The position numbers and the translations under genes were made by a program. Source: an uncultured Schlesneria sp. (lineage in GTDB: Bacteria; Planctomycetota; Planctomycetia; Planctomycetales; Planctomycetaceae). Taken from it: DNA of 45,097 nucleotides. The stretch covers positions 1 to 45,097 of the forward strand of contig CAIOKO010000187.1 of NCBI GenBank assembly GCA_903858935.1, in the 5' to 3' direction. Positions 1 through 45,097 of this stretch are shown here, one piece after another (the first letter of the stretch is position 1; the number at the start of each line of letters is the position of its first letter). The notes below the pieces were generated by a model, which was not told the DNA's origin, did no database searches, and was given only the letters and a program-made list of their open reading frames with translations.

Positions 1-188
1 ACCCTGTCGTATTCGGCCGCCGTCGTTGGGGCCACTGTGACAGGGTAAAATGCATGCGAGGGTCTCCTTTCTCCCTCATTGGAATGCAAATTGCCTGCCA
101 TAGTATTTATTGCAAATTTGGGTTTTGAAATAACCTCTAGAATAATATCATAAGTACGTGTCGAAGAACGCTTCGACGCTGATCAGAA
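1..188. other. left-edge noncoding stretch with short inverted repeat
   Basis: No gene is recognised. Bases 1-8 (ACCCTGTC) are the exact reverse complement of bases 39-46 (GACAGGGT), which could form an 8-bp stem around a 30-base GC-rich loop. An A/T-rich segment follows. It lies downstream of the minus-strand phosphatase gene, so it could be part of its 3' region, but there is no T-run and I do not call it a terminator. One forward frame is open from base 1 to a TAA at 46-48 and could be the tail of a gene starting outside the window; 15 residues are too few to judge. Confidence 0.3.
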
Positions 189-794
189 TCATGGACCATC
201 ATGACCACAATCATTCCATAGGCGAAGTACGGGGTCGTACCGCCCATGGTGGTAGCCGAGGATGCTCAAGGCTGCCGTACCCAGGAACAATCGATGGCCT
301 GCGACTGGATCCAGTTGCAACCAGCAAGCGGCGAGGACGCACAAAAAGTGACCGCTGGAAAAAAGCAGCACATCACCATCGACCGCTTGAAGGCGCTTGA
401 TGACTCGTGTTGCACGGACGGCGACGTCACCGACCAGTTCACCGTTCGGACAACCATCGCGGAACAGGTCCCATCCCGGCCGTTGCTGCTGTATCTGCTC
501 GGTTGTCTTTCCATCAAAGTCGCCGTAGTTCCATTCCACGAGGTCATGGTCCACCACCGCAACAGATCCGAAGCCAGCCAACTCACATGTGCGTGAGGCC
601 CTTTGTAAAGGGCTGGCGAAAACATGGGTAAAGGTCAGGCCTTTTAATCGATCACCAAGCCTGCGGGCATTGCGCTCGCCTCGCTCGGTCAGAGGGAGGT
701 CTGTCAGGCCGGTGTGCTGGCCCGAAATGGTCCAGGCCGTCTCACCATGTCGGGCGAGGTAAACAAGTGGAAGTTTCTGATCGTTGCTGCTCAT
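189..794 (-). CDS. histidine phosphatase family protein (phosphoglycerate mutase-like)
   Basis: 201 residues, a normal length for a single-domain cytoplasmic histidine phosphatase. These enzymes remove phosphate from small molecules or proteins through a phospho-histidine intermediate. The motif ARHGE places the catalytic pair at R15-H16; SPLQRASRT supplies the second phosphate-binding arginine (R65); E87 in LVEWNYGDF fits the acid position; SGH places the second histidine at H149. The GE..GDV segment near 118-124 is typical of the cobC/gpmB branch, but the substrate cannot be read from sequence. The ATG has a GAGGAG ribosome site nine bases upstream, which fixes the start. It stands alone: the next gene on this strand is about 900 bases upstream. 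Confidence 0.9.
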   Translation of the reverse strand: MSSNDQKLPLVYLARHGETAWTISGQHTGLTDLPLTERGERNARRLGDRLKGLTFTHVFASPLQRASRTCELAGFGSVAVVDHDLVEWNYGDFDGKTTEQIQQQRPGWDLFRDGCPNGELVGDVAVRATRVIKRLQAVDGDVLLFSSGHFLCVLAACWLQLDPVAGHRLFLGTAALSILGYHHGRYDPVLRLWNDCGHDGP

Positions 795-1689
795 TTGCTC
801 GTGCTCCTCGATGAAGGTACTTCGCCCGCGATAGTATCACCAGCTTGATGAGGACTTCCATGACCCGAGGGGCATTCCAGGCCGCCGGCTCAGCCGCTTG
901 CCGCTCATCCCACGCCAGAGCATCGATTGTTGGGTAGATCTTTTTATGGGCGAATTCAACCGTCACTCTCAGCAAGGCCAAGTGCATCAACTCTCCCGGC
1001 GTTCAACGCGGTTTCTCCTTCTAATTTACGGCCCATTCCTCGTGGACGCTGAATTGGTAGCGAAGTGCAGTCAGCACTTTTCCGGCGATGTTCGCTTCAC
1101 AGTGTGAACTGAAAGATTCGAATACTGCAGCACTAACGACCGGGGTTGGAACCGACTCGTCGATCACCGCTACGATCGTTCGGAGTCTTCCATTTCGCAG
1201 ATAGCAGAAGCATCAATGGATTCATGGATTATTGTCTTGTTTTCTCATGCAAAGCGGGCGGGGTGCCTGAGTCGCCAATCTGAATGGGGGGGGGAGTCTT
1301 GGATTTAATTTGTCGATGGATACTTGGAAGCGTTTGTGGGTGGAACGAATGGCGGCTTGTAGTCGCCGATGATTGTTTTTGCCGGGCAGATGGGAAAAAT
1401 GGGGCACTTGGTGCAGCCAATGGCAAGGGCAACGGGACAAAGGGTCATGTTGAAGTTTTCTAAAAGCGTTCGGATGTTGGAAGAAGTTGGCTACGTGAGG
1501 ATTTGTTCGGTAATCAGCCGCGTCAAGGATGCGCTCGATCTGAGGGAAACGTCGTTTGATGACTGAGCTCCATCGTTATTTTCAACTGTTCCTCATGTGA
1601 ATTCTCCTAGACCATACTTAAGCGTTAACAAAGCCATGATTTCGTTATACCTGTTCAACGGTCAAAAAAGTTCTTCAGTACTGTCATCA
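795..1689. other. 895-base gap without a convincing gene
   Basis: I see no recognisable gene here. The best small frame is on the minus strand at 742-987 (ATG preceded by GGGAGA), but it overlaps the phosphatase start by 53 bases in another frame and matches nothing I know. A forward frame at 1369-1566 (65 codons) has no clear ribosome site. There is a run of nine G residues at 1286-1294. The composition suggests decayed coding DNA rather than a regulatory region. The 3' end of the ABC1-kinase operon enters from the right at 1690; a short CAGTACTG palindrome followed on the minus strand by TTTTTT (about 1665-1683) is only a weak terminator candidate. Confidence 0.35.
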
Positions 1690-3354
1690 CTACTCGTCTC
1701 CCGCGTTCCCTTTTTGTCGATATGCTGAAATGAGGTGTAATCCTAAGACGAGTGCTACGAGGTATCCTGCTAATCCCGGGATGGATATTCCCCAAGCGTT
1801 TGGTGGAACGTCATGACCGATTAGCATCGCGGATGAAAGCAGCAGCGAACTGATGAACAAGCCACCCACCAGTCGGTCAACCGCTGACTTGAGGTTCTGA
1901 TGTTCGAGGCGGACGGCGAACTGACCGTCCTCGAGCCGGTCCATCGCCTCGAAAATGACGTGCGGAAGTGATTGGGCCAATCGTTCCCAGTCGAAGTACA
2001 TCTGTTTGAATTTCTTGAGTCTGGCCTGGAACGAGAAACGTTGATTGACGAATTTGCTTCGCCAGGGAGCAAGCAGTCCGGCAAGACTGAATGTGGGACT
2101 AAGAAGGCGGCCGGTCCCTTCCAGAAGGATCATGCACTTGATCAACATCGATAGCTTGCTTGGCAGGATCAGATTGTGCTGATGCAGCAGCCGCATCACT
2201 TGGTTCAGCATTCCGCTCAGGTCGAATTCATCGATCGGCTGAGCACCGTATTCCTGAAACAATTCGCTCAGGTCAGCGCTCAAAAGCTTGCGATCAAGAT
2301 GGTTTGGTGTCCCCGTGATATGCAACACATTGTCCGTCAGCCGCTCAGCATCCTGGTCACTGGCTGCCACGAGAATCTCTTCTATCTGGGCCCGGCACTG
2401 CTCATCAATTCGCCCGACCATTCCGAAGTCGATGACGCCGATTGTTCCAGTTGGAAGTACGATGAAGTTTCCCGGATGGGGGTCGGCCTGATAGAAGCCA
2501 TCGCGGAAAATCATTTCAATGAATGCTGTCGCACCGCGTTTGGCGAGTTCCTGCCGATCAACGTTTATCTTGTCGAGATTGATTGAATCGGTGACCCGGA
2601 ACCCCTCAAGCAGGCTCATCGTCATGACGCGACCGGCAGTCAACTCGGGGTAGGGTTGTGGAAATTCGACGGTTTTATCCGCGGAAAAATTGCGACGAAA
2701 TCGCTGAAGGTTTCGAAGTTCGCGGCGAAAATCCAGTTCATTAAGTGTCACGCGACCGAGCTCACGGACCAGGCCCGAAGGTTGAAATCGCTTAAGAGTC
2801 TCATTTCCTTCCGCGATTTCCGCGAGAAATCGAAGGATGTCCAGATCCCTGCGAATGACACCTTCGATGCCGGGGTGCTGAATTTTAACGACGACGACCT
2901 GGCCCGACTTGAGCTGGGCTTGATGGACCTGTCCGATGGATGCCGATGCGAATGCGGTTGTATTGAAGCTTGAGAAACACTCCGAGATTGGACGACCGAG
3001 TTCGTCTTCAACCATTTTGACTGCCACTTCCGGTGCGTCAGGCGGAACATCCGTCTGCAGTTTGCTTAATTCGTCAGCCAATGCCGGACCAATCATGTCC
3101 GGGCGAGTACTCAACATCTGCCCGAGTTTGATAAACGTCGTTCCCAGATCGGTAATCGCCAGTCGAACACGTGCCTCGAACGGCTCGTCGGAAAGTACCG
3201 CTCCGTCATGACTTTTCAACGCGTCATGAATCGGCTCCCAATTGACTTCTGCGAGCCAGCCGGCAAGTCCGTACTTGACCATGACACCTGCCACATCTGC
3301 CGCCCGGGCGATGTCTCCTGCAAAGAGGTATCGGGAACCAATCATGGTATTCAT
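1690..3354 (-). CDS. ABC1/AarF/UbiB-family atypical kinase
   Basis: 554 residues. Members of this protein-kinase-like family act at membranes and support isoprenoid quinone synthesis in many bacteria; whether this one does is inference. The family hallmarks are present in order: the KxGQ extension (K76-Q79, followed by LSTRPDM), the alanine-rich nucleotide loop AFASASIGQVH (134-144) in place of a glycine loop, the invariant lysine in VVVKIQHPG (K157), NELDF (205-209), the catalytic loop DPHPGN (291-296) and the metal-binding DFG (309-311). The C terminus holds two hydrophobic segments (about 495-515 and 522-545), the usual UbiB membrane anchor. The start ATG follows AGGAAAA, and that ribosome site overlaps the stop codon of the upstream SDR gene; only five bases separate the genes, so translation is probably coupled. 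Confidence 0.93.
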   Translation of the reverse strand: MNTMIGSRYLFAGDIARAADVAGVMVKYGLAGWLAEVNWEPIHDALKSHDGAVLSDEPFEARVRLAITDLGTTFIKLGQMLSTRPDMIGPALADELSKLQTDVPPDAPEVAVKMVEDELGRPISECFSSFNTTAFASASIGQVHQAQLKSGQVVVVKIQHPGIEGVIRRDLDILRFLAEIAEGNETLKRFQPSGLVRELGRVTLNELDFRRELRNLQRFRRNFSADKTVEFPQPYPELTAGRVMTMSLLEGFRVTDSINLDKINVDRQELAKRGATAFIEMIFRDGFYQADPHPGNFIVLPTGTIGVIDFGMVGRIDEQCRAQIEEILVAASDQDAERLTDNVLHITGTPNHLDRKLLSADLSELFQEYGAQPIDEFDLSGMLNQVMRLLHQHNLILPSKLSMLIKCMILLEGTGRLLSPTFSLAGLLAPWRSKFVNQRFSFQARLKKFKQMYFDWERLAQSLPHVIFEAMDRLEDGQFAVRLEHQNLKSAVDRLVGGLFISSLLLSSAMLIGHDVPPNAWGISIPGLAGYLVALVLGLHLISAYRQKGNAGDE

Positions 3355-3359
3355 TTTTC

Positions 3360-4223
3360 CTATTCCTCAGGTGAATCCGCCGCGCGAGAAACGGCCTCCC
3401 ACGCAGTGAATTCTTTCCGTAGTTCTTCGAGCTTGGCCATCGCCCCGTCAAAGGCGTTGTTGCCAAGTAGAAGATGGTGCGGTGGATTTGCGGACTCAAC
3501 GGCTTTGACGATGGCATGTACGGCACGCACCGGATCGCCAGGTTGTTTGCCAGAGTCGGCACGCAAGTGACTACGACTCTCACCGGCTGTTGCTTCGTAA
3601 TCCTTAATCTGCCGTTTACTTTCGCTTGCTGATCGCCCCGCCCAATCGGTGCGGAAACCACTCGGCTCAACGATCATCACCTTGATCCCAAGCGGCTCGA
3701 CTTCTTGAGACAGTGCTTCAGAGAGTCCTTCAACGGCGAATTTTGTCGCGTTGTAATACCCCACTCCGGGAAATCCACAAATTCCCGCCAGGGACGAGAA
3801 ATTCACGATAACGCCTTTTCGACGCTTGCGCATGCCGGGTAACGCGACATGAATCATTCGGCACAAACCGAAAAAATTGATCTCAAACATTTTTCGAACT
3901 TGTACTTCTTCGCTCTCTTCAACGGCGGCGAAATACCCAATGCCCGCATTGTTCACCAGCACGTCAATACGTCCGAATTCCTCTTCCGCGTTCCCGACAG
4001 CGGCCTCAACCTGACTTCGATCCGTCACGTCGAGCATGAGGATCAATGCGCCCGGCTTCCCTTCGAACTCTTTCAATTCATGCGGGTTGCGCGCCGTCAC
4101 GACGGTTCTGTAACCAAGTTCAAGGACATACTTCGCAAGTTCATGGCCAAACCCGGTCGAGCACCCGGTAATAAACCAGACTGGCTTTTCGGTATCTTCT
4201 GAATCAGTGCTTGTCGGTGCCAT
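3360..4223 (-). CDS. short-chain dehydrogenase/reductase (SDR), classical type
   Basis: 287 residues from the chosen ATG. A classical NAD(P)-dependent oxidoreductase: cofactor motif TGCSTGFG near residues 19-26, TARNP after beta-2, LDVTD at about 65-69, NNAG at 91-94, active-site serine in NFSSLAG (143-144) and YxxxK at Y157/K161. The substrate is unknown; the extended C terminus and GCSTGFG loop resemble the group often annotated as oxidoreductase/retinol dehydrogenase-like. The frame is open upstream to 4322, but the ATG at 4223 has a good AGGAG eight bases before it, so the shorter form is preferred. It is the middle gene of a minus-strand run: a small membrane protein upstream and the ABC1 kinase five bases downstream, hinting at a shared role in lipid or quinone metabolism. 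Confidence 0.9.
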   Translation of the reverse strand: MAPTSTDSEDTEKPVWFITGCSTGFGHELAKYVLELGYRTVVTARNPHELKEFEGKPGALILMLDVTDRSQVEAAVGNAEEEFGRIDVLVNNAGIGYFAAVEESEEVQVRKMFEINFFGLCRMIHVALPGMRKRRKGVIVNFSSLAGICGFPGVGYYNATKFAVEGLSEALSQEVEPLGIKVMIVEPSGFRTDWAGRSASESKRQIKDYEATAGESRSHLRADSGKQPGDPVRAVHAIVKAVESANPPHHLLLGNNAFDGAMAKLEELRKEFTAWEAVSRAADSPEE

Positions 4224-4408
4224 TTCGATATCTCCTGGAGAGTTGGATGATTCTTTTGAAGTCAAGGCTTCGCCTGAGGCGATAAAAAAATCCGACGAGT
4301 TGAACACCCAATTGGCGTTCAATCACGTCGGCCTGTTCCGTAGCCAGCCCCATAAACAATCGAGGGGAGTTTTACTAATTTATCCGCATTTCAGTTCGAC
4401 CTGACGTC

Positions 4409-4699
4409 CTAAGCGCCGCGGTGAACTCGATCCGAACTCGCGATTTTGACCAGCTTGTTGTAGACGCCGATCAGCATGAGTGGTGCGGCCCATTGACCAA
4501 CGAATTGGCTGTCTTCTTTCTTGCACTGCATTTGCAAATACAGCGATACCCCCATCGCGCCCACTGCCGCAAATAACCAGATGTCAGACGGAACTTTCGC
4601 CGCCTGATTTTCTAACGTTCGTGTCATGAAATCTTCGCTGTGCTCTTTTGCCTCCCGTGCGGCATACTCTGGCGTGGTTCTATTCATCGCATCAATCAT
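4409..4699 (-). CDS. small two-helix membrane protein, function unknown
   Basis: 96 residues, not recognised as a named family. The first 40 residues are polar and charged (EYAAREAKEHSEDF). Two hydrophobic stretches follow, about 41-58 (IWLFAAVGAMGVSLYLQM) and 66-84 (VGQWAAPLMLIGVYNKLV), separated by a short charged loop KKEDSQ, so a hairpin in the membrane with both ends on the same side is likely. An AAGGAT ribosome site eight bases before the ATG supports expression. It is first in a same-strand run with the SDR (start 4223) and the ABC1 kinase; the 185-base spacing to the SDR leaves room for a separate promoter. Confidence 0.7.
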   Translation of the reverse strand: MIDAMNRTTPEYAAREAKEHSEDFMTRTLENQAAKVPSDIWLFAAVGAMGVSLYLQMQCKKEDSQFVGQWAAPLMLIGVYNKLVKIASSDRVHRGA

Positions 4700-5109
4700 T
4701 TCAATTCATCCTTTTTAGAAATTATCGAGGTTCAAACAGCGTGTCATCGAAATCGTGCGCGAGCATGTGACTTGCCTCGTAAGAACTTCGAATCCGTTCT
4801 GGCCAGAAACGAAAAAAGCCGACGCGGTATGCACCTTAAGGTGTTAAACCGCGCCGGCTTACTATGAAACATGCTCCCCGAATCGGTGGGTTGCACTTTT
4901 TCTAGTCTTTCGACGACCACGAGAGTAAGTCTGATACAGACGGATATACGAGGAATCCGCCAGTCAAAGATCAATCTCCAAGCAGAGCATAGATGAAGCT
5001 ACAAGGATAGCAAGCGGTAAACGTATAAAATAATGGACCAAAATAATTGTTGATCGGATATACTGTTCCCTTTTGCATTCCAATCAAATAGCAGAGGTTG
5101 CCCGCGAAG
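4700..5109. other. 410-base intergenic region with a minus-strand terminator
   Basis: The left part carries the leader of the minus-strand membrane-protein operon and the right part the leader of the plus-strand repeat protein. In between is a strong hairpin oriented as a terminator for minus-strand transcription (listed separately). No convincing gene lies between that terminator and 5109, though a minus-strand frame at 4971-5255 is open and its last 35 codons (from an ATG at about 5078) lie almost wholly outside the neighbouring gene. Confidence 0.5.
4812..4860 (-). terminator. intrinsic terminator on the minus strand
   Basis: Bases 4816-4828 (AAGCCGACGCGGT) pair with 4848-4860 (ACCGCGCCGGCTT): 13 bp with a single mismatch. 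The loop contains a second exact palindrome, CACCTTAAGGTG (4832-4843). Read on the minus strand, the stem is followed directly by six T residues (complement of 4812-4817). This is a classical Rho-independent terminator, but no recognised minus-strand gene ends just before it. Confidence 0.7.
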
Positions 5110-6366
5110 ATGATGAGAACACTTTTAGTAATCGTCACTTCAATGGCTTGTCTTTCCTCCGCCGCTGATGCGGTCGACGACGATCGCGTTGTGGCGGAAC
5201 GATGGCTGGCGACTGCCGTCGAGTCATCCAAACAGATCAAACCAGAATCGGCCATCAGTCATGCGGCGGACAAGCTGGCTCACGCTCATGCTCGGCTGGG
5301 GCAGGTTGATGAAGCGTTGCAAGCAGCAAAGCGGGTCACGAATCCGCAACTGAAACTCTATGCGTTGACCGCGACAATTCAGGCGGCCGTCAATGCTGAT
5401 CAAGCGACTGATCTGCTGGTTGCGGAAGCCAGGCAGACACTCAAAGGAAACGAGGGGAGTTTTAATGACGCGGCGATGAAAGGCTTGCTTCGTATCGCGG
5501 AAACAAAACAGAAGACATTGCCAGTCACTTTAAAAAAACCTGAATCCCCTCCACTTGAGCAATTACAAAAGGCGTTTGATGATGCGGTGAATCGACGAGA
5601 TAAGCTTGCGGCATTTCAAACGCTGGTAATACCTTCTGTACAAGAGAAATCGTTCGACTCACTGGAACGATCGATCGAGGAGACCATTAGAGTAATTGAG
5701 CAAAACCCTCAGCCCGATCAATCTTCAAAATTTGGCACCTACGGTGATTCCGCCGAGATCGCAAGAATCCGGATTGTGAATCTGTATATCGCTTCGAAGC
5801 TGGCGGATGAAGGTTTGAACGATCAGGCGGCTCGTCATCTGGCACTGGCTGAGGCCGTGATTGATCCGCTGCCTGATCACTCCGCACTGGTCAAATGGGA
5901 ACTGCAGAGCCTGCGGATTCATGTCTTGTTGCAGCTCAAACGCATCAACGAAGCAATTCAGCATCTTAATACGATCAAGACGCCATTGATCGTATCACGA
6001 GCGGCAGCGGAGATCGCAGCCTGTCAAATCAAGAACGGTCAAGTCGAAGCAGGTGTGAAGATGGCAGAACGAATCGGAACCGAGCTGGGTTCCGGCGACA
6101 ATCAAGGTACGGTCGCCATCTCACTTTTTGAACACGGCGACCGAAACATCGCCGTGAACTACATCAACCAGGTCGGTGAAACGGATGAAGCGATGAACGC
6201 ATTGATCTCGCTCGCTCGTCATTGGGTTGAAGCTGGCGATTCAGTACGACTGCAATCCACTTTTGACTCAATTGATTCGCCAACCGCGAGAACGCACTAT
6301 GCAACGGCCGCGGCGGTGTTTCTTAAGTTACGCGATGTGAAGCAGGCCAATGGCGAGTCGAAATAA
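5110..6366 (+). CDS. exported helical-repeat (TPR-like) protein, function unknown
   Basis: About 418 residues from the first ATG. The N terminus MMRTLLVIVTSMACLSSAADA is a clear Sec signal peptide ending near ADA, so the protein acts outside the cytoplasmic membrane. The rest is almost all alpha-helix, with recurring paired helices of TPR type, for example HAHARLGQVDEALQAAKRV (about 58-76) and later helices holding LADEGLNDQAARHLALAEAV and LLQLKRINEAIQHLNTI. Such solenoids bind proteins; no catalytic motif is visible. A TTG at 5098 also opens the frame, but AGAGG touches it directly; ATG at 5110 or 5113 gives a sensible signal peptide. It is convergent with serine acetyltransferase, 52 bases apart, and has no evident operon partner. 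Confidence 0.75.
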   Translation: MMRTLLVIVTSMACLSSAADAVDDDRVVAERWLATAVESSKQIKPESAISHAADKLAHAHARLGQVDEALQAAKRVTNPQLKLYALTATIQAAVNADQATDLLVAEARQTLKGNEGSFNDAAMKGLLRIAETKQKTLPVTLKKPESPPLEQLQKAFDDAVNRRDKLAAFQTLVIPSVQEKSFDSLERSIEETIRVIEQNPQPDQSSKFGTYGDSAEIARIRIVNLYIASKLADEGLNDQAARHLALAEAVIDPLPDHSALVKWELQSLRIHVLLQLKRINEAIQHLNTIKTPLIVSRAAAEIAACQIKNGQVEAGVKMAERIGTELGSGDNQGTVAISLFEHGDRNIAVNYINQVGETDEAMNALISLARHWVEAGDSVRLQSTFDSIDSPTARTHYATAAAVFLKLRDVKQANGESK

Positions 6367-6418
6367 CCCGGTCGCAGTTTTGTGACTTGCTACGGACGAA
6401 AGAGATTGATTTCCTTTT

Positions 6419-7372
6419 TTAAATACCGGAGCCATGTGAAAAACCTTCGCTTCGGTACTGGGCTTGGGAAATGTTGCTGCCGGGGGCAACGCTGCGTGTG
6501 AGCCAGACATTTCCACCAATGATCGATCCGCGGCCAATGGTGATCCTTCCGAGAATTGTGGCATTAGCATAGATCACGACGTCGTCTTCGACGATGGGGT
6601 GTCGAGCGTTCCCCTTGACCAGCGTGCCGGTCTCATCCGTTTGAAAGCTTTTCGCACCGAGCGTGACTCCGTGGTACAGCCGGACGTTCTCTCCGATGAT
6701 CGCCGTTTCGCCAATCACGACGCCGGTTCCATGGTCGATAAAAAAGCGGCCTTCAATATCAGCGCCCGGATGAATGTCGATTCCGGTTGTTGAATGGGCG
6801 ATTTCGGCGATGATCCTGGCGACCAGTGGTAGCCCCAGTCGGTACAATGTGTGTGCGATGCGATGATGGATAATCGCCAGAATTCCCGGATAACAGGCGA
6901 GTACCTCATCACTACTTCGTGCTGCCGGGTCGCCTGTGTAGGCAGCGTGAATGTCCAAATCGAGTTGCGCACGAATTCGCGGAAGAGTCGCCGCAAGTTC
7001 GCGGACGATTCCGATCGCCCGCTCACGTTCGGCAGTGCTGGCGACTTCCTCACCCGAAAAAAATTGAATTTCGCGAAGTGCCTGTCCCGTCAATTCACGC
7101 AGGGTCACGTTCAAGGTATGGCCAACAAAGTAGTCGACATTATCCCCGACCAGGACGTGTGCACTCAGACGATTGGGGAACATCGCTGCGGTTAAGCCTT
7201 CGACGATTCCGGAAAGAGCCGCTCGCGAAGGAAGTTTTACGGGCTTACCGATGCGTTGACGTGCGGCGAGCGAATCGTTTCGGATCGCGCGCAGTTCCGA
7301 CACGATCTTATCGATATTCCAGTCCGGTTCACTCAGTGAAATTGTTCGTGATTCGTTGGTTGGTTGATTCAT
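6419..7372 (-). CDS. cysE: serine O-acetyltransferase
   Basis: 317 residues; a cytoplasmic enzyme that makes O-acetylserine from serine and acetyl-CoA, the first step of cysteine synthesis. The C-terminal left-handed beta helix is built from hexapeptide repeats (about 195-300). DIHPGADIEGRFFIDHGTG carries the catalytic Asp213-His214 pair, equivalent to D157/H158 of E. coli CysE, and ARHPI supplies the second conserved histidine (H258). The N-terminal helical domain is long (about 190 residues), as in the 300-residue SAT type rather than the 170-residue EpsC type. An insert after VTLGAKSF (QTDETGTLVKG) is normal for this subgroup. An AAAGGAA ribosome site precedes the ATG. No cysK lies next to it; the ligase gene ends 120 bases upstream on the same strand. 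Confidence 0.93.
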   Translation of the reverse strand: MNQPTNESRTISLSEPDWNIDKIVSELRAIRNDSLAARQRIGKPVKLPSRAALSGIVEGLTAAMFPNRLSAHVLVGDNVDYFVGHTLNVTLRELTGQALREIQFFSGEEVASTAERERAIGIVRELAATLPRIRAQLDLDIHAAYTGDPAARSSDEVLACYPGILAIIHHRIAHTLYRLGLPLVARIIAEIAHSTTGIDIHPGADIEGRFFIDHGTGVVIGETAIIGENVRLYHGVTLGAKSFQTDETGTLVKGNARHPIVEDDVVIYANATILGRITIGRGSIIGGNVWLTRSVAPGSNISQAQYRSEGFSHGSGI

Positions 7373-7492
7373 TGGATTTTTCCTTTTGCGATTGAATCCC
7401 GAGCGGGGCGTCTGGCCACATTTGATCTCGTTGTTGATTGGATGCCGTCAGTTGATGCCAATTGAGAATTATGAAATCCAATGCTGCGAAAA

Positions 7493-8965
7493 CTATCGTA
7501 AGAGCCGACGTAATGCCTTTCCTGAAGCGCTCCGGGGAACGGCCGACACGAACTCAATATCTCGCGGCAGTTTAAATGTCGCCAGCACTGGCCGCAGGAA
7601 CGCGATAAGTTCCTCTGCGGAAACTTCTGCCCCTGGCTTAAGAGCAACGACCGCACGTGGAATCTCACCAAGAATCGGGTCGGGAGCTGCGACCACCACG
7701 GCGTCGCCAACTGCAGGATGGCGAAACAGTACCTCTTCAGCGTCGCGCGGGTAGACCTTTTCGCCACCGACATTAATCATGTCCTTGGCACGGTCAACGA
7801 TGAAGACGTAACCTTCGTGGTCCATCCGTACGATATCTCCCGTACGGAACCAACCCTCCGCGACGAAGACCTCCGCCGTTGCCTCCGGGCGTTTGTAATA
7901 CCCGGCAGAGACCGCAGTGCCCCGCGCCCAGAGTTCCCCAACTTCCCCGATTCCGAGCGTCCGTCCATGGGGGTCGACCACTTTCAATTCAGTGTCACCC
8001 ATGGCCCGCCCACATGAACCGATCCGCATCTCGTTCGGGGCCGTCGTTGTGATGACGGGGCTGACTTCTGTCAGACCATAAGATTCTGCGTAACCGACTT
8101 TCCAGTCCTGCTGAAGTGCGGATATCAATTCCGCCGGCATTGGTGCCGCAGCCGAGTGGATCACACGCAGGCTGGTCAAGTTGTGATTCGCCCGAGCCGG
8201 TGAACGGGTCATTTGGTTGATGATTGCAGGTACGGCCAGAAACTGAGTTGGCCGAACCGCTTCGATTAATTCCAGAGTGGGCTCAGTTTTACAGCGCCGG
8301 ACAATCACGGCGGTCCCCCCGACACTGAAGATCCCTAAGAGGCCATTGATGAGACCCCAGCAATGAAATAGCGGAGCCCCGACGAGAAGTCTGTCGTCGG
8401 GGCTGAAGTGAATGCGACCGAACTGTTCGGCGTTGTCGATAATGTTCAGATGCGTCAGCATCACCCCCTTGGGATTCCCGGTGGTCCCTGAGGTATAAAG
8501 CAGGCAGGCCACGGTATTCGGCGTCAGGTCTACCGTTGCGAAATCATCGCTCCCGGATTCCAGCAGTGATTCAAACTCGGTATCGACATCAATGATTCGC
8601 TGGACTCCGAGCCCTTCGCGTACGGACTCGAGATTCTTCTTCCGTTCGGAGTCGGTGAGCAACCAGACCGCTCCGGAGTCGGCAACCACCGTACGTACTT
8701 CTTCTGGCCGCAACATGGCGTTGACGATATTCGGCACGACTCCGGCTTTGAATGCTCCCAGTGCAGCGATCACCAGTTCCGGGCCACTCTCCAGCACCAG
8801 CCCAATGACCTGCCCCGCTCCAATTCCTGCAGCCCGTAATGCACTGGCAAAGCGATTTGTCAGTCGATCAAGTTCCCCGTAGGAATACGTCCGACCCTGG
8901 AAAATCAACGCAGGGTGCCCCGATCGAGTCGCCGCTGGACCGCTGAGCAGATCCCCAATGTTCAT
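7493..8965 (-). CDS. AMP-dependent acyl-CoA synthetase/ligase
   Basis: 490 residues, of the ANL adenylating superfamily: activates a carboxylic acid with ATP to acyl-AMP and transfers it to CoA. The core motifs are all present: LLYTSGTTGNPKGVML (P-loop, TSGTTG at 158-163), YGLTE (296-300), GWFRTGD (aspartate that contacts ribose, about 377), DRAKDMINVGGEKVYP hinge, and the catalytic lysine in PRSASGK (K483). Closest in character to long- or medium-chain fatty-acyl-CoA ligases, but the acid is not determined. The frame opens at 9016, yet the ATG at 8965 has GGAGG seven bases upstream and begins a typical N terminus, so the longer start is rejected. It is divergent from the sulfatase, sharing a roughly 220-base control region. 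Confidence 0.92.
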   Translation of the reverse strand: MNIGDLLSGPAATRSGHPALIFQGRTYSYGELDRLTNRFASALRAAGIGAGQVIGLVLESGPELVIAALGAFKAGVVPNIVNAMLRPEEVRTVVADSGAVWLLTDSERKKNLESVREGLGVQRIIDVDTEFESLLESGSDDFATVDLTPNTVACLLYTSGTTGNPKGVMLTHLNIIDNAEQFGRIHFSPDDRLLVGAPLFHCWGLINGLLGIFSVGGTAVIVRRCKTEPTLELIEAVRPTQFLAVPAIINQMTRSPARANHNLTSLRVIHSAAAPMPAELISALQQDWKVGYAESYGLTEVSPVITTTAPNEMRIGSCGRAMGDTELKVVDPHGRTLGIGEVGELWARGTAVSAGYYKRPEATAEVFVAEGWFRTGDIVRMDHEGYVFIVDRAKDMINVGGEKVYPRDAEEVLFRHPAVGDAVVVAAPDPILGEIPRAVVALKPGAEVSAEELIAFLRPVLATFKLPRDIEFVSAVPRSASGKALRRLLR

Positions 8966-9188
8966 TCCGTGGCCTCCGAAACCAAGTCCATCAACCCGCT
9001 CCACTAAATCTCTCAAACGTCACAATCTACACGAATTCTGCGAGACTTCGACGATCGCACCATTGCTCGTGTGAACAAAACGCGGTAATTCTGCCGTGAG
9101 TTACGCTCTTCATAGCACATATTCGATTTGACTCCGACGGTCGCAGCCTTCGGGTGTGAATTTCCGTCAAAATTCTAAGGAGGCCGCA
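8966..9188. other. divergent control region between ligase and sulfatase genes
   Basis: 223 bases separating two divergently transcribed genes, so both promoters should lie here. Only the ribosome sites are certain: GGAGG for the ligase (complement of 8973-8977) and AAGGAGG for the sulfatase (9177-9183). I could not identify a convincing -35/-10 pair on either strand. Confidence 0.4.
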
Positions 9189-11309
9189 ATGAAGTTGTTT
9201 CGAGTTTTGATGGGGGTTTTCGCTCTCGTTGGCGTGGCCGACCTTAATGCTGCGGCACCGGGACGGCCCAATATCGTCATTATTTTGAGTGACGACATGG
9301 GTTATTCAGACCTTGGCTCGTACGGAGGGGTCGATGCGAGCACCCCCAATCTGGATCGGCTGGCGAATGGCGGCGTGCGATTCACTCAGTTTTATAACAC
9401 AGCCAGATGCTGTCCCACTCGGGCATCGCTTTTGACGGGGCTTTACCCCCATCAGACGGGGGTGGGTCACATGATGGATGACCGTGGGACCGATGGTTAC
9501 CGAGGGAATCTGAATCGTCGGTGTGTGACGATCGCCGAAGTGCTGAAATCATCCGGGTATCGAACTTACATGACCGGAAAATGGCATGTGACGAAAGATG
9601 TCGGCGAGAACAGTGACAAGTCTAACTGGCCGTTGCAACGTGGTTTTGAAAAGTACTATGGAACGCTGGTCGGGGCGGGTAATTTTTTTAGTCCGAACGG
9701 ACTGTGTCGCCAGAATTCGCTGATTACGCATAAATCCGATCCCGAGTATCAACCAGAATCGTTCTACTACACGGAAGCGCTAACGGATAATTCGATCCGA
9801 TTCATGGATCAGCACCGGAACGAATCGGCTGAAAAGCCATTCCTGCTTTATGTCGCCTACACCGCGGCACACTGGCCGATGCATGCTCGGGAAAAGGACA
9901 TTGCCAAGTATCGAGGCAAGTTCAAAGACGGTTATCAACCCCACCGCGTCGCCCGGCTGGAAAAGATGAAACAGCTCGGCCTCGTCTCAACAGATACGAC
10001 GTTGTCCCCCAATGCAGAGGAATGGTCACAAGTCGAGCATAAAGACTGGGAGGCCGAGTGCATGGCCGTTTATTGTGCCATGATCGAGAACATGGATACA
10101 GGAATCGGACGAATCGTCTCGCACCTGAAGTCGACTGGAGAATTTGAAAATACGTTGATTTTCTACCTGCAGGATAACGGAGCCTGCGCCGAGACGATTG
10201 GAAGAGCGGCAGGAAGCCGCGGTAACGAGACGTTTGAAGGCCGTCCTGTTCGAACCGGGCCGACGGCCATGCCCGGGCCGGGCGATACCTACATCGCTTA
10301 TGGTCGCGGTTGGGCGAATGTCAGTAACACCCCTTTCCGTGAATACAAGCACTGGGTACACGAAGGGGGGATCTCAACACCTTTGATTGCGCATTGGCCA
10401 CTGGGGATCTCCAAAGAACGAATCGGTCAATTGGAATCGCAACCAGCTCATCTCATTGACTTGATGGCAACGTGCGTCGATCTCGCTGCCGTTGATTACC
10501 CGAAAGAATTCCATGGTCAATCGATTCAGCCGCGAGAAGGGGTGAGTTTGCGTCCTGCATTCCATGGTCAATCGCTGAACCGCGCGCAGCCACTTTTTTG
10601 GGAACATGAAGTCAACAAAGCGGTCCGCGACGGTCGCTGGAAGCTGGTGGCGAAAGCCAACCAGCCGTGGGAACTTTACGACATTCAGAATGATCGGATT
10701 GAATCAAACAATCTCGTCGCAGCCGAACCTGAAATCGTCAGAAAATTGAGCGAACAGTGGCTTGCGTACGCTGCAAGAACAAACGTGCTCCCTTTGAGAA
10801 CCGAAGGGGGCGCGGGAACAGCGTCCGCTGGAAATCTCAAACAGACACGATTTGAACTTGCTCCAGGAGCGACGCTCGAACAGGACAGGGCACCTGCAAT
10901 CGCGGGTCGGGGAATTTCGGTAACGGCGACTGTGACTCTCGCAAAGCCCAAGCCGAATGGCGTGATCCTTTCACAAGGGGGCTCGCGGTTGGGATACACA
11001 CTGTATCTGGATGACGGAAAACCGGTCTTCGCGGTTCGCAACAGTTCGGGCGTGCATGAAATTCGCGGGACGGAGATTGCGTCTGGCAAACATGAACTGC
11101 AGGCTCGGCTGAGTAAAAATGGCAAACTTCAGCTTGAAGTTGACGGTGCCTCGGCAGGGGCGGACGTCGACTGCCCGCTTTTGTCCAGTCAACCGGGTGA
11201 AGGCCTGCTCGTCGGTCGCGATGATGGTGGCGCTGTCGGATCGTATCGCACGCCGAACGAATTCAACGAAACGATTCATTCCATCGTTCTTGAACTGTCT
11301 CAAAAATAA
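9189..11309 (+). CDS. exported arylsulfatase with C-terminal LamG-like domain
   Basis: 706 residues. The signal peptide is MKLFRVLMGVFALVGVADLN with cleavage near LNAAA. The sulfatase domain starts with PNIVIILSDDMGYSDLG, where the Asp pair at 35-36 binds calcium. The active-site motif CCPTRASLLTG (from C74) fits CxPxR, so the first cysteine is the one oxidised to formylglycine; TGKWH carries further catalytic residues. Family knowledge: hydrolyses sulfate esters, in planctomycetes mostly on polysaccharides; the substrate is unknown. From about 540 a second beta-rich domain (GRGISVTATVTLAKPKPNGV, later LYLDDGKPVFAVRN) looks like a laminin-G/concanavalin fold, plausibly carbohydrate-binding. 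The frame begins at 9156 but AAGGAGG five bases before the ATG at 9189 settles the start. The cyanophycinase-like gene follows after 11 bases. Confidence 0.93.
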   Translation: MKLFRVLMGVFALVGVADLNAAAPGRPNIVIILSDDMGYSDLGSYGGVDASTPNLDRLANGGVRFTQFYNTARCCPTRASLLTGLYPHQTGVGHMMDDRGTDGYRGNLNRRCVTIAEVLKSSGYRTYMTGKWHVTKDVGENSDKSNWPLQRGFEKYYGTLVGAGNFFSPNGLCRQNSLITHKSDPEYQPESFYYTEALTDNSIRFMDQHRNESAEKPFLLYVAYTAAHWPMHAREKDIAKYRGKFKDGYQPHRVARLEKMKQLGLVSTDTTLSPNAEEWSQVEHKDWEAECMAVYCAMIENMDTGIGRIVSHLKSTGEFENTLIFYLQDNGACAETIGRAAGSRGNETFEGRPVRTGPTAMPGPGDTYIAYGRGWANVSNTPFREYKHWVHEGGISTPLIAHWPLGISKERIGQLESQPAHLIDLMATCVDLAAVDYPKEFHGQSIQPREGVSLRPAFHGQSLNRAQPLFWEHEVNKAVRDGRWKLVAKANQPWELYDIQNDRIESNNLVAAEPEIVRKLSEQWLAYAARTNVLPLRTEGGAGTASAGNLKQTRFELAPGATLEQDRAPAIAGRGISVTATVTLAKPKPNGVILSQGGSRLGYTLYLDDGKPVFAVRNSSGVHEIRGTEIASGKHELQARLSKNGKLQLEVDGASAGADVDCPLLSSQPGEGLLVGRDDGGAVGSYRTPNEFNETIHSIVLELSQK

Positions 11310-11320
11310 GTTGCTAAGAC

Positions 11321-12760
11321 ATGTGCAGATTTTTTCCTGTTGCCGTTCTGGTGTCGACGCTTCTCTTTGACGGTCTCTTTAATCCGATTGAGGTTTCGAT
11401 TGCTGACGCCGCTGACGTCACTGACGGCACTCCTCAAACGGTATCGCCGCACTCAGGCGTTGTCGTCTGGTGGGGTGGTGGTGAAGTTCCGACCGCCGTC
11501 TTTGAGCGGCTCGCAACTGCCGACGCGAATTCGGCTGTTGCGGTTGTAGCAAGTGAAAGTAGTATCAGTCCCGAACTGACGGACTGGTGCCATGCAACGA
11601 ATCATCCAGTCGAAGTCGTACGACCTGACACACTCCAATTGCAAGAAAAACTGCTGGGATTCAAAGCGGTCTGGATCGATATCAAGAGTCTTTCGCCAGA
11701 TTCAGAATGCATCGATCAACTGCTGGTCTCGGACCCGTTTCCTGGTGAAGCGACACTCGAGTCTCTCGTCGCGAAATTATCGGCGAGTCCCGGTCGGGTC
11801 GGTGTTGGAATTCCGGCCAGGACAGCCCTCATTGCCAAAGGTCGTAAACTGGAAGTCGTGGGCGAATCGAATGTGGTCTTCTGTCTTCCGTCATCGATCA
11901 CGCATCCCGAACATCGCCCGACTAAGTTGTTGAGAAACAAACCGGGTTCGGAGGTCGATTTGCTGGAGCTGAATCGATCGGCAATTGCTCGCCGAGGACC
12001 AGAATTTCCCGCCAGGGAGCCTGTATCACCCGAAGTACCCCACGGAGCCCTTTTGGCTTGTGGAGGTGGAAACCTTTCGGACGAAATCTGGCAACGATTT
12101 ATTGATCTGGCGGGGGGAACTAACTCGCCGATTGTCGTCATCCCCATTGCACAACCAAATCCTGACGATCCTAATCCAAAAGACCTTGCCAAATTGAAGC
12201 AGCTTGGTTGTCAACGAGTCAAAGTGCTGAACCAGCACACAAAAGCCGACATCCAATCGCCCGAATTTGTCGAGGCAATGAAGGAGGCTCGAGGGGTCTG
12301 GTTTGTCGGTGGTCGGCAATGGAAATATATCGATGCTTATGAGGGGACTTCAGAGGACCTGTTCCATGATGTCCTCAAGCGCAATGGTGTGATCGGTGGA
12401 AGTAGTGCCGGGGCTGCTGTTCAAGCAGAGTACATGGTGCGAGGTTCTCCACTTGGTAATCGGGAAATCATGGCCGAAGGGTACGAACGAGGGCTGAATT
12501 TTCTGCCTGGCTGTGCGATCGATATCCATGTAGCCGAAAGAGGTCGATTGAAAGATCTGGTCAGCCTGGTTCAGACGTTCCCGCAAATGCTGGGAATTGG
12601 TATCGACGAAGATACCGCCGTGGAGGTTCAAGGATCTGTCATGACCGTGATCGGCAAGCGCAAAGTGAATATCGTCGATTCCCGCACACCGGAGCCGCTA
12701 CCGATGAAATCTGGCGATCGATATCACCTGGTGACTCGCCAGTTGCTACCGGAGAAGTAA
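11321..12760 (+). CDS. cyanophycinase-like (peptidase family S51) protein, duplicated fold
   Basis: 479 residues with a signal-like hydrophobic N terminus (VAVLVSTLLFDGLFNPIEV). The second half (about 240-479) is a cyanophycinase-type S51 domain: GALLACGGGNLSDEIW, then GVWFVGGRQ, nucleophile elbow IGGSSAGAAVQAE with S362 as likely nucleophile, then IDIHVAERGRL and GIGIDEDTAVEV. The first half (about 45-200) repeats the same plan without the active site: SGVVVWWGGGEVPTAVFERL, AVWIDIKSL, and RVGVGIPARTAL, where proline 165 stands at the nucleophile position. S51 enzymes are serine exopeptidases acting on Asp-containing peptides or on cyanophycin; the substrate here is unknown. It lies 11 bases after the sulfatase, so co-transcription is likely. 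No strong ribosome site is seen. Confidence 0.85.
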   Translation: MCRFFPVAVLVSTLLFDGLFNPIEVSIADAADVTDGTPQTVSPHSGVVVWWGGGEVPTAVFERLATADANSAVAVVASESSISPELTDWCHATNHPVEVVRPDTLQLQEKLLGFKAVWIDIKSLSPDSECIDQLLVSDPFPGEATLESLVAKLSASPGRVGVGIPARTALIAKGRKLEVVGESNVVFCLPSSITHPEHRPTKLLRNKPGSEVDLLELNRSAIARRGPEFPAREPVSPEVPHGALLACGGGNLSDEIWQRFIDLAGGTNSPIVVIPIAQPNPDDPNPKDLAKLKQLGCQRVKVLNQHTKADIQSPEFVEAMKEARGVWFVGGRQWKYIDAYEGTSEDLFHDVLKRNGVIGGSSAGAAVQAEYMVRGSPLGNREIMAEGYERGLNFLPGCAIDIHVAERGRLKDLVSLVQTFPQMLGIGIDEDTAVEVQGSVMTVIGKRKVNIVDSRTPEPLPMKSGDRYHLVTRQLLPEK

Positions 12761-12825
12761 AAAATCGAGGGTCATTTTAAGATACCCGTTATCTATTTCC
12801 GGTACCCAACGAAAGTAATTAGCCC

Positions 12826-14055
12826 ATGTCGTCCTCATATGTGACTCATCTCGAAAGCGCGATTGATGGAACCCGGTTCGAGCCTGGCCATCTTTATACG
12901 ACGCACAAGGATCGGCCACTTTGGGTGAGGTACGATCTTCCGGCGATCGCCAAATCCGTCGATCGAGATACGATTTCTCGACGAAGCGGCGACATCTGGC
13001 GGTGGCGAGAACTGCTGCCGGTCAGGGAAGAGTCAAGCATCGTCTCGCTCGGTGAACGAACGACTCCATTGTTAAAGTCGCCTCGGTTGGGAAAGGCTTT
13101 GGGGTTACCGAATCTCTGGGTCAAGGACGACAGCCAGTTGCCCACGGGAAGTTTCAAAAGTCGCGGTCAGGCGGTTGCCATCTCGATGGCTAACGAACTG
13201 GGAGTGCGCCGAGTCGCGATTCCCACAGCGGGTAACGCCGGTGGTGCGATGGCAGCCTATGCGGCCCGGGCAGGAATGGAGGCGTACGTCTTTATGCCGA
13301 GTGATACTCCTCGAATCAACCAGTTCGAGGCCACGATGGCGGGCGCAAAAGTGTTCCTCGTCGACGGCCTGATCACCGATTGCGGCAAGATTGTTCGAGC
13401 GGGCAAAGAGGCGATGAACTGGTTCGATCTTTCCACTTTGCGCGAACCGTACCGGATTGAGGGAAAGAAGACGATGGGGCTGGAACTGGCTGAACAGTTC
13501 GGCTGGAAGCTTCCCAGTGTCATTCTTTATCCGACCGGGGGTGGGACGGGACTGATCGGCATGTGGAAAGCCTTTCAGGAATTGAAAGAACTCGGTTGGC
13601 TGGACTCCGCCGATCTTCCTCGCATGGTGTCGGTGCAAAGCAACGGATGTGCCCCGATTGTCCGTGCCTATGAAAACGGAAGCCGGTTTGCTGAACCATT
13701 CAGTCCGGCGGCCACGATTGCCAGCGGAATTCGCGTCCCCGCTGCGATCGGAGATTTCATGATCATCGACGCCGTGCACGAGAGTCACGGGACAGCGGTC
13801 GCAGTCGACGAGACCCGGATCATCGACTGGATGAAGCTCGGAATGTCGAGCGAAGGGATCTCAATCTGCCCCGAGTCAGCAACATGCATCGGTGCCGCGA
13901 TTAAGTTACTCGAGCAAGGATGGCTGACACCCGACGACCGAATCGTGATCTACAACTGCGGCGCGGCCCAGAAATACGTCGATGTGACGACACTCAATCT
14001 ACCACGAATCACATCTTCCGACTTCAAGGACTGGGATTTCATTGCGAGTTGCTAA
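12826..14055 (+). CDS. thrC: threonine synthase
   Basis: 409 residues, a PLP enzyme of fold type II that converts O-phosphohomoserine to threonine in the cytoplasm. The PLP lysine is K111 in LPTGSFKSRG, preceded by LWVKDDSQ, and the phosphate-binding loop is PTAGNAGGAMAAYAARAG. LGERTTPLL near 75-83 is the usual threonine-synthase entry motif, and YPTGGGTGLIGMWKA the second glycine loop. The length matches the 400-residue thrC class. Related enzymes (cysteate synthase, diaminopropionate ammonia-lyase) share the motifs, so the exact reaction carries some doubt. The ATG lacks a strong ribosome site. It follows the S51 gene after 65 bases with no clear terminator between them. Confidence 0.85.
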   Translation: MSSSYVTHLESAIDGTRFEPGHLYTTHKDRPLWVRYDLPAIAKSVDRDTISRRSGDIWRWRELLPVREESSIVSLGERTTPLLKSPRLGKALGLPNLWVKDDSQLPTGSFKSRGQAVAISMANELGVRRVAIPTAGNAGGAMAAYAARAGMEAYVFMPSDTPRINQFEATMAGAKVFLVDGLITDCGKIVRAGKEAMNWFDLSTLREPYRIEGKKTMGLELAEQFGWKLPSVILYPTGGGTGLIGMWKAFQELKELGWLDSADLPRMVSVQSNGCAPIVRAYENGSRFAEPFSPAATIASGIRVPAAIGDFMIIDAVHESHGTAVAVDETRIIDWMKLGMSSEGISICPESATCIGAAIKLLEQGWLTPDDRIVIYNCGAAQKYVDVTTLNLPRITSSDFKDWDFIASC

Positions 14056-14228
14056 TGATCAGATCGAAGGTTCGTCAATCACGGCGAACACAGCCTATCT
14101 TGATTTCGTCCAGCGGTCCTTTTCAGGCCCGCGTTTTTTCCCGCCTTCGGCCGCACCATCGGATTTTTTTGCGATCTCATCGTAGAGATAAGCCGTTTCC
14201 GTGAAACAACTGATCGCAAATAAAAAAG

Positions 14229-14315
<87 letters not shown>

Positions 14316-14431
14316 TGAGAAAATGCAAAATGACTTTTTCGACGGCGTTTTTTGGGCGATGTCTTAGAGCCCTTTCGAATTCTTGCCGTCAATTTTTGGG
14401 CCAAAGCGGTCCTTTGTCTTGCAGACAAGGA

Positions 14432-14683
14432 TTATTCAGCCGCAGCGCCTGCCAGTCGTTCTGCCTTGCGCTTAATCACTTCGGCGTTGTTCGCTTCCGT
14501 TTGAGTCACGGCAGCGATGCGTCGGCGGATGGTGCGGATATTGGCGTTCAGCTGACGCCACTTGGTGTTCTTTTTATATTGTGCTTCTGTCAAACCCTTT
14601 TCCTGTAAGGATTTGGCAAATGTCGCCAAGTCCGCGTTGGCGGCTTGCAACTGTCGTTCGAGGGTAGGGCGCGACAAAGGCAT
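14432..14683 (-). CDS. small basic coiled-coil protein, function unknown
   Basis: 83 residues, not recognised. It is almost wholly helical and rich in Lys/Arg/Gln/Ala: LERQLQAANADLATFAKSLQEKG (split by a helix break), then a basic stretch YKKNTKWRQLNANIRTIRRRIAAV, ending EVIKRKAERLAGAAAE. A helical hairpin or coiled coil that binds nucleic acid or ribosomes is plausible but unproven. The ATG at 14683 lacks a clear ribosome site. It is the first gene on the minus strand upstream of tRNA-Ser (116 bases apart) and could be co-transcribed with it. A real gene is favoured because the codon usage resembles that of the neighbours and no overlapping frame is better. Confidence 0.65.
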   Translation of the reverse strand: MPLSRPTLERQLQAANADLATFAKSLQEKGLTEAQYKKNTKWRQLNANIRTIRRRIAAVTQTEANNAEVIKRKAERLAGAAAE

Positions 14684-15087
14684 GACTCAGGCTCTTTCAC
14701 GTGTCTAAAAGCGAGGACTTCCGCAACGGGCTTTAAACTATCGGCTTTACTCGCCAGCGGAAACAGAATTCGGTACTTCGAGACGCTACATTCTACAGAT
14801 GCGTCACTTGTCCGCAACCCTGACAGGGACATCGGGGTATTTCTAACACTGAGATCGGGTGGATTGTTCATCGCAGATCGACAGTCACTCACGGTTAAAA
14901 ATTGGCCCTGCGGAAAAAACTTTTCACTTCTGACCACCTGATGCACGCGTTTACCCACCGGTCCCATTGAGGGCTGGAACACGTTATGATGAAAAGAGCA
15001 GTATTCCGCAAATTGACGTTCGACGGTCTTTGTTGTCGAGTTTTGTGAACGTTGGTCATTGTTGGCAACACAATCAAGGACCCTTAG
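14684..15087. other. 404-base divergent intergenic region
   Basis: It separates the minus-strand small protein and tRNA unit from the plus-strand copper monooxygenase fusion. I see no convincing coding frame. The right end holds the AAGGA ribosome site for the downstream gene (15076-15080). TTGACG at about 15013 could be a -35 element, but no good -10 follows at the right distance. Confidence 0.35.
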
Positions 15088-16869
15088 ATGCGACGACTTA
15101 TCCTTCTGCTTGTGGTGTTTGGACTTGTTTCCAGCGTTAGTGCGGCAGATCGACAGCCCGCGATTGGCGATACGATTGCCGATCTCCGATTCAAGGACAT
15201 TCGAGGTTTATCTCGATCCCTGGCTGACCTGGGAAAAAAACGAGCGTACGTCTTTGTATTCACGACGACGCAGTGCCCACTTGTTCGTCGTTCGATGCCA
15301 AAACTGATTGAAATCGATCAGAAGTTCGGGCCTCGGGATATTCAGGTTGTGGCGATTAATGTCGGATCTGAGGAAACGATTCGCGACATGGCGTCGCAGG
15401 CCATTGAATTCGATGCCGCATTTCCCTTTGTCAAAGATACCGATCTCTCGTGTGTCAAAGCACTTGGAGTCACTCGAACTCCCGAAGTGGCTGTGCTGAA
15501 TTCGGACCGGAAGCTGGTCTATCGTGGGAGAATCGATGACCAGTTTCGCCTGGGTGGTTCTCGTCCCGAGCCAACTCGATATGACCTTGAAGTGGCGATC
15601 AATGAGGTACTGGACGATCGAACCGTTTTGGTCAGTGAGACCACAGTTGATGGCTGTTTGATTGAGGCTCGCTCGGCACGTATCAGCGATGCTGCAGGAC
15701 CGACGTTTCATCAGGATGTGGCACCGATCTTGAATCGGCGATGTATATCGTGTCACCGCGAAGGAGCGGCGGGCCCATTTACGCTGGCGTCGTTTGATGA
15801 TGCCGTGGCTCATGCCGAAATGTTGGCAGAAGTCGTTGTTGATCAGAGAATGCCTCCGTGGTTCGCCAGTTCCCGGCATGGGGTCTTTCAGAATGATCCT
15901 TCGTTGACACGTGACGAACGCGAGACCCTGTTACGCTGGGTGAAGTCCGGGAGACGGGAAGGGGACCCCAACAATGCGACTCCGCGACCTGAAATACCGA
16001 CGGCAAAATGGCGAATCGGCGAGCCTGATCTGATCATCAATATGATTGGCGAGCATGAGCTCCCGGCAACAGGGTTTGTTGAATATAAGCGTCTTGTTTT
16101 GCCGTATGTGTTTCTCAATGAGACGTGGTTGGAGGCAATCGAAATCCGTCCCGACAACGCTGCCGTGGTTCATCACTGTAATATGGCGTACGTGACCACT
16201 AAGGGAGCAAGCCATGAGACTTTCATCACGGGGCATGTTCCGGGGGGCCAGCCGATGGATCTTGGGCGGTTCGATAACGGTGTCGCCTATCGCGTGCCGG
16301 CATTTTCCGGACTCGGATTAGAGATTCACTACACGACCACGGGAAAAGAAGAGCGTTGCAGCATCTCGGTAGGGCTCCGTTATCCACGAAAAACGGTACA
16401 CAAGCAGTTGCGACATTTTCTGCTCGATCCGCGCCGGCTTCAAATCGAACCGGGTCACGGTGCATTCCCCGTTCGATCCAGCCTCGTGCTTGATCAGGAT
16501 ATTTCATTATTGGGGTTGTTTGCGCATATGCATTTACGAGGCAAGGATGCAACTTTTTATGCAGATGTTCCTGGAAAGCAACGCGAAACGTTGCTGCAAA
16601 TCCCCAACTACAACTTCGAGTGGCAGTTAGGTTATGAAATCGAACCCGGAAAACACCGGCTGCCAAAAGGGACAAAGATCGAGTCTGTCGCCCACTACGA
16701 TAATTCGACATTCAATCCTTATAACCCGGACCCCAAGCGGACAGTGCCGTACGGACTGCAGACCTATGACGAGATGTTCAATGGTTACGGCTTTTACGTC
16801 GCCGAAGACGAAGACCTGAATCTAGACATTAACCCCCGAAACGGTGTCGTTCGTCGAAAAACTCAATGA
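15088..16869 (+). CDS. redoxin - cytochrome c - copper type II monooxygenase fusion, exported
   Basis: 593 residues in three domains after a signal peptide (MRRLILLLVVFGLVSSVSAA). 1: a thioredoxin-fold redoxin (about 22-180) with TTTQCPLVRRSMPKL, a lone cysteine C63 rather than CxxC. 2: a cytochrome c-type domain (about 205-290) with haem motif CISCH (C219, C222, H223); MPPWF at 255-259 may include the distal methionine. 3: a fold resembling peptidylglycine hydroxylating monooxygenase (about 310-570) with every expected copper ligand: H362-H363 and H414 for one copper, H480/H482 (AHMHL) and M563 (DEMF) for the other. Family knowledge: such copper sites hydroxylate C-H bonds using external electrons; here the fused haem could be the donor (inference). 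AAGGA seven bases upstream fixes the start. Confidence 0.85.
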   Translation: MRRLILLLVVFGLVSSVSAADRQPAIGDTIADLRFKDIRGLSRSLADLGKKRAYVFVFTTTQCPLVRRSMPKLIEIDQKFGPRDIQVVAINVGSEETIRDMASQAIEFDAAFPFVKDTDLSCVKALGVTRTPEVAVLNSDRKLVYRGRIDDQFRLGGSRPEPTRYDLEVAINEVLDDRTVLVSETTVDGCLIEARSARISDAAGPTFHQDVAPILNRRCISCHREGAAGPFTLASFDDAVAHAEMLAEVVVDQRMPPWFASSRHGVFQNDPSLTRDERETLLRWVKSGRREGDPNNATPRPEIPTAKWRIGEPDLIINMIGEHELPATGFVEYKRLVLPYVFLNETWLEAIEIRPDNAAVVHHCNMAYVTTKGASHETFITGHVPGGQPMDLGRFDNGVAYRVPAFSGLGLEIHYTTTGKEERCSISVGLRYPRKTVHKQLRHFLLDPRRLQIEPGHGAFPVRSSLVLDQDISLLGLFAHMHLRGKDATFYADVPGKQRETLLQIPNYNFEWQLGYEIEPGKHRLPKGTKIESVAHYDNSTFNPYNPDPKRTVPYGLQTYDEMFNGYGFYVAEDEDLNLDINPRNGVVRRKTQ

Positions 16870-16893
16870 CACCGGTGTGTCTTGTTCAGTATG

Positions 16894-16915
16894 ACCCGGA
16901 AGGTGTTTTTCGGGT
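16894..16915 (+). terminator. weak hairpin after the copper monooxygenase gene
   Basis: ACCCGGAA (16894-16901) and TTTCGGGT (16908-16915) pair over 8 bases with one G-T pair and a 6-base loop, 24 bases after the stop codon. The tail TTCTAAGTT is poor in T, so it would be a weak terminator. Confidence 0.35.
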
Positions 16916-16973
16916 TTCTAAGTTGCGTGGCTGTAAGTTCAATTCTGTGTTGATGTTGTGAAATATGTTCGCT

Positions 16974-16988
16974 GTTCAGAATTCGTTC
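16974..16988 (+). promoter_or_regulatory. GTTC-N7-GTTC direct repeat upstream of the lexA homologue
   Basis: The sequence GTTC, seven bases, GTTC matches the spacing of the LexA box known from Alphaproteobacteria. It lies about 200 bases before the lexA-like start and upstream of the promoter candidate at 17032-17061, which is far for classical autoregulation. Chance occurrence is possible; planctomycete LexA boxes need not follow this pattern. Confidence 0.2.
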
Positions 16989-17031
16989 GATCGGAATTTA
17001 GAGAGACTTTTTTAATCATATAAACAATTTT

Positions 17032-17061
17032 TTGTGGATGAAATTGCTGACGGTGTAATAA
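17032..17061 (+). promoter_or_regulatory. candidate sigma-70 promoter of the lexA homologue
   Basis: TTGTGG (17032-17037) and TAATAA (17056-17061) are 18 bases apart and resemble a -35/-10 pair. Transcription would begin near 17068, about 120 bases before the ATG and just before the inverted repeat at 17073-17096. Confidence 0.4.
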
Positions 17062-17072
17062 TTGCTGCTGTT

Positions 17073-17096
17073 TCGTCCAGTGAAGTCAATGGACGA
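17073..17096. promoter_or_regulatory. candidate operator: 7-bp inverted repeat before the lexA homologue
   Basis: TCGTCCA (17073-17079) and TGGACGA (17090-17096) are exact reverse complements separated by 10 bases, the geometry expected for a dimeric winged-helix repressor. It sits immediately downstream of the predicted start of transcription, where a bound repressor would block the promoter. The binder is presumably the LexA homologue itself (inference). Confidence 0.4.
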
Positions 17097-17190
17097 GCAT
17101 GTGAACGAATTTCGACGAACCAGAAATGAATGCGGGCCAATCATTCATGGAACGGGAAGTTCCTTTCTTTGAGTGGAGAAGGCAAGCTTA

Positions 17191-17790
17191 ATGAATCCAA
17201 CGCAGAATTTGACCGCGCGACAGAACGAGATTTACGATTTTCTTCGAGACAAAATTATTGGCCGTGGATATGGGCCGACCGTTCGTGAAATTGGAGCCCA
17301 ATTTGGGATCAAGTCACCGAACGGTGTGATGTGCCACTTGAAGGCTTTGGAGAAGAAGGGTCTGATCTCGCGTGAAGCCCATATGTCGCGGGCGATTCAA
17401 TTATCGCATCCTCCACAACTTCAGACAGAACTTCCGTATCTGGGTCAGTTGATGGTTGGGGAGCCGTTTCCGACCAGTAGCCCTGGTGATCGACTCGATT
17501 TCAGCGGTCTTTTCAACCTGCCCGACCTTTGTTGTCTTCGGGTTCACGGCACCGCATTGCAGGATGATCATATCGCTGAAGGTGACACACTGATTGTCCA
17601 CAAGCAGCCAACATTCCGCGACGGCGATCTGGCTGTGATCGCCTACGAGGACGGCACGATCGGTGTCCGCCGTCTCTATCAGGAAACGCTTCGCATTCGC
17701 CTGGAATCAGCCAGAAAAACAAGTCCGCCTGAGTTCGTCAGTCGTGTGGTTGTGATTGGGATCGTGGTTGGTGTAATCCGCCAATACTGA
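17191..17790 (+). CDS. LexA-family repressor lacking the self-cleavage residues
   Basis: 199 residues, the usual LexA length. The N-terminal winged helix is intact: LTARQNEIYDFLRDKI, PTVREIGAQFG, recognition helix KSPNGVMCHLKALEKKGLI (about 7-60). The C-terminal S24 peptidase fold is recognisable (LPYLGQLMVGEP, LCCLRVHG, EGDTLIVHKQPTFRDGDLAVI, GVRRLYQE), but the chemistry is gone: the GDSM serine is Ala122 (GTAL), the catalytic lysine is Arg160, and the Ala-Gly scissile pair is Val89-Gly90. It should not self-cleave on RecA, so it is a dimeric repressor outside, or antagonistic to, the normal SOS response, or it senses something else (inference). A GTG at 17173 also opens the frame; GAGAAGG eight bases before the ATG at 17191 favours the latter. 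It is convergent with the thiolase gene, three bases apart. Confidence 0.9.
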   Translation: MNPTQNLTARQNEIYDFLRDKIIGRGYGPTVREIGAQFGIKSPNGVMCHLKALEKKGLISREAHMSRAIQLSHPPQLQTELPYLGQLMVGEPFPTSSPGDRLDFSGLFNLPDLCCLRVHGTALQDDHIAEGDTLIVHKQPTFRDGDLAVIAYEDGTIGVRRLYQETLRIRLESARKTSPPEFVSRVVVIGIVVGVIRQY

Positions 17791-17793
17791 TCG

Positions 17794-18957
17794 TCACCAG
17801 TCAATCGCCAGCATCAGGCAATTCAGTCCGCTGCCAATCCCCAGGAAACCAACTCGGTCTCCTTTCACCAGGAAGCCACGTTCGTCAGCGATCGCGGCGG
17901 TGAGCGGCAGCGAGACGGTTCCGATATTGCCGAGATACGGGTACGTGTTGAAATCTTTGTCGGGTGAGATACCCAAGGCGTTCAGAACCTGCTCGCGATG
18001 CCCTTTTCCGACTTGATGGCAGATCACCTTGTCGATCTGTTCCGATGAAAATCCGACTTTCGTCAGGAACGACCGCCAGGTGTTCAGGCCGAGATCGACT
18101 CCGTGCTTCAGGACACTGATCGAATCGGTTTGCATAAACTGCGTAAATGCGTGTGACAGCTTTGCAGGAAGCAGTCCGCTGACTTTCTGCTGGACCAGGT
18201 TTGGAAGAAGGTTTCCGAATTTTGTATGCGTCACCACAGGGGGGAGAATCGCATCAACTTTGCTGACGGCAGCGGGGAGTAACGATTCAAATCCCCAGCG
18301 GCACAAGGCATGATGTTCAGGAGCGGCCTTGGTCGCACCACCCAGCAATCGATGGCACTTTTCTCGTGAAAACGATCCATCGGTCAAAAGCACTGCCACA
18401 GCACCGGACCCGCCGGTTAACGTTGCCAGTGACTTGGTGAATGAATCCATCGTCATATCTTCCAGTAATCGCTGGATGGAGTAGTCGATGATTTCCCGAG
18501 CAGTTTCGCACGAAACGACCAATCCGGCACGAATCTGGCCAAGCTCGATTCGATTGGCAATGTCGACCATTCCGTTCAAAACTCCCAGGCAGGCGTTGCT
18601 GACATCGAACACGGATGCATCCGGGCTGATTGTCAAATTGGCTGCGACACTGCAGGCGGTCGCAGGCTCAAACTGTTCACGGCAAACGCCGGCATAGATC
18701 ATCACGCCGATATCCCGTGCGGCGACATTGGAGTGCTCTAAGGCTCGTCGGGCCGCTTCGGTCGCTCCATCGCTCAACCGATGTCCGGCCGGCCACCAGC
18801 GTCGTTCGCTGATGCCGGTCCAGGCTTCAAGCTGTCCAGCCGGGATTTTCAGCTTTTCGTAAAGCGGTTCGAGACGTTGTTCGATTTCGGCGGAAGTTAC
18901 GATGACCGGAGCCAGTTCGTAACCAATGGCATCAATGTAAACGCGGGAATATTTCAT
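17794..18957 (-). CDS. OleA-like / KAS III-family condensing enzyme
   Basis: 387 residues from the ATG at 18957 (a TTG 30 bases upstream is less likely). Thiolase fold with the decarboxylative-condensation triad: C123 in FDVSNACLGVLNGM, H314 in VICHQVGKGH and N344 in YLGNIGTVSLP. The sequence before the cysteine, REQFEPATACSVAANL, holds E97 in the place of the glutamate that OleA uses to join two acyl chains head to head (E117 in the Xanthomonas enzyme). The pattern is closer to OleA than to housekeeping FabH, which is nearer 320 residues. The likely reaction is condensation of two acyl-CoA/ACP units to a beta-keto acid (inference). No oleB, oleC or oleD adjoins; an acyl-CoA ligase and an SDR are 9-15 kb away. 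It ends three bases from the convergent lexA homologue. Confidence 0.82.
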   Translation of the reverse strand: MKYSRVYIDAIGYELAPVIVTSAEIEQRLEPLYEKLKIPAGQLEAWTGISERRWWPAGHRLSDGATEAARRALEHSNVAARDIGVMIYAGVCREQFEPATACSVAANLTISPDASVFDVSNACLGVLNGMVDIANRIELGQIRAGLVVSCETAREIIDYSIQRLLEDMTMDSFTKSLATLTGGSGAVAVLLTDGSFSREKCHRLLGGATKAAPEHHALCRWGFESLLPAAVSKVDAILPPVVTHTKFGNLLPNLVQQKVSGLLPAKLSHAFTQFMQTDSISVLKHGVDLGLNTWRSFLTKVGFSSEQIDKVICHQVGKGHREQVLNALGISPDKDFNTYPYLGNIGTVSLPLTAAIADERGFLVKGDRVGFLGIGSGLNCLMLAIDW

Positions 18958-19175
18958 GTGACGAAGGTCAGCCAATATACGGATCAAGGCGGGGCACGAT
19001 AACTACGTTTACTGTACCCATTGTGCTCGCCGCTGTCATTGGCGTGTTCGCCGAAGTTGATTTCGTCGATGTACGGAGCACGTACCTCATGGCGATTCTA
19101 CGAAGTCTGATTCATCTCACAAAACATCGTGCGGATATGACAGGGGGGCAGCGTGATTAATCGACGCCAAGTCAG

Positions 19176-20540
19176 TCATTCTTTCTCGGCGAGCGAAACG
19201 GAAACGATTTCGCGGTCGTTTCTGGCGTAAACGTTGCGATTGGCAAAGGCGGGATGAGTCCAGACGACCTCCCTTCGCTGAGATGGGCCGGTTGGTTCAA
19301 GCAGATGAGCGCGGCCGAGTTCTTGATATTTTTCCGGTGATAGCTTGGCGATGATCAGATCCCCTTTTTCGCTGAACAGGAAGTGCCGATCTTCGTGTTT
19401 CACCAGAAATGCCGTTCCCCAGCGTGCTGATTCGCCACTGGTTGCTTCGAACGTGGCCCACAATCGGTCGCCATTTTTGAGGTCGAGGCATCTCAGTTCG
19501 CCATAGCTGCATACTCCGTAGATGTGGTTCCCCTCAATCACGGGCGTACTGATCAGACAGTGCAGCGAATCGGTGATTTTTTCGTTCTGGCCGTGCCGCC
19601 GCCAGACTTCTGTGACCGCCGGTTTTGTGGCATCCAGTTTCAAGAGCAATGATCCGTTGTAGAACGCACTGATGAAGAGTAAGTCGTCTTTCAATCGGGG
19701 CGTGGCAACGGAGAGTCCACTTTGTGACGTGAAGGGGCGTTCCCAATATAACTGACCCGTTTCGGGATTGAGCGAACTGATCGCGGTTGGAAGCCAGGTG
19801 ATCAACTGGCGTTGTCCGCCTGCTTCGATGATGATCGGTGAACTATATCCTGAAGCATGTTCACCCTGAGAGTCGAGCGCTCGCCAGATTTCTTTGCCCG
19901 TGTCCTTGTGGAATGCAACGACGGCCTTCCCTTTTCCGCCGACGAAGCAGATCAGTCGATCGCCGTCGAGAAGTGGATTCGACGAATACCCCCAGACGGG
20001 TGATTGTTCGCGTTCGTAGTCTTTCTGAAACGACTTTGACCAGACAACTTTGCCCGAATCGGCATCGAGGCAGAACAGGTGGCCTTCCGATCCGAGCGTA
20101 TAGACGCGACCGTCCTTGACGACCGGGGTTGTTCGAGGGCCAGCCGGATAACTGACCGTATAGGGACAATCGTATTCGTGCTTCCACACAATTGAACCAT
20201 CTTTGTCATCGAGACAGAGCACTCTTTCTGTTGCCTGACGACGGCCTCGTTCGAAGGGATTGCTGGGGTCACTTTCCCCCGATGGAAGCTGCTTGTCGGT
20301 GACGTAGACACGGCCTTTGACGACAGCGGGGCCTGCGTAACCACCCCCGACTTTGGTTCGCCAGCGAACTTTGGGTCCTTCGGCAGGAAACGATTTTGCA
20401 ATTCCTGTTTCGCGCCAGACACCGTCCCGTTCCGGCCCCATCCATTGCGGCCAATCATCGGCGCAGAGGCTAGTCGTATCAAACGGTGCAACGGCTGAAA
20501 TGATCATTACCGCCAGCGACCACTGAAGAATCGTTCGCAT
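19176..20540 (-). CDS. exported PQQ-type beta-propeller protein
   Basis: 454 residues with a signal peptide (MRTILQWSLAVMIISAVAP, cleavage near LCADD). The mature start DDWPQWMGPERDGVW is the signature of the many planctomycete PQQ-like/BamB-like propellers. Repeated blades of the form GRVYVTD, GSIVWKHEYD, GKVVWSKSF, GDRLICF, GNHIYGVC and DGDRLW-type motifs are spread from 55 to 440. No quinoprotein catalytic aspartate is identifiable, so a scaffold or binding role is more likely than dehydrogenase activity. A GTG nine bases upstream opens the frame, but AAGGTG six bases before the ATG supports 20540. It follows the HerA-like gene after 82 bases on the same strand. Confidence 0.85.
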   Translation of the reverse strand: MRTILQWSLAVMIISAVAPFDTTSLCADDWPQWMGPERDGVWRETGIAKSFPAEGPKVRWRTKVGGGYAGPAVVKGRVYVTDKQLPSGESDPSNPFERGRRQATERVLCLDDKDGSIVWKHEYDCPYTVSYPAGPRTTPVVKDGRVYTLGSEGHLFCLDADSGKVVWSKSFQKDYEREQSPVWGYSSNPLLDGDRLICFVGGKGKAVVAFHKDTGKEIWRALDSQGEHASGYSSPIIIEAGGQRQLITWLPTAISSLNPETGQLYWERPFTSQSGLSVATPRLKDDLLFISAFYNGSLLLKLDATKPAVTEVWRRHGQNEKITDSLHCLISTPVIEGNHIYGVCSYGELRCLDLKNGDRLWATFEATSGESARWGTAFLVKHEDRHFLFSEKGDLIIAKLSPEKYQELGRAHLLEPTGPSQRREVVWTHPAFANRNVYARNDREIVSVSLAEKE

Positions 20541-20561
20541 TTTCGTCACCTTGTTGAATCA

Positions 20562-20578
20562 GGGAGGCTCGCCCTCCC
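20562..20578. repeat. short GC-rich hairpin between two minus-strand genes
   Basis: GGGAGG (20562-20567) and CCTCCC (20573-20578) form a 6-bp stem with a 5-base loop, between the HerA-like stop and the propeller start. There is no T-run, so it may be an RNA stability or pausing element rather than a terminator. Confidence 0.35.
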
Positions 20579-20622
20579 GTGCGTATCCGTTCAAAACCCG
20601 CGTTATGTTTTATGATTTCAAT

Positions 20623-23046
20623 TTACCATGCCTGTTCGGCGTCGCCCTTTTCGTTGACGATCCACGGCGTCCAGCACAATACGAAATTATTGATTGTGAT
20701 ATCTGTTTTCTTTGGCGAAATATTGGTTTCGTCCAATTTGAGGTTTTCAGCAGCAGCACCTTCGAGCAGCGTTGTCGCTTCGTCCTGGAACTGTTGATCC
20801 AGTTTTTCCATACGCGCGGTAATCGCTTCGACAGATTCTTCGGCCAGGGCCACGTCCTGCTTTTGGGCACCTAAACGCCCCGCAGTACGAGCTCCCGTGG
20901 CGATCTTTCCCATGTTCGCAGCCGAAGTCAGCTTGCGACCGAATACGGCACCGAGAATTGAGGTGACGACGGTCACGCCTGCCTGCATTGATTGATTTTT
21001 GGCCTCCAGCTTTTCCTTCTCAACTTTCTGCATTGCTTTTCGCAATTGTTCCTGAACGGTCGTCATTTTCGGCGCGTATTTGCTGCGAAGTTTTTCAACG
21101 GCGAGATCTCGTTCTTCTTTCATGCGATGCGCAATTCGGGCGCGGAAATCACCTTCGGTTTCGCCAGGCTGGGATGTTTCTTTCAGTTCAGCAAACTTCC
21201 ATAACGACAGTTTTTGATTCTTGTAGATATAGTCTTTCAATGCGGATTGAAGATCTGTATATGTTTTCGCCCGATTTAAGTCCGTTGGAAGAGTTGCAAA
21301 GCCACCCTCATTGTCGGGGTGTTCCTGCTGTTCGGGTTCTTCTTCGATTTCAATCGTGGCGTCGTCGAACATTGACGGCGAGACTTTATCGACCGCCGGC
21401 AAAAAGACCGTCATATCCTGCTGAGTATCGATTCCGGCTGCGGCCTGCGCGAAGCGGACACGAACGGACGCCAGCAGTCCCGGTCGGTACAACAGCTTGG
21501 CATCGCCGAGTAAACTTGTCTGGCGGACGACGAATGTCTCGTTGATGCCCGGCGGCAATACGGGATGGGAACCGCCCGCTGAGTTTTTCCCGAGCATGGC
21601 GATCGCCGGGCCTTCGGAGGCAGGCATACCGCTTTTCTTTTCCGCCATCAGTGTGGAGATCTGATCGCGATCGATCGGGCCTCGCAGAAACGACAGTGCC
21701 CAGCGGCTTTGAAATACGACCGGATGATCGTCATGAACGTTGTTCATCAGAAAGACACGATTGCCCAGTCCAGCGAGGATCTTTTCCATTTTTCCACGAT
21801 CAAACTGGGCACCTGCCGCTGCAGAAGCCCCTTCAAGCCCTTCGAGAACGCGAGCTTTATCTCGTTCTGTCTGCAAACGGCCGAGGAACCAGGTTCCGGC
21901 GTTCGATAGACCTTTGTAGTCCAGATCGACCGGGTTCTGAGTCGCCAGGACAACTCCCAGTCCAAATGCACGTGCCTGCTTGAGCAATCGCAGCATGGGG
22001 GTTTTTGACGGCGGATTTGCCGACGGCGGGAAGTAGCCGAAGATTTCGTCCATGTAGAGGATTGCTCGCAGGCTCGACGTCCCTGACTGAGATCGCATCC
22101 AGGCGACCATCTCATTGAGCAGGATTGTGACGAAAAACATTCGCTCGCTGTCGCTCAAGTGAGCAATCGAGATGATTGTCAGGCGGGGCTTTCCTTCGGG
22201 CGTATATAGCAATCGCTGGATGTCGAGCGATTCTCCTTCCAGCCAGGCCTGGAATCCAGGTGAGGCCATCAGGTTATTCAGCTTCATAGCGAACCCGAAA
22301 CGTTCTTTAGAGGGATAGAAGCTTTCGACATCCATCACGCCGACTTTAGCAAAGTTTGGCTTCTGGATCAGTCGGATCAATCCTGCCAGATCGACATCTT
22401 TTCCATCTCGCCATGACCGGTCGAGAATTGTCGAGAGCAGGATATGTTCTTTGCTTTGAAGGGGATCGGCATCGATTCCGAGTAATGCGAGTAACCCCGA
22501 TGCGGCGGAAGCGATCCGTTCACGCATTGCTTCCGTGTCATTCAGAATCTTTTCGTTGGGGACCGAAAACGATTTCATCACGGTCAGCGGCAGTCCCGCA
22601 TTACTGGCGGGTGTATAGATCGAGATATCCACGGCGTCGCGAAACCGTTTGATCCGTTCCGGTGGTTGACCCCAGGCGGCAAGTCCGTCTTTCCAGACCT
22701 TGGCCATTTTTTTTGCGTAATCATCGGGACTGAGACCCGCTCGGGTCGCATCGGCGGGATCGATCCAGGGGCGGAAATTTTCGGGCAGCAAATCGGGAAA
22801 GGCGAGCAGCAGATTTCCGAGGTCACCTTTCGGGTCGATACAGATGGCGGGAATGCCATCGATCGCGGCTTCTTCCAGCAGGGACAGGCACAGACCGGTT
22901 TTGCCGCTTCCTGTCATCCCGACGCAGACAGCATGGGTCGTCAGATCTTTGGCGTCGTACAGCAACAGGTCATCCTGGACCTTTCGAGTTTCCATGTCAT
23001 AGGACTTACCAAGATAGAACACCCCCAGCTTTTCGTAGTCTTGCAT
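20623..23046 (-). CDS. HerA/FtsK-like ATPase (DUF87-type) with C-terminal coiled coil
   Basis: 807 residues. A hexameric translocase-type ATPase: Walker A GMTGSGKT (43-50), then ICIDPKGDLGNLL, Walker B AILYMDEIFGY with D333-E334, and the sensor-like LATQNPVDLDYKGL (367-380), all typical of the HerA/VirB4 branch. RPWIDPADATR, SIAHLSDSERMFF and GRLQTERDK are further marks of the large group annotated only as ATP-binding protein. From about 590 the chain becomes a charged coiled coil (MTTVQEQLRKAMQKVEKEKLEAKN), interrupted by a short hydrophobic glycine-containing stretch (VTVVTSILGAVFGRKL), then a second coiled coil. HerA proteins pump DNA for repair nucleases or defence effectors, but no NurA, Sir2 or nuclease gene adjoins, so the role is open. 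AAGGA six bases upstream fixes the ATG. Confidence 0.8.
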   Translation of the reverse strand: MQDYEKLGVFYLGKSYDMETRKVQDDLLLYDAKDLTTHAVCVGMTGSGKTGLCLSLLEEAAIDGIPAICIDPKGDLGNLLLAFPDLLPENFRPWIDPADATRAGLSPDDYAKKMAKVWKDGLAAWGQPPERIKRFRDAVDISIYTPASNAGLPLTVMKSFSVPNEKILNDTEAMRERIASAASGLLALLGIDADPLQSKEHILLSTILDRSWRDGKDVDLAGLIRLIQKPNFAKVGVMDVESFYPSKERFGFAMKLNNLMASPGFQAWLEGESLDIQRLLYTPEGKPRLTIISIAHLSDSERMFFVTILLNEMVAWMRSQSGTSSLRAILYMDEIFGYFPPSANPPSKTPMLRLLKQARAFGLGVVLATQNPVDLDYKGLSNAGTWFLGRLQTERDKARVLEGLEGASAAAGAQFDRGKMEKILAGLGNRVFLMNNVHDDHPVVFQSRWALSFLRGPIDRDQISTLMAEKKSGMPASEGPAIAMLGKNSAGGSHPVLPPGINETFVVRQTSLLGDAKLLYRPGLLASVRVRFAQAAAGIDTQQDMTVFLPAVDKVSPSMFDDATIEIEEEPEQQEHPDNEGGFATLPTDLNRAKTYTDLQSALKDYIYKNQKLSLWKFAELKETSQPGETEGDFRARIAHRMKEERDLAVEKLRSKYAPKMTTVQEQLRKAMQKVEKEKLEAKNQSMQAGVTVVTSILGAVFGRKLTSAANMGKIATGARTAGRLGAQKQDVALAEESVEAITARMEKLDQQFQDEATTLLEGAAAENLKLDETNISPKKTDITINNFVLCWTPWIVNEKGDAEQAW

Positions 23047-23313
23047 CGTCAGTCCTTTTTGCGATTTGTTTTTACGACCGTGGCATGTTGAAACCGGCTC
23101 GATGCCACGGTTTACGTTGTCAGAAATATCAGCAAAATTTTTTCCAGGTCGATCAAACCAAGTGTCTGAAATAGTGTGCAGATTTCGCTTCTACGCCAGC
23201 GACAAGACTATAGGCCAAGTCCATGCCAACGAAAAGCGCCACGTTCCCTGAAGCGTAATGCGATTCTTTGCTACGATGCTGCCGGACTAAAACCCGGTTT
23301 TGAAAGAGATCAC
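23047..23313. other. divergent intergenic region, 267 bases
   Basis: It lies between the minus-strand HerA-like gene and the plus-strand amidohydrolase. It should hold promoters for both, but I could not pick a convincing pair. The amidohydrolase frame is open upstream to 23176; those 46 codons look like noncoding DNA (basic, no family match) and are excluded. Confidence 0.35.
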
Positions 23314-24159
23314 ATGCGAATTGCCGTCGTGCAGATGGACGTAACGCTTGCCGATGTGGCTGGCAACCTGGCTCGAATGATTTCGAAGACTCGAGAGACT
23401 CGGGCTGCAGGGGCCGAACTGACCATTTTCCCTGAATGTGCGTTAACCGGTTATTGTTTCACGAGTCTTGATGAATCCCGTCCTTACGCCGAAACCATAC
23501 CGGGTCCCTCGGTCGACAAGATGATCGCGATCTGTCAGGAGCTGGGCGGGTTCGTCGTGTTCGGATTGTTGGAACAGGACGCTGGTCGAATCTTTAATGC
23601 GCTGGCTCTGGTGGGACCGCATGGACTGGTGGCGTCGTACCGGAAGATTCATCTCCCGTACCTGGGGATCGACATGTACACCGACTTCGGCGACCGGCCC
23701 TTCGCGGTTCACGAAATCAACGGAGTAAAAATCGGGATGAATATCTGTTACGACGGCGGATTCCCCGAATCGGGCCGTATTCTGGCTCTGGAAGGTGCCG
23801 ACTTGATCGTCTTGCCCACGAACTGGCCGCCGGGTGCCGAATCAGCCGCCGACTTCGCGATTAATACGCGGGCGATGGAGAACACGGTCTATTACGCGGC
23901 AGCCGATCGAGTCGGCGTGGAACGGGGAGTCCCGTTCATTGGTAAAAGCAAGATCTGTGATCCGCTGGGGAAGACTCTCGCCTTCGCCGATCATACAGAA
24001 GAAGCCATCCTTTATGCGGACATTGATGTGGCACGGTCGCGGAACAAGCATTTGATCCGCAAGGCAGGGGTGAACGAAGTCAACCGGATCGCCGATCGCC
24101 GTCCTGATATGTACCAAAAGCTGGTCGAGCCACATTCATTGAAAAGGCCAGGGCGGTAA
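23314..24159 (+). CDS. carbon-nitrogen hydrolase (nitrilase superfamily amidase)
   Basis: 281 residues, a normal length for a single-domain cytoplasmic amidase. The Glu-Lys-Cys triad is clear: E41 in FPECALTGY, K111 in YRKIHLPYLG and C145 in MNICYDGGFPE. The family hydrolyses amides or N-carbamoyl compounds; YRKIHLPY and ICYDGGFPE are typical of the aliphatic amidase/omega-amidase-like branches, but the substrate is uncertain. The start is the ATG at 23314, where the conserved MRIAVVQMDV begins; AAAGAG lies a few bases upstream. The stop is followed after one base by the decayed Rpn gene, which may have landed here by transposition. Confidence 0.88.
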   Translation: MRIAVVQMDVTLADVAGNLARMISKTRETRAAGAELTIFPECALTGYCFTSLDESRPYAETIPGPSVDKMIAICQELGGFVVFGLLEQDAGRIFNALALVGPHGLVASYRKIHLPYLGIDMYTDFGDRPFAVHEINGVKIGMNICYDGGFPESGRILALEGADLIVLPTNWPPGAESAADFAINTRAMENTVYYAAADRVGVERGVPFIGKSKICDPLGKTLAFADHTEEAILYADIDVARSRNKHLIRKAGVNEVNRIADRRPDMYQKLVEPHSLKRPGR

Positions 24160-24160
24160 T

Positions 24161-24731
24161 ATGGTCATTGGAATCTGTCCGACAGTGGACTTTGCGTTCA
24201 AGTTGCTATTCGGCAGTCCGGAGCATACTCGGATCACGATTCATTTTTTGAACGCGATTCTCGGTACGGCGATTCGGATTACGGCGATTACAATCCGCAA
24301 TCCGTTTTTAGGAAAAGAAACGGAAGACGCTGGACGATGTTCGACGATTATTTCCCGATGTCGAGTTCAGTGAAGCAGCAGGAATCCTGGACATGATTTC
24401 GAAGAATCCCGAGCAACTGCAGCAGTACGAAGCGCGGCTCAAATTTCAAAGAGACGAAGCGGCGCGCCTCGAAGGAGCGATCAGCGAAGGGATCAGGCAA
24501 GGCCGTGCAGAAGGTCGCCAGGAAGGTCTGCTGGAAGGCATTGAGAAGGGGTTCGAGAAAGGTGTTGAGAAAGGTGTTGAGAAAGGTGTGTTACTTGGGC
24601 GGATCACGCTCTTGCAAGAGCTCTTAGGTATTGTCGAAGCGACGCTACAAGATTTAACGAGCCTGGACGAAGCTCAACTGTCGGAAAAGGCCGAAGACCT
24701 GAAGCGTCGGCTGAGAACTCGCGGTGAGTAG
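24161..24731 (+). pseudogene. Rpn-family (PD-(D/E)XK) transposase/nuclease remnant
   Basis: Two pieces of one gene. The first frame, 24161-24373, begins PTVDFAFKLLFGSPEHT and ITIHFLNAILG, the standard N terminus of Rpn recombination-promoting nucleases, and runs to NPFLGKETED before drifting into unrelated codons. In a different frame from about 24317 the text resumes as RKTLDDVRRLFPDVEF, then AAGILDMISKNPEQLQQYEARL and QRDEAARLEGAISEG (to 24731), the standard C terminus. The middle of the family, roughly 150 residues holding the nuclease catalytic residues, is missing, so this is a deletion plus frame change and the protein cannot be active. The tail shows the family's glycine/glutamate repeat, here as three 12-base units. 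Confidence 0.8.
24555..24590 (+). repeat. three tandem copies of a 12-base unit
   Basis: GAGAAAGGTGTT occurs at 24555-24566 and 24567-24578, with a one-base variant at 24579-24590 (last base G). Each unit encodes EKGV. It lies in the C-terminal tail of the Rpn remnant, a region that is repetitive across that family. Confidence 0.9.
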
Positions 24732-24749
24732 AGTCGAATAAAAAATCGG

Positions 24750-26507
24750 CTATTCTTCAGTCTGAAAAAAAAATGCCAAGATGCGGCCACCGCGCAAAGT
24801 TGTTCGATCGATTTCAATGCGATTCACGCTGTTCCAAGGCTCTGATAAATCAGCCAGTCTGCGATAAACAAGAGTGAAATTCGGTGCGTCAGGACCTGGC
24901 TGATATTCGATGGTCTTTACGCCACGTGCTCGTAACAGAGGGGACTGGCGTCGGTAATCGTCTGCCTGGAACTGATGCAGCGTTGGCGTCACTGCAATCG
25001 ATGCTTCCATTGGAACTTCTTTGAGCAATTGTTGCAGCAGGCTTCGAGTAATTCCAACACCCCAATAGTCAGCCTCGAATCGATTGTCACTCCCGTCAGC
25101 GATCATGATCAGCTTGGCGATGCTGTTGTAATAACAGAGATGGCAAGGCGACGTCGTGACCAGTGGGCTGCCCGCCAGCAGAAGCAATCCTGAACAGATA
25201 GCAAGAGCGGTCGGCTGAGACGGAATTCGGTGTGACAGCCACTGCCAGCAAACAATCCAGCCTCGACCGACGAACATCGCCCAAAGGGGGAAGCAGGTAA
25301 GGAAAAGCCGTTCGCCATCATAAACAGCGACGCCTGGTAACGAGAAAACAACGAGTGGAAAAAGCATGCATGATGACAGCAAGACATCGCGGCTTTTTGC
25401 CTGACCGAACACCGCTGGTTTGACTGAAGTGATTTGCGAAGTTTGTGGGTTCGTTAACGCCCGGTTGCTGGTCAGTTGTTGGCCGCCTTCCGTTTCTTCT
25501 GAATGGCTAGCGGAAGGTTTTGGTCGATAAAACAAACCGAGCAGGCCAAGTCCCTGGAGAACAGCAGGAACCGTCAATCCGAACATTACAATCGGATAAT
25601 GCCAGGGGACGTTTTTGTCTGCATACTTTTGCCCCCAATACCAGACCTGAATTGTGGACCGATTTGTGGTGCGTCCGAGGTATTCCGCCGTTTTTTGTAA
25701 GGGATCAAACCACAAGTAGGGCCAACTGACAAAGAAAACCAGATATGCAGTAACGCCCCAGACAATCAACGGCACAATCGCCTTAGTCCTCCATCGCCAG
25801 AAAGCCCATGCAATCACAGGAACCGGAATCAGAATAGCCTGAATCTTGGTCAATAGTGCCAGTCCCATCAGAACTCCGGTGAGCACCGCGGCGCGACGTG
25901 TGGGAGGCAATGGCCCGTTCCAACATAGGGCGACCGACAGTACTGCCGCTGTACACGTGAGGTTTGTAATTGTTTCGAGCGACGCCAGATGGGCATGACC
26001 ATATACGCGTGGCATCAAGACAAGCGAAATGGCGGTCAATACTCCCGTTGTTCGGCCCGACCATGAATTTGCCAGGCAGCCGATCAAGAAGACTGTCAAC
26101 GCGAATGCGGTTGCTGAGCCCGTCCGAGCACAGGCCGTGACGCAATAACCCTCGGGGTCAAACGGAGGAGCCAACCACCACGTCAGATGGTGATGCACGC
26201 CCAGCCACCAGCGACCCAATGGAGGATGGTCGGGATTGTAGCCATTCTCTTTACGATAGGCTTCCTGAGATGTCCCGGGGATCAGGTTCAGCCATCCGAG
26301 AGCTTTCGTCTGCTCAACGAGATAAACACCTTGTTCGACGTTAAAGATTTCATCAACGGTCAGTCCCGGCCCTTCGGGCATGCCTGGGTAACTTCCTGCT
26401 GGGTCAAGGCAACACAGAATGCTGAAACAACTTAGCAGCGCGACGACGGCAACCGGCCAGACGCCCAGTGGGCGGGGCGAATCAGTGGGGGAAGCTGGTT
26501 GGTTCAT
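24750..26507 (-). CDS. family 39-type membrane glycosyltransferase
   Basis: 585 residues, an integral membrane protein with about 10-12 hydrophobic segments in the first 470 residues. The acidic pair D52-E53 (LTVDEIFN) sits in the first periplasmic loop after TM1, followed by NPDHPPLGRWW (H94-G98): the layout of GT39/ArnT/PMT-type enzymes, which move a sugar from a polyprenyl-phosphate carrier to an acceptor outside the membrane. The acceptor is unknown. The soluble tail from about 480 (MEASIAVTPTLHQFQADDYR) is also usual. A Ser/Thr/Gln-rich loop at about 330-370 is probably an exposed linker. The start is taken at the ATG 26507; a TTG just before it opens the frame too. No strong ribosome site is seen. 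It is divergent from the large cytochrome gene. Confidence 0.82.
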   Translation of the reverse strand: MNQPASPTDSPRPLGVWPVAVVALLSCFSILCCLDPAGSYPGMPEGPGLTVDEIFNVEQGVYLVEQTKALGWLNLIPGTSQEAYRKENGYNPDHPPLGRWWLGVHHHLTWWLAPPFDPEGYCVTACARTGSATAFALTVFLIGCLANSWSGRTTGVLTAISLVLMPRVYGHAHLASLETITNLTCTAAVLSVALCWNGPLPPTRRAAVLTGVLMGLALLTKIQAILIPVPVIAWAFWRWRTKAIVPLIVWGVTAYLVFFVSWPYLWFDPLQKTAEYLGRTTNRSTIQVWYWGQKYADKNVPWHYPIVMFGLTVPAVLQGLGLLGLFYRPKPSASHSEETEGGQQLTSNRALTNPQTSQITSVKPAVFGQAKSRDVLLSSCMLFPLVVFSLPGVAVYDGERLFLTCFPLWAMFVGRGWIVCWQWLSHRIPSQPTALAICSGLLLLAGSPLVTTSPCHLCYYNSIAKLIMIADGSDNRFEADYWGVGITRSLLQQLLKEVPMEASIAVTPTLHQFQADDYRRQSPLLRARGVKTIEYQPGPDAPNFTLVYRRLADLSEPWNSVNRIEIDRTTLRGGRILAFFFQTEE

Positions 26508-26762
26508 CAAACGTTTTTCAGCGAGCGTGACACAGGCAATCTAACGATTGCTGTTAATGTTCGGAGATTACCAGTTTTTACACTCTGATTGATACGAGCG
26601 GCAACCTGGCTTTGTTGTGCCACACCAGGACGGATGTCGCAAGAACTTGCAGTCAATTCATCGTCGATCGTGTTTCTCACATATTCCGCTGTTTATGGAT
26701 GGCCTTTTGTCTTGAGTTTTGTGACAATCTACGTCTGGTGGCAATGTGATAGAAAGATCGCG
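26508..26762. other. divergent intergenic region, 255 bases
   Basis: It lies between the glycosyltransferase (minus) and the DUF1549/DUF1553 gene (plus). The plus frame is open from 26589, but those 58 codons precede a second, typical signal peptide and are treated as noncoding leader. No clear promoter was identified. Confidence 0.35.
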
Positions 26763-29700
26763 ATGAAACGATTCTCGTGGCTCCTGCCATCTCTTATTGT
26801 GATATTCTCGTTAAGCAATGCCTGCTCTCGCGCTGAAGAAGCTGTTGAGCGTGTTGAATATGCGAAGGACATCAAGCCGTTGCTCAAAGCGCGGTGTTAT
26901 GCCTGCCATGGTGGGCTTAAGCAAGAGGCGGGTCTTCGTCTTGATACGGGAAAGTTGATCCGACAAGGGAGCCGCAACAGTCTCGTTTTACAGCCCGGAC
27001 AAGCTGACGGCGTTCTGGTCGAACGAATCCGATCCAGCGACGAGGCTCATCGAATGCCGCCCGAAGGCGAACCTCTTTCGGCCTTACAGATCGCACGAAT
27101 CATCGCATGGGTGCAGCAGGGAGCAGCATCTCCTGACGACGAACAGCCAGAGCGCGATCCAGGACTTCACTGGGCATTTCAGCCGCCAGTTCGACCCGTG
27201 GTCCCCGCAGTTGCCAACGTTAACTGGGTCAGAAACCCGATCGACGCGTTCATTGCCCAAGAGCATGAGCGTCAGAAGTTGATACCTCAGCCGCCGTCTA
27301 CGAAGCCGGAGTGGTTGCGTCGAGTTACATTCGACCTGATCGGCCTTCCCCCAACCCGGCAGGAATTACACGCATTTGTAGCCGATGAATCGGACGAAGC
27401 CACAGCCAGGGTTGTGGATCGACTTTTGAATTCTGCTCAGTATGGCGAGCGGTGGGGACGGCATTGGATGGATGTCTGGAGGTACGCAGATTGGTACGGC
27501 CGTCGGTATGTCCCCGACGTCTGGAATAGTGCTCCTCAAATCTGGCGTTGGCGCGATTGGATCGTGAAGTCACTTAACGATGATAAAAGTTATGGTCAGA
27601 TGGTTGCCGAGATGCTGGCTGCCGATGAGATTTCACCCGAGGATGACGAAGCGGGTCATGCCACGGGATACCTGATTCGGAACTGGTACGCCTTGAATCC
27701 CAATGACTGGATGCGAAGTAACGTTGAACATGTCGGGAAGGCCTTTCTCGGCTTAACATTCAATTGTGCGCATTGCCACGATCATAAGTACGACCCGATC
27801 TCTCAAGACGACTATTTTCGATTCCGGGCCTTTTTCGAGCCAATTTCCATAAGGCAGGAACGTGTTCCGGGCGAAGCAGATCCTGGTCCGTTTCAGGAAT
27901 ATCAATACTCAACGCTCCGTAAGATCGTGCGGCTGGGTTCCGTCCGTATTTTTGATAAGACGCCCGATGCCCCGACATGGTTTTATACGGGAGGGGACGA
28001 GCGAAACCGAGTGGTTAATCGTGGTTCCGTCGCACCTGGTTTGCCTTCGGCGATCAGCAGAGAAACGCTGAATATTGAACCCGTTAAGCTTCCTGTTCGC
28101 GCCTGGTATCCGGGGCTGAGGCCTTCGATTCACGAGACAATTCTCGCAGAGCATCAAACGGCGCTTGCTTCCGTGGAATCGCAACTTCCTGCCGTAATTG
28201 CCGGGGTCGAAGCGGTGCTTCCCGAATTACAGTCCAAGCTGAATTTGGCAGAAATGGAATTTGAACAAGCTTGGAAACTTTCCGAGGCATCGGGACGATC
28301 TGGGGCGCTGACGGGTCGGCAATCGTTATTGATCGATTCCACCTCCGGACGTCGGCTGATCCAGCACCGGTTGCAACAGGTGAAGTCGTTGGGAGAACAG
28401 ACGACGATTCGTTTTCAACTGCAAATTCTGAAGGATGCTCATGTCAATTTTCAATTGGCAAAAGACTATATGAAAGGTCTGACGGCAGGGTACGTCGGAT
28501 TTAAAAATGGACGGATCATTTCGTATCAGCCCGCGTCATTTACCGAGTTTGAAGTTGGTCAATACGACATGGCGGCAGGACAAAATCGGTTTGAAGTCTT
28601 TTTGGTTCTCCAGGCGAAAGATGATGTTTGCCAGTTGACGGTTCGTTCGATCTCGGACAAGAAAACTTTAGTGGAAAGCATTCCTGTTGCGAGAAACGGC
28701 TGGAACCCTGTGGGAGATGAAACAAAAGCAGTCACTTTTGATGTTCAGACCGGTGCGATTGCTGCTTTCGACGAATTGGAGTTGCTCGTCGCCGAATCGG
28801 ACAATCACGATGCTGCGCTGACAGCGTCTCGTCTGGCCTATTTCGATTTCGAATTGCCGAACTATCGCGAGGGGGATGACATCATCGGTGTTGACGGCTG
28901 GTTCGGCTCGTCATTCAGCGTTGCCGGGGCGACATCTGTTATTTCGGGGACATTTGGGGATGAGACGTTGAAGCCACTTTCGCAGAAATTGAAAATGGCT
29001 CGACGTGCGATTGATGTTCATGTTTTGAAGCGGAAATCACTTGAAGCGAAACGAACGGCTGCGCTTGTGCAACAGGATAGTACAAATGCTCGGATCATGG
29101 CTGACCGGGTCAAGTATGGTGAGTTGCCAGGTGCTGATTTGAATGCGTTGACTCAGGCAGCCAGTCAAAAATATCGCGAAGCAGCATGCCTGCTCGCCGA
29201 GTCTGAAGTCGTCGAGAAGGATCAGAAGCTTGCCGAGGCTGAACTGAAGCCGCTGGATGACCCGAATCGAGCGAAAGAAGTCGAGGCTGCCAGTCAGAAG
29301 TTATCGAAGGCGAAAATTGCATTGGATTCTGCTCGATCTGTTCTTGCTGATCCGACTCAGGCCTCCATCTATCCATCATTCAGTCCGACATATCCCCCAA
29401 CGAGTACAGGGCGTCGTCGAGCGTTGGCCGAATGGATCGCCAGTCGAAATAATCCTCTGACCGCTCGTGTCGCTGTCAACCATATCTGGATGCGACATTT
29501 TCATTCTGCACTGGTTGCCACTGTATCTGACTTTGGACGAAATGGGGCGGCTCCGACTCACCCTGAGTTACTCGACTGGTTAGCGGTCGAACTTATGGAT
29601 TCGGGTTGGAGCATGAAGCATATTCACCGGTTAATTGTTTCCAGCAATACCTACAGGATGTCGTCCAGTTCCGGTCGACCGATGAATCCTTCGATCAATG

Positions 29701-30326
29701 TTTCAGGGGATGATGCAGTAACGAAAGCCGAAAAAGAAATTTCGTCGGGAACAACTGGAAATCCGGCACAGACTATCGATCCTGAAAACCGGTTGCTCTG
29801 GCGTATGAATCGCGGACGGATGGAAGCGGAAGTGGTGCGGGACAGTCTGTTGTACTGTGCTGGGCGACTCGATTTGCAGATGGGTGGTCAGGAACTGGAA
29901 AATAGTCAGGCACTGACCACTCGGCGTAGAACACTTTACTATAGTTGCCAGCCGGAAATTGACGGAAAGAGTTCGTTTGGGATGTTGTTTGATGCTCCCG
30001 AACCAGCGGACTGCTATCGGCGCACCCGCAGTATCATCCCTCAACAGGCGTTGGCGTTAACGAATAGCGATCTGGTTCATGAACTGAGCGGGGAATTGTC
30101 GACCAGTTTGTGGCAATCGGTTCCACCCGAACGGCGTGCGGAACCTTCTGCGTTTATCGTCGCGGCACACGAACAGATTTTGGGGCGGGAACCTACAGGC
30201 TCGGAAATGGCATTGTGTACCGAGTTTCTCACCACCACGATTGATCAAACGGCCGACGCCGCACGCTTGCGTGAGAGTCTGGTTCGAGTTCTGTTGAATC
30301 ACAACGATTTTCTGTCGATCCGCTGA
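26763..30326 (+). CDS. planctomycete cytochrome C (PSCyt1)-DUF1549-DUF1553 protein, exported
   Basis: 1187 residues from the ATG at 26763, where the signal peptide MKRFSWLLPSLIVIFSLSNA begins. Order: PSCyt1 haem domain (about 30-115) with CYACH (C45, C48, H49) and later MPPEG; DUF1549 (about 145-360) with RRVTFDLIGLPPT, HWMDVWRYADW and a second haem-type motif CAHCHDHKYDP (C335-H339); a variable middle (about 440-870) with coiled-coil segments around a beta-rich part (GLTAGYVGFKNGR, GQYDMAAGQNRFEVF, DGWFGSSFSV); then DUF1553 (about 880-1185) with GRRRALAEWIAS, NHIWMRHF, FGRNGAAPTHPELLDWLA, IVSSNTYR and QQALALTNSD. Exported, probably extracytoplasmic; the biochemical role of the family is unproven. 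It pairs with the DUF1501 gene ten bases downstream. Confidence 0.93.
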   Translation: MKRFSWLLPSLIVIFSLSNACSRAEEAVERVEYAKDIKPLLKARCYACHGGLKQEAGLRLDTGKLIRQGSRNSLVLQPGQADGVLVERIRSSDEAHRMPPEGEPLSALQIARIIAWVQQGAASPDDEQPERDPGLHWAFQPPVRPVVPAVANVNWVRNPIDAFIAQEHERQKLIPQPPSTKPEWLRRVTFDLIGLPPTRQELHAFVADESDEATARVVDRLLNSAQYGERWGRHWMDVWRYADWYGRRYVPDVWNSAPQIWRWRDWIVKSLNDDKSYGQMVAEMLAADEISPEDDEAGHATGYLIRNWYALNPNDWMRSNVEHVGKAFLGLTFNCAHCHDHKYDPISQDDYFRFRAFFEPISIRQERVPGEADPGPFQEYQYSTLRKIVRLGSVRIFDKTPDAPTWFYTGGDERNRVVNRGSVAPGLPSAISRETLNIEPVKLPVRAWYPGLRPSIHETILAEHQTALASVESQLPAVIAGVEAVLPELQSKLNLAEMEFEQAWKLSEASGRSGALTGRQSLLIDSTSGRRLIQHRLQQVKSLGEQTTIRFQLQILKDAHVNFQLAKDYMKGLTAGYVGFKNGRIISYQPASFTEFEVGQYDMAAGQNRFEVFLVLQAKDDVCQLTVRSISDKKTLVESIPVARNGWNPVGDETKAVTFDVQTGAIAAFDELELLVAESDNHDAALTASRLAYFDFELPNYREGDDIIGVDGWFGSSFSVAGATSVISGTFGDETLKPLSQKLKMARRAIDVHVLKRKSLEAKRTAALVQQDSTNARIMADRVKYGELPGADLNALTQAASQKYREAACLLAESEVVEKDQKLAEAELKPLDDPNRAKEVEAASQKLSKAKIALDSARSVLADPTQASIYPSFSPTYPPTSTGRRRALAEWIASRNNPLTARVAVNHIWMRHFHSALVATVSDFGRNGAAPTHPELLDWLAVELMDSGWSMKHIHRLIVSSNTYRMSSSSGRPMNPSINVSGDDAVTKAEKEISSGTTGNPAQTIDPENRLLWRMNRGRMEAEVVRDSLLYCAGRLDLQMGGQELENSQALTTRRRTLYYSCQPEIDGKSSFGMLFDAPEPADCYRRTRSIIPQQALALTNSDLVHELSGELSTSLWQSVPPERRAEPSAFIVAAHEQILGREPTGSEMALCTEFLTTTIDQTADAARLRESLVRVLLNHNDFLSIR

Positions 30327-30336
30327 AAGGTTTCCA

Positions 30337-31848
30337 ATGGTCGCAAAGGATGAGTCATTGAATTTCTGCGATTGCCAGACACGACGTTCGTTCCTGTCCG
30401 ATCTTGGCATGGGATTCACGGGACTGGCGCTGGGAGCAATGCTCTCGGACGATGGCATCACGCGAGGTGCCGAAAAGGATCGTTTGCCAACCGGGGAACC
30501 ACCGTCCAACGAACCCCATTTTGCGCCGAAAACTAAATCAGTGATCTGGATTTTTCTTTCGGGTGGATATAGCCACGTTGAGACTTTCGACCCCAAGCCC
30601 GCGTTGAACCAGTACGCAGGCATGACGTTTGATAAGACGCCGTTTGAGAATCCCGTGAACTCGCCGCTGCATAAGAAGCGATTTCGTTCGGTGGCCGCTG
30701 AAGAGATCAACATTCGAGATGTCTATCCGACGATTTATCCGATGCAAGTTGGCTGGAAGAAACATGGCGAAAGCGGAATTGAGATCACCGACTGGTGGCC
30801 TCATCTTTCGAAGTGCGTCGATGATTTGTGTTTTGTCCGAAATATGTGGACGACGGACAATGACCATGCCGCCGAGAATCAGATTCACACGGGCCGCCAC
30901 CGCCTGGACGAACCACAACCAAGCGTCGGTTCGTGGGTCAACTACGGACTCGGAACCTTGAACGAGAATCTGCCGAAGTTCGTCGTATTAGGAGGTCCGA
31001 CGCGATCAGATACTCGACTGTCGATCGATTCTTATTATCTCGGGCCACAGTACGCCGGTGTGCCGATCGTTCTCGATCCGAAAGATCCGCTTCCATTCGG
31101 TCGTCGTTCGTCAAAACAGACGTTGACGGAACAGCAGCGTGAGTATCAATTGATCGGCCGGTTGAACGAACTCTCAGCCATTGAGTACCCCGATGATCAG
31201 GACCTGAGAGCGAGAATCCGCGCGTATGAACTGGCTTTCCGTATGCAGATGGCTGTTCCTGAAGCGATCGAATTCGGCGCGGAAACAGAGGCGACGACAA
31301 AGCTTTATGGACTCGATAATGAGGCTACCAAGGTGGCAGGTCAGAAGCTTCTGGCAGCCCGCCGACTAGTGGAACGGGGAGTACGATTCGTGCAGGTCTT
31401 TCCATCAGGTTATGGAGTGTGGGACTCGCACCAGAAATTGAAAGAGAACCACACAAGGCTTTGTGCGACAGTTGATCAACCCGTTGCGGGATTGATTCAG
31501 GACCTTAAGCAGCGGGGTCTGCTCGACGATGTGACGGTGGTCTTTTGCACGGAATTCGGTCGAACTCCCGGACTGGAACTGCGTGGCGGGGGGAAGGATG
31601 GCCGCGATCATCACCCTAACGGTTTTACAATCTGGATGGCAGGGGCGGGGATCAAACGCGGCTTTGTGCATGGTGCGACGGACGAACTGGGGTATCACGC
31701 ACTGGGTGAAGGTCACTACGTCACTGACCTGCATGCGACAGTATTGCATTTGCTGGGCCTTGATAATCGGCGTCTGGAAATCCCTGGCCGCAAACGACTG
31801 GATATCGACCATGGTCGGGTGATCAGCGAGATCCTCGTTAATACATGA
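30337..31848 (+). CDS. DUF1501 family exported protein (Tat substrate), first copy
   Basis: 503 residues. The twin-arginine signal TRRSFLSDLGMGFTGLALG (R16-R17) indicates folded export. DUF1501 proteins belong to the alkaline-phosphatase-like fold; the signs here are SVIWIFLSGGYSHVETFDPKP, RNMWTTDNDHAAENQIHTG, KLLAARRLVERGVRFVQVF, VFCTEFGRTPG and DGRDHHPNGFTIWMAGAGI. Asp/His residues in these blocks resemble sulfatase/phosphatase metal ligands, but no reaction is established. AAAGG six bases before the ATG supports the start. It begins ten bases after the DUF1549/DUF1553 gene, the standard two-gene arrangement of planctomycetes. Confidence 0.92.
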   Translation: MVAKDESLNFCDCQTRRSFLSDLGMGFTGLALGAMLSDDGITRGAEKDRLPTGEPPSNEPHFAPKTKSVIWIFLSGGYSHVETFDPKPALNQYAGMTFDKTPFENPVNSPLHKKRFRSVAAEEINIRDVYPTIYPMQVGWKKHGESGIEITDWWPHLSKCVDDLCFVRNMWTTDNDHAAENQIHTGRHRLDEPQPSVGSWVNYGLGTLNENLPKFVVLGGPTRSDTRLSIDSYYLGPQYAGVPIVLDPKDPLPFGRRSSKQTLTEQQREYQLIGRLNELSAIEYPDDQDLRARIRAYELAFRMQMAVPEAIEFGAETEATTKLYGLDNEATKVAGQKLLAARRLVERGVRFVQVFPSGYGVWDSHQKLKENHTRLCATVDQPVAGLIQDLKQRGLLDDVTVVFCTEFGRTPGLELRGGGKDGRDHHPNGFTIWMAGAGIKRGFVHGATDELGYHALGEGHYVTDLHATVLHLLGLDNRRLEIPGRKRLDIDHGRVISEILVNT

Positions 31849-32054
31849 ATTAACGGATCATTTGCTCAGGTTTCTGGTCCACTTCGGCAATTTCGGTTGA
31901 CGCGGCGGGCTTTGCGGTGCTATGTATAGATGATTACCGATGCGTTTCGGTGATGTGGATTGTCTCGCTGGGACGTTAAAGTAACTCAGCGGTGTCACCG
32001 GTTAGGGAATTATGCCCTCGGTCCGCATCTCCGTGACGCCGAGGATCCCCGCCT
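31849..32054. other. intergenic region between the two DUF1549/1501 modules
   Basis: 206 bases with a promoter candidate (listed separately) and, at the right end, GAGGA nine bases before the next ATG. I see no terminator hairpin for the upstream module. Confidence 0.4.
31897..31926 (+). promoter_or_regulatory. candidate promoter of the second DUF1549/1501 module
   Basis: TTGACG (31897-31902) and TATGTA (31921-31926) are 18 bases apart, close to the sigma-70 pattern. This would start a transcript near 31933, about 120 bases before the ATG, and make the second module independent of the first. Confidence 0.4.
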
Positions 32055-34901
32055 ATGCTCCCGCCCCGGATTGTCCTGCCATTTGGCTTGATGCTGTTTT
32101 GTCTTGCTGCTTCGGTGTTACCGGCGGCTGAGTCCCTTTCCGCGCGGATCGATTCGCTGGTGGATGCGGATCAGGTCGGTCCGATTGCTGCAGATGCTGG
32201 TGATGCCGAGTTTTTGCGGCGAGTAACACTCGACTTGCACGGCGTCGTTCCCACCGCAGCTGAAGCTCGTGCGTTTTTCGCAGATGCGTCGCCGAACAAA
32301 CGAGAAATTCTTGTCGACCGGCTTTTGTCGAGTCCTCGATATGCAGTGCACATGGCGAACGTTTTCGACGTGATGCTGATGGAGCGACGTCCAGACAAGC
32401 ATGTGTCGACTCCGGAATGGCAGAAATACCTGCAAGCCGCGTTTCAGAAGAACCTCCCGTACGACCAATTGGCTCGGGAAATTCTTTCCGCCGATGGAGT
32501 AGACCCCAATCTTCGTCCAGCCGCAAAATTTTTTCTCGATCGGGATGCTGAGCCAAATATCATGGCCCGGGATGTCGGGCGTATCTTTTTTGGGATGGAT
32601 CTGCAGTGTGCTCAATGCCACGACCATCCGCTTATCGATCACTACCTTCAAACGGACTATTACGGTCTTTATGCCTTCGTGAATCGAACTGTGGTATTTG
32701 CCGATGAGGTTGCAAAGAAGTCATTTCTGGGCGAAAAGTCCGATGGCGAAGCCAGTTACAAGTCGGTGTTTACTCAGGACGCTGGCCATATCGGGCCACA
32801 GCTTCCTGGTGAAAATGAAATCGATGAGCCTCGATTTCGTCAGGGAGAAGACTACGTCGCCGCTCCGTTACCCGGTGTGCGGCCCGTCCCCAAGTACAGT
32901 CGCCGCGCAAAGCTCGCCGAACTCGCCACCAATGGCGCGAACCGTCAGTTTAACGTGAATATCGCGAATCGTTTGTGGGGTCACATGATGGGTCGGGGGT
33001 TAGTTCATCCCGTCGACCTGCACCATCCTTTGAATCCGCCGACTCATCCCGCAGTACTCGACCTGATCACAAATGAATTCGTAGGGATGAAGTATGACAT
33101 GCGTGCGCTTCTGCGAGAACTAGCACTCACGCGAGCATACCAGCGTTCAATCGACCCCCCCTCAGAATTAACGCCTCAATTGGCGGCGGCTGCGGGACAG
33201 ATTCCAGTACTTTCAACGGAATACGCGAATCTGAAGGGGGTTTCTGATGAATCACGAAAACTTGTGGAAACAGCACAAACAGAATTCAAAGCTGTTCGAG
33301 CAGCCTTAGCAACATCAGAAGCGGCCTGGAAAGCAGCCGAGACCGCAGTCACCACGGCCAGGAAGCCGGTTGACGATCTGCTGGCGGCCATCGCCAAGCT
33401 GCAAAAGGACGCAGCGGCCAAACAGGCGGCAGTGACCGCGTTGGCAGAAGCTGTGGGGAAATCGACAGAAGCAGGTAAACTGCTGCCGAACGACAAAGAC
33501 GTGGCAGGTGCCGTGGCAACGTTGACCGCAAAACAGACTCAACTGGCTGGGGAAGTCGCGGCAGTCCAAAAAGCGATTGAAGAAAAGACTGCGACAATGC
33601 CGCCGATACAAGCAAAGCTCGTCGAAGCGTATGCTCCCGCGGACGCTGCTTATGCTGCATATGTCGAAGCTCGCAAGCCAGTCGATGCCTCGAAATTGAA
33701 CCTGATTACCGTTTGGAATCGCCATAAATCTGAGACGTTGGCAGCAGCAATTCGCAAGAAACGGTTGGAAGCGGACGAAGTGCATGTTGCGTTTCAGGCG
33801 ACACTGGAAAATATCTCGAAAACGAAGTTGGAAATCGACCAGAGAAAATCAGAGCTTGCCGCTGCAGCGAGTGCCGCCCAGCAACAGCAACTCGACGTTA
33901 CAAACAAGGTCAACGCGGTTGCAGAAGTCGAAAAAGTCGTTGTCGAAACCAGGAAGTTGCTCGACGAATCCAAGGCGATGCTCGCCGAAAAGCAGTCTGT
34001 CGTCCAGGCGGTCACAGATGCGTTTGCGAAGACCGAGTTTGCCCTTCAAAAACTGCCTGGCGACGTTGAATTAACTTCAGCTGTCCAGAAATTGAAAGAA
34101 CGTCTTGAGCCGCTGGTGAAAGAAGTGAGCGTGCTTGAGCAGACAATGACTGGCCGCACTTCGGCAATGACCGACGTGGAATCAAAATTGTCAGCTGCAA
34201 AACTGGCGATGTCGACCGCCTCGACAGAATTGGCGAATCGTCAACTGATGGTCAGTGAAAAGACCACGGTTTTAAACCGTTCGGCGGAAGCCTTGCGAGA
34301 TGCAGAATCATCGGTTGTTGCAGGCCGAGAAAAGCTGGTTGAACAGTGGACCGTCGCCGGAGGTGTTCGTTCGCTGAAACAGCTTTCCCCCGAGCAATTA
34401 TCCTGGGCGTTGATGCAATCGACCGGCGTGCTGGACCCGCAGCGCCCTGCCGCTGATGCGGAGATCGAAAAAACGATTCCCAAAGCGAGTGTGGCAAATG
34501 ATGCGACGTTGGCAAAGTCACGTGAAATTCGGGTCGAGCAACAATTAAACGAAGCGATGAGAGGTAATGTGACACCATTCATTAATCTCTACGCAGCTTC
34601 GGCAGGCCAGCCGCAAGATGATTTTTTTGCGACCCCTGATCAGGCATTATTTGTTGCGAATGGCGGTACCGTGATTGGATGGGCAGCGGGCGGAACCTTG
34701 TCGCAAAGGCTGGCGTCACTAACCGAAGCCAAGCCTTTTGCTGATGAGTTATACCTTTCGACGTTGACACGTTATCCGTCAGAAATTGAAGTCAACGAGG
34801 CAGCCCAATATCTGGCATCACGGCCTGCTGAACGACCTCAAGCGATTCGAGAATTGATCTGGTCGCTGGTGACGTCAGCCGAGTTTCGATTTAACCACTG
34901 A
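32055..34901 (+). CDS. DUF1549-DUF1553 protein with a long inserted coiled coil, exported
   Basis: 948 residues with signal peptide (MLPPRIVLPFGLMLFCLAASVLPAAE). DUF1549 (about 28-230): RRVTLDLHGVVPTAAE, DVMLMERRPDKHV and CAQCHDHPLIDHY with a haem-type motif at C185-H189. DUF1553 starts at about 285 (RRAKLAELATNGANRQFNVN, NRLWGHMMGRGLVHPVD, ALTRAYQRS) but is split: about 350 residues of alanine/lysine/glutamate-rich coiled coil (about 398-755) are inserted before its end resumes at SLKQLSPEQLSWALMQSTG and FADELYLSTLTRYPSEIE. There is no PSCyt1 domain, unlike the first module. The coiled coil holds two similar segments (see findings). The DUF1501 partner follows after 16 bases. GAGGA precedes the ATG by nine bases. 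Confidence 0.92.
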   Translation: MLPPRIVLPFGLMLFCLAASVLPAAESLSARIDSLVDADQVGPIAADAGDAEFLRRVTLDLHGVVPTAAEARAFFADASPNKREILVDRLLSSPRYAVHMANVFDVMLMERRPDKHVSTPEWQKYLQAAFQKNLPYDQLAREILSADGVDPNLRPAAKFFLDRDAEPNIMARDVGRIFFGMDLQCAQCHDHPLIDHYLQTDYYGLYAFVNRTVVFADEVAKKSFLGEKSDGEASYKSVFTQDAGHIGPQLPGENEIDEPRFRQGEDYVAAPLPGVRPVPKYSRRAKLAELATNGANRQFNVNIANRLWGHMMGRGLVHPVDLHHPLNPPTHPAVLDLITNEFVGMKYDMRALLRELALTRAYQRSIDPPSELTPQLAAAAGQIPVLSTEYANLKGVSDESRKLVETAQTEFKAVRAALATSEAAWKAAETAVTTARKPVDDLLAAIAKLQKDAAAKQAAVTALAEAVGKSTEAGKLLPNDKDVAGAVATLTAKQTQLAGEVAAVQKAIEEKTATMPPIQAKLVEAYAPADAAYAAYVEARKPVDASKLNLITVWNRHKSETLAAAIRKKRLEADEVHVAFQATLENISKTKLEIDQRKSELAAAASAAQQQQLDVTNKVNAVAEVEKVVVETRKLLDESKAMLAEKQSVVQAVTDAFAKTEFALQKLPGDVELTSAVQKLKERLEPLVKEVSVLEQTMTGRTSAMTDVESKLSAAKLAMSTASTELANRQLMVSEKTTVLNRSAEALRDAESSVVAGREKLVEQWTVAGGVRSLKQLSPEQLSWALMQSTGVLDPQRPAADAEIEKTIPKASVANDATLAKSREIRVEQQLNEAMRGNVTPFINLYAASAGQPQDDFFATPDQALFVANGGTVIGWAAGGTLSQRLASLTEAKPFADELYLSTLTRYPSEIEVNEAAQYLASRPAERPQAIRELIWSLVTSAEFRFNH

Positions 34902-34917
34902 ATTTGAGAATTCAATC

Positions 34918-36216
34918 ATGCGATGTAATTACTCCTGCGGGTCGATGGACCACCTGATGGCTCGGCGACAGTTTCTCGGTGCCATCACCACCGGGGCCGT
35001 GGCTGCTGGCGGAGCGACGCTTGGGGGATTGTCGGTCCTGACCCAGCCGGCTGCCGCAGCCGAATTAGCTAAGCAACAAAAACGGGTGATCGTGTTCAAT
35101 ATGCACGGCGGACTCAGCCAACTGGAAAGCTGGGACCCCAAGCCGGGTGCGCCGACGGGAGGGCCATTCCGTGCGATCCCAACGTCTGTTCCGGGAACTC
35201 ACATCTGCGAACTGCTTCCAGAGACCGCCAGGCAGATGCATCGACTGGCGATCGTTCGCAGTGTTGATACGAGCGAAGACGACCATGGAAAAGGTGCTTA
35301 CATGATGTTGACGGGGCGTCGTCAGACTCCGGCTAACGACTTCCCAAGACTCGGTGCGGTGACGGCGAAGGCTCTGGCACCCGAGGCGAGTGGACTTCCC
35401 GGTCATATTCAGATCACAGCTGGCGGTGGTGGACGAACGAACGACTCGGCATATCTCGGTCCGAAATACGCCGGGGTCATCATGGGGAATGGGCAACCGC
35501 CGCAGAATTCTGCCCGGCCTGATGCGATCAACCAGGCTGCGGACGAACAACGAAATCAACTTCGGCGTGCCGCGAATGAGCGTTTCTTATTGCGTCGACG
35601 AACTGCCCTGACCGATGCTTATACATACAGCTATGAGCAGGCTCAACAACTTATGGCACAGCGGGATGTTTTCGATGCCACAAAGGAATCGGAACAGGAT
35701 CAGGCTCGCTATGGCAAGCACGACTTTGGGCGTCATTGCCTTCTCGCCCGACGATTGCTGGAAAATGGAATCACCTACGTTCAGATCAGCCATTCCAACT
35801 ACGATACCCATAACGAGAACTTCAATTTTCACATCGAACAGCTCGGTGAATTCGACAGCCCGTTCTCGACGTTTGTCGGCGATCTCGCTGATCGGGGAAT
35901 GCTGGAAAGTACGCTGATCGTTGTGCTGTCCGAGTTTGGCCGGACACCGAATATCAATCACCTGTATGGCCGCGATCATTGGAGCAAATCCTGGTCGGTG
36001 CTGATGGGCGGTGCGGGAATCAAGCCCGGTGCTGTGATCGGAAAGACTAATGCTAACGGGACCGAAGTCACCGACGCCAAAGTTGATCACGCGAACTTGT
36101 TTCACACCTACCTGCAAGCGGTTGGAGTTGATACATCAAAATCGTTTGACGTCGACGGTCGACCGATACCGATCGCCGATCCTTCATCCAAAGGCATTCG
36201 TGAACTGCTGGCGTGA
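34918..36216 (+). CDS. DUF1501 family exported protein (Tat substrate), second copy
   Basis: 432 residues. Tat signal ARRQFLGAITTGAVAAGGAT (R16-R17), with a cleavage region AAAAE. Family blocks: RVIVFNMHGGLSQLESWDPKP, IVRSVDTSEDDHGKGAYMM, SAYLGPKYAGVI, LLARRLLENGITYVQI, VLSEFGRTPNIN, GRDHWSKSWSVLMGGAGIK. It resembles the first copy in layout but is about 70 residues shorter and differs throughout, so this is an old divergence rather than a recent duplication. It starts 16 bases after the DUF1549/DUF1553 gene; the ribosome site (GAGA) is weak and translation may rely on coupling. Confidence 0.92.
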   Translation: MRCNYSCGSMDHLMARRQFLGAITTGAVAAGGATLGGLSVLTQPAAAAELAKQQKRVIVFNMHGGLSQLESWDPKPGAPTGGPFRAIPTSVPGTHICELLPETARQMHRLAIVRSVDTSEDDHGKGAYMMLTGRRQTPANDFPRLGAVTAKALAPEASGLPGHIQITAGGGGRTNDSAYLGPKYAGVIMGNGQPPQNSARPDAINQAADEQRNQLRRAANERFLLRRRTALTDAYTYSYEQAQQLMAQRDVFDATKESEQDQARYGKHDFGRHCLLARRLLENGITYVQISHSNYDTHNENFNFHIEQLGEFDSPFSTFVGDLADRGMLESTLIVVLSEFGRTPNINHLYGRDHWSKSWSVLMGGAGIKPGAVIGKTNANGTEVTDAKVDHANLFHTYLQAVGVDTSKSFDVDGRPIPIADPSSKGIRELLA

Positions 36217-36321
36217 CGCGTGTTTTGTACCGCGTTATTTAACTGTCGAAATGATATGCTGCGCCACTGCTTTGGAGTCATCGGAAAAGCAGTAGCTTCT
36301 CCCGCTGCCGATCAAAGAGCG

Positions 36322-36347
36322 CTGCATGACCGAAGGCGGTCATGCAG
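36322..36347. repeat. perfect 11-bp palindrome between convergent genes
   Basis: CTGCATGACCG (36322-36332) and CGGTCATGCAG (36337-36347) pair perfectly around AAGG. It lies between the convergent DUF1501 and gcvPB stop codons. There is no T-run on either side, so it could be a stem that blocks exonucleases, a weak bidirectional terminator, or a copy of a repeated extragenic palindrome. Confidence 0.6.
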
Positions 36348-36377
36348 GGGCACATGATTCTGAAGTTTGGCGACTCA

Positions 36378-37874
36378 CTATGTCCCAACCGGCCAGGTCA
36401 GCACTGGAGATCGCGTTGCCTTCACTTCCTCAGGCCGGCTGACAGGAGCGGTATGTGGTGCCGTATGTAAAAAGTCTGCGTCTTCGGCCACGATCTTGTG
36501 AATCGCGTCGGAAAAGGCATCCAGCGTCGCTTTGGATTCAGTTTCGGTGGGCTCAAACATCATGGCGTGGGGGACAACGAGAGGGAAATAAACCGTTGGT
36601 GGATGAAACCCGAAATCGAGCAGTCGTTTCGCAATGTCCATGGCGGTAATACCGCGCTCTTTTGCCAGTTTCTCAGCGGACGCGACAAACTCGTGCAGGC
36701 AATGTTTTCCATGTGCGGAGGGAAGAACATCGGCCAATATCTCTTTCAGGTAGTTCGCGTTTAGAATCGCCATTTCGGCGGCTGAGCGAACTCCGGCGGC
36801 TCCTAATGTTCGCAGATAGCAATAACCTCGGACCAGAATCCCCACGTTGCCGAAAAACGAACGAACTCGACCGATTGTTTTAGGGGGGATGACAAGATCG
36901 TATCGCTTTTCTTGAGATTCTGTTTCTCGCAGAGAAACGATGGGGCCGGGAAGGTAGTCTGCTAAAAATTCCCGAACGCAGATCGGTCCAGAGCCGGGGC
37001 CACCCGCACCGTGCGGACCTGTGAAGGTCTTGTGCACGTTGTAGTGCATCATGTCTCCACCGAAGTCGCCGGGTCGCGTGATTCCCATAATCGCATTCAT
37101 GTTTGCGCCGTCGATATACACGAGTCCGCCGGCGTCGTGGACAATTTTGGCTGCGACAGCAATCTCTTTTTCAAACAGACCAAGCGTATTCGGGTTGGTC
37201 ACCATGAAAACAGCAGTCTTATCATCAACGTGCCGTCTCAATTCTTCCAGGTCGACAAAACCACTTTTGCTCGGATCTTCACCCGGCGTTGAAACGGTCC
37301 CTTTTAATTCGATGCATTCAAACCCTGCCATGGCGGCACTGGCAGGGTTAGTACCGTGAGCACTCGCGGGAAAAATGACCTTGGTACGGTGTTCGCCTCG
37401 ATCGCGGAAATAAGCGGCGGCGACAAACAGTGCCGTCAATTCGCCATGAGCACCGGCGGCAGGTTGTAGCGAGACAGCAGGCAATCCCGAAATTTCGGCC
37501 AGCATCTGCTGCATCTCGTACAACAGTTCCAGCATTCCCTGAATGTTGCCGGCAGTCTGATGCGGATGGATGTCGACAATTCCAGGCAATCTGGACAGCC
37601 GCTCGTGCCGCTTCGGGTTGTATTTCATGGTACAGCTGCCAAGCGGATAAAAATGCGTATCCACTGACATATTGAGAGTCGATAAATTAACGAAATGGCG
37701 TATCACATCCGGTTCAGCCAGTTCCGGCAACTTGGGGGTCGACGTCGCCTGGAATTCAGTGGGGATCAAATCCTCAAGAGGCCAGTCTGGGACGTCAGAT
37801 TTAGGAAATTCTGCAGCGCGTCGACCAGGATGCGAAAGCTCTGAGAGCAATTGAGTGGCCTGACGGTTTCGCAT
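36378..37874 (-). CDS. gcvPB: glycine dehydrogenase (decarboxylating) subunit 2
   Basis: 498 residues, the size of the C-terminal subunit of the two-subunit P-protein. The PLP lysine is K282 in YNVHKTFTGPHGAGGPG. Other family blocks: DTHFYPLGSCTMKYNP, SLQPAAGAHGELTAL, FPASAHGTNPASAAMAGF and GANMNAIMG. With GcvPA it decarboxylates glycine and passes the aminomethyl group to the lipoyl H-protein. GcvPA, GcvH and GcvT are not in the window. A TTG 18 bases upstream opens the frame, but the ATG at 37874, preceded by AAGGA, is preferred. UbiX lies 268 bases upstream on the same strand. No glycine-riboswitch-like structure was recognised in that gap. Confidence 0.95.
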   Translation of the reverse strand: MRNRQATQLLSELSHPGRRAAEFPKSDVPDWPLEDLIPTEFQATSTPKLPELAEPDVIRHFVNLSTLNMSVDTHFYPLGSCTMKYNPKRHERLSRLPGIVDIHPHQTAGNIQGMLELLYEMQQMLAEISGLPAVSLQPAAGAHGELTALFVAAAYFRDRGEHRTKVIFPASAHGTNPASAAMAGFECIELKGTVSTPGEDPSKSGFVDLEELRRHVDDKTAVFMVTNPNTLGLFEKEIAVAAKIVHDAGGLVYIDGANMNAIMGITRPGDFGGDMMHYNVHKTFTGPHGAGGPGSGPICVREFLADYLPGPIVSLRETESQEKRYDLVIPPKTIGRVRSFFGNVGILVRGYCYLRTLGAAGVRSAAEMAILNANYLKEILADVLPSAHGKHCLHEFVASAEKLAKERGITAMDIAKRLLDFGFHPPTVYFPLVVPHAMMFEPTETESKATLDAFSDAIHKIVAEDADFLHTAPHTAPVSRPEEVKATRSPVLTWPVGT

Positions 37875-38142
37875 GATTATTTGGTCCTTCAAATCGCGGT
37901 AACTCTAAAATCGGGAAGGCGGAACCTCGCCGATAGCGAAGTTGTATGTCGCGGATGACCGTCTTCGCAATTCAGAGGCGAAGCCAACGGAATCCACCCA
38001 TGGATTCCTGGAAAACAAACTTGAATTCGTTGTCAGGAATATAGGACGCAGCAGTTGCCGTAACCGCTTCGAAAAGTCCTTTCGCAAAATTCAAAAAATT
38101 CGCGAACCTGCACTGTCTGTCAGTGGTCCAATCTGCATGTCT

Positions 38143-38841
38143 TTACTCGTTCAATGCATTTTCACCCCAGCGCGACATGAGTTCGTGCTTGACCCCCAAT
38201 TGATCGCAAATTCGTGCCACAATAAAGTCGACAAGATCTGGAATCGATTTTGGGTCGTGATAGAAGCCCGGCATCGCGGGAAGGATAATTCCCCCGGCCT
38301 CTGCCAGCCGCTTCATATTGTCGAGGGCGATGACGCTGAGCGGCGTTTCTCGAGGAACCACGATCAGTTTGCGTCGCTCCTTCAAATGGACATCGGCCGC
38401 GCGATGAATCAGGTTCTGAGACATTCCGTTAGCAATGCTGGCGAGAGTACCCATGGAACAGGGGCAAATCACCATTCCGTCGGTCATAAACGAACCACTG
38501 GCAATGCCTGCGGAGTAGTCACGATAGTGATGGTAGACGAGCTTGCCCGAAAAAATTTCGCTGTCGCTGAAGACCGAACTGGCGGCGTATCCCGCTATGC
38601 CACTTGGCTTAAGCATCTTCAGTTTATCGTCATGCTCGATCTGATCGTATCTTGGCAAAATCTGTTGTATGTCGAAATTGTCGACGTTGAGCGAGAGGCC
38701 CAGCTCCCGTTTGAAGACTTCGACGGCAGCGGGACTGATCGTCAAATGGACGGTTCGACCCGCCGCGATCAGGACTTCGACAAGACGAACTGCATAGACG
38801 GAACCACTGGCGCCCGTCATCGCGACTACCAAACCACGCAT
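38143..38841 (-). CDS. ubiX: UbiX family flavin prenyltransferase
   Basis: 232 residues. UbiX makes prenylated FMN, the cofactor of UbiD-type decarboxylases. Family motifs: TGASGSVYAVRLVEVL at the N terminus (FMN binding), CPCSMGTLASIANG, NLIHRAADVHLKERRKLIVV and the C-terminal MPGFYHDPKSIPDLVDFIVARI. The longer frame to 38880 adds 13 residues of poor fit; the ATG at 38841 starts MRGLVVAMTGASG, the usual beginning, with AAGG nine bases before. No ubiD gene lies in the window; the ABC1/UbiB kinase is 34 kb away and not linked by position. Confidence 0.93.
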   Translation of the reverse strand: MRGLVVAMTGASGSVYAVRLVEVLIAAGRTVHLTISPAAVEVFKRELGLSLNVDNFDIQQILPRYDQIEHDDKLKMLKPSGIAGYAASSVFSDSEIFSGKLVYHHYRDYSAGIASGSFMTDGMVICPCSMGTLASIANGMSQNLIHRAADVHLKERRKLIVVPRETPLSVIALDNMKRLAEAGGIILPAMPGFYHDPKSIPDLVDFIVARICDQLGVKHELMSRWGENALNE

Positions 38842-39032
38842 CACATTCGCCTTTGAGCCAATAGGACTGAACAGTCTCACCGATGTGAGAAACTTGATAG
38901 AAAAAAACGAAGAGAGGGAGCGGAACTTTTTGATCCGTAACGCCTTGACTACGTTGATACAGTTGTCTTAACCGATTATCGCCGCCGTGGATTAACTTTC
39001 CACTCAGTTTCCACCGTAATTGACGAGCTAAA

Positions 39033-40379
39033 ATGAACGCGATCTGGGAATTTATTCAGCACCAACTGGCAACAAACCAATTATTTGGTGGGGGCTTGAT
39101 CCTGATGGTGGGGGGCGGTCTGCTTGCTTACTTCAGGGAAGTTCCAAGTCGAATCTGGCAATGGTTGCGCCGTCGCTGGTTGATCGAAATCGACATTCTT
39201 GACCGTGATCCGGCATTTGAGTGGATCGACAAATGGCTGGCTCAGCACACCTACGCCAAAGATCGGGCTCGCAGCCTGACGGTGAAGACCGTATCAGTCG
39301 ATTACAGCGAACGACAGGCAGATCCTTCGATGGATGCCCGTCCGCGGATCCTGTTTTCCCCGGCGCCGGGCGAGCATATTTTTTTCTATCGAGGCAGACT
39401 GGTCATTTTGAATCGTGAACGGCCGAAGCATGACGGAAGTCAGGGACAATCGCTCAGCGTGCGCGAATCTTTCGGCATTCATATTTTCAGCCGTGATCGT
39501 AAGATCGCTCAGCAACTTTTAGAGGACGCCAGGGATGTGGCGTTGCCGCCGGGCGATAACCGTCTGGCGATTCATCGGGCTTCGTATTCGTCCTGGGACG
39601 AGCAAATGAAGCGGTTGCCTCGCCCGCCCGAGTCGGTCGTGCTGCGTGACGGTCTGATGGAAAGCCTGATCGGAGACGTTCGCAGTTTCCTCGTTCGTCG
39701 TGAATGGTACGTTGAGAGGGGGATTCCCTATCGTCGGGGTTACCTGCTTTACGGCCCGCCAGGGACCGGGAAAAGCTCGGCCGTCCTGGCGATCGCGTCT
39801 GCCATGAAAATGGACATCGCAATCTTGAGTCTCGCCAATTCGTCTCTGGACGACGATGACTTGTGCCAATTGTTATCCAATTGTCCAGTGAATTCGATCG
39901 TCCTGATCGAAGACATCGATTGCGTATTCGTCGAACGGAAAGCCGCTGAAGATAAGTCTAACAAGTTGACCTTTAGCGGTCTTTTGAATGCGATCGACGG
40001 GGTTGCCGCGGGGGAAGGTCGAATCCTGTTTGCGACGACGAATCACATCGAGCGACTTGATCCCGCATTGATCCGGCCCGGACGTATCGATCGGAAAGAG
40101 TTGATCGACTACGCAGATCGGGATCAGTTGCGTCGGTTGTTCGTCCGGTTTTTCGGTGACAATGATCCGTCAATGGCGGATTACTTTGCCGAAAGTCTGA
40201 CGGAACGAACGCTGCCAATGTCGGCCGTTCAGACATATTTGATCACCCATGCGGACAGTGCCGACGACGCGCTGATGAATCTTGATGAATTGGCTGCGGA
40301 AGCGATCCGGGTTTCGGATCGTGAGGAAACAGTCGAATCGGATTCGGCACGATTTGAGGCAGTTGATTACACGCTGTAA
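39033..40379 (+). CDS. Bcs1-like membrane-anchored AAA+ ATPase
   Basis: 448 residues. A single hydrophobic segment at about 17-34 (LFGGGLILMVGGGLLAYF) is followed by a basic patch (RRRW), then a Bcs1-type N domain (about 48-200; FFYRGRLVILNRER, SFGIHIFSRDRKIAQQLL) and an AAA domain: RGYLLYGPPGTGKSS (Walker A 241-248), VLIEDIDCVF (Walker B D294), second-region TTNHIERLDPALIRPGRID with sensor N337 and the arginine finger. This is the organisation of mitochondrial Bcs1, which translocates a folded Rieske protein across the inner membrane. In bacteria the substrate is unknown, and no Rieske or bc1 gene is near. Only a weak ribosome site precedes the ATG. Confidence 0.88.
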   Translation: MNAIWEFIQHQLATNQLFGGGLILMVGGGLLAYFREVPSRIWQWLRRRWLIEIDILDRDPAFEWIDKWLAQHTYAKDRARSLTVKTVSVDYSERQADPSMDARPRILFSPAPGEHIFFYRGRLVILNRERPKHDGSQGQSLSVRESFGIHIFSRDRKIAQQLLEDARDVALPPGDNRLAIHRASYSSWDEQMKRLPRPPESVVLRDGLMESLIGDVRSFLVRREWYVERGIPYRRGYLLYGPPGTGKSSAVLAIASAMKMDIAILSLANSSLDDDDLCQLLSNCPVNSIVLIEDIDCVFVERKAAEDKSNKLTFSGLLNAIDGVAAGEGRILFATTNHIERLDPALIRPGRIDRKELIDYADRDQLRRLFVRFFGDNDPSMADYFAESLTERTLPMSAVQTYLITHADSADDALMNLDELAAEAIRVSDREETVESDSARFEAVDYTL

Positions 40380-40436
40380 CGCGAGATGGATTTCTTCCTG
40401 TAGTGTCGGCTTCCGTTTGCCGCCACGGGAAGATTG

Positions 40437-40458
40437 GCATTTCATGCGATCGAAATGC
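40437..40458. repeat. 7-bp hairpin after the Bcs1-like gene
   Basis: GCATTTC (40437-40443) pairs with GAAATGC (40452-40458) around an 8-base loop. It lies 58 bases after the stop codon and has no T-run; it may end or stabilise the transcript. Confidence 0.3.
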
Positions 40459-40559
40459 GAGATACTGGTAATAAACATCACAACGCGTCATGTTAATGTT
40501 ATTTGTGTCGTTGAATCGCTCGTTCGTTGGTTATGAGTGAGTGAGGCCTTCGTCTCACC

Positions 40560-42902
40560 GTGTCGGCGTTGAATAGCTCGAAGTCGAACATCCACCCTCT
40601 TCGAAGCCAAACTGTGCTGAGTTCATTTCTCAATCCCTGGATGTTGGCGGGCCTGGCAGGCATTGTCCTGCCGGTGATCGCGCATCTGCTCAGTCGAAAG
40701 AAATACGATCTGCTCGAATGGGGGGCGATGCAGTTTCTGGAACTCGATCCGAGTGCCAAACGCAAAATCCGGCTGGAGGAACTGCTCCTGATGCTCGTCC
40801 GTATTGGACTTGTGGCGATGGTCGCAATTGCGCTGGCTCGACCGTGGGTTGGCAGTCAATGGCTGGGGGGATTTGTTTCGACCCAGTCACGTGATGTCGT
40901 TCTGATCGTGGATGGTTCTTACAGCATGGGCTGGGACGCGCTGGGGAATGGCAAAACGCCCCATTCGCGATCCATGCAATTGGCTCGTGAGTTTCTCGGC
41001 GATCTGTTGCCTGGCGATTCAATCCAGATCATCGATGCCCGGGAGCAGCCGCAAGTGATTCTTCCCGATGCAACCCGAGATTCTTATCGTGCGAAAGAAG
41101 CGTTGAATGATCTGGCTGCTCCGTCGGGGTTTGCCGACCTGGCCGCCGCTCTCCAGAAAGGGGTGCAGCTGCTATCGTCGGGAACAAACCTTCAACGAGA
41201 AGTTATCGTCTTCACCGATTTGCAGGGACTCAGTTGGAAGGGCGGAGATGAAACTCTGTGGGCAAGGTTCGATGATGTGCGCAGCCAGTCACCGATTGCT
41301 CCGCGCGTCTGGGTCATTGACGCATCGGGAGGCGAGCTGGGCGAGGCGTCCAATTTCACGATCGATCGGCTGCAGCTTTCTCGCGAACTGGCGATCGCCG
41401 GTGTGCCGGTCAAAATCAGCAGCAAAGTGAAGTTCTCGGGTGGTGATACTCCGATCTCTCGCAAAGTCCATCTTGAGATCGATCAGCTTCGGCTCCCTGA
41501 TCAAACCGTACAGATCAAGCTTCAGCCGCAAGGGGAAACGACCGTCGATTTTGAATACCGTTTCGAGTCGGCGGGGTCTCATTTGATCAGCCTGGTTCTG
41601 GATGACGATGCCTTGCCCGGCGACAATCGAGCCGACGCGGTCGTGACGGTAACCGAATCGCTTCCGGCATTACTGGTTGATGGTGATCATAAACTCGATG
41701 CCACAAAGTGTGAGACATTTTTTGCCAACGCGGCATTGTTGTCAGCAGGCGACGAACAGCCGTGGATCAAGCCGACTGTGATCACTCCTGATCAATTGAC
41801 GATTGATCGCCTGAAGCCGATGTCGATCGCCGTCATTGCCAACGTGGCCACGCTGGGTGACGCGAACATTGACGGGCTGCGTCAATTTGTAGCGAGTGGT
41901 CACGGCGTGCTGTTCACGCTGGGTGACAAGGTCGACAAGGACCATTATCGCAGCAAATTATTTGCGGACGGAAAAGGGTTGCTCCCCTGTCGACTCGATC
42001 AGCCGGGAACAGAGGACGGGAATGAGAAACGAGGCGTTCGCGTGCTTGGAAACAGCCTTGAACAAAGCTGGCTGCAACCCTTTCGAGCCGACCGAGGGGG
42101 CACGCTGAGTGACGCTCGCTGGTCCCGCTGGTGGAAAGTGGTATTACCCAAAGAACAGTCTGGCAAGCCTGGTTCATTGCTACCAAATGAAGACCGAGAC
42201 GAACTTTTTGTTGATGAGCTTGATCCTGAATCGTCGCTGAAAATCGGTACTTCGATTGTTGAAGCTCGTTTGACAACGGGCGACCCGCTTTTGGTTACTC
42301 GCCGTTATGGTCGCGGCGTGACAGCGTTAATGACATCGTCGCTGGATGCCGATTGGAATACGCTTCCCGCAAAACAGGACTACGTGCCGTTTCTGCACGA
42401 GCTTCTGTTTTCTCTGGCGACACCGACCGCATCCCGTAATCTGGATGTTGGCTCGCCGTTGATCCTGATCGTTTCATCCGATTTAAAAATCGACGATTTC
42501 CAGTTTTTGAACCCCGCAAACAAGCCATTGCCTGGCGAAAAGATTGACGGATCATTCGAACCAGCAGTTCGGTTGCGAACGACAACATTACCCGGGGTCT
42601 ATCGGTTTGTGCGAAAGATCTTGAAACCGAACGAACCCAATCGGCCGGAATACTTCGTAGCAAACTTCGATCGAGGCGAGTCGGTTTTGACTCCGTTAAC
42701 GGAAGCTGAGCGCGAGGTCCTTGCCAAGGACGACCGAATGAAATTCGTCATCGATCTACCCGACCTACGAAAAAACATGTTTGCGGACAGTTCACGAACC
42801 GAGATCTGGTGGATGATACTCTACGTGTTTCTTGCCAGTCTGGCCGTTGAAGCCTGGATGACCAGACGAATGGTCCATGGTGGGTATTCGGTCGCGCCAT
42901 AG
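40560..42902 (+). CDS. BatA/VWA-domain membrane protein
   Basis: About 780 residues. The N terminus has the BatA double-helix anchor: PWMLAGLAGIVLPVIAHLL, the basic link SRKKYDLLEWGAMQFL, then EELLLMLVRIGLVAMVAIAL. A von Willebrand A domain follows with a MIDAS motif DGSYS (118-122) in VVLIVDGSYSMGWD. Later parts (about 260-700) are beta-rich with a glutamine-amidotransferase-like stretch (LRQFVASGHGVLFTLGD), and a last helix at about 755-772 (WWMILYVFLASLAVEAW) anchors the C terminus. These proteins in planctomycetes usually sit beside MoxR ATPase and a second VWA protein; neither is next to it here, though the Bcs1-like ATPase ends 180 bases upstream. The start is uncertain: GTG at 40560 or at 40614. 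Confidence 0.83.
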   Translation: MSALNSSKSNIHPLRSQTVLSSFLNPWMLAGLAGIVLPVIAHLLSRKKYDLLEWGAMQFLELDPSAKRKIRLEELLLMLVRIGLVAMVAIALARPWVGSQWLGGFVSTQSRDVVLIVDGSYSMGWDALGNGKTPHSRSMQLAREFLGDLLPGDSIQIIDAREQPQVILPDATRDSYRAKEALNDLAAPSGFADLAAALQKGVQLLSSGTNLQREVIVFTDLQGLSWKGGDETLWARFDDVRSQSPIAPRVWVIDASGGELGEASNFTIDRLQLSRELAIAGVPVKISSKVKFSGGDTPISRKVHLEIDQLRLPDQTVQIKLQPQGETTVDFEYRFESAGSHLISLVLDDDALPGDNRADAVVTVTESLPALLVDGDHKLDATKCETFFANAALLSAGDEQPWIKPTVITPDQLTIDRLKPMSIAVIANVATLGDANIDGLRQFVASGHGVLFTLGDKVDKDHYRSKLFADGKGLLPCRLDQPGTEDGNEKRGVRVLGNSLEQSWLQPFRADRGGTLSDARWSRWWKVVLPKEQSGKPGSLLPNEDRDELFVDELDPESSLKIGTSIVEARLTTGDPLLVTRRYGRGVTALMTSSLDADWNTLPAKQDYVPFLHELLFSLATPTASRNLDVGSPLILIVSSDLKIDDFQFLNPANKPLPGEKIDGSFEPAVRLRTTTLPGVYRFVRKILKPNEPNRPEYFVANFDRGESVLTPLTEAEREVLAKDDRMKFVIDLPDLRKNMFADSSRTEIWWMILYVFLASLAVEAWMTRRMVHGGYSVAP

Positions 42903-43074
42903 CCCACCGCAATCAAGCGAAAAAGCACTGCCCGCTTGTATCGACGTTATCGGTTGCTGACCGCTTTTGTTTTCGCGTAAGTTGTCATCCGATGGACTTG
43001 TTCCAGCTTTAACTGATAGCGCTCCATTCCGTAGGACCAGCCTGTTCGGTGACTCTTCATTGAAGTGTCTTAGT

Positions 43075-43746
43075 TCAGACGCATGGTTCCCCAAGCAAGT
43101 AGGCTCTCATACTGCGTCTTCCTGTCCGGACGGAAAAGTCGCCGTAGCACAATTTCCGGAGAATGGAATCCGGGCGCAGGTACCAACTCGCCCAAGTCAG
43201 CGGAGAATCTCCATTTATGTCTTTGACATCGATGGTCGCGCCTGCATCGAGAAGAAGTTGAATGGTTTCTTCCGTGCCGAACGCCGCCGCGCGATGAAGT
43301 GGTGTTTCCCCTTTTGTTCGGCAATCACGCATGAATCCACCGGTTTCAGCGGATTCTTTCGTGACGCAGTCAGGATTGGCACCTGCAGCAAGTAGCACCT
43401 TGATGACCATGTCGTGTGCCAGGCGATCGGAAGTACACAAGGCGGAGTGCAGTGGCGTCTCCCCACTATCCGCTTGCGGGTGATTGACATCGGCACCGTG
43501 CTCGATCAGGAATTGGCAAAGTCGCCAATATCCGTGAAACGCTGCGCCGTTGAGGTCAAAGTTTTCTCCGAGCGATTCGAGTGATTCCCCGTTGGCGAGC
43601 AGGTACCGGATGGCGCTGACGTCACCGTAATAGGCGCACCATTTGATCAGGGAAACTCCATGCGTGTCCGTCGAATTCGCGGGATGGCCTTCCGATAAAT
43701 AGTCAAAAATCAAGTCGGTACGTCCGTTCGTGATTCGATCAAGCAT
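43075..43746 (-). CDS. ankyrin-repeat protein
   Basis: 223 residues, cytoplasmic by lack of a signal peptide. Ankyrin units are visible: HGVSLIKWCAYYGDVSAIRYLLANG (split here for length), DLNGAAFHGYWRLCQFLIEHGADV, GETPLHSALC..MVIKVLLAAGANP, and KGETPLHRAAAFGTEETIQLL ending DAGATIDVKD, then NGDSPLTWASWY. That makes four to five repeats, which bind partner proteins; no enzymatic domain is attached. A TTG 18 bases upstream opens the frame; the ATG at 43746, with GAGGA just before it, is preferred. It is convergent with the BatA-type gene. The partner is not predictable. Confidence 0.85.
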   Translation of the reverse strand: MLDRITNGRTDLIFDYLSEGHPANSTDTHGVSLIKWCAYYGDVSAIRYLLANGESLESLGENFDLNGAAFHGYWRLCQFLIEHGADVNHPQADSGETPLHSALCTSDRLAHDMVIKVLLAAGANPDCVTKESAETGGFMRDCRTKGETPLHRAAAFGTEETIQLLLDAGATIDVKDINGDSPLTWASWYLRPDSILRKLCYGDFSVRTGRRSMRAYLLGEPCV

Positions 43747-43839
43747 GCTTTCCTCATCTCGCAATTTGCCGACGTATTCGCGTGGACCGAATTAACAATT
43801 GTACTGGGTGACATTGTTTCGGGTTTAGTTTCGGTTAAT

Positions 43840-43876
43840 TTTGTCGTGGCATTCGTGTAATGACGGCCACGACAAA
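43840..43876. repeat. 11-bp perfect inverted repeat upstream of the ankyrin gene
   Basis: TTTGTCGTGGC (43840-43850) is the exact reverse complement of GCCACGACAAA (43866-43876), with a 15-base loop that itself contains CATT and AATG. It lies about 95 bases before the ankyrin-protein start on the minus strand. It may be an operator or an RNA hairpin in the leader; there is no T-run. Confidence 0.55.
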
Positions 43877-44154
43877 CAAGAACATCAAATGACGAAGTTG
43901 GCGTTTCGATGGATGATATTCAAATCATTTCGGCGAAGTTTCGCACGCCAGTGACGGTTAGTGTCAACCCTTGGCGGTCCAGAGACACGAGATGCTCTTC
44001 CATCTTGATGGCCCGATTTTTGAGGCTGGTGCGTTGCGACATTGCTGCGTCGAAAACCAGATTCGGAGCAAGGTCAAGTTGATCGATTAAGACGACTTTC
44101 AAATGGCTCAATTTAATTTTTTTGGAATGCGTTGGCTTGTCGACCTCTGTATTG

Positions 44155-44190
44155 GAAAAGGAAAGCCCGGCTTCGGAACCGAAGCCGGGC
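44155..44190 (-). terminator. intrinsic terminator of the PEP-CTERM gene
   Basis: GCCCGGCTTCGG (44165-44176) and CCGAAGCCGGGC (44179-44190) pair perfectly over 12 bp with a two-base gap. On the minus strand the stem is followed by TTTCCTTTTCC (complement of 44154-44164). It sits 85 bases after the PEP-CTERM stop codon on that strand. Confidence 0.75.
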
Positions 44191-44275
44191 GTCCAGATGA
44201 TTGAAAGATCAAAACCGACGGTCGACTAGGTTCCCAGGGGAATCTAACGACGAATACGGAATGAAAAACTGTGGA

Positions 44276-44938
44276 TTAGAGCACCTTGAACGACGAACGG
44301 CGACGGCGGGCGACGAAGACGGCCAAGCCAGCACCGATGGCGCCCAAGGCCAGCGAGGACGGTTCGGGGACTGGTTCCGCAGTAAATGTGGTCGAACCAC
44401 CATTTGAATCTGTAATGACTAGATCGCCAGCCGAAGTGTGATACGTGCCGGTAGCAAAGCCGCTGTTACTTGGATCTGTCACGCTAAATGGCGCAGACAG
44501 GTCATTGAAGGAAACAGTACCGATGCCCAACCCATGAGAAAGTCCGCCGCTCCAATCGCCAAAACCGACCGCGCTCAGCAACGGAGTGCCGCTTACTGCA
44601 AACGCCAACGAAGTCGCGCGGAAATCGCTTGGGGACGTAAACGAAGTCGTTCCGAGACCATCGATCGTGATCGATACCGTACCCGAGAGGGTGTACGAGT
44701 CATAAGTGCTTACACCGCCTGCTGGGATACTGCCGTACACAATATTTGACGTGTCACCCGTTTGGGTCATCGACAAAGTCTTACCTGTGAATGCAACCCC
44801 ATTCAGGGTTCCGGTGATCGTTCCCGCAGTTGTTTCGGTGTACTTCAACAATCCGGCTTGAGCTATTGCCGACCCAGCCAACCAAAGGCCGCATGCGACG
44901 GAAGCCACCATCAAATGACGAGAAAACAGAATTTGCAT
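44276..44938 (-). CDS. PEP-CTERM sorting-domain surface protein
   Basis: 220 residues. The signal peptide (MQILFSRHLMVASVACGLWL, cleavage near AQAG) is followed by a Gly/Ser/Thr-rich, beta-rich body with no catalytic motif. The C-terminal tripartite tag is VPEPSSLALG, then a hydrophobic stretch AIGAGLAVFVA and RRRR, the PEP-CTERM signal. Such proteins are exported and processed by an exosortase, then released or attached to the surface or matrix; no exosortase gene is in the window. AGGAG eight bases before the ATG supports the start. A strong terminator follows. The presumed end of an IS630-type element begins only 22 bases upstream of the ATG. Confidence 0.9.
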   Translation of the reverse strand: MQILFSRHLMVASVACGLWLAGSAIAQAGLLKYTETTAGTITGTLNGVAFTGKTLSMTQTGDTSNIVYGSIPAGGVSTYDSYTLSGTVSITIDGLGTTSFTSPSDFRATSLAFAVSGTPLLSAVGFGDWSGGLSHGLGIGTVSFNDLSAPFSVTDPSNSGFATGTYHTSAGDLVITDSNGGSTTFTAEPVPEPSSLALGAIGAGLAVFVARRRRSSFKVL

Positions 44939-44960
44939 CGAAAGAACTCCTGTGACACTA

Positions 44961-45097
44961 GTGCTTTGTCACATTTAAATTGTCGGATTGTCAAGATCCC
45001 GGACAAAGAGGATTCTACGTAGCACAAGGAGGTGTGCTATGCAGAAGTTGTACATCGTGCGACTGACGGATCAGGAGCGGGATGAACTCCACAGCGT
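44961..45097 (+). mobile_element. left end of a presumed IS630-type insertion sequence (cut by window edge)
   Basis: A transposase gene begins at 45039 and runs off the window. The left boundary is inferred: IS630-family elements insert at TA, and a TA at 44959-44960 precedes GTGCTTTGTCACATTT, which would be the terminal repeat. The right end is not visible, so the boundary cannot be confirmed. TGTGACA (44951-44957) and TGTCACA (44967-44973) form an inverted repeat across the proposed boundary. Confidence 0.5.
45039..45097 (+). CDS. IS630-type transposase, N-terminal fragment
   Basis: Only the first 19 codons are present: MQKLYIVRLTDQERDELHSV, truncated by the window edge. The pattern YIVRLTDQERDEL is the usual opening of the winged-helix N terminus of IS630/Tc1-type transposases of planctomycetes. 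A very strong ribosome site, AAGGAGG (45026-45032), lies six bases before the ATG. The family call rests on this short stretch alone. Confidence 0.6.
   Translation, partial: MQKLYIVRLTDQERDELHS

Follow-up and report, generated by a model that had tools for sequence, protein, structure and literature searches.

Both a LexA that lacks its self-cleavage residues (Synechocystis) and cells with two LexA proteins (Pseudomonas putida) are already known, and the closest known systems compare as follows. The LexA protein of Synechocystis sp. PCC 6803 carries Gly-Gly in place of the Ala-Gly cleavage pair and Asp in place of the catalytic Ser, and its presumed targets are non-SOS genes (PMC3091678, PMC7567884); it is described as an exception among the cyanobacterial LexA proteins compared (PMC3091678). 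P. putida encodes two LexA proteins, where lexA2 is co-transcribed with imuA-imuB-imuC and mediates their regulation (PMC5261740). Likewise, Leptospira interrogans possesses two divergent LexA proteins with 28% identity, the second of which keeps Ser and Lys and was possibly acquired by transfer, and both repressors fall after UV (PMC3789691). In Deinococcus radiodurans, recA is not under the control of the two LexA homologues (PMC8072749), and in Bacteroidetes the SOS response is run by a phage-like non-canonical LexA, an S24 protein distinct from the usual LexA (PMC8565304). For the planctomycete phylum, an earlier report states that LexA fails to recognise the conventional E. coli motif (PMC3108266).

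Here we analysed a stretch of 45,097 nucleotides (the window) from an uncultured Schlesneria sp., whose genome (G000) comprises 7.93 Mb and is 99.96% complete. An open reading frame on the forward strand at 17191..17790, for which an alternative GTG start at 17173 is possible, encodes a non-catalytic protein of 199 residues, termed LexA1 (P1-type LexA). It matches the NCBIfam lexA model TIGR00498 over its whole length with 144.1 bits, exceeding the curated cut-off of 110.95 bits, and contains both Pfam domains of the LexA family, LexA_DNA_bind (residues 5-68, a winged helix-turn-helix; 17203..17394, forward strand) and Peptidase_S24 (residues 102-193), placing the protein within this family. 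The S24-type carboxy-terminal dimerisation domain spans residues 79-199 (17425..17787, forward strand), and alignment to LexA structures in the PDB gave a best E-value of 6.3e-24. The recognition region of LexA1, SPNGVMCHLKALEKKG, is the same as in catalytic orthologues. Structure prediction based on an alignment of 26 sequences resulted in a model of moderate confidence (mean pLDDT 78.9, pTM 0.53), in which the LexA folds are predicted to be kept, including that of the carboxy-terminal domain, with the catalytic cleft lost. The best Foldseek matches of this model were LexA structures, with full-length TM-scores of only 0.42-0.59 and higher values for the single domains.

Residue positions in the cleft were set by alignment to solved LexA structures and to 84 catalytic orthologues, for which columns 89, 90, 122 and 160 are 84/84 by construction, as they were used to define the catalytic set. 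In LexA1, V89-G90 (17455..17460, codons GTT-GGG) occupies the position of the Ala-Gly cleavage pair, A122 (17554..17556, codon GCA) that of the catalytic serine and R160 (17668..17670, codon CGC) that of the catalytic lysine, all on the forward strand; both alignments and the codons thereby agree with the assignments made in an earlier note on this DNA. LexA1 accordingly lacks the Ala-Gly pair and the Ser-Lys dyad of an SOS repressor. The statement in that note that all self-cleavage residues are lost holds for V89, A122 and R160, and is slightly too strong as Gly90 is kept. The damage to the cleft is nevertheless wider than had been described, since A88, M123, T158 and L159 (each conserved in 84/84 catalytic orthologues), I124 and N175 (83/84) and P173 (82/84) mark further altered columns. 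Structural columns, in contrast, are retained, and the invariant positions among the 13 distinct Schlesneria LexA1 sequences comprise G85, G120, I128, G131, D132, G145, G190 and R197. With the catalytic Ser and the cleavage pair lost and the DNA-binding domain kept, LexA1 resembles the Synechocystis protein, its nearest precedent.

A match to lexA1 was found in 58 of the 59 genomes searched, its own included, and an orthologue in 14 of the 15 Schlesneria genomes. In the remaining one, G014 (94% complete), we found only a catalytic LexA and no LexA1 orthologue, suggesting that LexA1 is dispensable at least there. The earlier note had held that same-genus orthologues with Ser and Lys would point to an isolated mutation; none of the 14 Schlesneria orthologues combines the two residues, which rules out an isolated mutation and renders the loss genus-wide. 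Position 122 is occupied by Gly (8), Ala (4), Asp (1) or Ser (1), position 160 by Arg (7), Lys (6) or Gln (1), and the Ala-Gly pair is kept by G008 only, so that A122, R160 and V89, proposed as a possible clade signature, are not fixed within the genus. The single Ser belongs to the LexA1 of G002, which has Arg at the Lys position and might still be weakly active. In most of the other genera and families sampled, all four residues are present in the orthologue.

In the gene tree, LexA1 is orthologous to LexA proteins from other planctomycetes. All 13 distinct Schlesneria sequences group as a single clade (SH-aLRT 98; the tree was built without the trait columns), nested in an 18-row group (SH-aLRT 97) that is completed by five catalytic sequences, including that of G015 from the sister genus g2. 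This topology reads as a putative single loss of function in the stem lineage of Schlesneria, after which the dead cleft drifted. Before alignment, six sequences classed as other or phage-like (L076, L083-L087) had been removed, and the tree is unrooted, was computed with a quick method and contains several long branches that meet. Over its 170 rows, at least five changes between the catalytic and the non-catalytic state are required, and well-supported branches force four of these; we read these changes on the unrooted tree as losses, one of the five resting on a Gimesia-type copy with Gly-Gly and with Ser and Lys kept. The degenerate state also occurs in a 37-row clade, in the third copy of G128 and in a three-row group of long branches.

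Assessing selection on lexA1, we obtained dN/dS values for the carboxy-terminal domain of 0.009 (G000 versus G001) and 0.012 (G000 versus G004), at synonymous distances of 0.43 and 0.92 and non-synonymous distances of 0.004 and 0.011, respectively. Six other pairs yielded 0.048-0.155, with dS near saturation in most, and two more pairs were saturated. For the DNA-binding domain, six of ten pairs were computable and gave values of 0-0.065, and for comparison two LexA2 pairs (see below) gave 0.04 and catalytic orthologues 0-0.17. The low dN/dS in the carboxy-terminal domain indicates that LexA1 is maintained, its dead cleft included. Strong purifying selection, with dN/dS about 0.01 between close species, hence bears out the earlier view that the gene is not decaying, and led us to reject the idea that lexA1 is a redundant paralogue on its way to loss. 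The catalytic residues do drift differently among species and the gene is missing from one of the 15 Schlesneria genomes, as decay would have it, but the recognition region, the carboxy-terminal strand and the leader of the gene are conserved, and we consider decay extremely improbable. Selection for a non-cleavable regulator, also put forward in the earlier note, goes further than these data: the varied residues at the cleavage positions point to released constraint after SOS control had moved elsewhere, and not to selection for non-cleavability as such.

Cross-genome comparison revealed a leader of ~90 bp directly upstream of lexA1 (17102..17190, forward strand) that is nearly invariant in four Schlesneria genomes. 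Pairwise p-distances are 0-0.044 up to position 17167 and 0-0.087 from there to the start codon, compared with 0.35-0.53 further upstream, whereas synonymous sites of lexA1 itself differ by 33-53% (two pairs computed). The leader contains the inverted repeats ATGAAT-N11-ATTCAT (17126-17148) and GGAAC-N5-GTTCC (17149-17163), both given for the forward strand, and by eye a short open frame crosses part of it. Upstream of the leader, a conserved block at 17033..17067 (forward strand, p-distance 0.03-0.14) was read by eye as promoter-like. None of the other loci compared, including those of G002, G003, G006 and G007, contained the leader block. We rejected an RNA element, as the leader had no Rfam match and its predicted RNA fold was no better than that of shuffles (z -0.68). 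GGAAC-N5-GTTCC is present at the gene of the window and in its closest relatives; a GAAC-type ancestral LexA box was rejected, since GAAC-N3-6-GTTC is not common to the orthologues. As the recognition region, the LexA folds and the near-frozen leader are all kept, lexA1 appears to be in regulated use. For the surrounding genes, a common upstream neighbour of lexA occurs at 5 of 12 Schlesneria and 3 of 6 catalytic loci examined and is absent at the window's own locus. A convergent ketoacyl-ACP-synthase-like gene is kept at 6 of the 12 Schlesneria loci examined, which says little, and the neighbourhood was discarded as a clue to function.

A second, catalytic lexA in the same genome, which the earlier note had suggested to look for, is indeed present. 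G000 contains exactly one other S24 match, a protein of 236 residues termed LexA2, which has AAG, GQSM and VKRL, leaving the cleavage pair and both catalytic motifs intact, and is 28% identical to LexA1. All 15 Schlesneria genomes encode a catalytic LexA other than LexA1, standing beside LexA1 in each of the 14 that carry the latter. It is of the LexA2 type in 13 of the 15, the catalytic LexA of G011 and G012 being of a different type; including G015, four g59 genomes, G130 and G077, this type was detected in 20 of 170 family genomes (E 1e-30).

The genes lexA2-imuA-imuB-dnaE2, with catalytic lexA2 first, are found in that order in G006, G008, G009 and the sister-genus genome G015; in G011 another lexA heads an imuA-imuB-dnaE2 cassette, and lexA2 also adjoins imuA in G010 and G013. 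Within the cassettes, dnaE2 shares 61-89% identity with the G008 copy. Pfam searches covered one ImuA and one ImuB (both G001) and one DnaE2 (G008), with the other loci assigned by similarity; the IMS and DNA polymerase III alpha domains scored over the Pfam cut-off, and the RecA domain of ImuA was weak and under it. G000 does not have this gene order: its lexA2 and imuAB are carried by separate contigs, the imuA and imuB frames are open and lexA2 sits ~50 bp after another reading frame. The lexA2-imuA-imuB-imuC operon of P. putida is the nearest precedent for the second LexA of Schlesneria.

To delineate candidate operators, we searched 84 catalytic lexA promoters de novo with random seeds and obtained the palindromic motif a.TgtAC....GTacA.t, with a log-likelihood of 229 compared with 27-33 in four shuffled sets; counting of exact dyads gave a less clear result and was abandoned. 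Based on these promoter sequences, the palindrome around TGTAC-N4-GTACA is likely the ancestral planctomycete LexA box. With training and test promoters separated and one of 94 catalytic promoters dropped for being shorter than 200 bp, held-out scores of ≥8 bits were reached in 70 of 93 catalytic lexA promoters and in 34 of 279 shuffles. The same threshold was reached in none of the 13 Schlesneria lexA1 promoters, which thus lack the box that an SOS repressor has in its own promoter, and in 7 of 55 promoters of all degenerate copies (39 of 330 for shuffles of these). The conserved leader of lexA1 could conceivably hold a new operator. In the sister group, which has five catalytic lexA promoters, the box is present in L012, L096 and L107 and absent from L216 and L181. 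The resident LexA of P. putida is still a working SOS repressor, whereas Schlesneria LexA1 has lost both its cleavage residues and its own box.

The motif trained on the 84 lexA promoters alone was then applied to imuAB, umuC/dinB-like genes and recA. In catalytic relatives, it was the best site just upstream of imuAB at 6 of 8 loci and lay ≤100 bp from umuC/dinB-like genes at 7 of 17 (both ≥9.9 bits; range 9.9-16.7 bits), the other 2 and 10 loci, respectively, having no box. Scores of ≥13 bits occurred at 9 of these 25 loci compared with 3 of 200 shuffled 1500-bp stretches, of which 30 contained a site of ≥9.9 bits somewhere. Before recA, weaker sites were detected for 8 of the 11 catalytic relatives examined (≥8.9 bits within 420 bp, a threshold chosen after the scores were seen; shuffles 49 of 440). 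Schlesneria displayed no ancestral box at any of 8 dinB loci and none before recA in any of 8 genomes, G007 falling just under the threshold with 8.7 bits; G015 had none before recA either. In genome scans, the ancestral box was not more frequent than the reversed pattern in G000 (17 versus 38), G002 (20 versus 23), G007 (28 versus 47) or G015 (7 versus 13). Directly beside the LexA2-type element (see below) of the G001 imuAB promoter, an ancestral-box-like site of 11.7 bits was observed (L249:2997).

These data bear on the suggestion that LexA1 is a permanent silencer, which, bound to leftover ancestral boxes, would keep a gene set off for good without release. Its DNA-binding columns are as in catalytic orthologues, so that old boxes could be bound, and the G001 site shows that one such sequence remains near imuAB. 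However, the promoters examined for lexA1, dinB and recA no longer contain the old box, the three Schlesneria genomes scanned show no over-representation of it, and a gene that is permanently off would tend toward loss, making this an unlikely function.

The stand-alone lexA2 and imuAB promoters of Schlesneria have a common element of their own, TTTCCTGTAATAATAC.TT.TGTTATCCTTAATT, with the short form TTTCCTGTAAT...GTTATCC at imuAB. Built from six sites (five lexA2 promoters and one imuAB promoter), this LexA2-type element matched four further imuAB promoters (G001, G002, G004, G010) at 36.8-41.3 bits, and no other match above 18.6 bits was found in 2.29 Mb counted over both strands. Its spacer is one base shorter at the imuAB promoters of G000 and G005. 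The exact core occurs once in G000, at imuAB (C35:41419), and nine times in the 15 genomes, each time at imuAB or lexA2, the reversed control giving 0. We did not recognise the element at lexA2 of G000, recognised it only in part at imuAB of G014, and did not recognise it at the cassette promoters of G006, G008, G009 and G015, where by eye a different repeat is present. Between the element and imuA, an IS200-like (Y1) transposase frame was seen in G000 (C35, locus L248:3314 onward) as well as in G001, G002 and G004 (L249, L250, L251; checked with Pfam in G001 only), and in G005 an apparent carboxy-terminal transposase remnant was noted by eye; the transposase seems to sit inside the SOS operon.

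From the distribution of the two motifs, we infer that LexA1 may bind the ancestral box and LexA2 the LexA2-type element. A further notion is that LexA1 acts on LexA2 itself, either by pairing with it through the S24 domain, which both proteins have, or by competing at its operators, and in doing so damps or delays the SOS response. The presence of a catalytic LexA beside LexA1 in 14 of 14 genomes would allow for such an interplay, yet the two proteins are only 28% identical, their promoter elements differ, the cleavage pair of LexA1 itself is changed, and G014 has LexA2 without LexA1. We therefore regard a partner or competitor role as quite improbable.

Considering the whole family, another strong S24 protein (among the matches listed, at ≥ ~94 bits) accompanies the LexA of 38 of 44 degenerate-only genomes, compared with 5 of 29 catalytic-only genomes, in a count that took in 77 of 170 family genomes, four of the 77 being unknown; G088, G120, G128 and G188, with both kinds, and G095 were left out. 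The same association holds by genus (11 of 14 versus 9 of 30, p = 0.004, with unknown cases scored as contrary to it), where neither genomes nor genera are independent, the designation of the second protein as catalytic outside Schlesneria rests mostly on the S24 score, and the degenerate class includes 11 sequences with Ser and Lys but without Ala-Gly. The link between a degenerate LexA and a second S24 protein is not strict, as no other strong S24 match accompanies the degenerate LexA of G126, G033, G028, G019, G148 and G149.

Several lineages display peculiarities of their own. Genus g59 (L182-L184, L186-L191) has several non-catalytic LexA paralogues per genome, an apparent expansion, with at least six degenerate copies in G122 and at least three in G120, beside a catalytic one. 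In genus g70 (L199-L207), LexA keeps Ser and Lys, with QT, QG or QA replacing Ala-Gly. The sole S24 match of G126 (99% complete) at E 1e-4 is a non-catalytic LexA (L194). Tentatively, and with somewhat less than even confidence, we propose that across Planctomycetaceae LexA has repeatedly turned into a RecA-blind transcription regulator once its SOS genes had passed to a further catalytic LexA, and that it has at times multiplied into several non-cleavable paralogues within one genome, as in g59.

For Schlesneria itself, LexA1 is probably the vertically inherited planctomycete LexA after the handover of SOS control to LexA2, and is now likely a RecA-insensitive DNA-binding regulator. The residue loss, the second LexA, the different promoter elements and the purifying selection that underlie this reading are all visible at the level of sequence; from them we infer DNA binding, dimerisation and RecA resistance of LexA1 as well as the order of events. 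In this history, read from the unrooted gene tree and the presence patterns, the ancestor common to Schlesneria and the sister genus g2 would have held a second, catalytic LexA2, which in several genomes is still the first gene of the lexA2-imuA-imuB-dnaE2 cassette. The SOS mutagenesis genes would have come under the control of LexA2, and the promoters of lexA1, dinB and recA would have lost the ancestral box, as would those of imuAB with one possible exception in G001. Self-cleavage of LexA1 would no longer have been maintained, as there were no SOS genes left to release, and Ser, Lys, Ala-Gly and supporting residues would have changed at the base of Schlesneria and then kept drifting. The DNA-binding and dimer domains would have stayed under strong selection, and LexA1 is therefore most likely still a DNA-binding dimer regulating other genes. 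RecA would not switch it off, a situation similar to that put forward for LexA of Synechocystis.

As a sub-case of this history, with which its probability overlaps, LexA1 could still respond to stress by being released through another route, such as a host protease, a ligand or a modification. A precedent is Synechocystis LexA, for which a possible phosphorylation change under salt stress is described (PMC7567884), and we consider such a route possible but rather doubtful.

Among the matches listed for literature on LexA in Planctomycetes or Schlesneria and on non-cleavable or paralogous LexA, we did not recognise the present case in the excerpts available, and the combination of a non-cleavable LexA with a second LexA, and its recurrence, look new. 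Schlesneria differs from Synechocystis in having another catalytic LexA, in a genus-wide loss that recurs in the family and in a readable change of promoter elements. It shares two divergent LexA proteins with L. interrogans, where both repressors fall after UV and the second keeps Ser and Lys, and it would resemble D. radiodurans in leaving recA outside the control of its LexA homologues. The Bacteroidetes proteins keep their cleavage residues, whereas the old LexA of Schlesneria stays in place without them.

If it did recur across the family, the proposed handover would be a path taken repeatedly from SOS repressor to regulator of something else. The genomes would then form a natural series, from g2 with both LexA proteins catalytic, through Schlesneria with the old LexA dead but kept, to G014, where the old LexA was not found. 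The candidate operators for LexA1 and LexA2 make the handover directly testable, and the series would show how a master stress repressor gets relieved of its duty.
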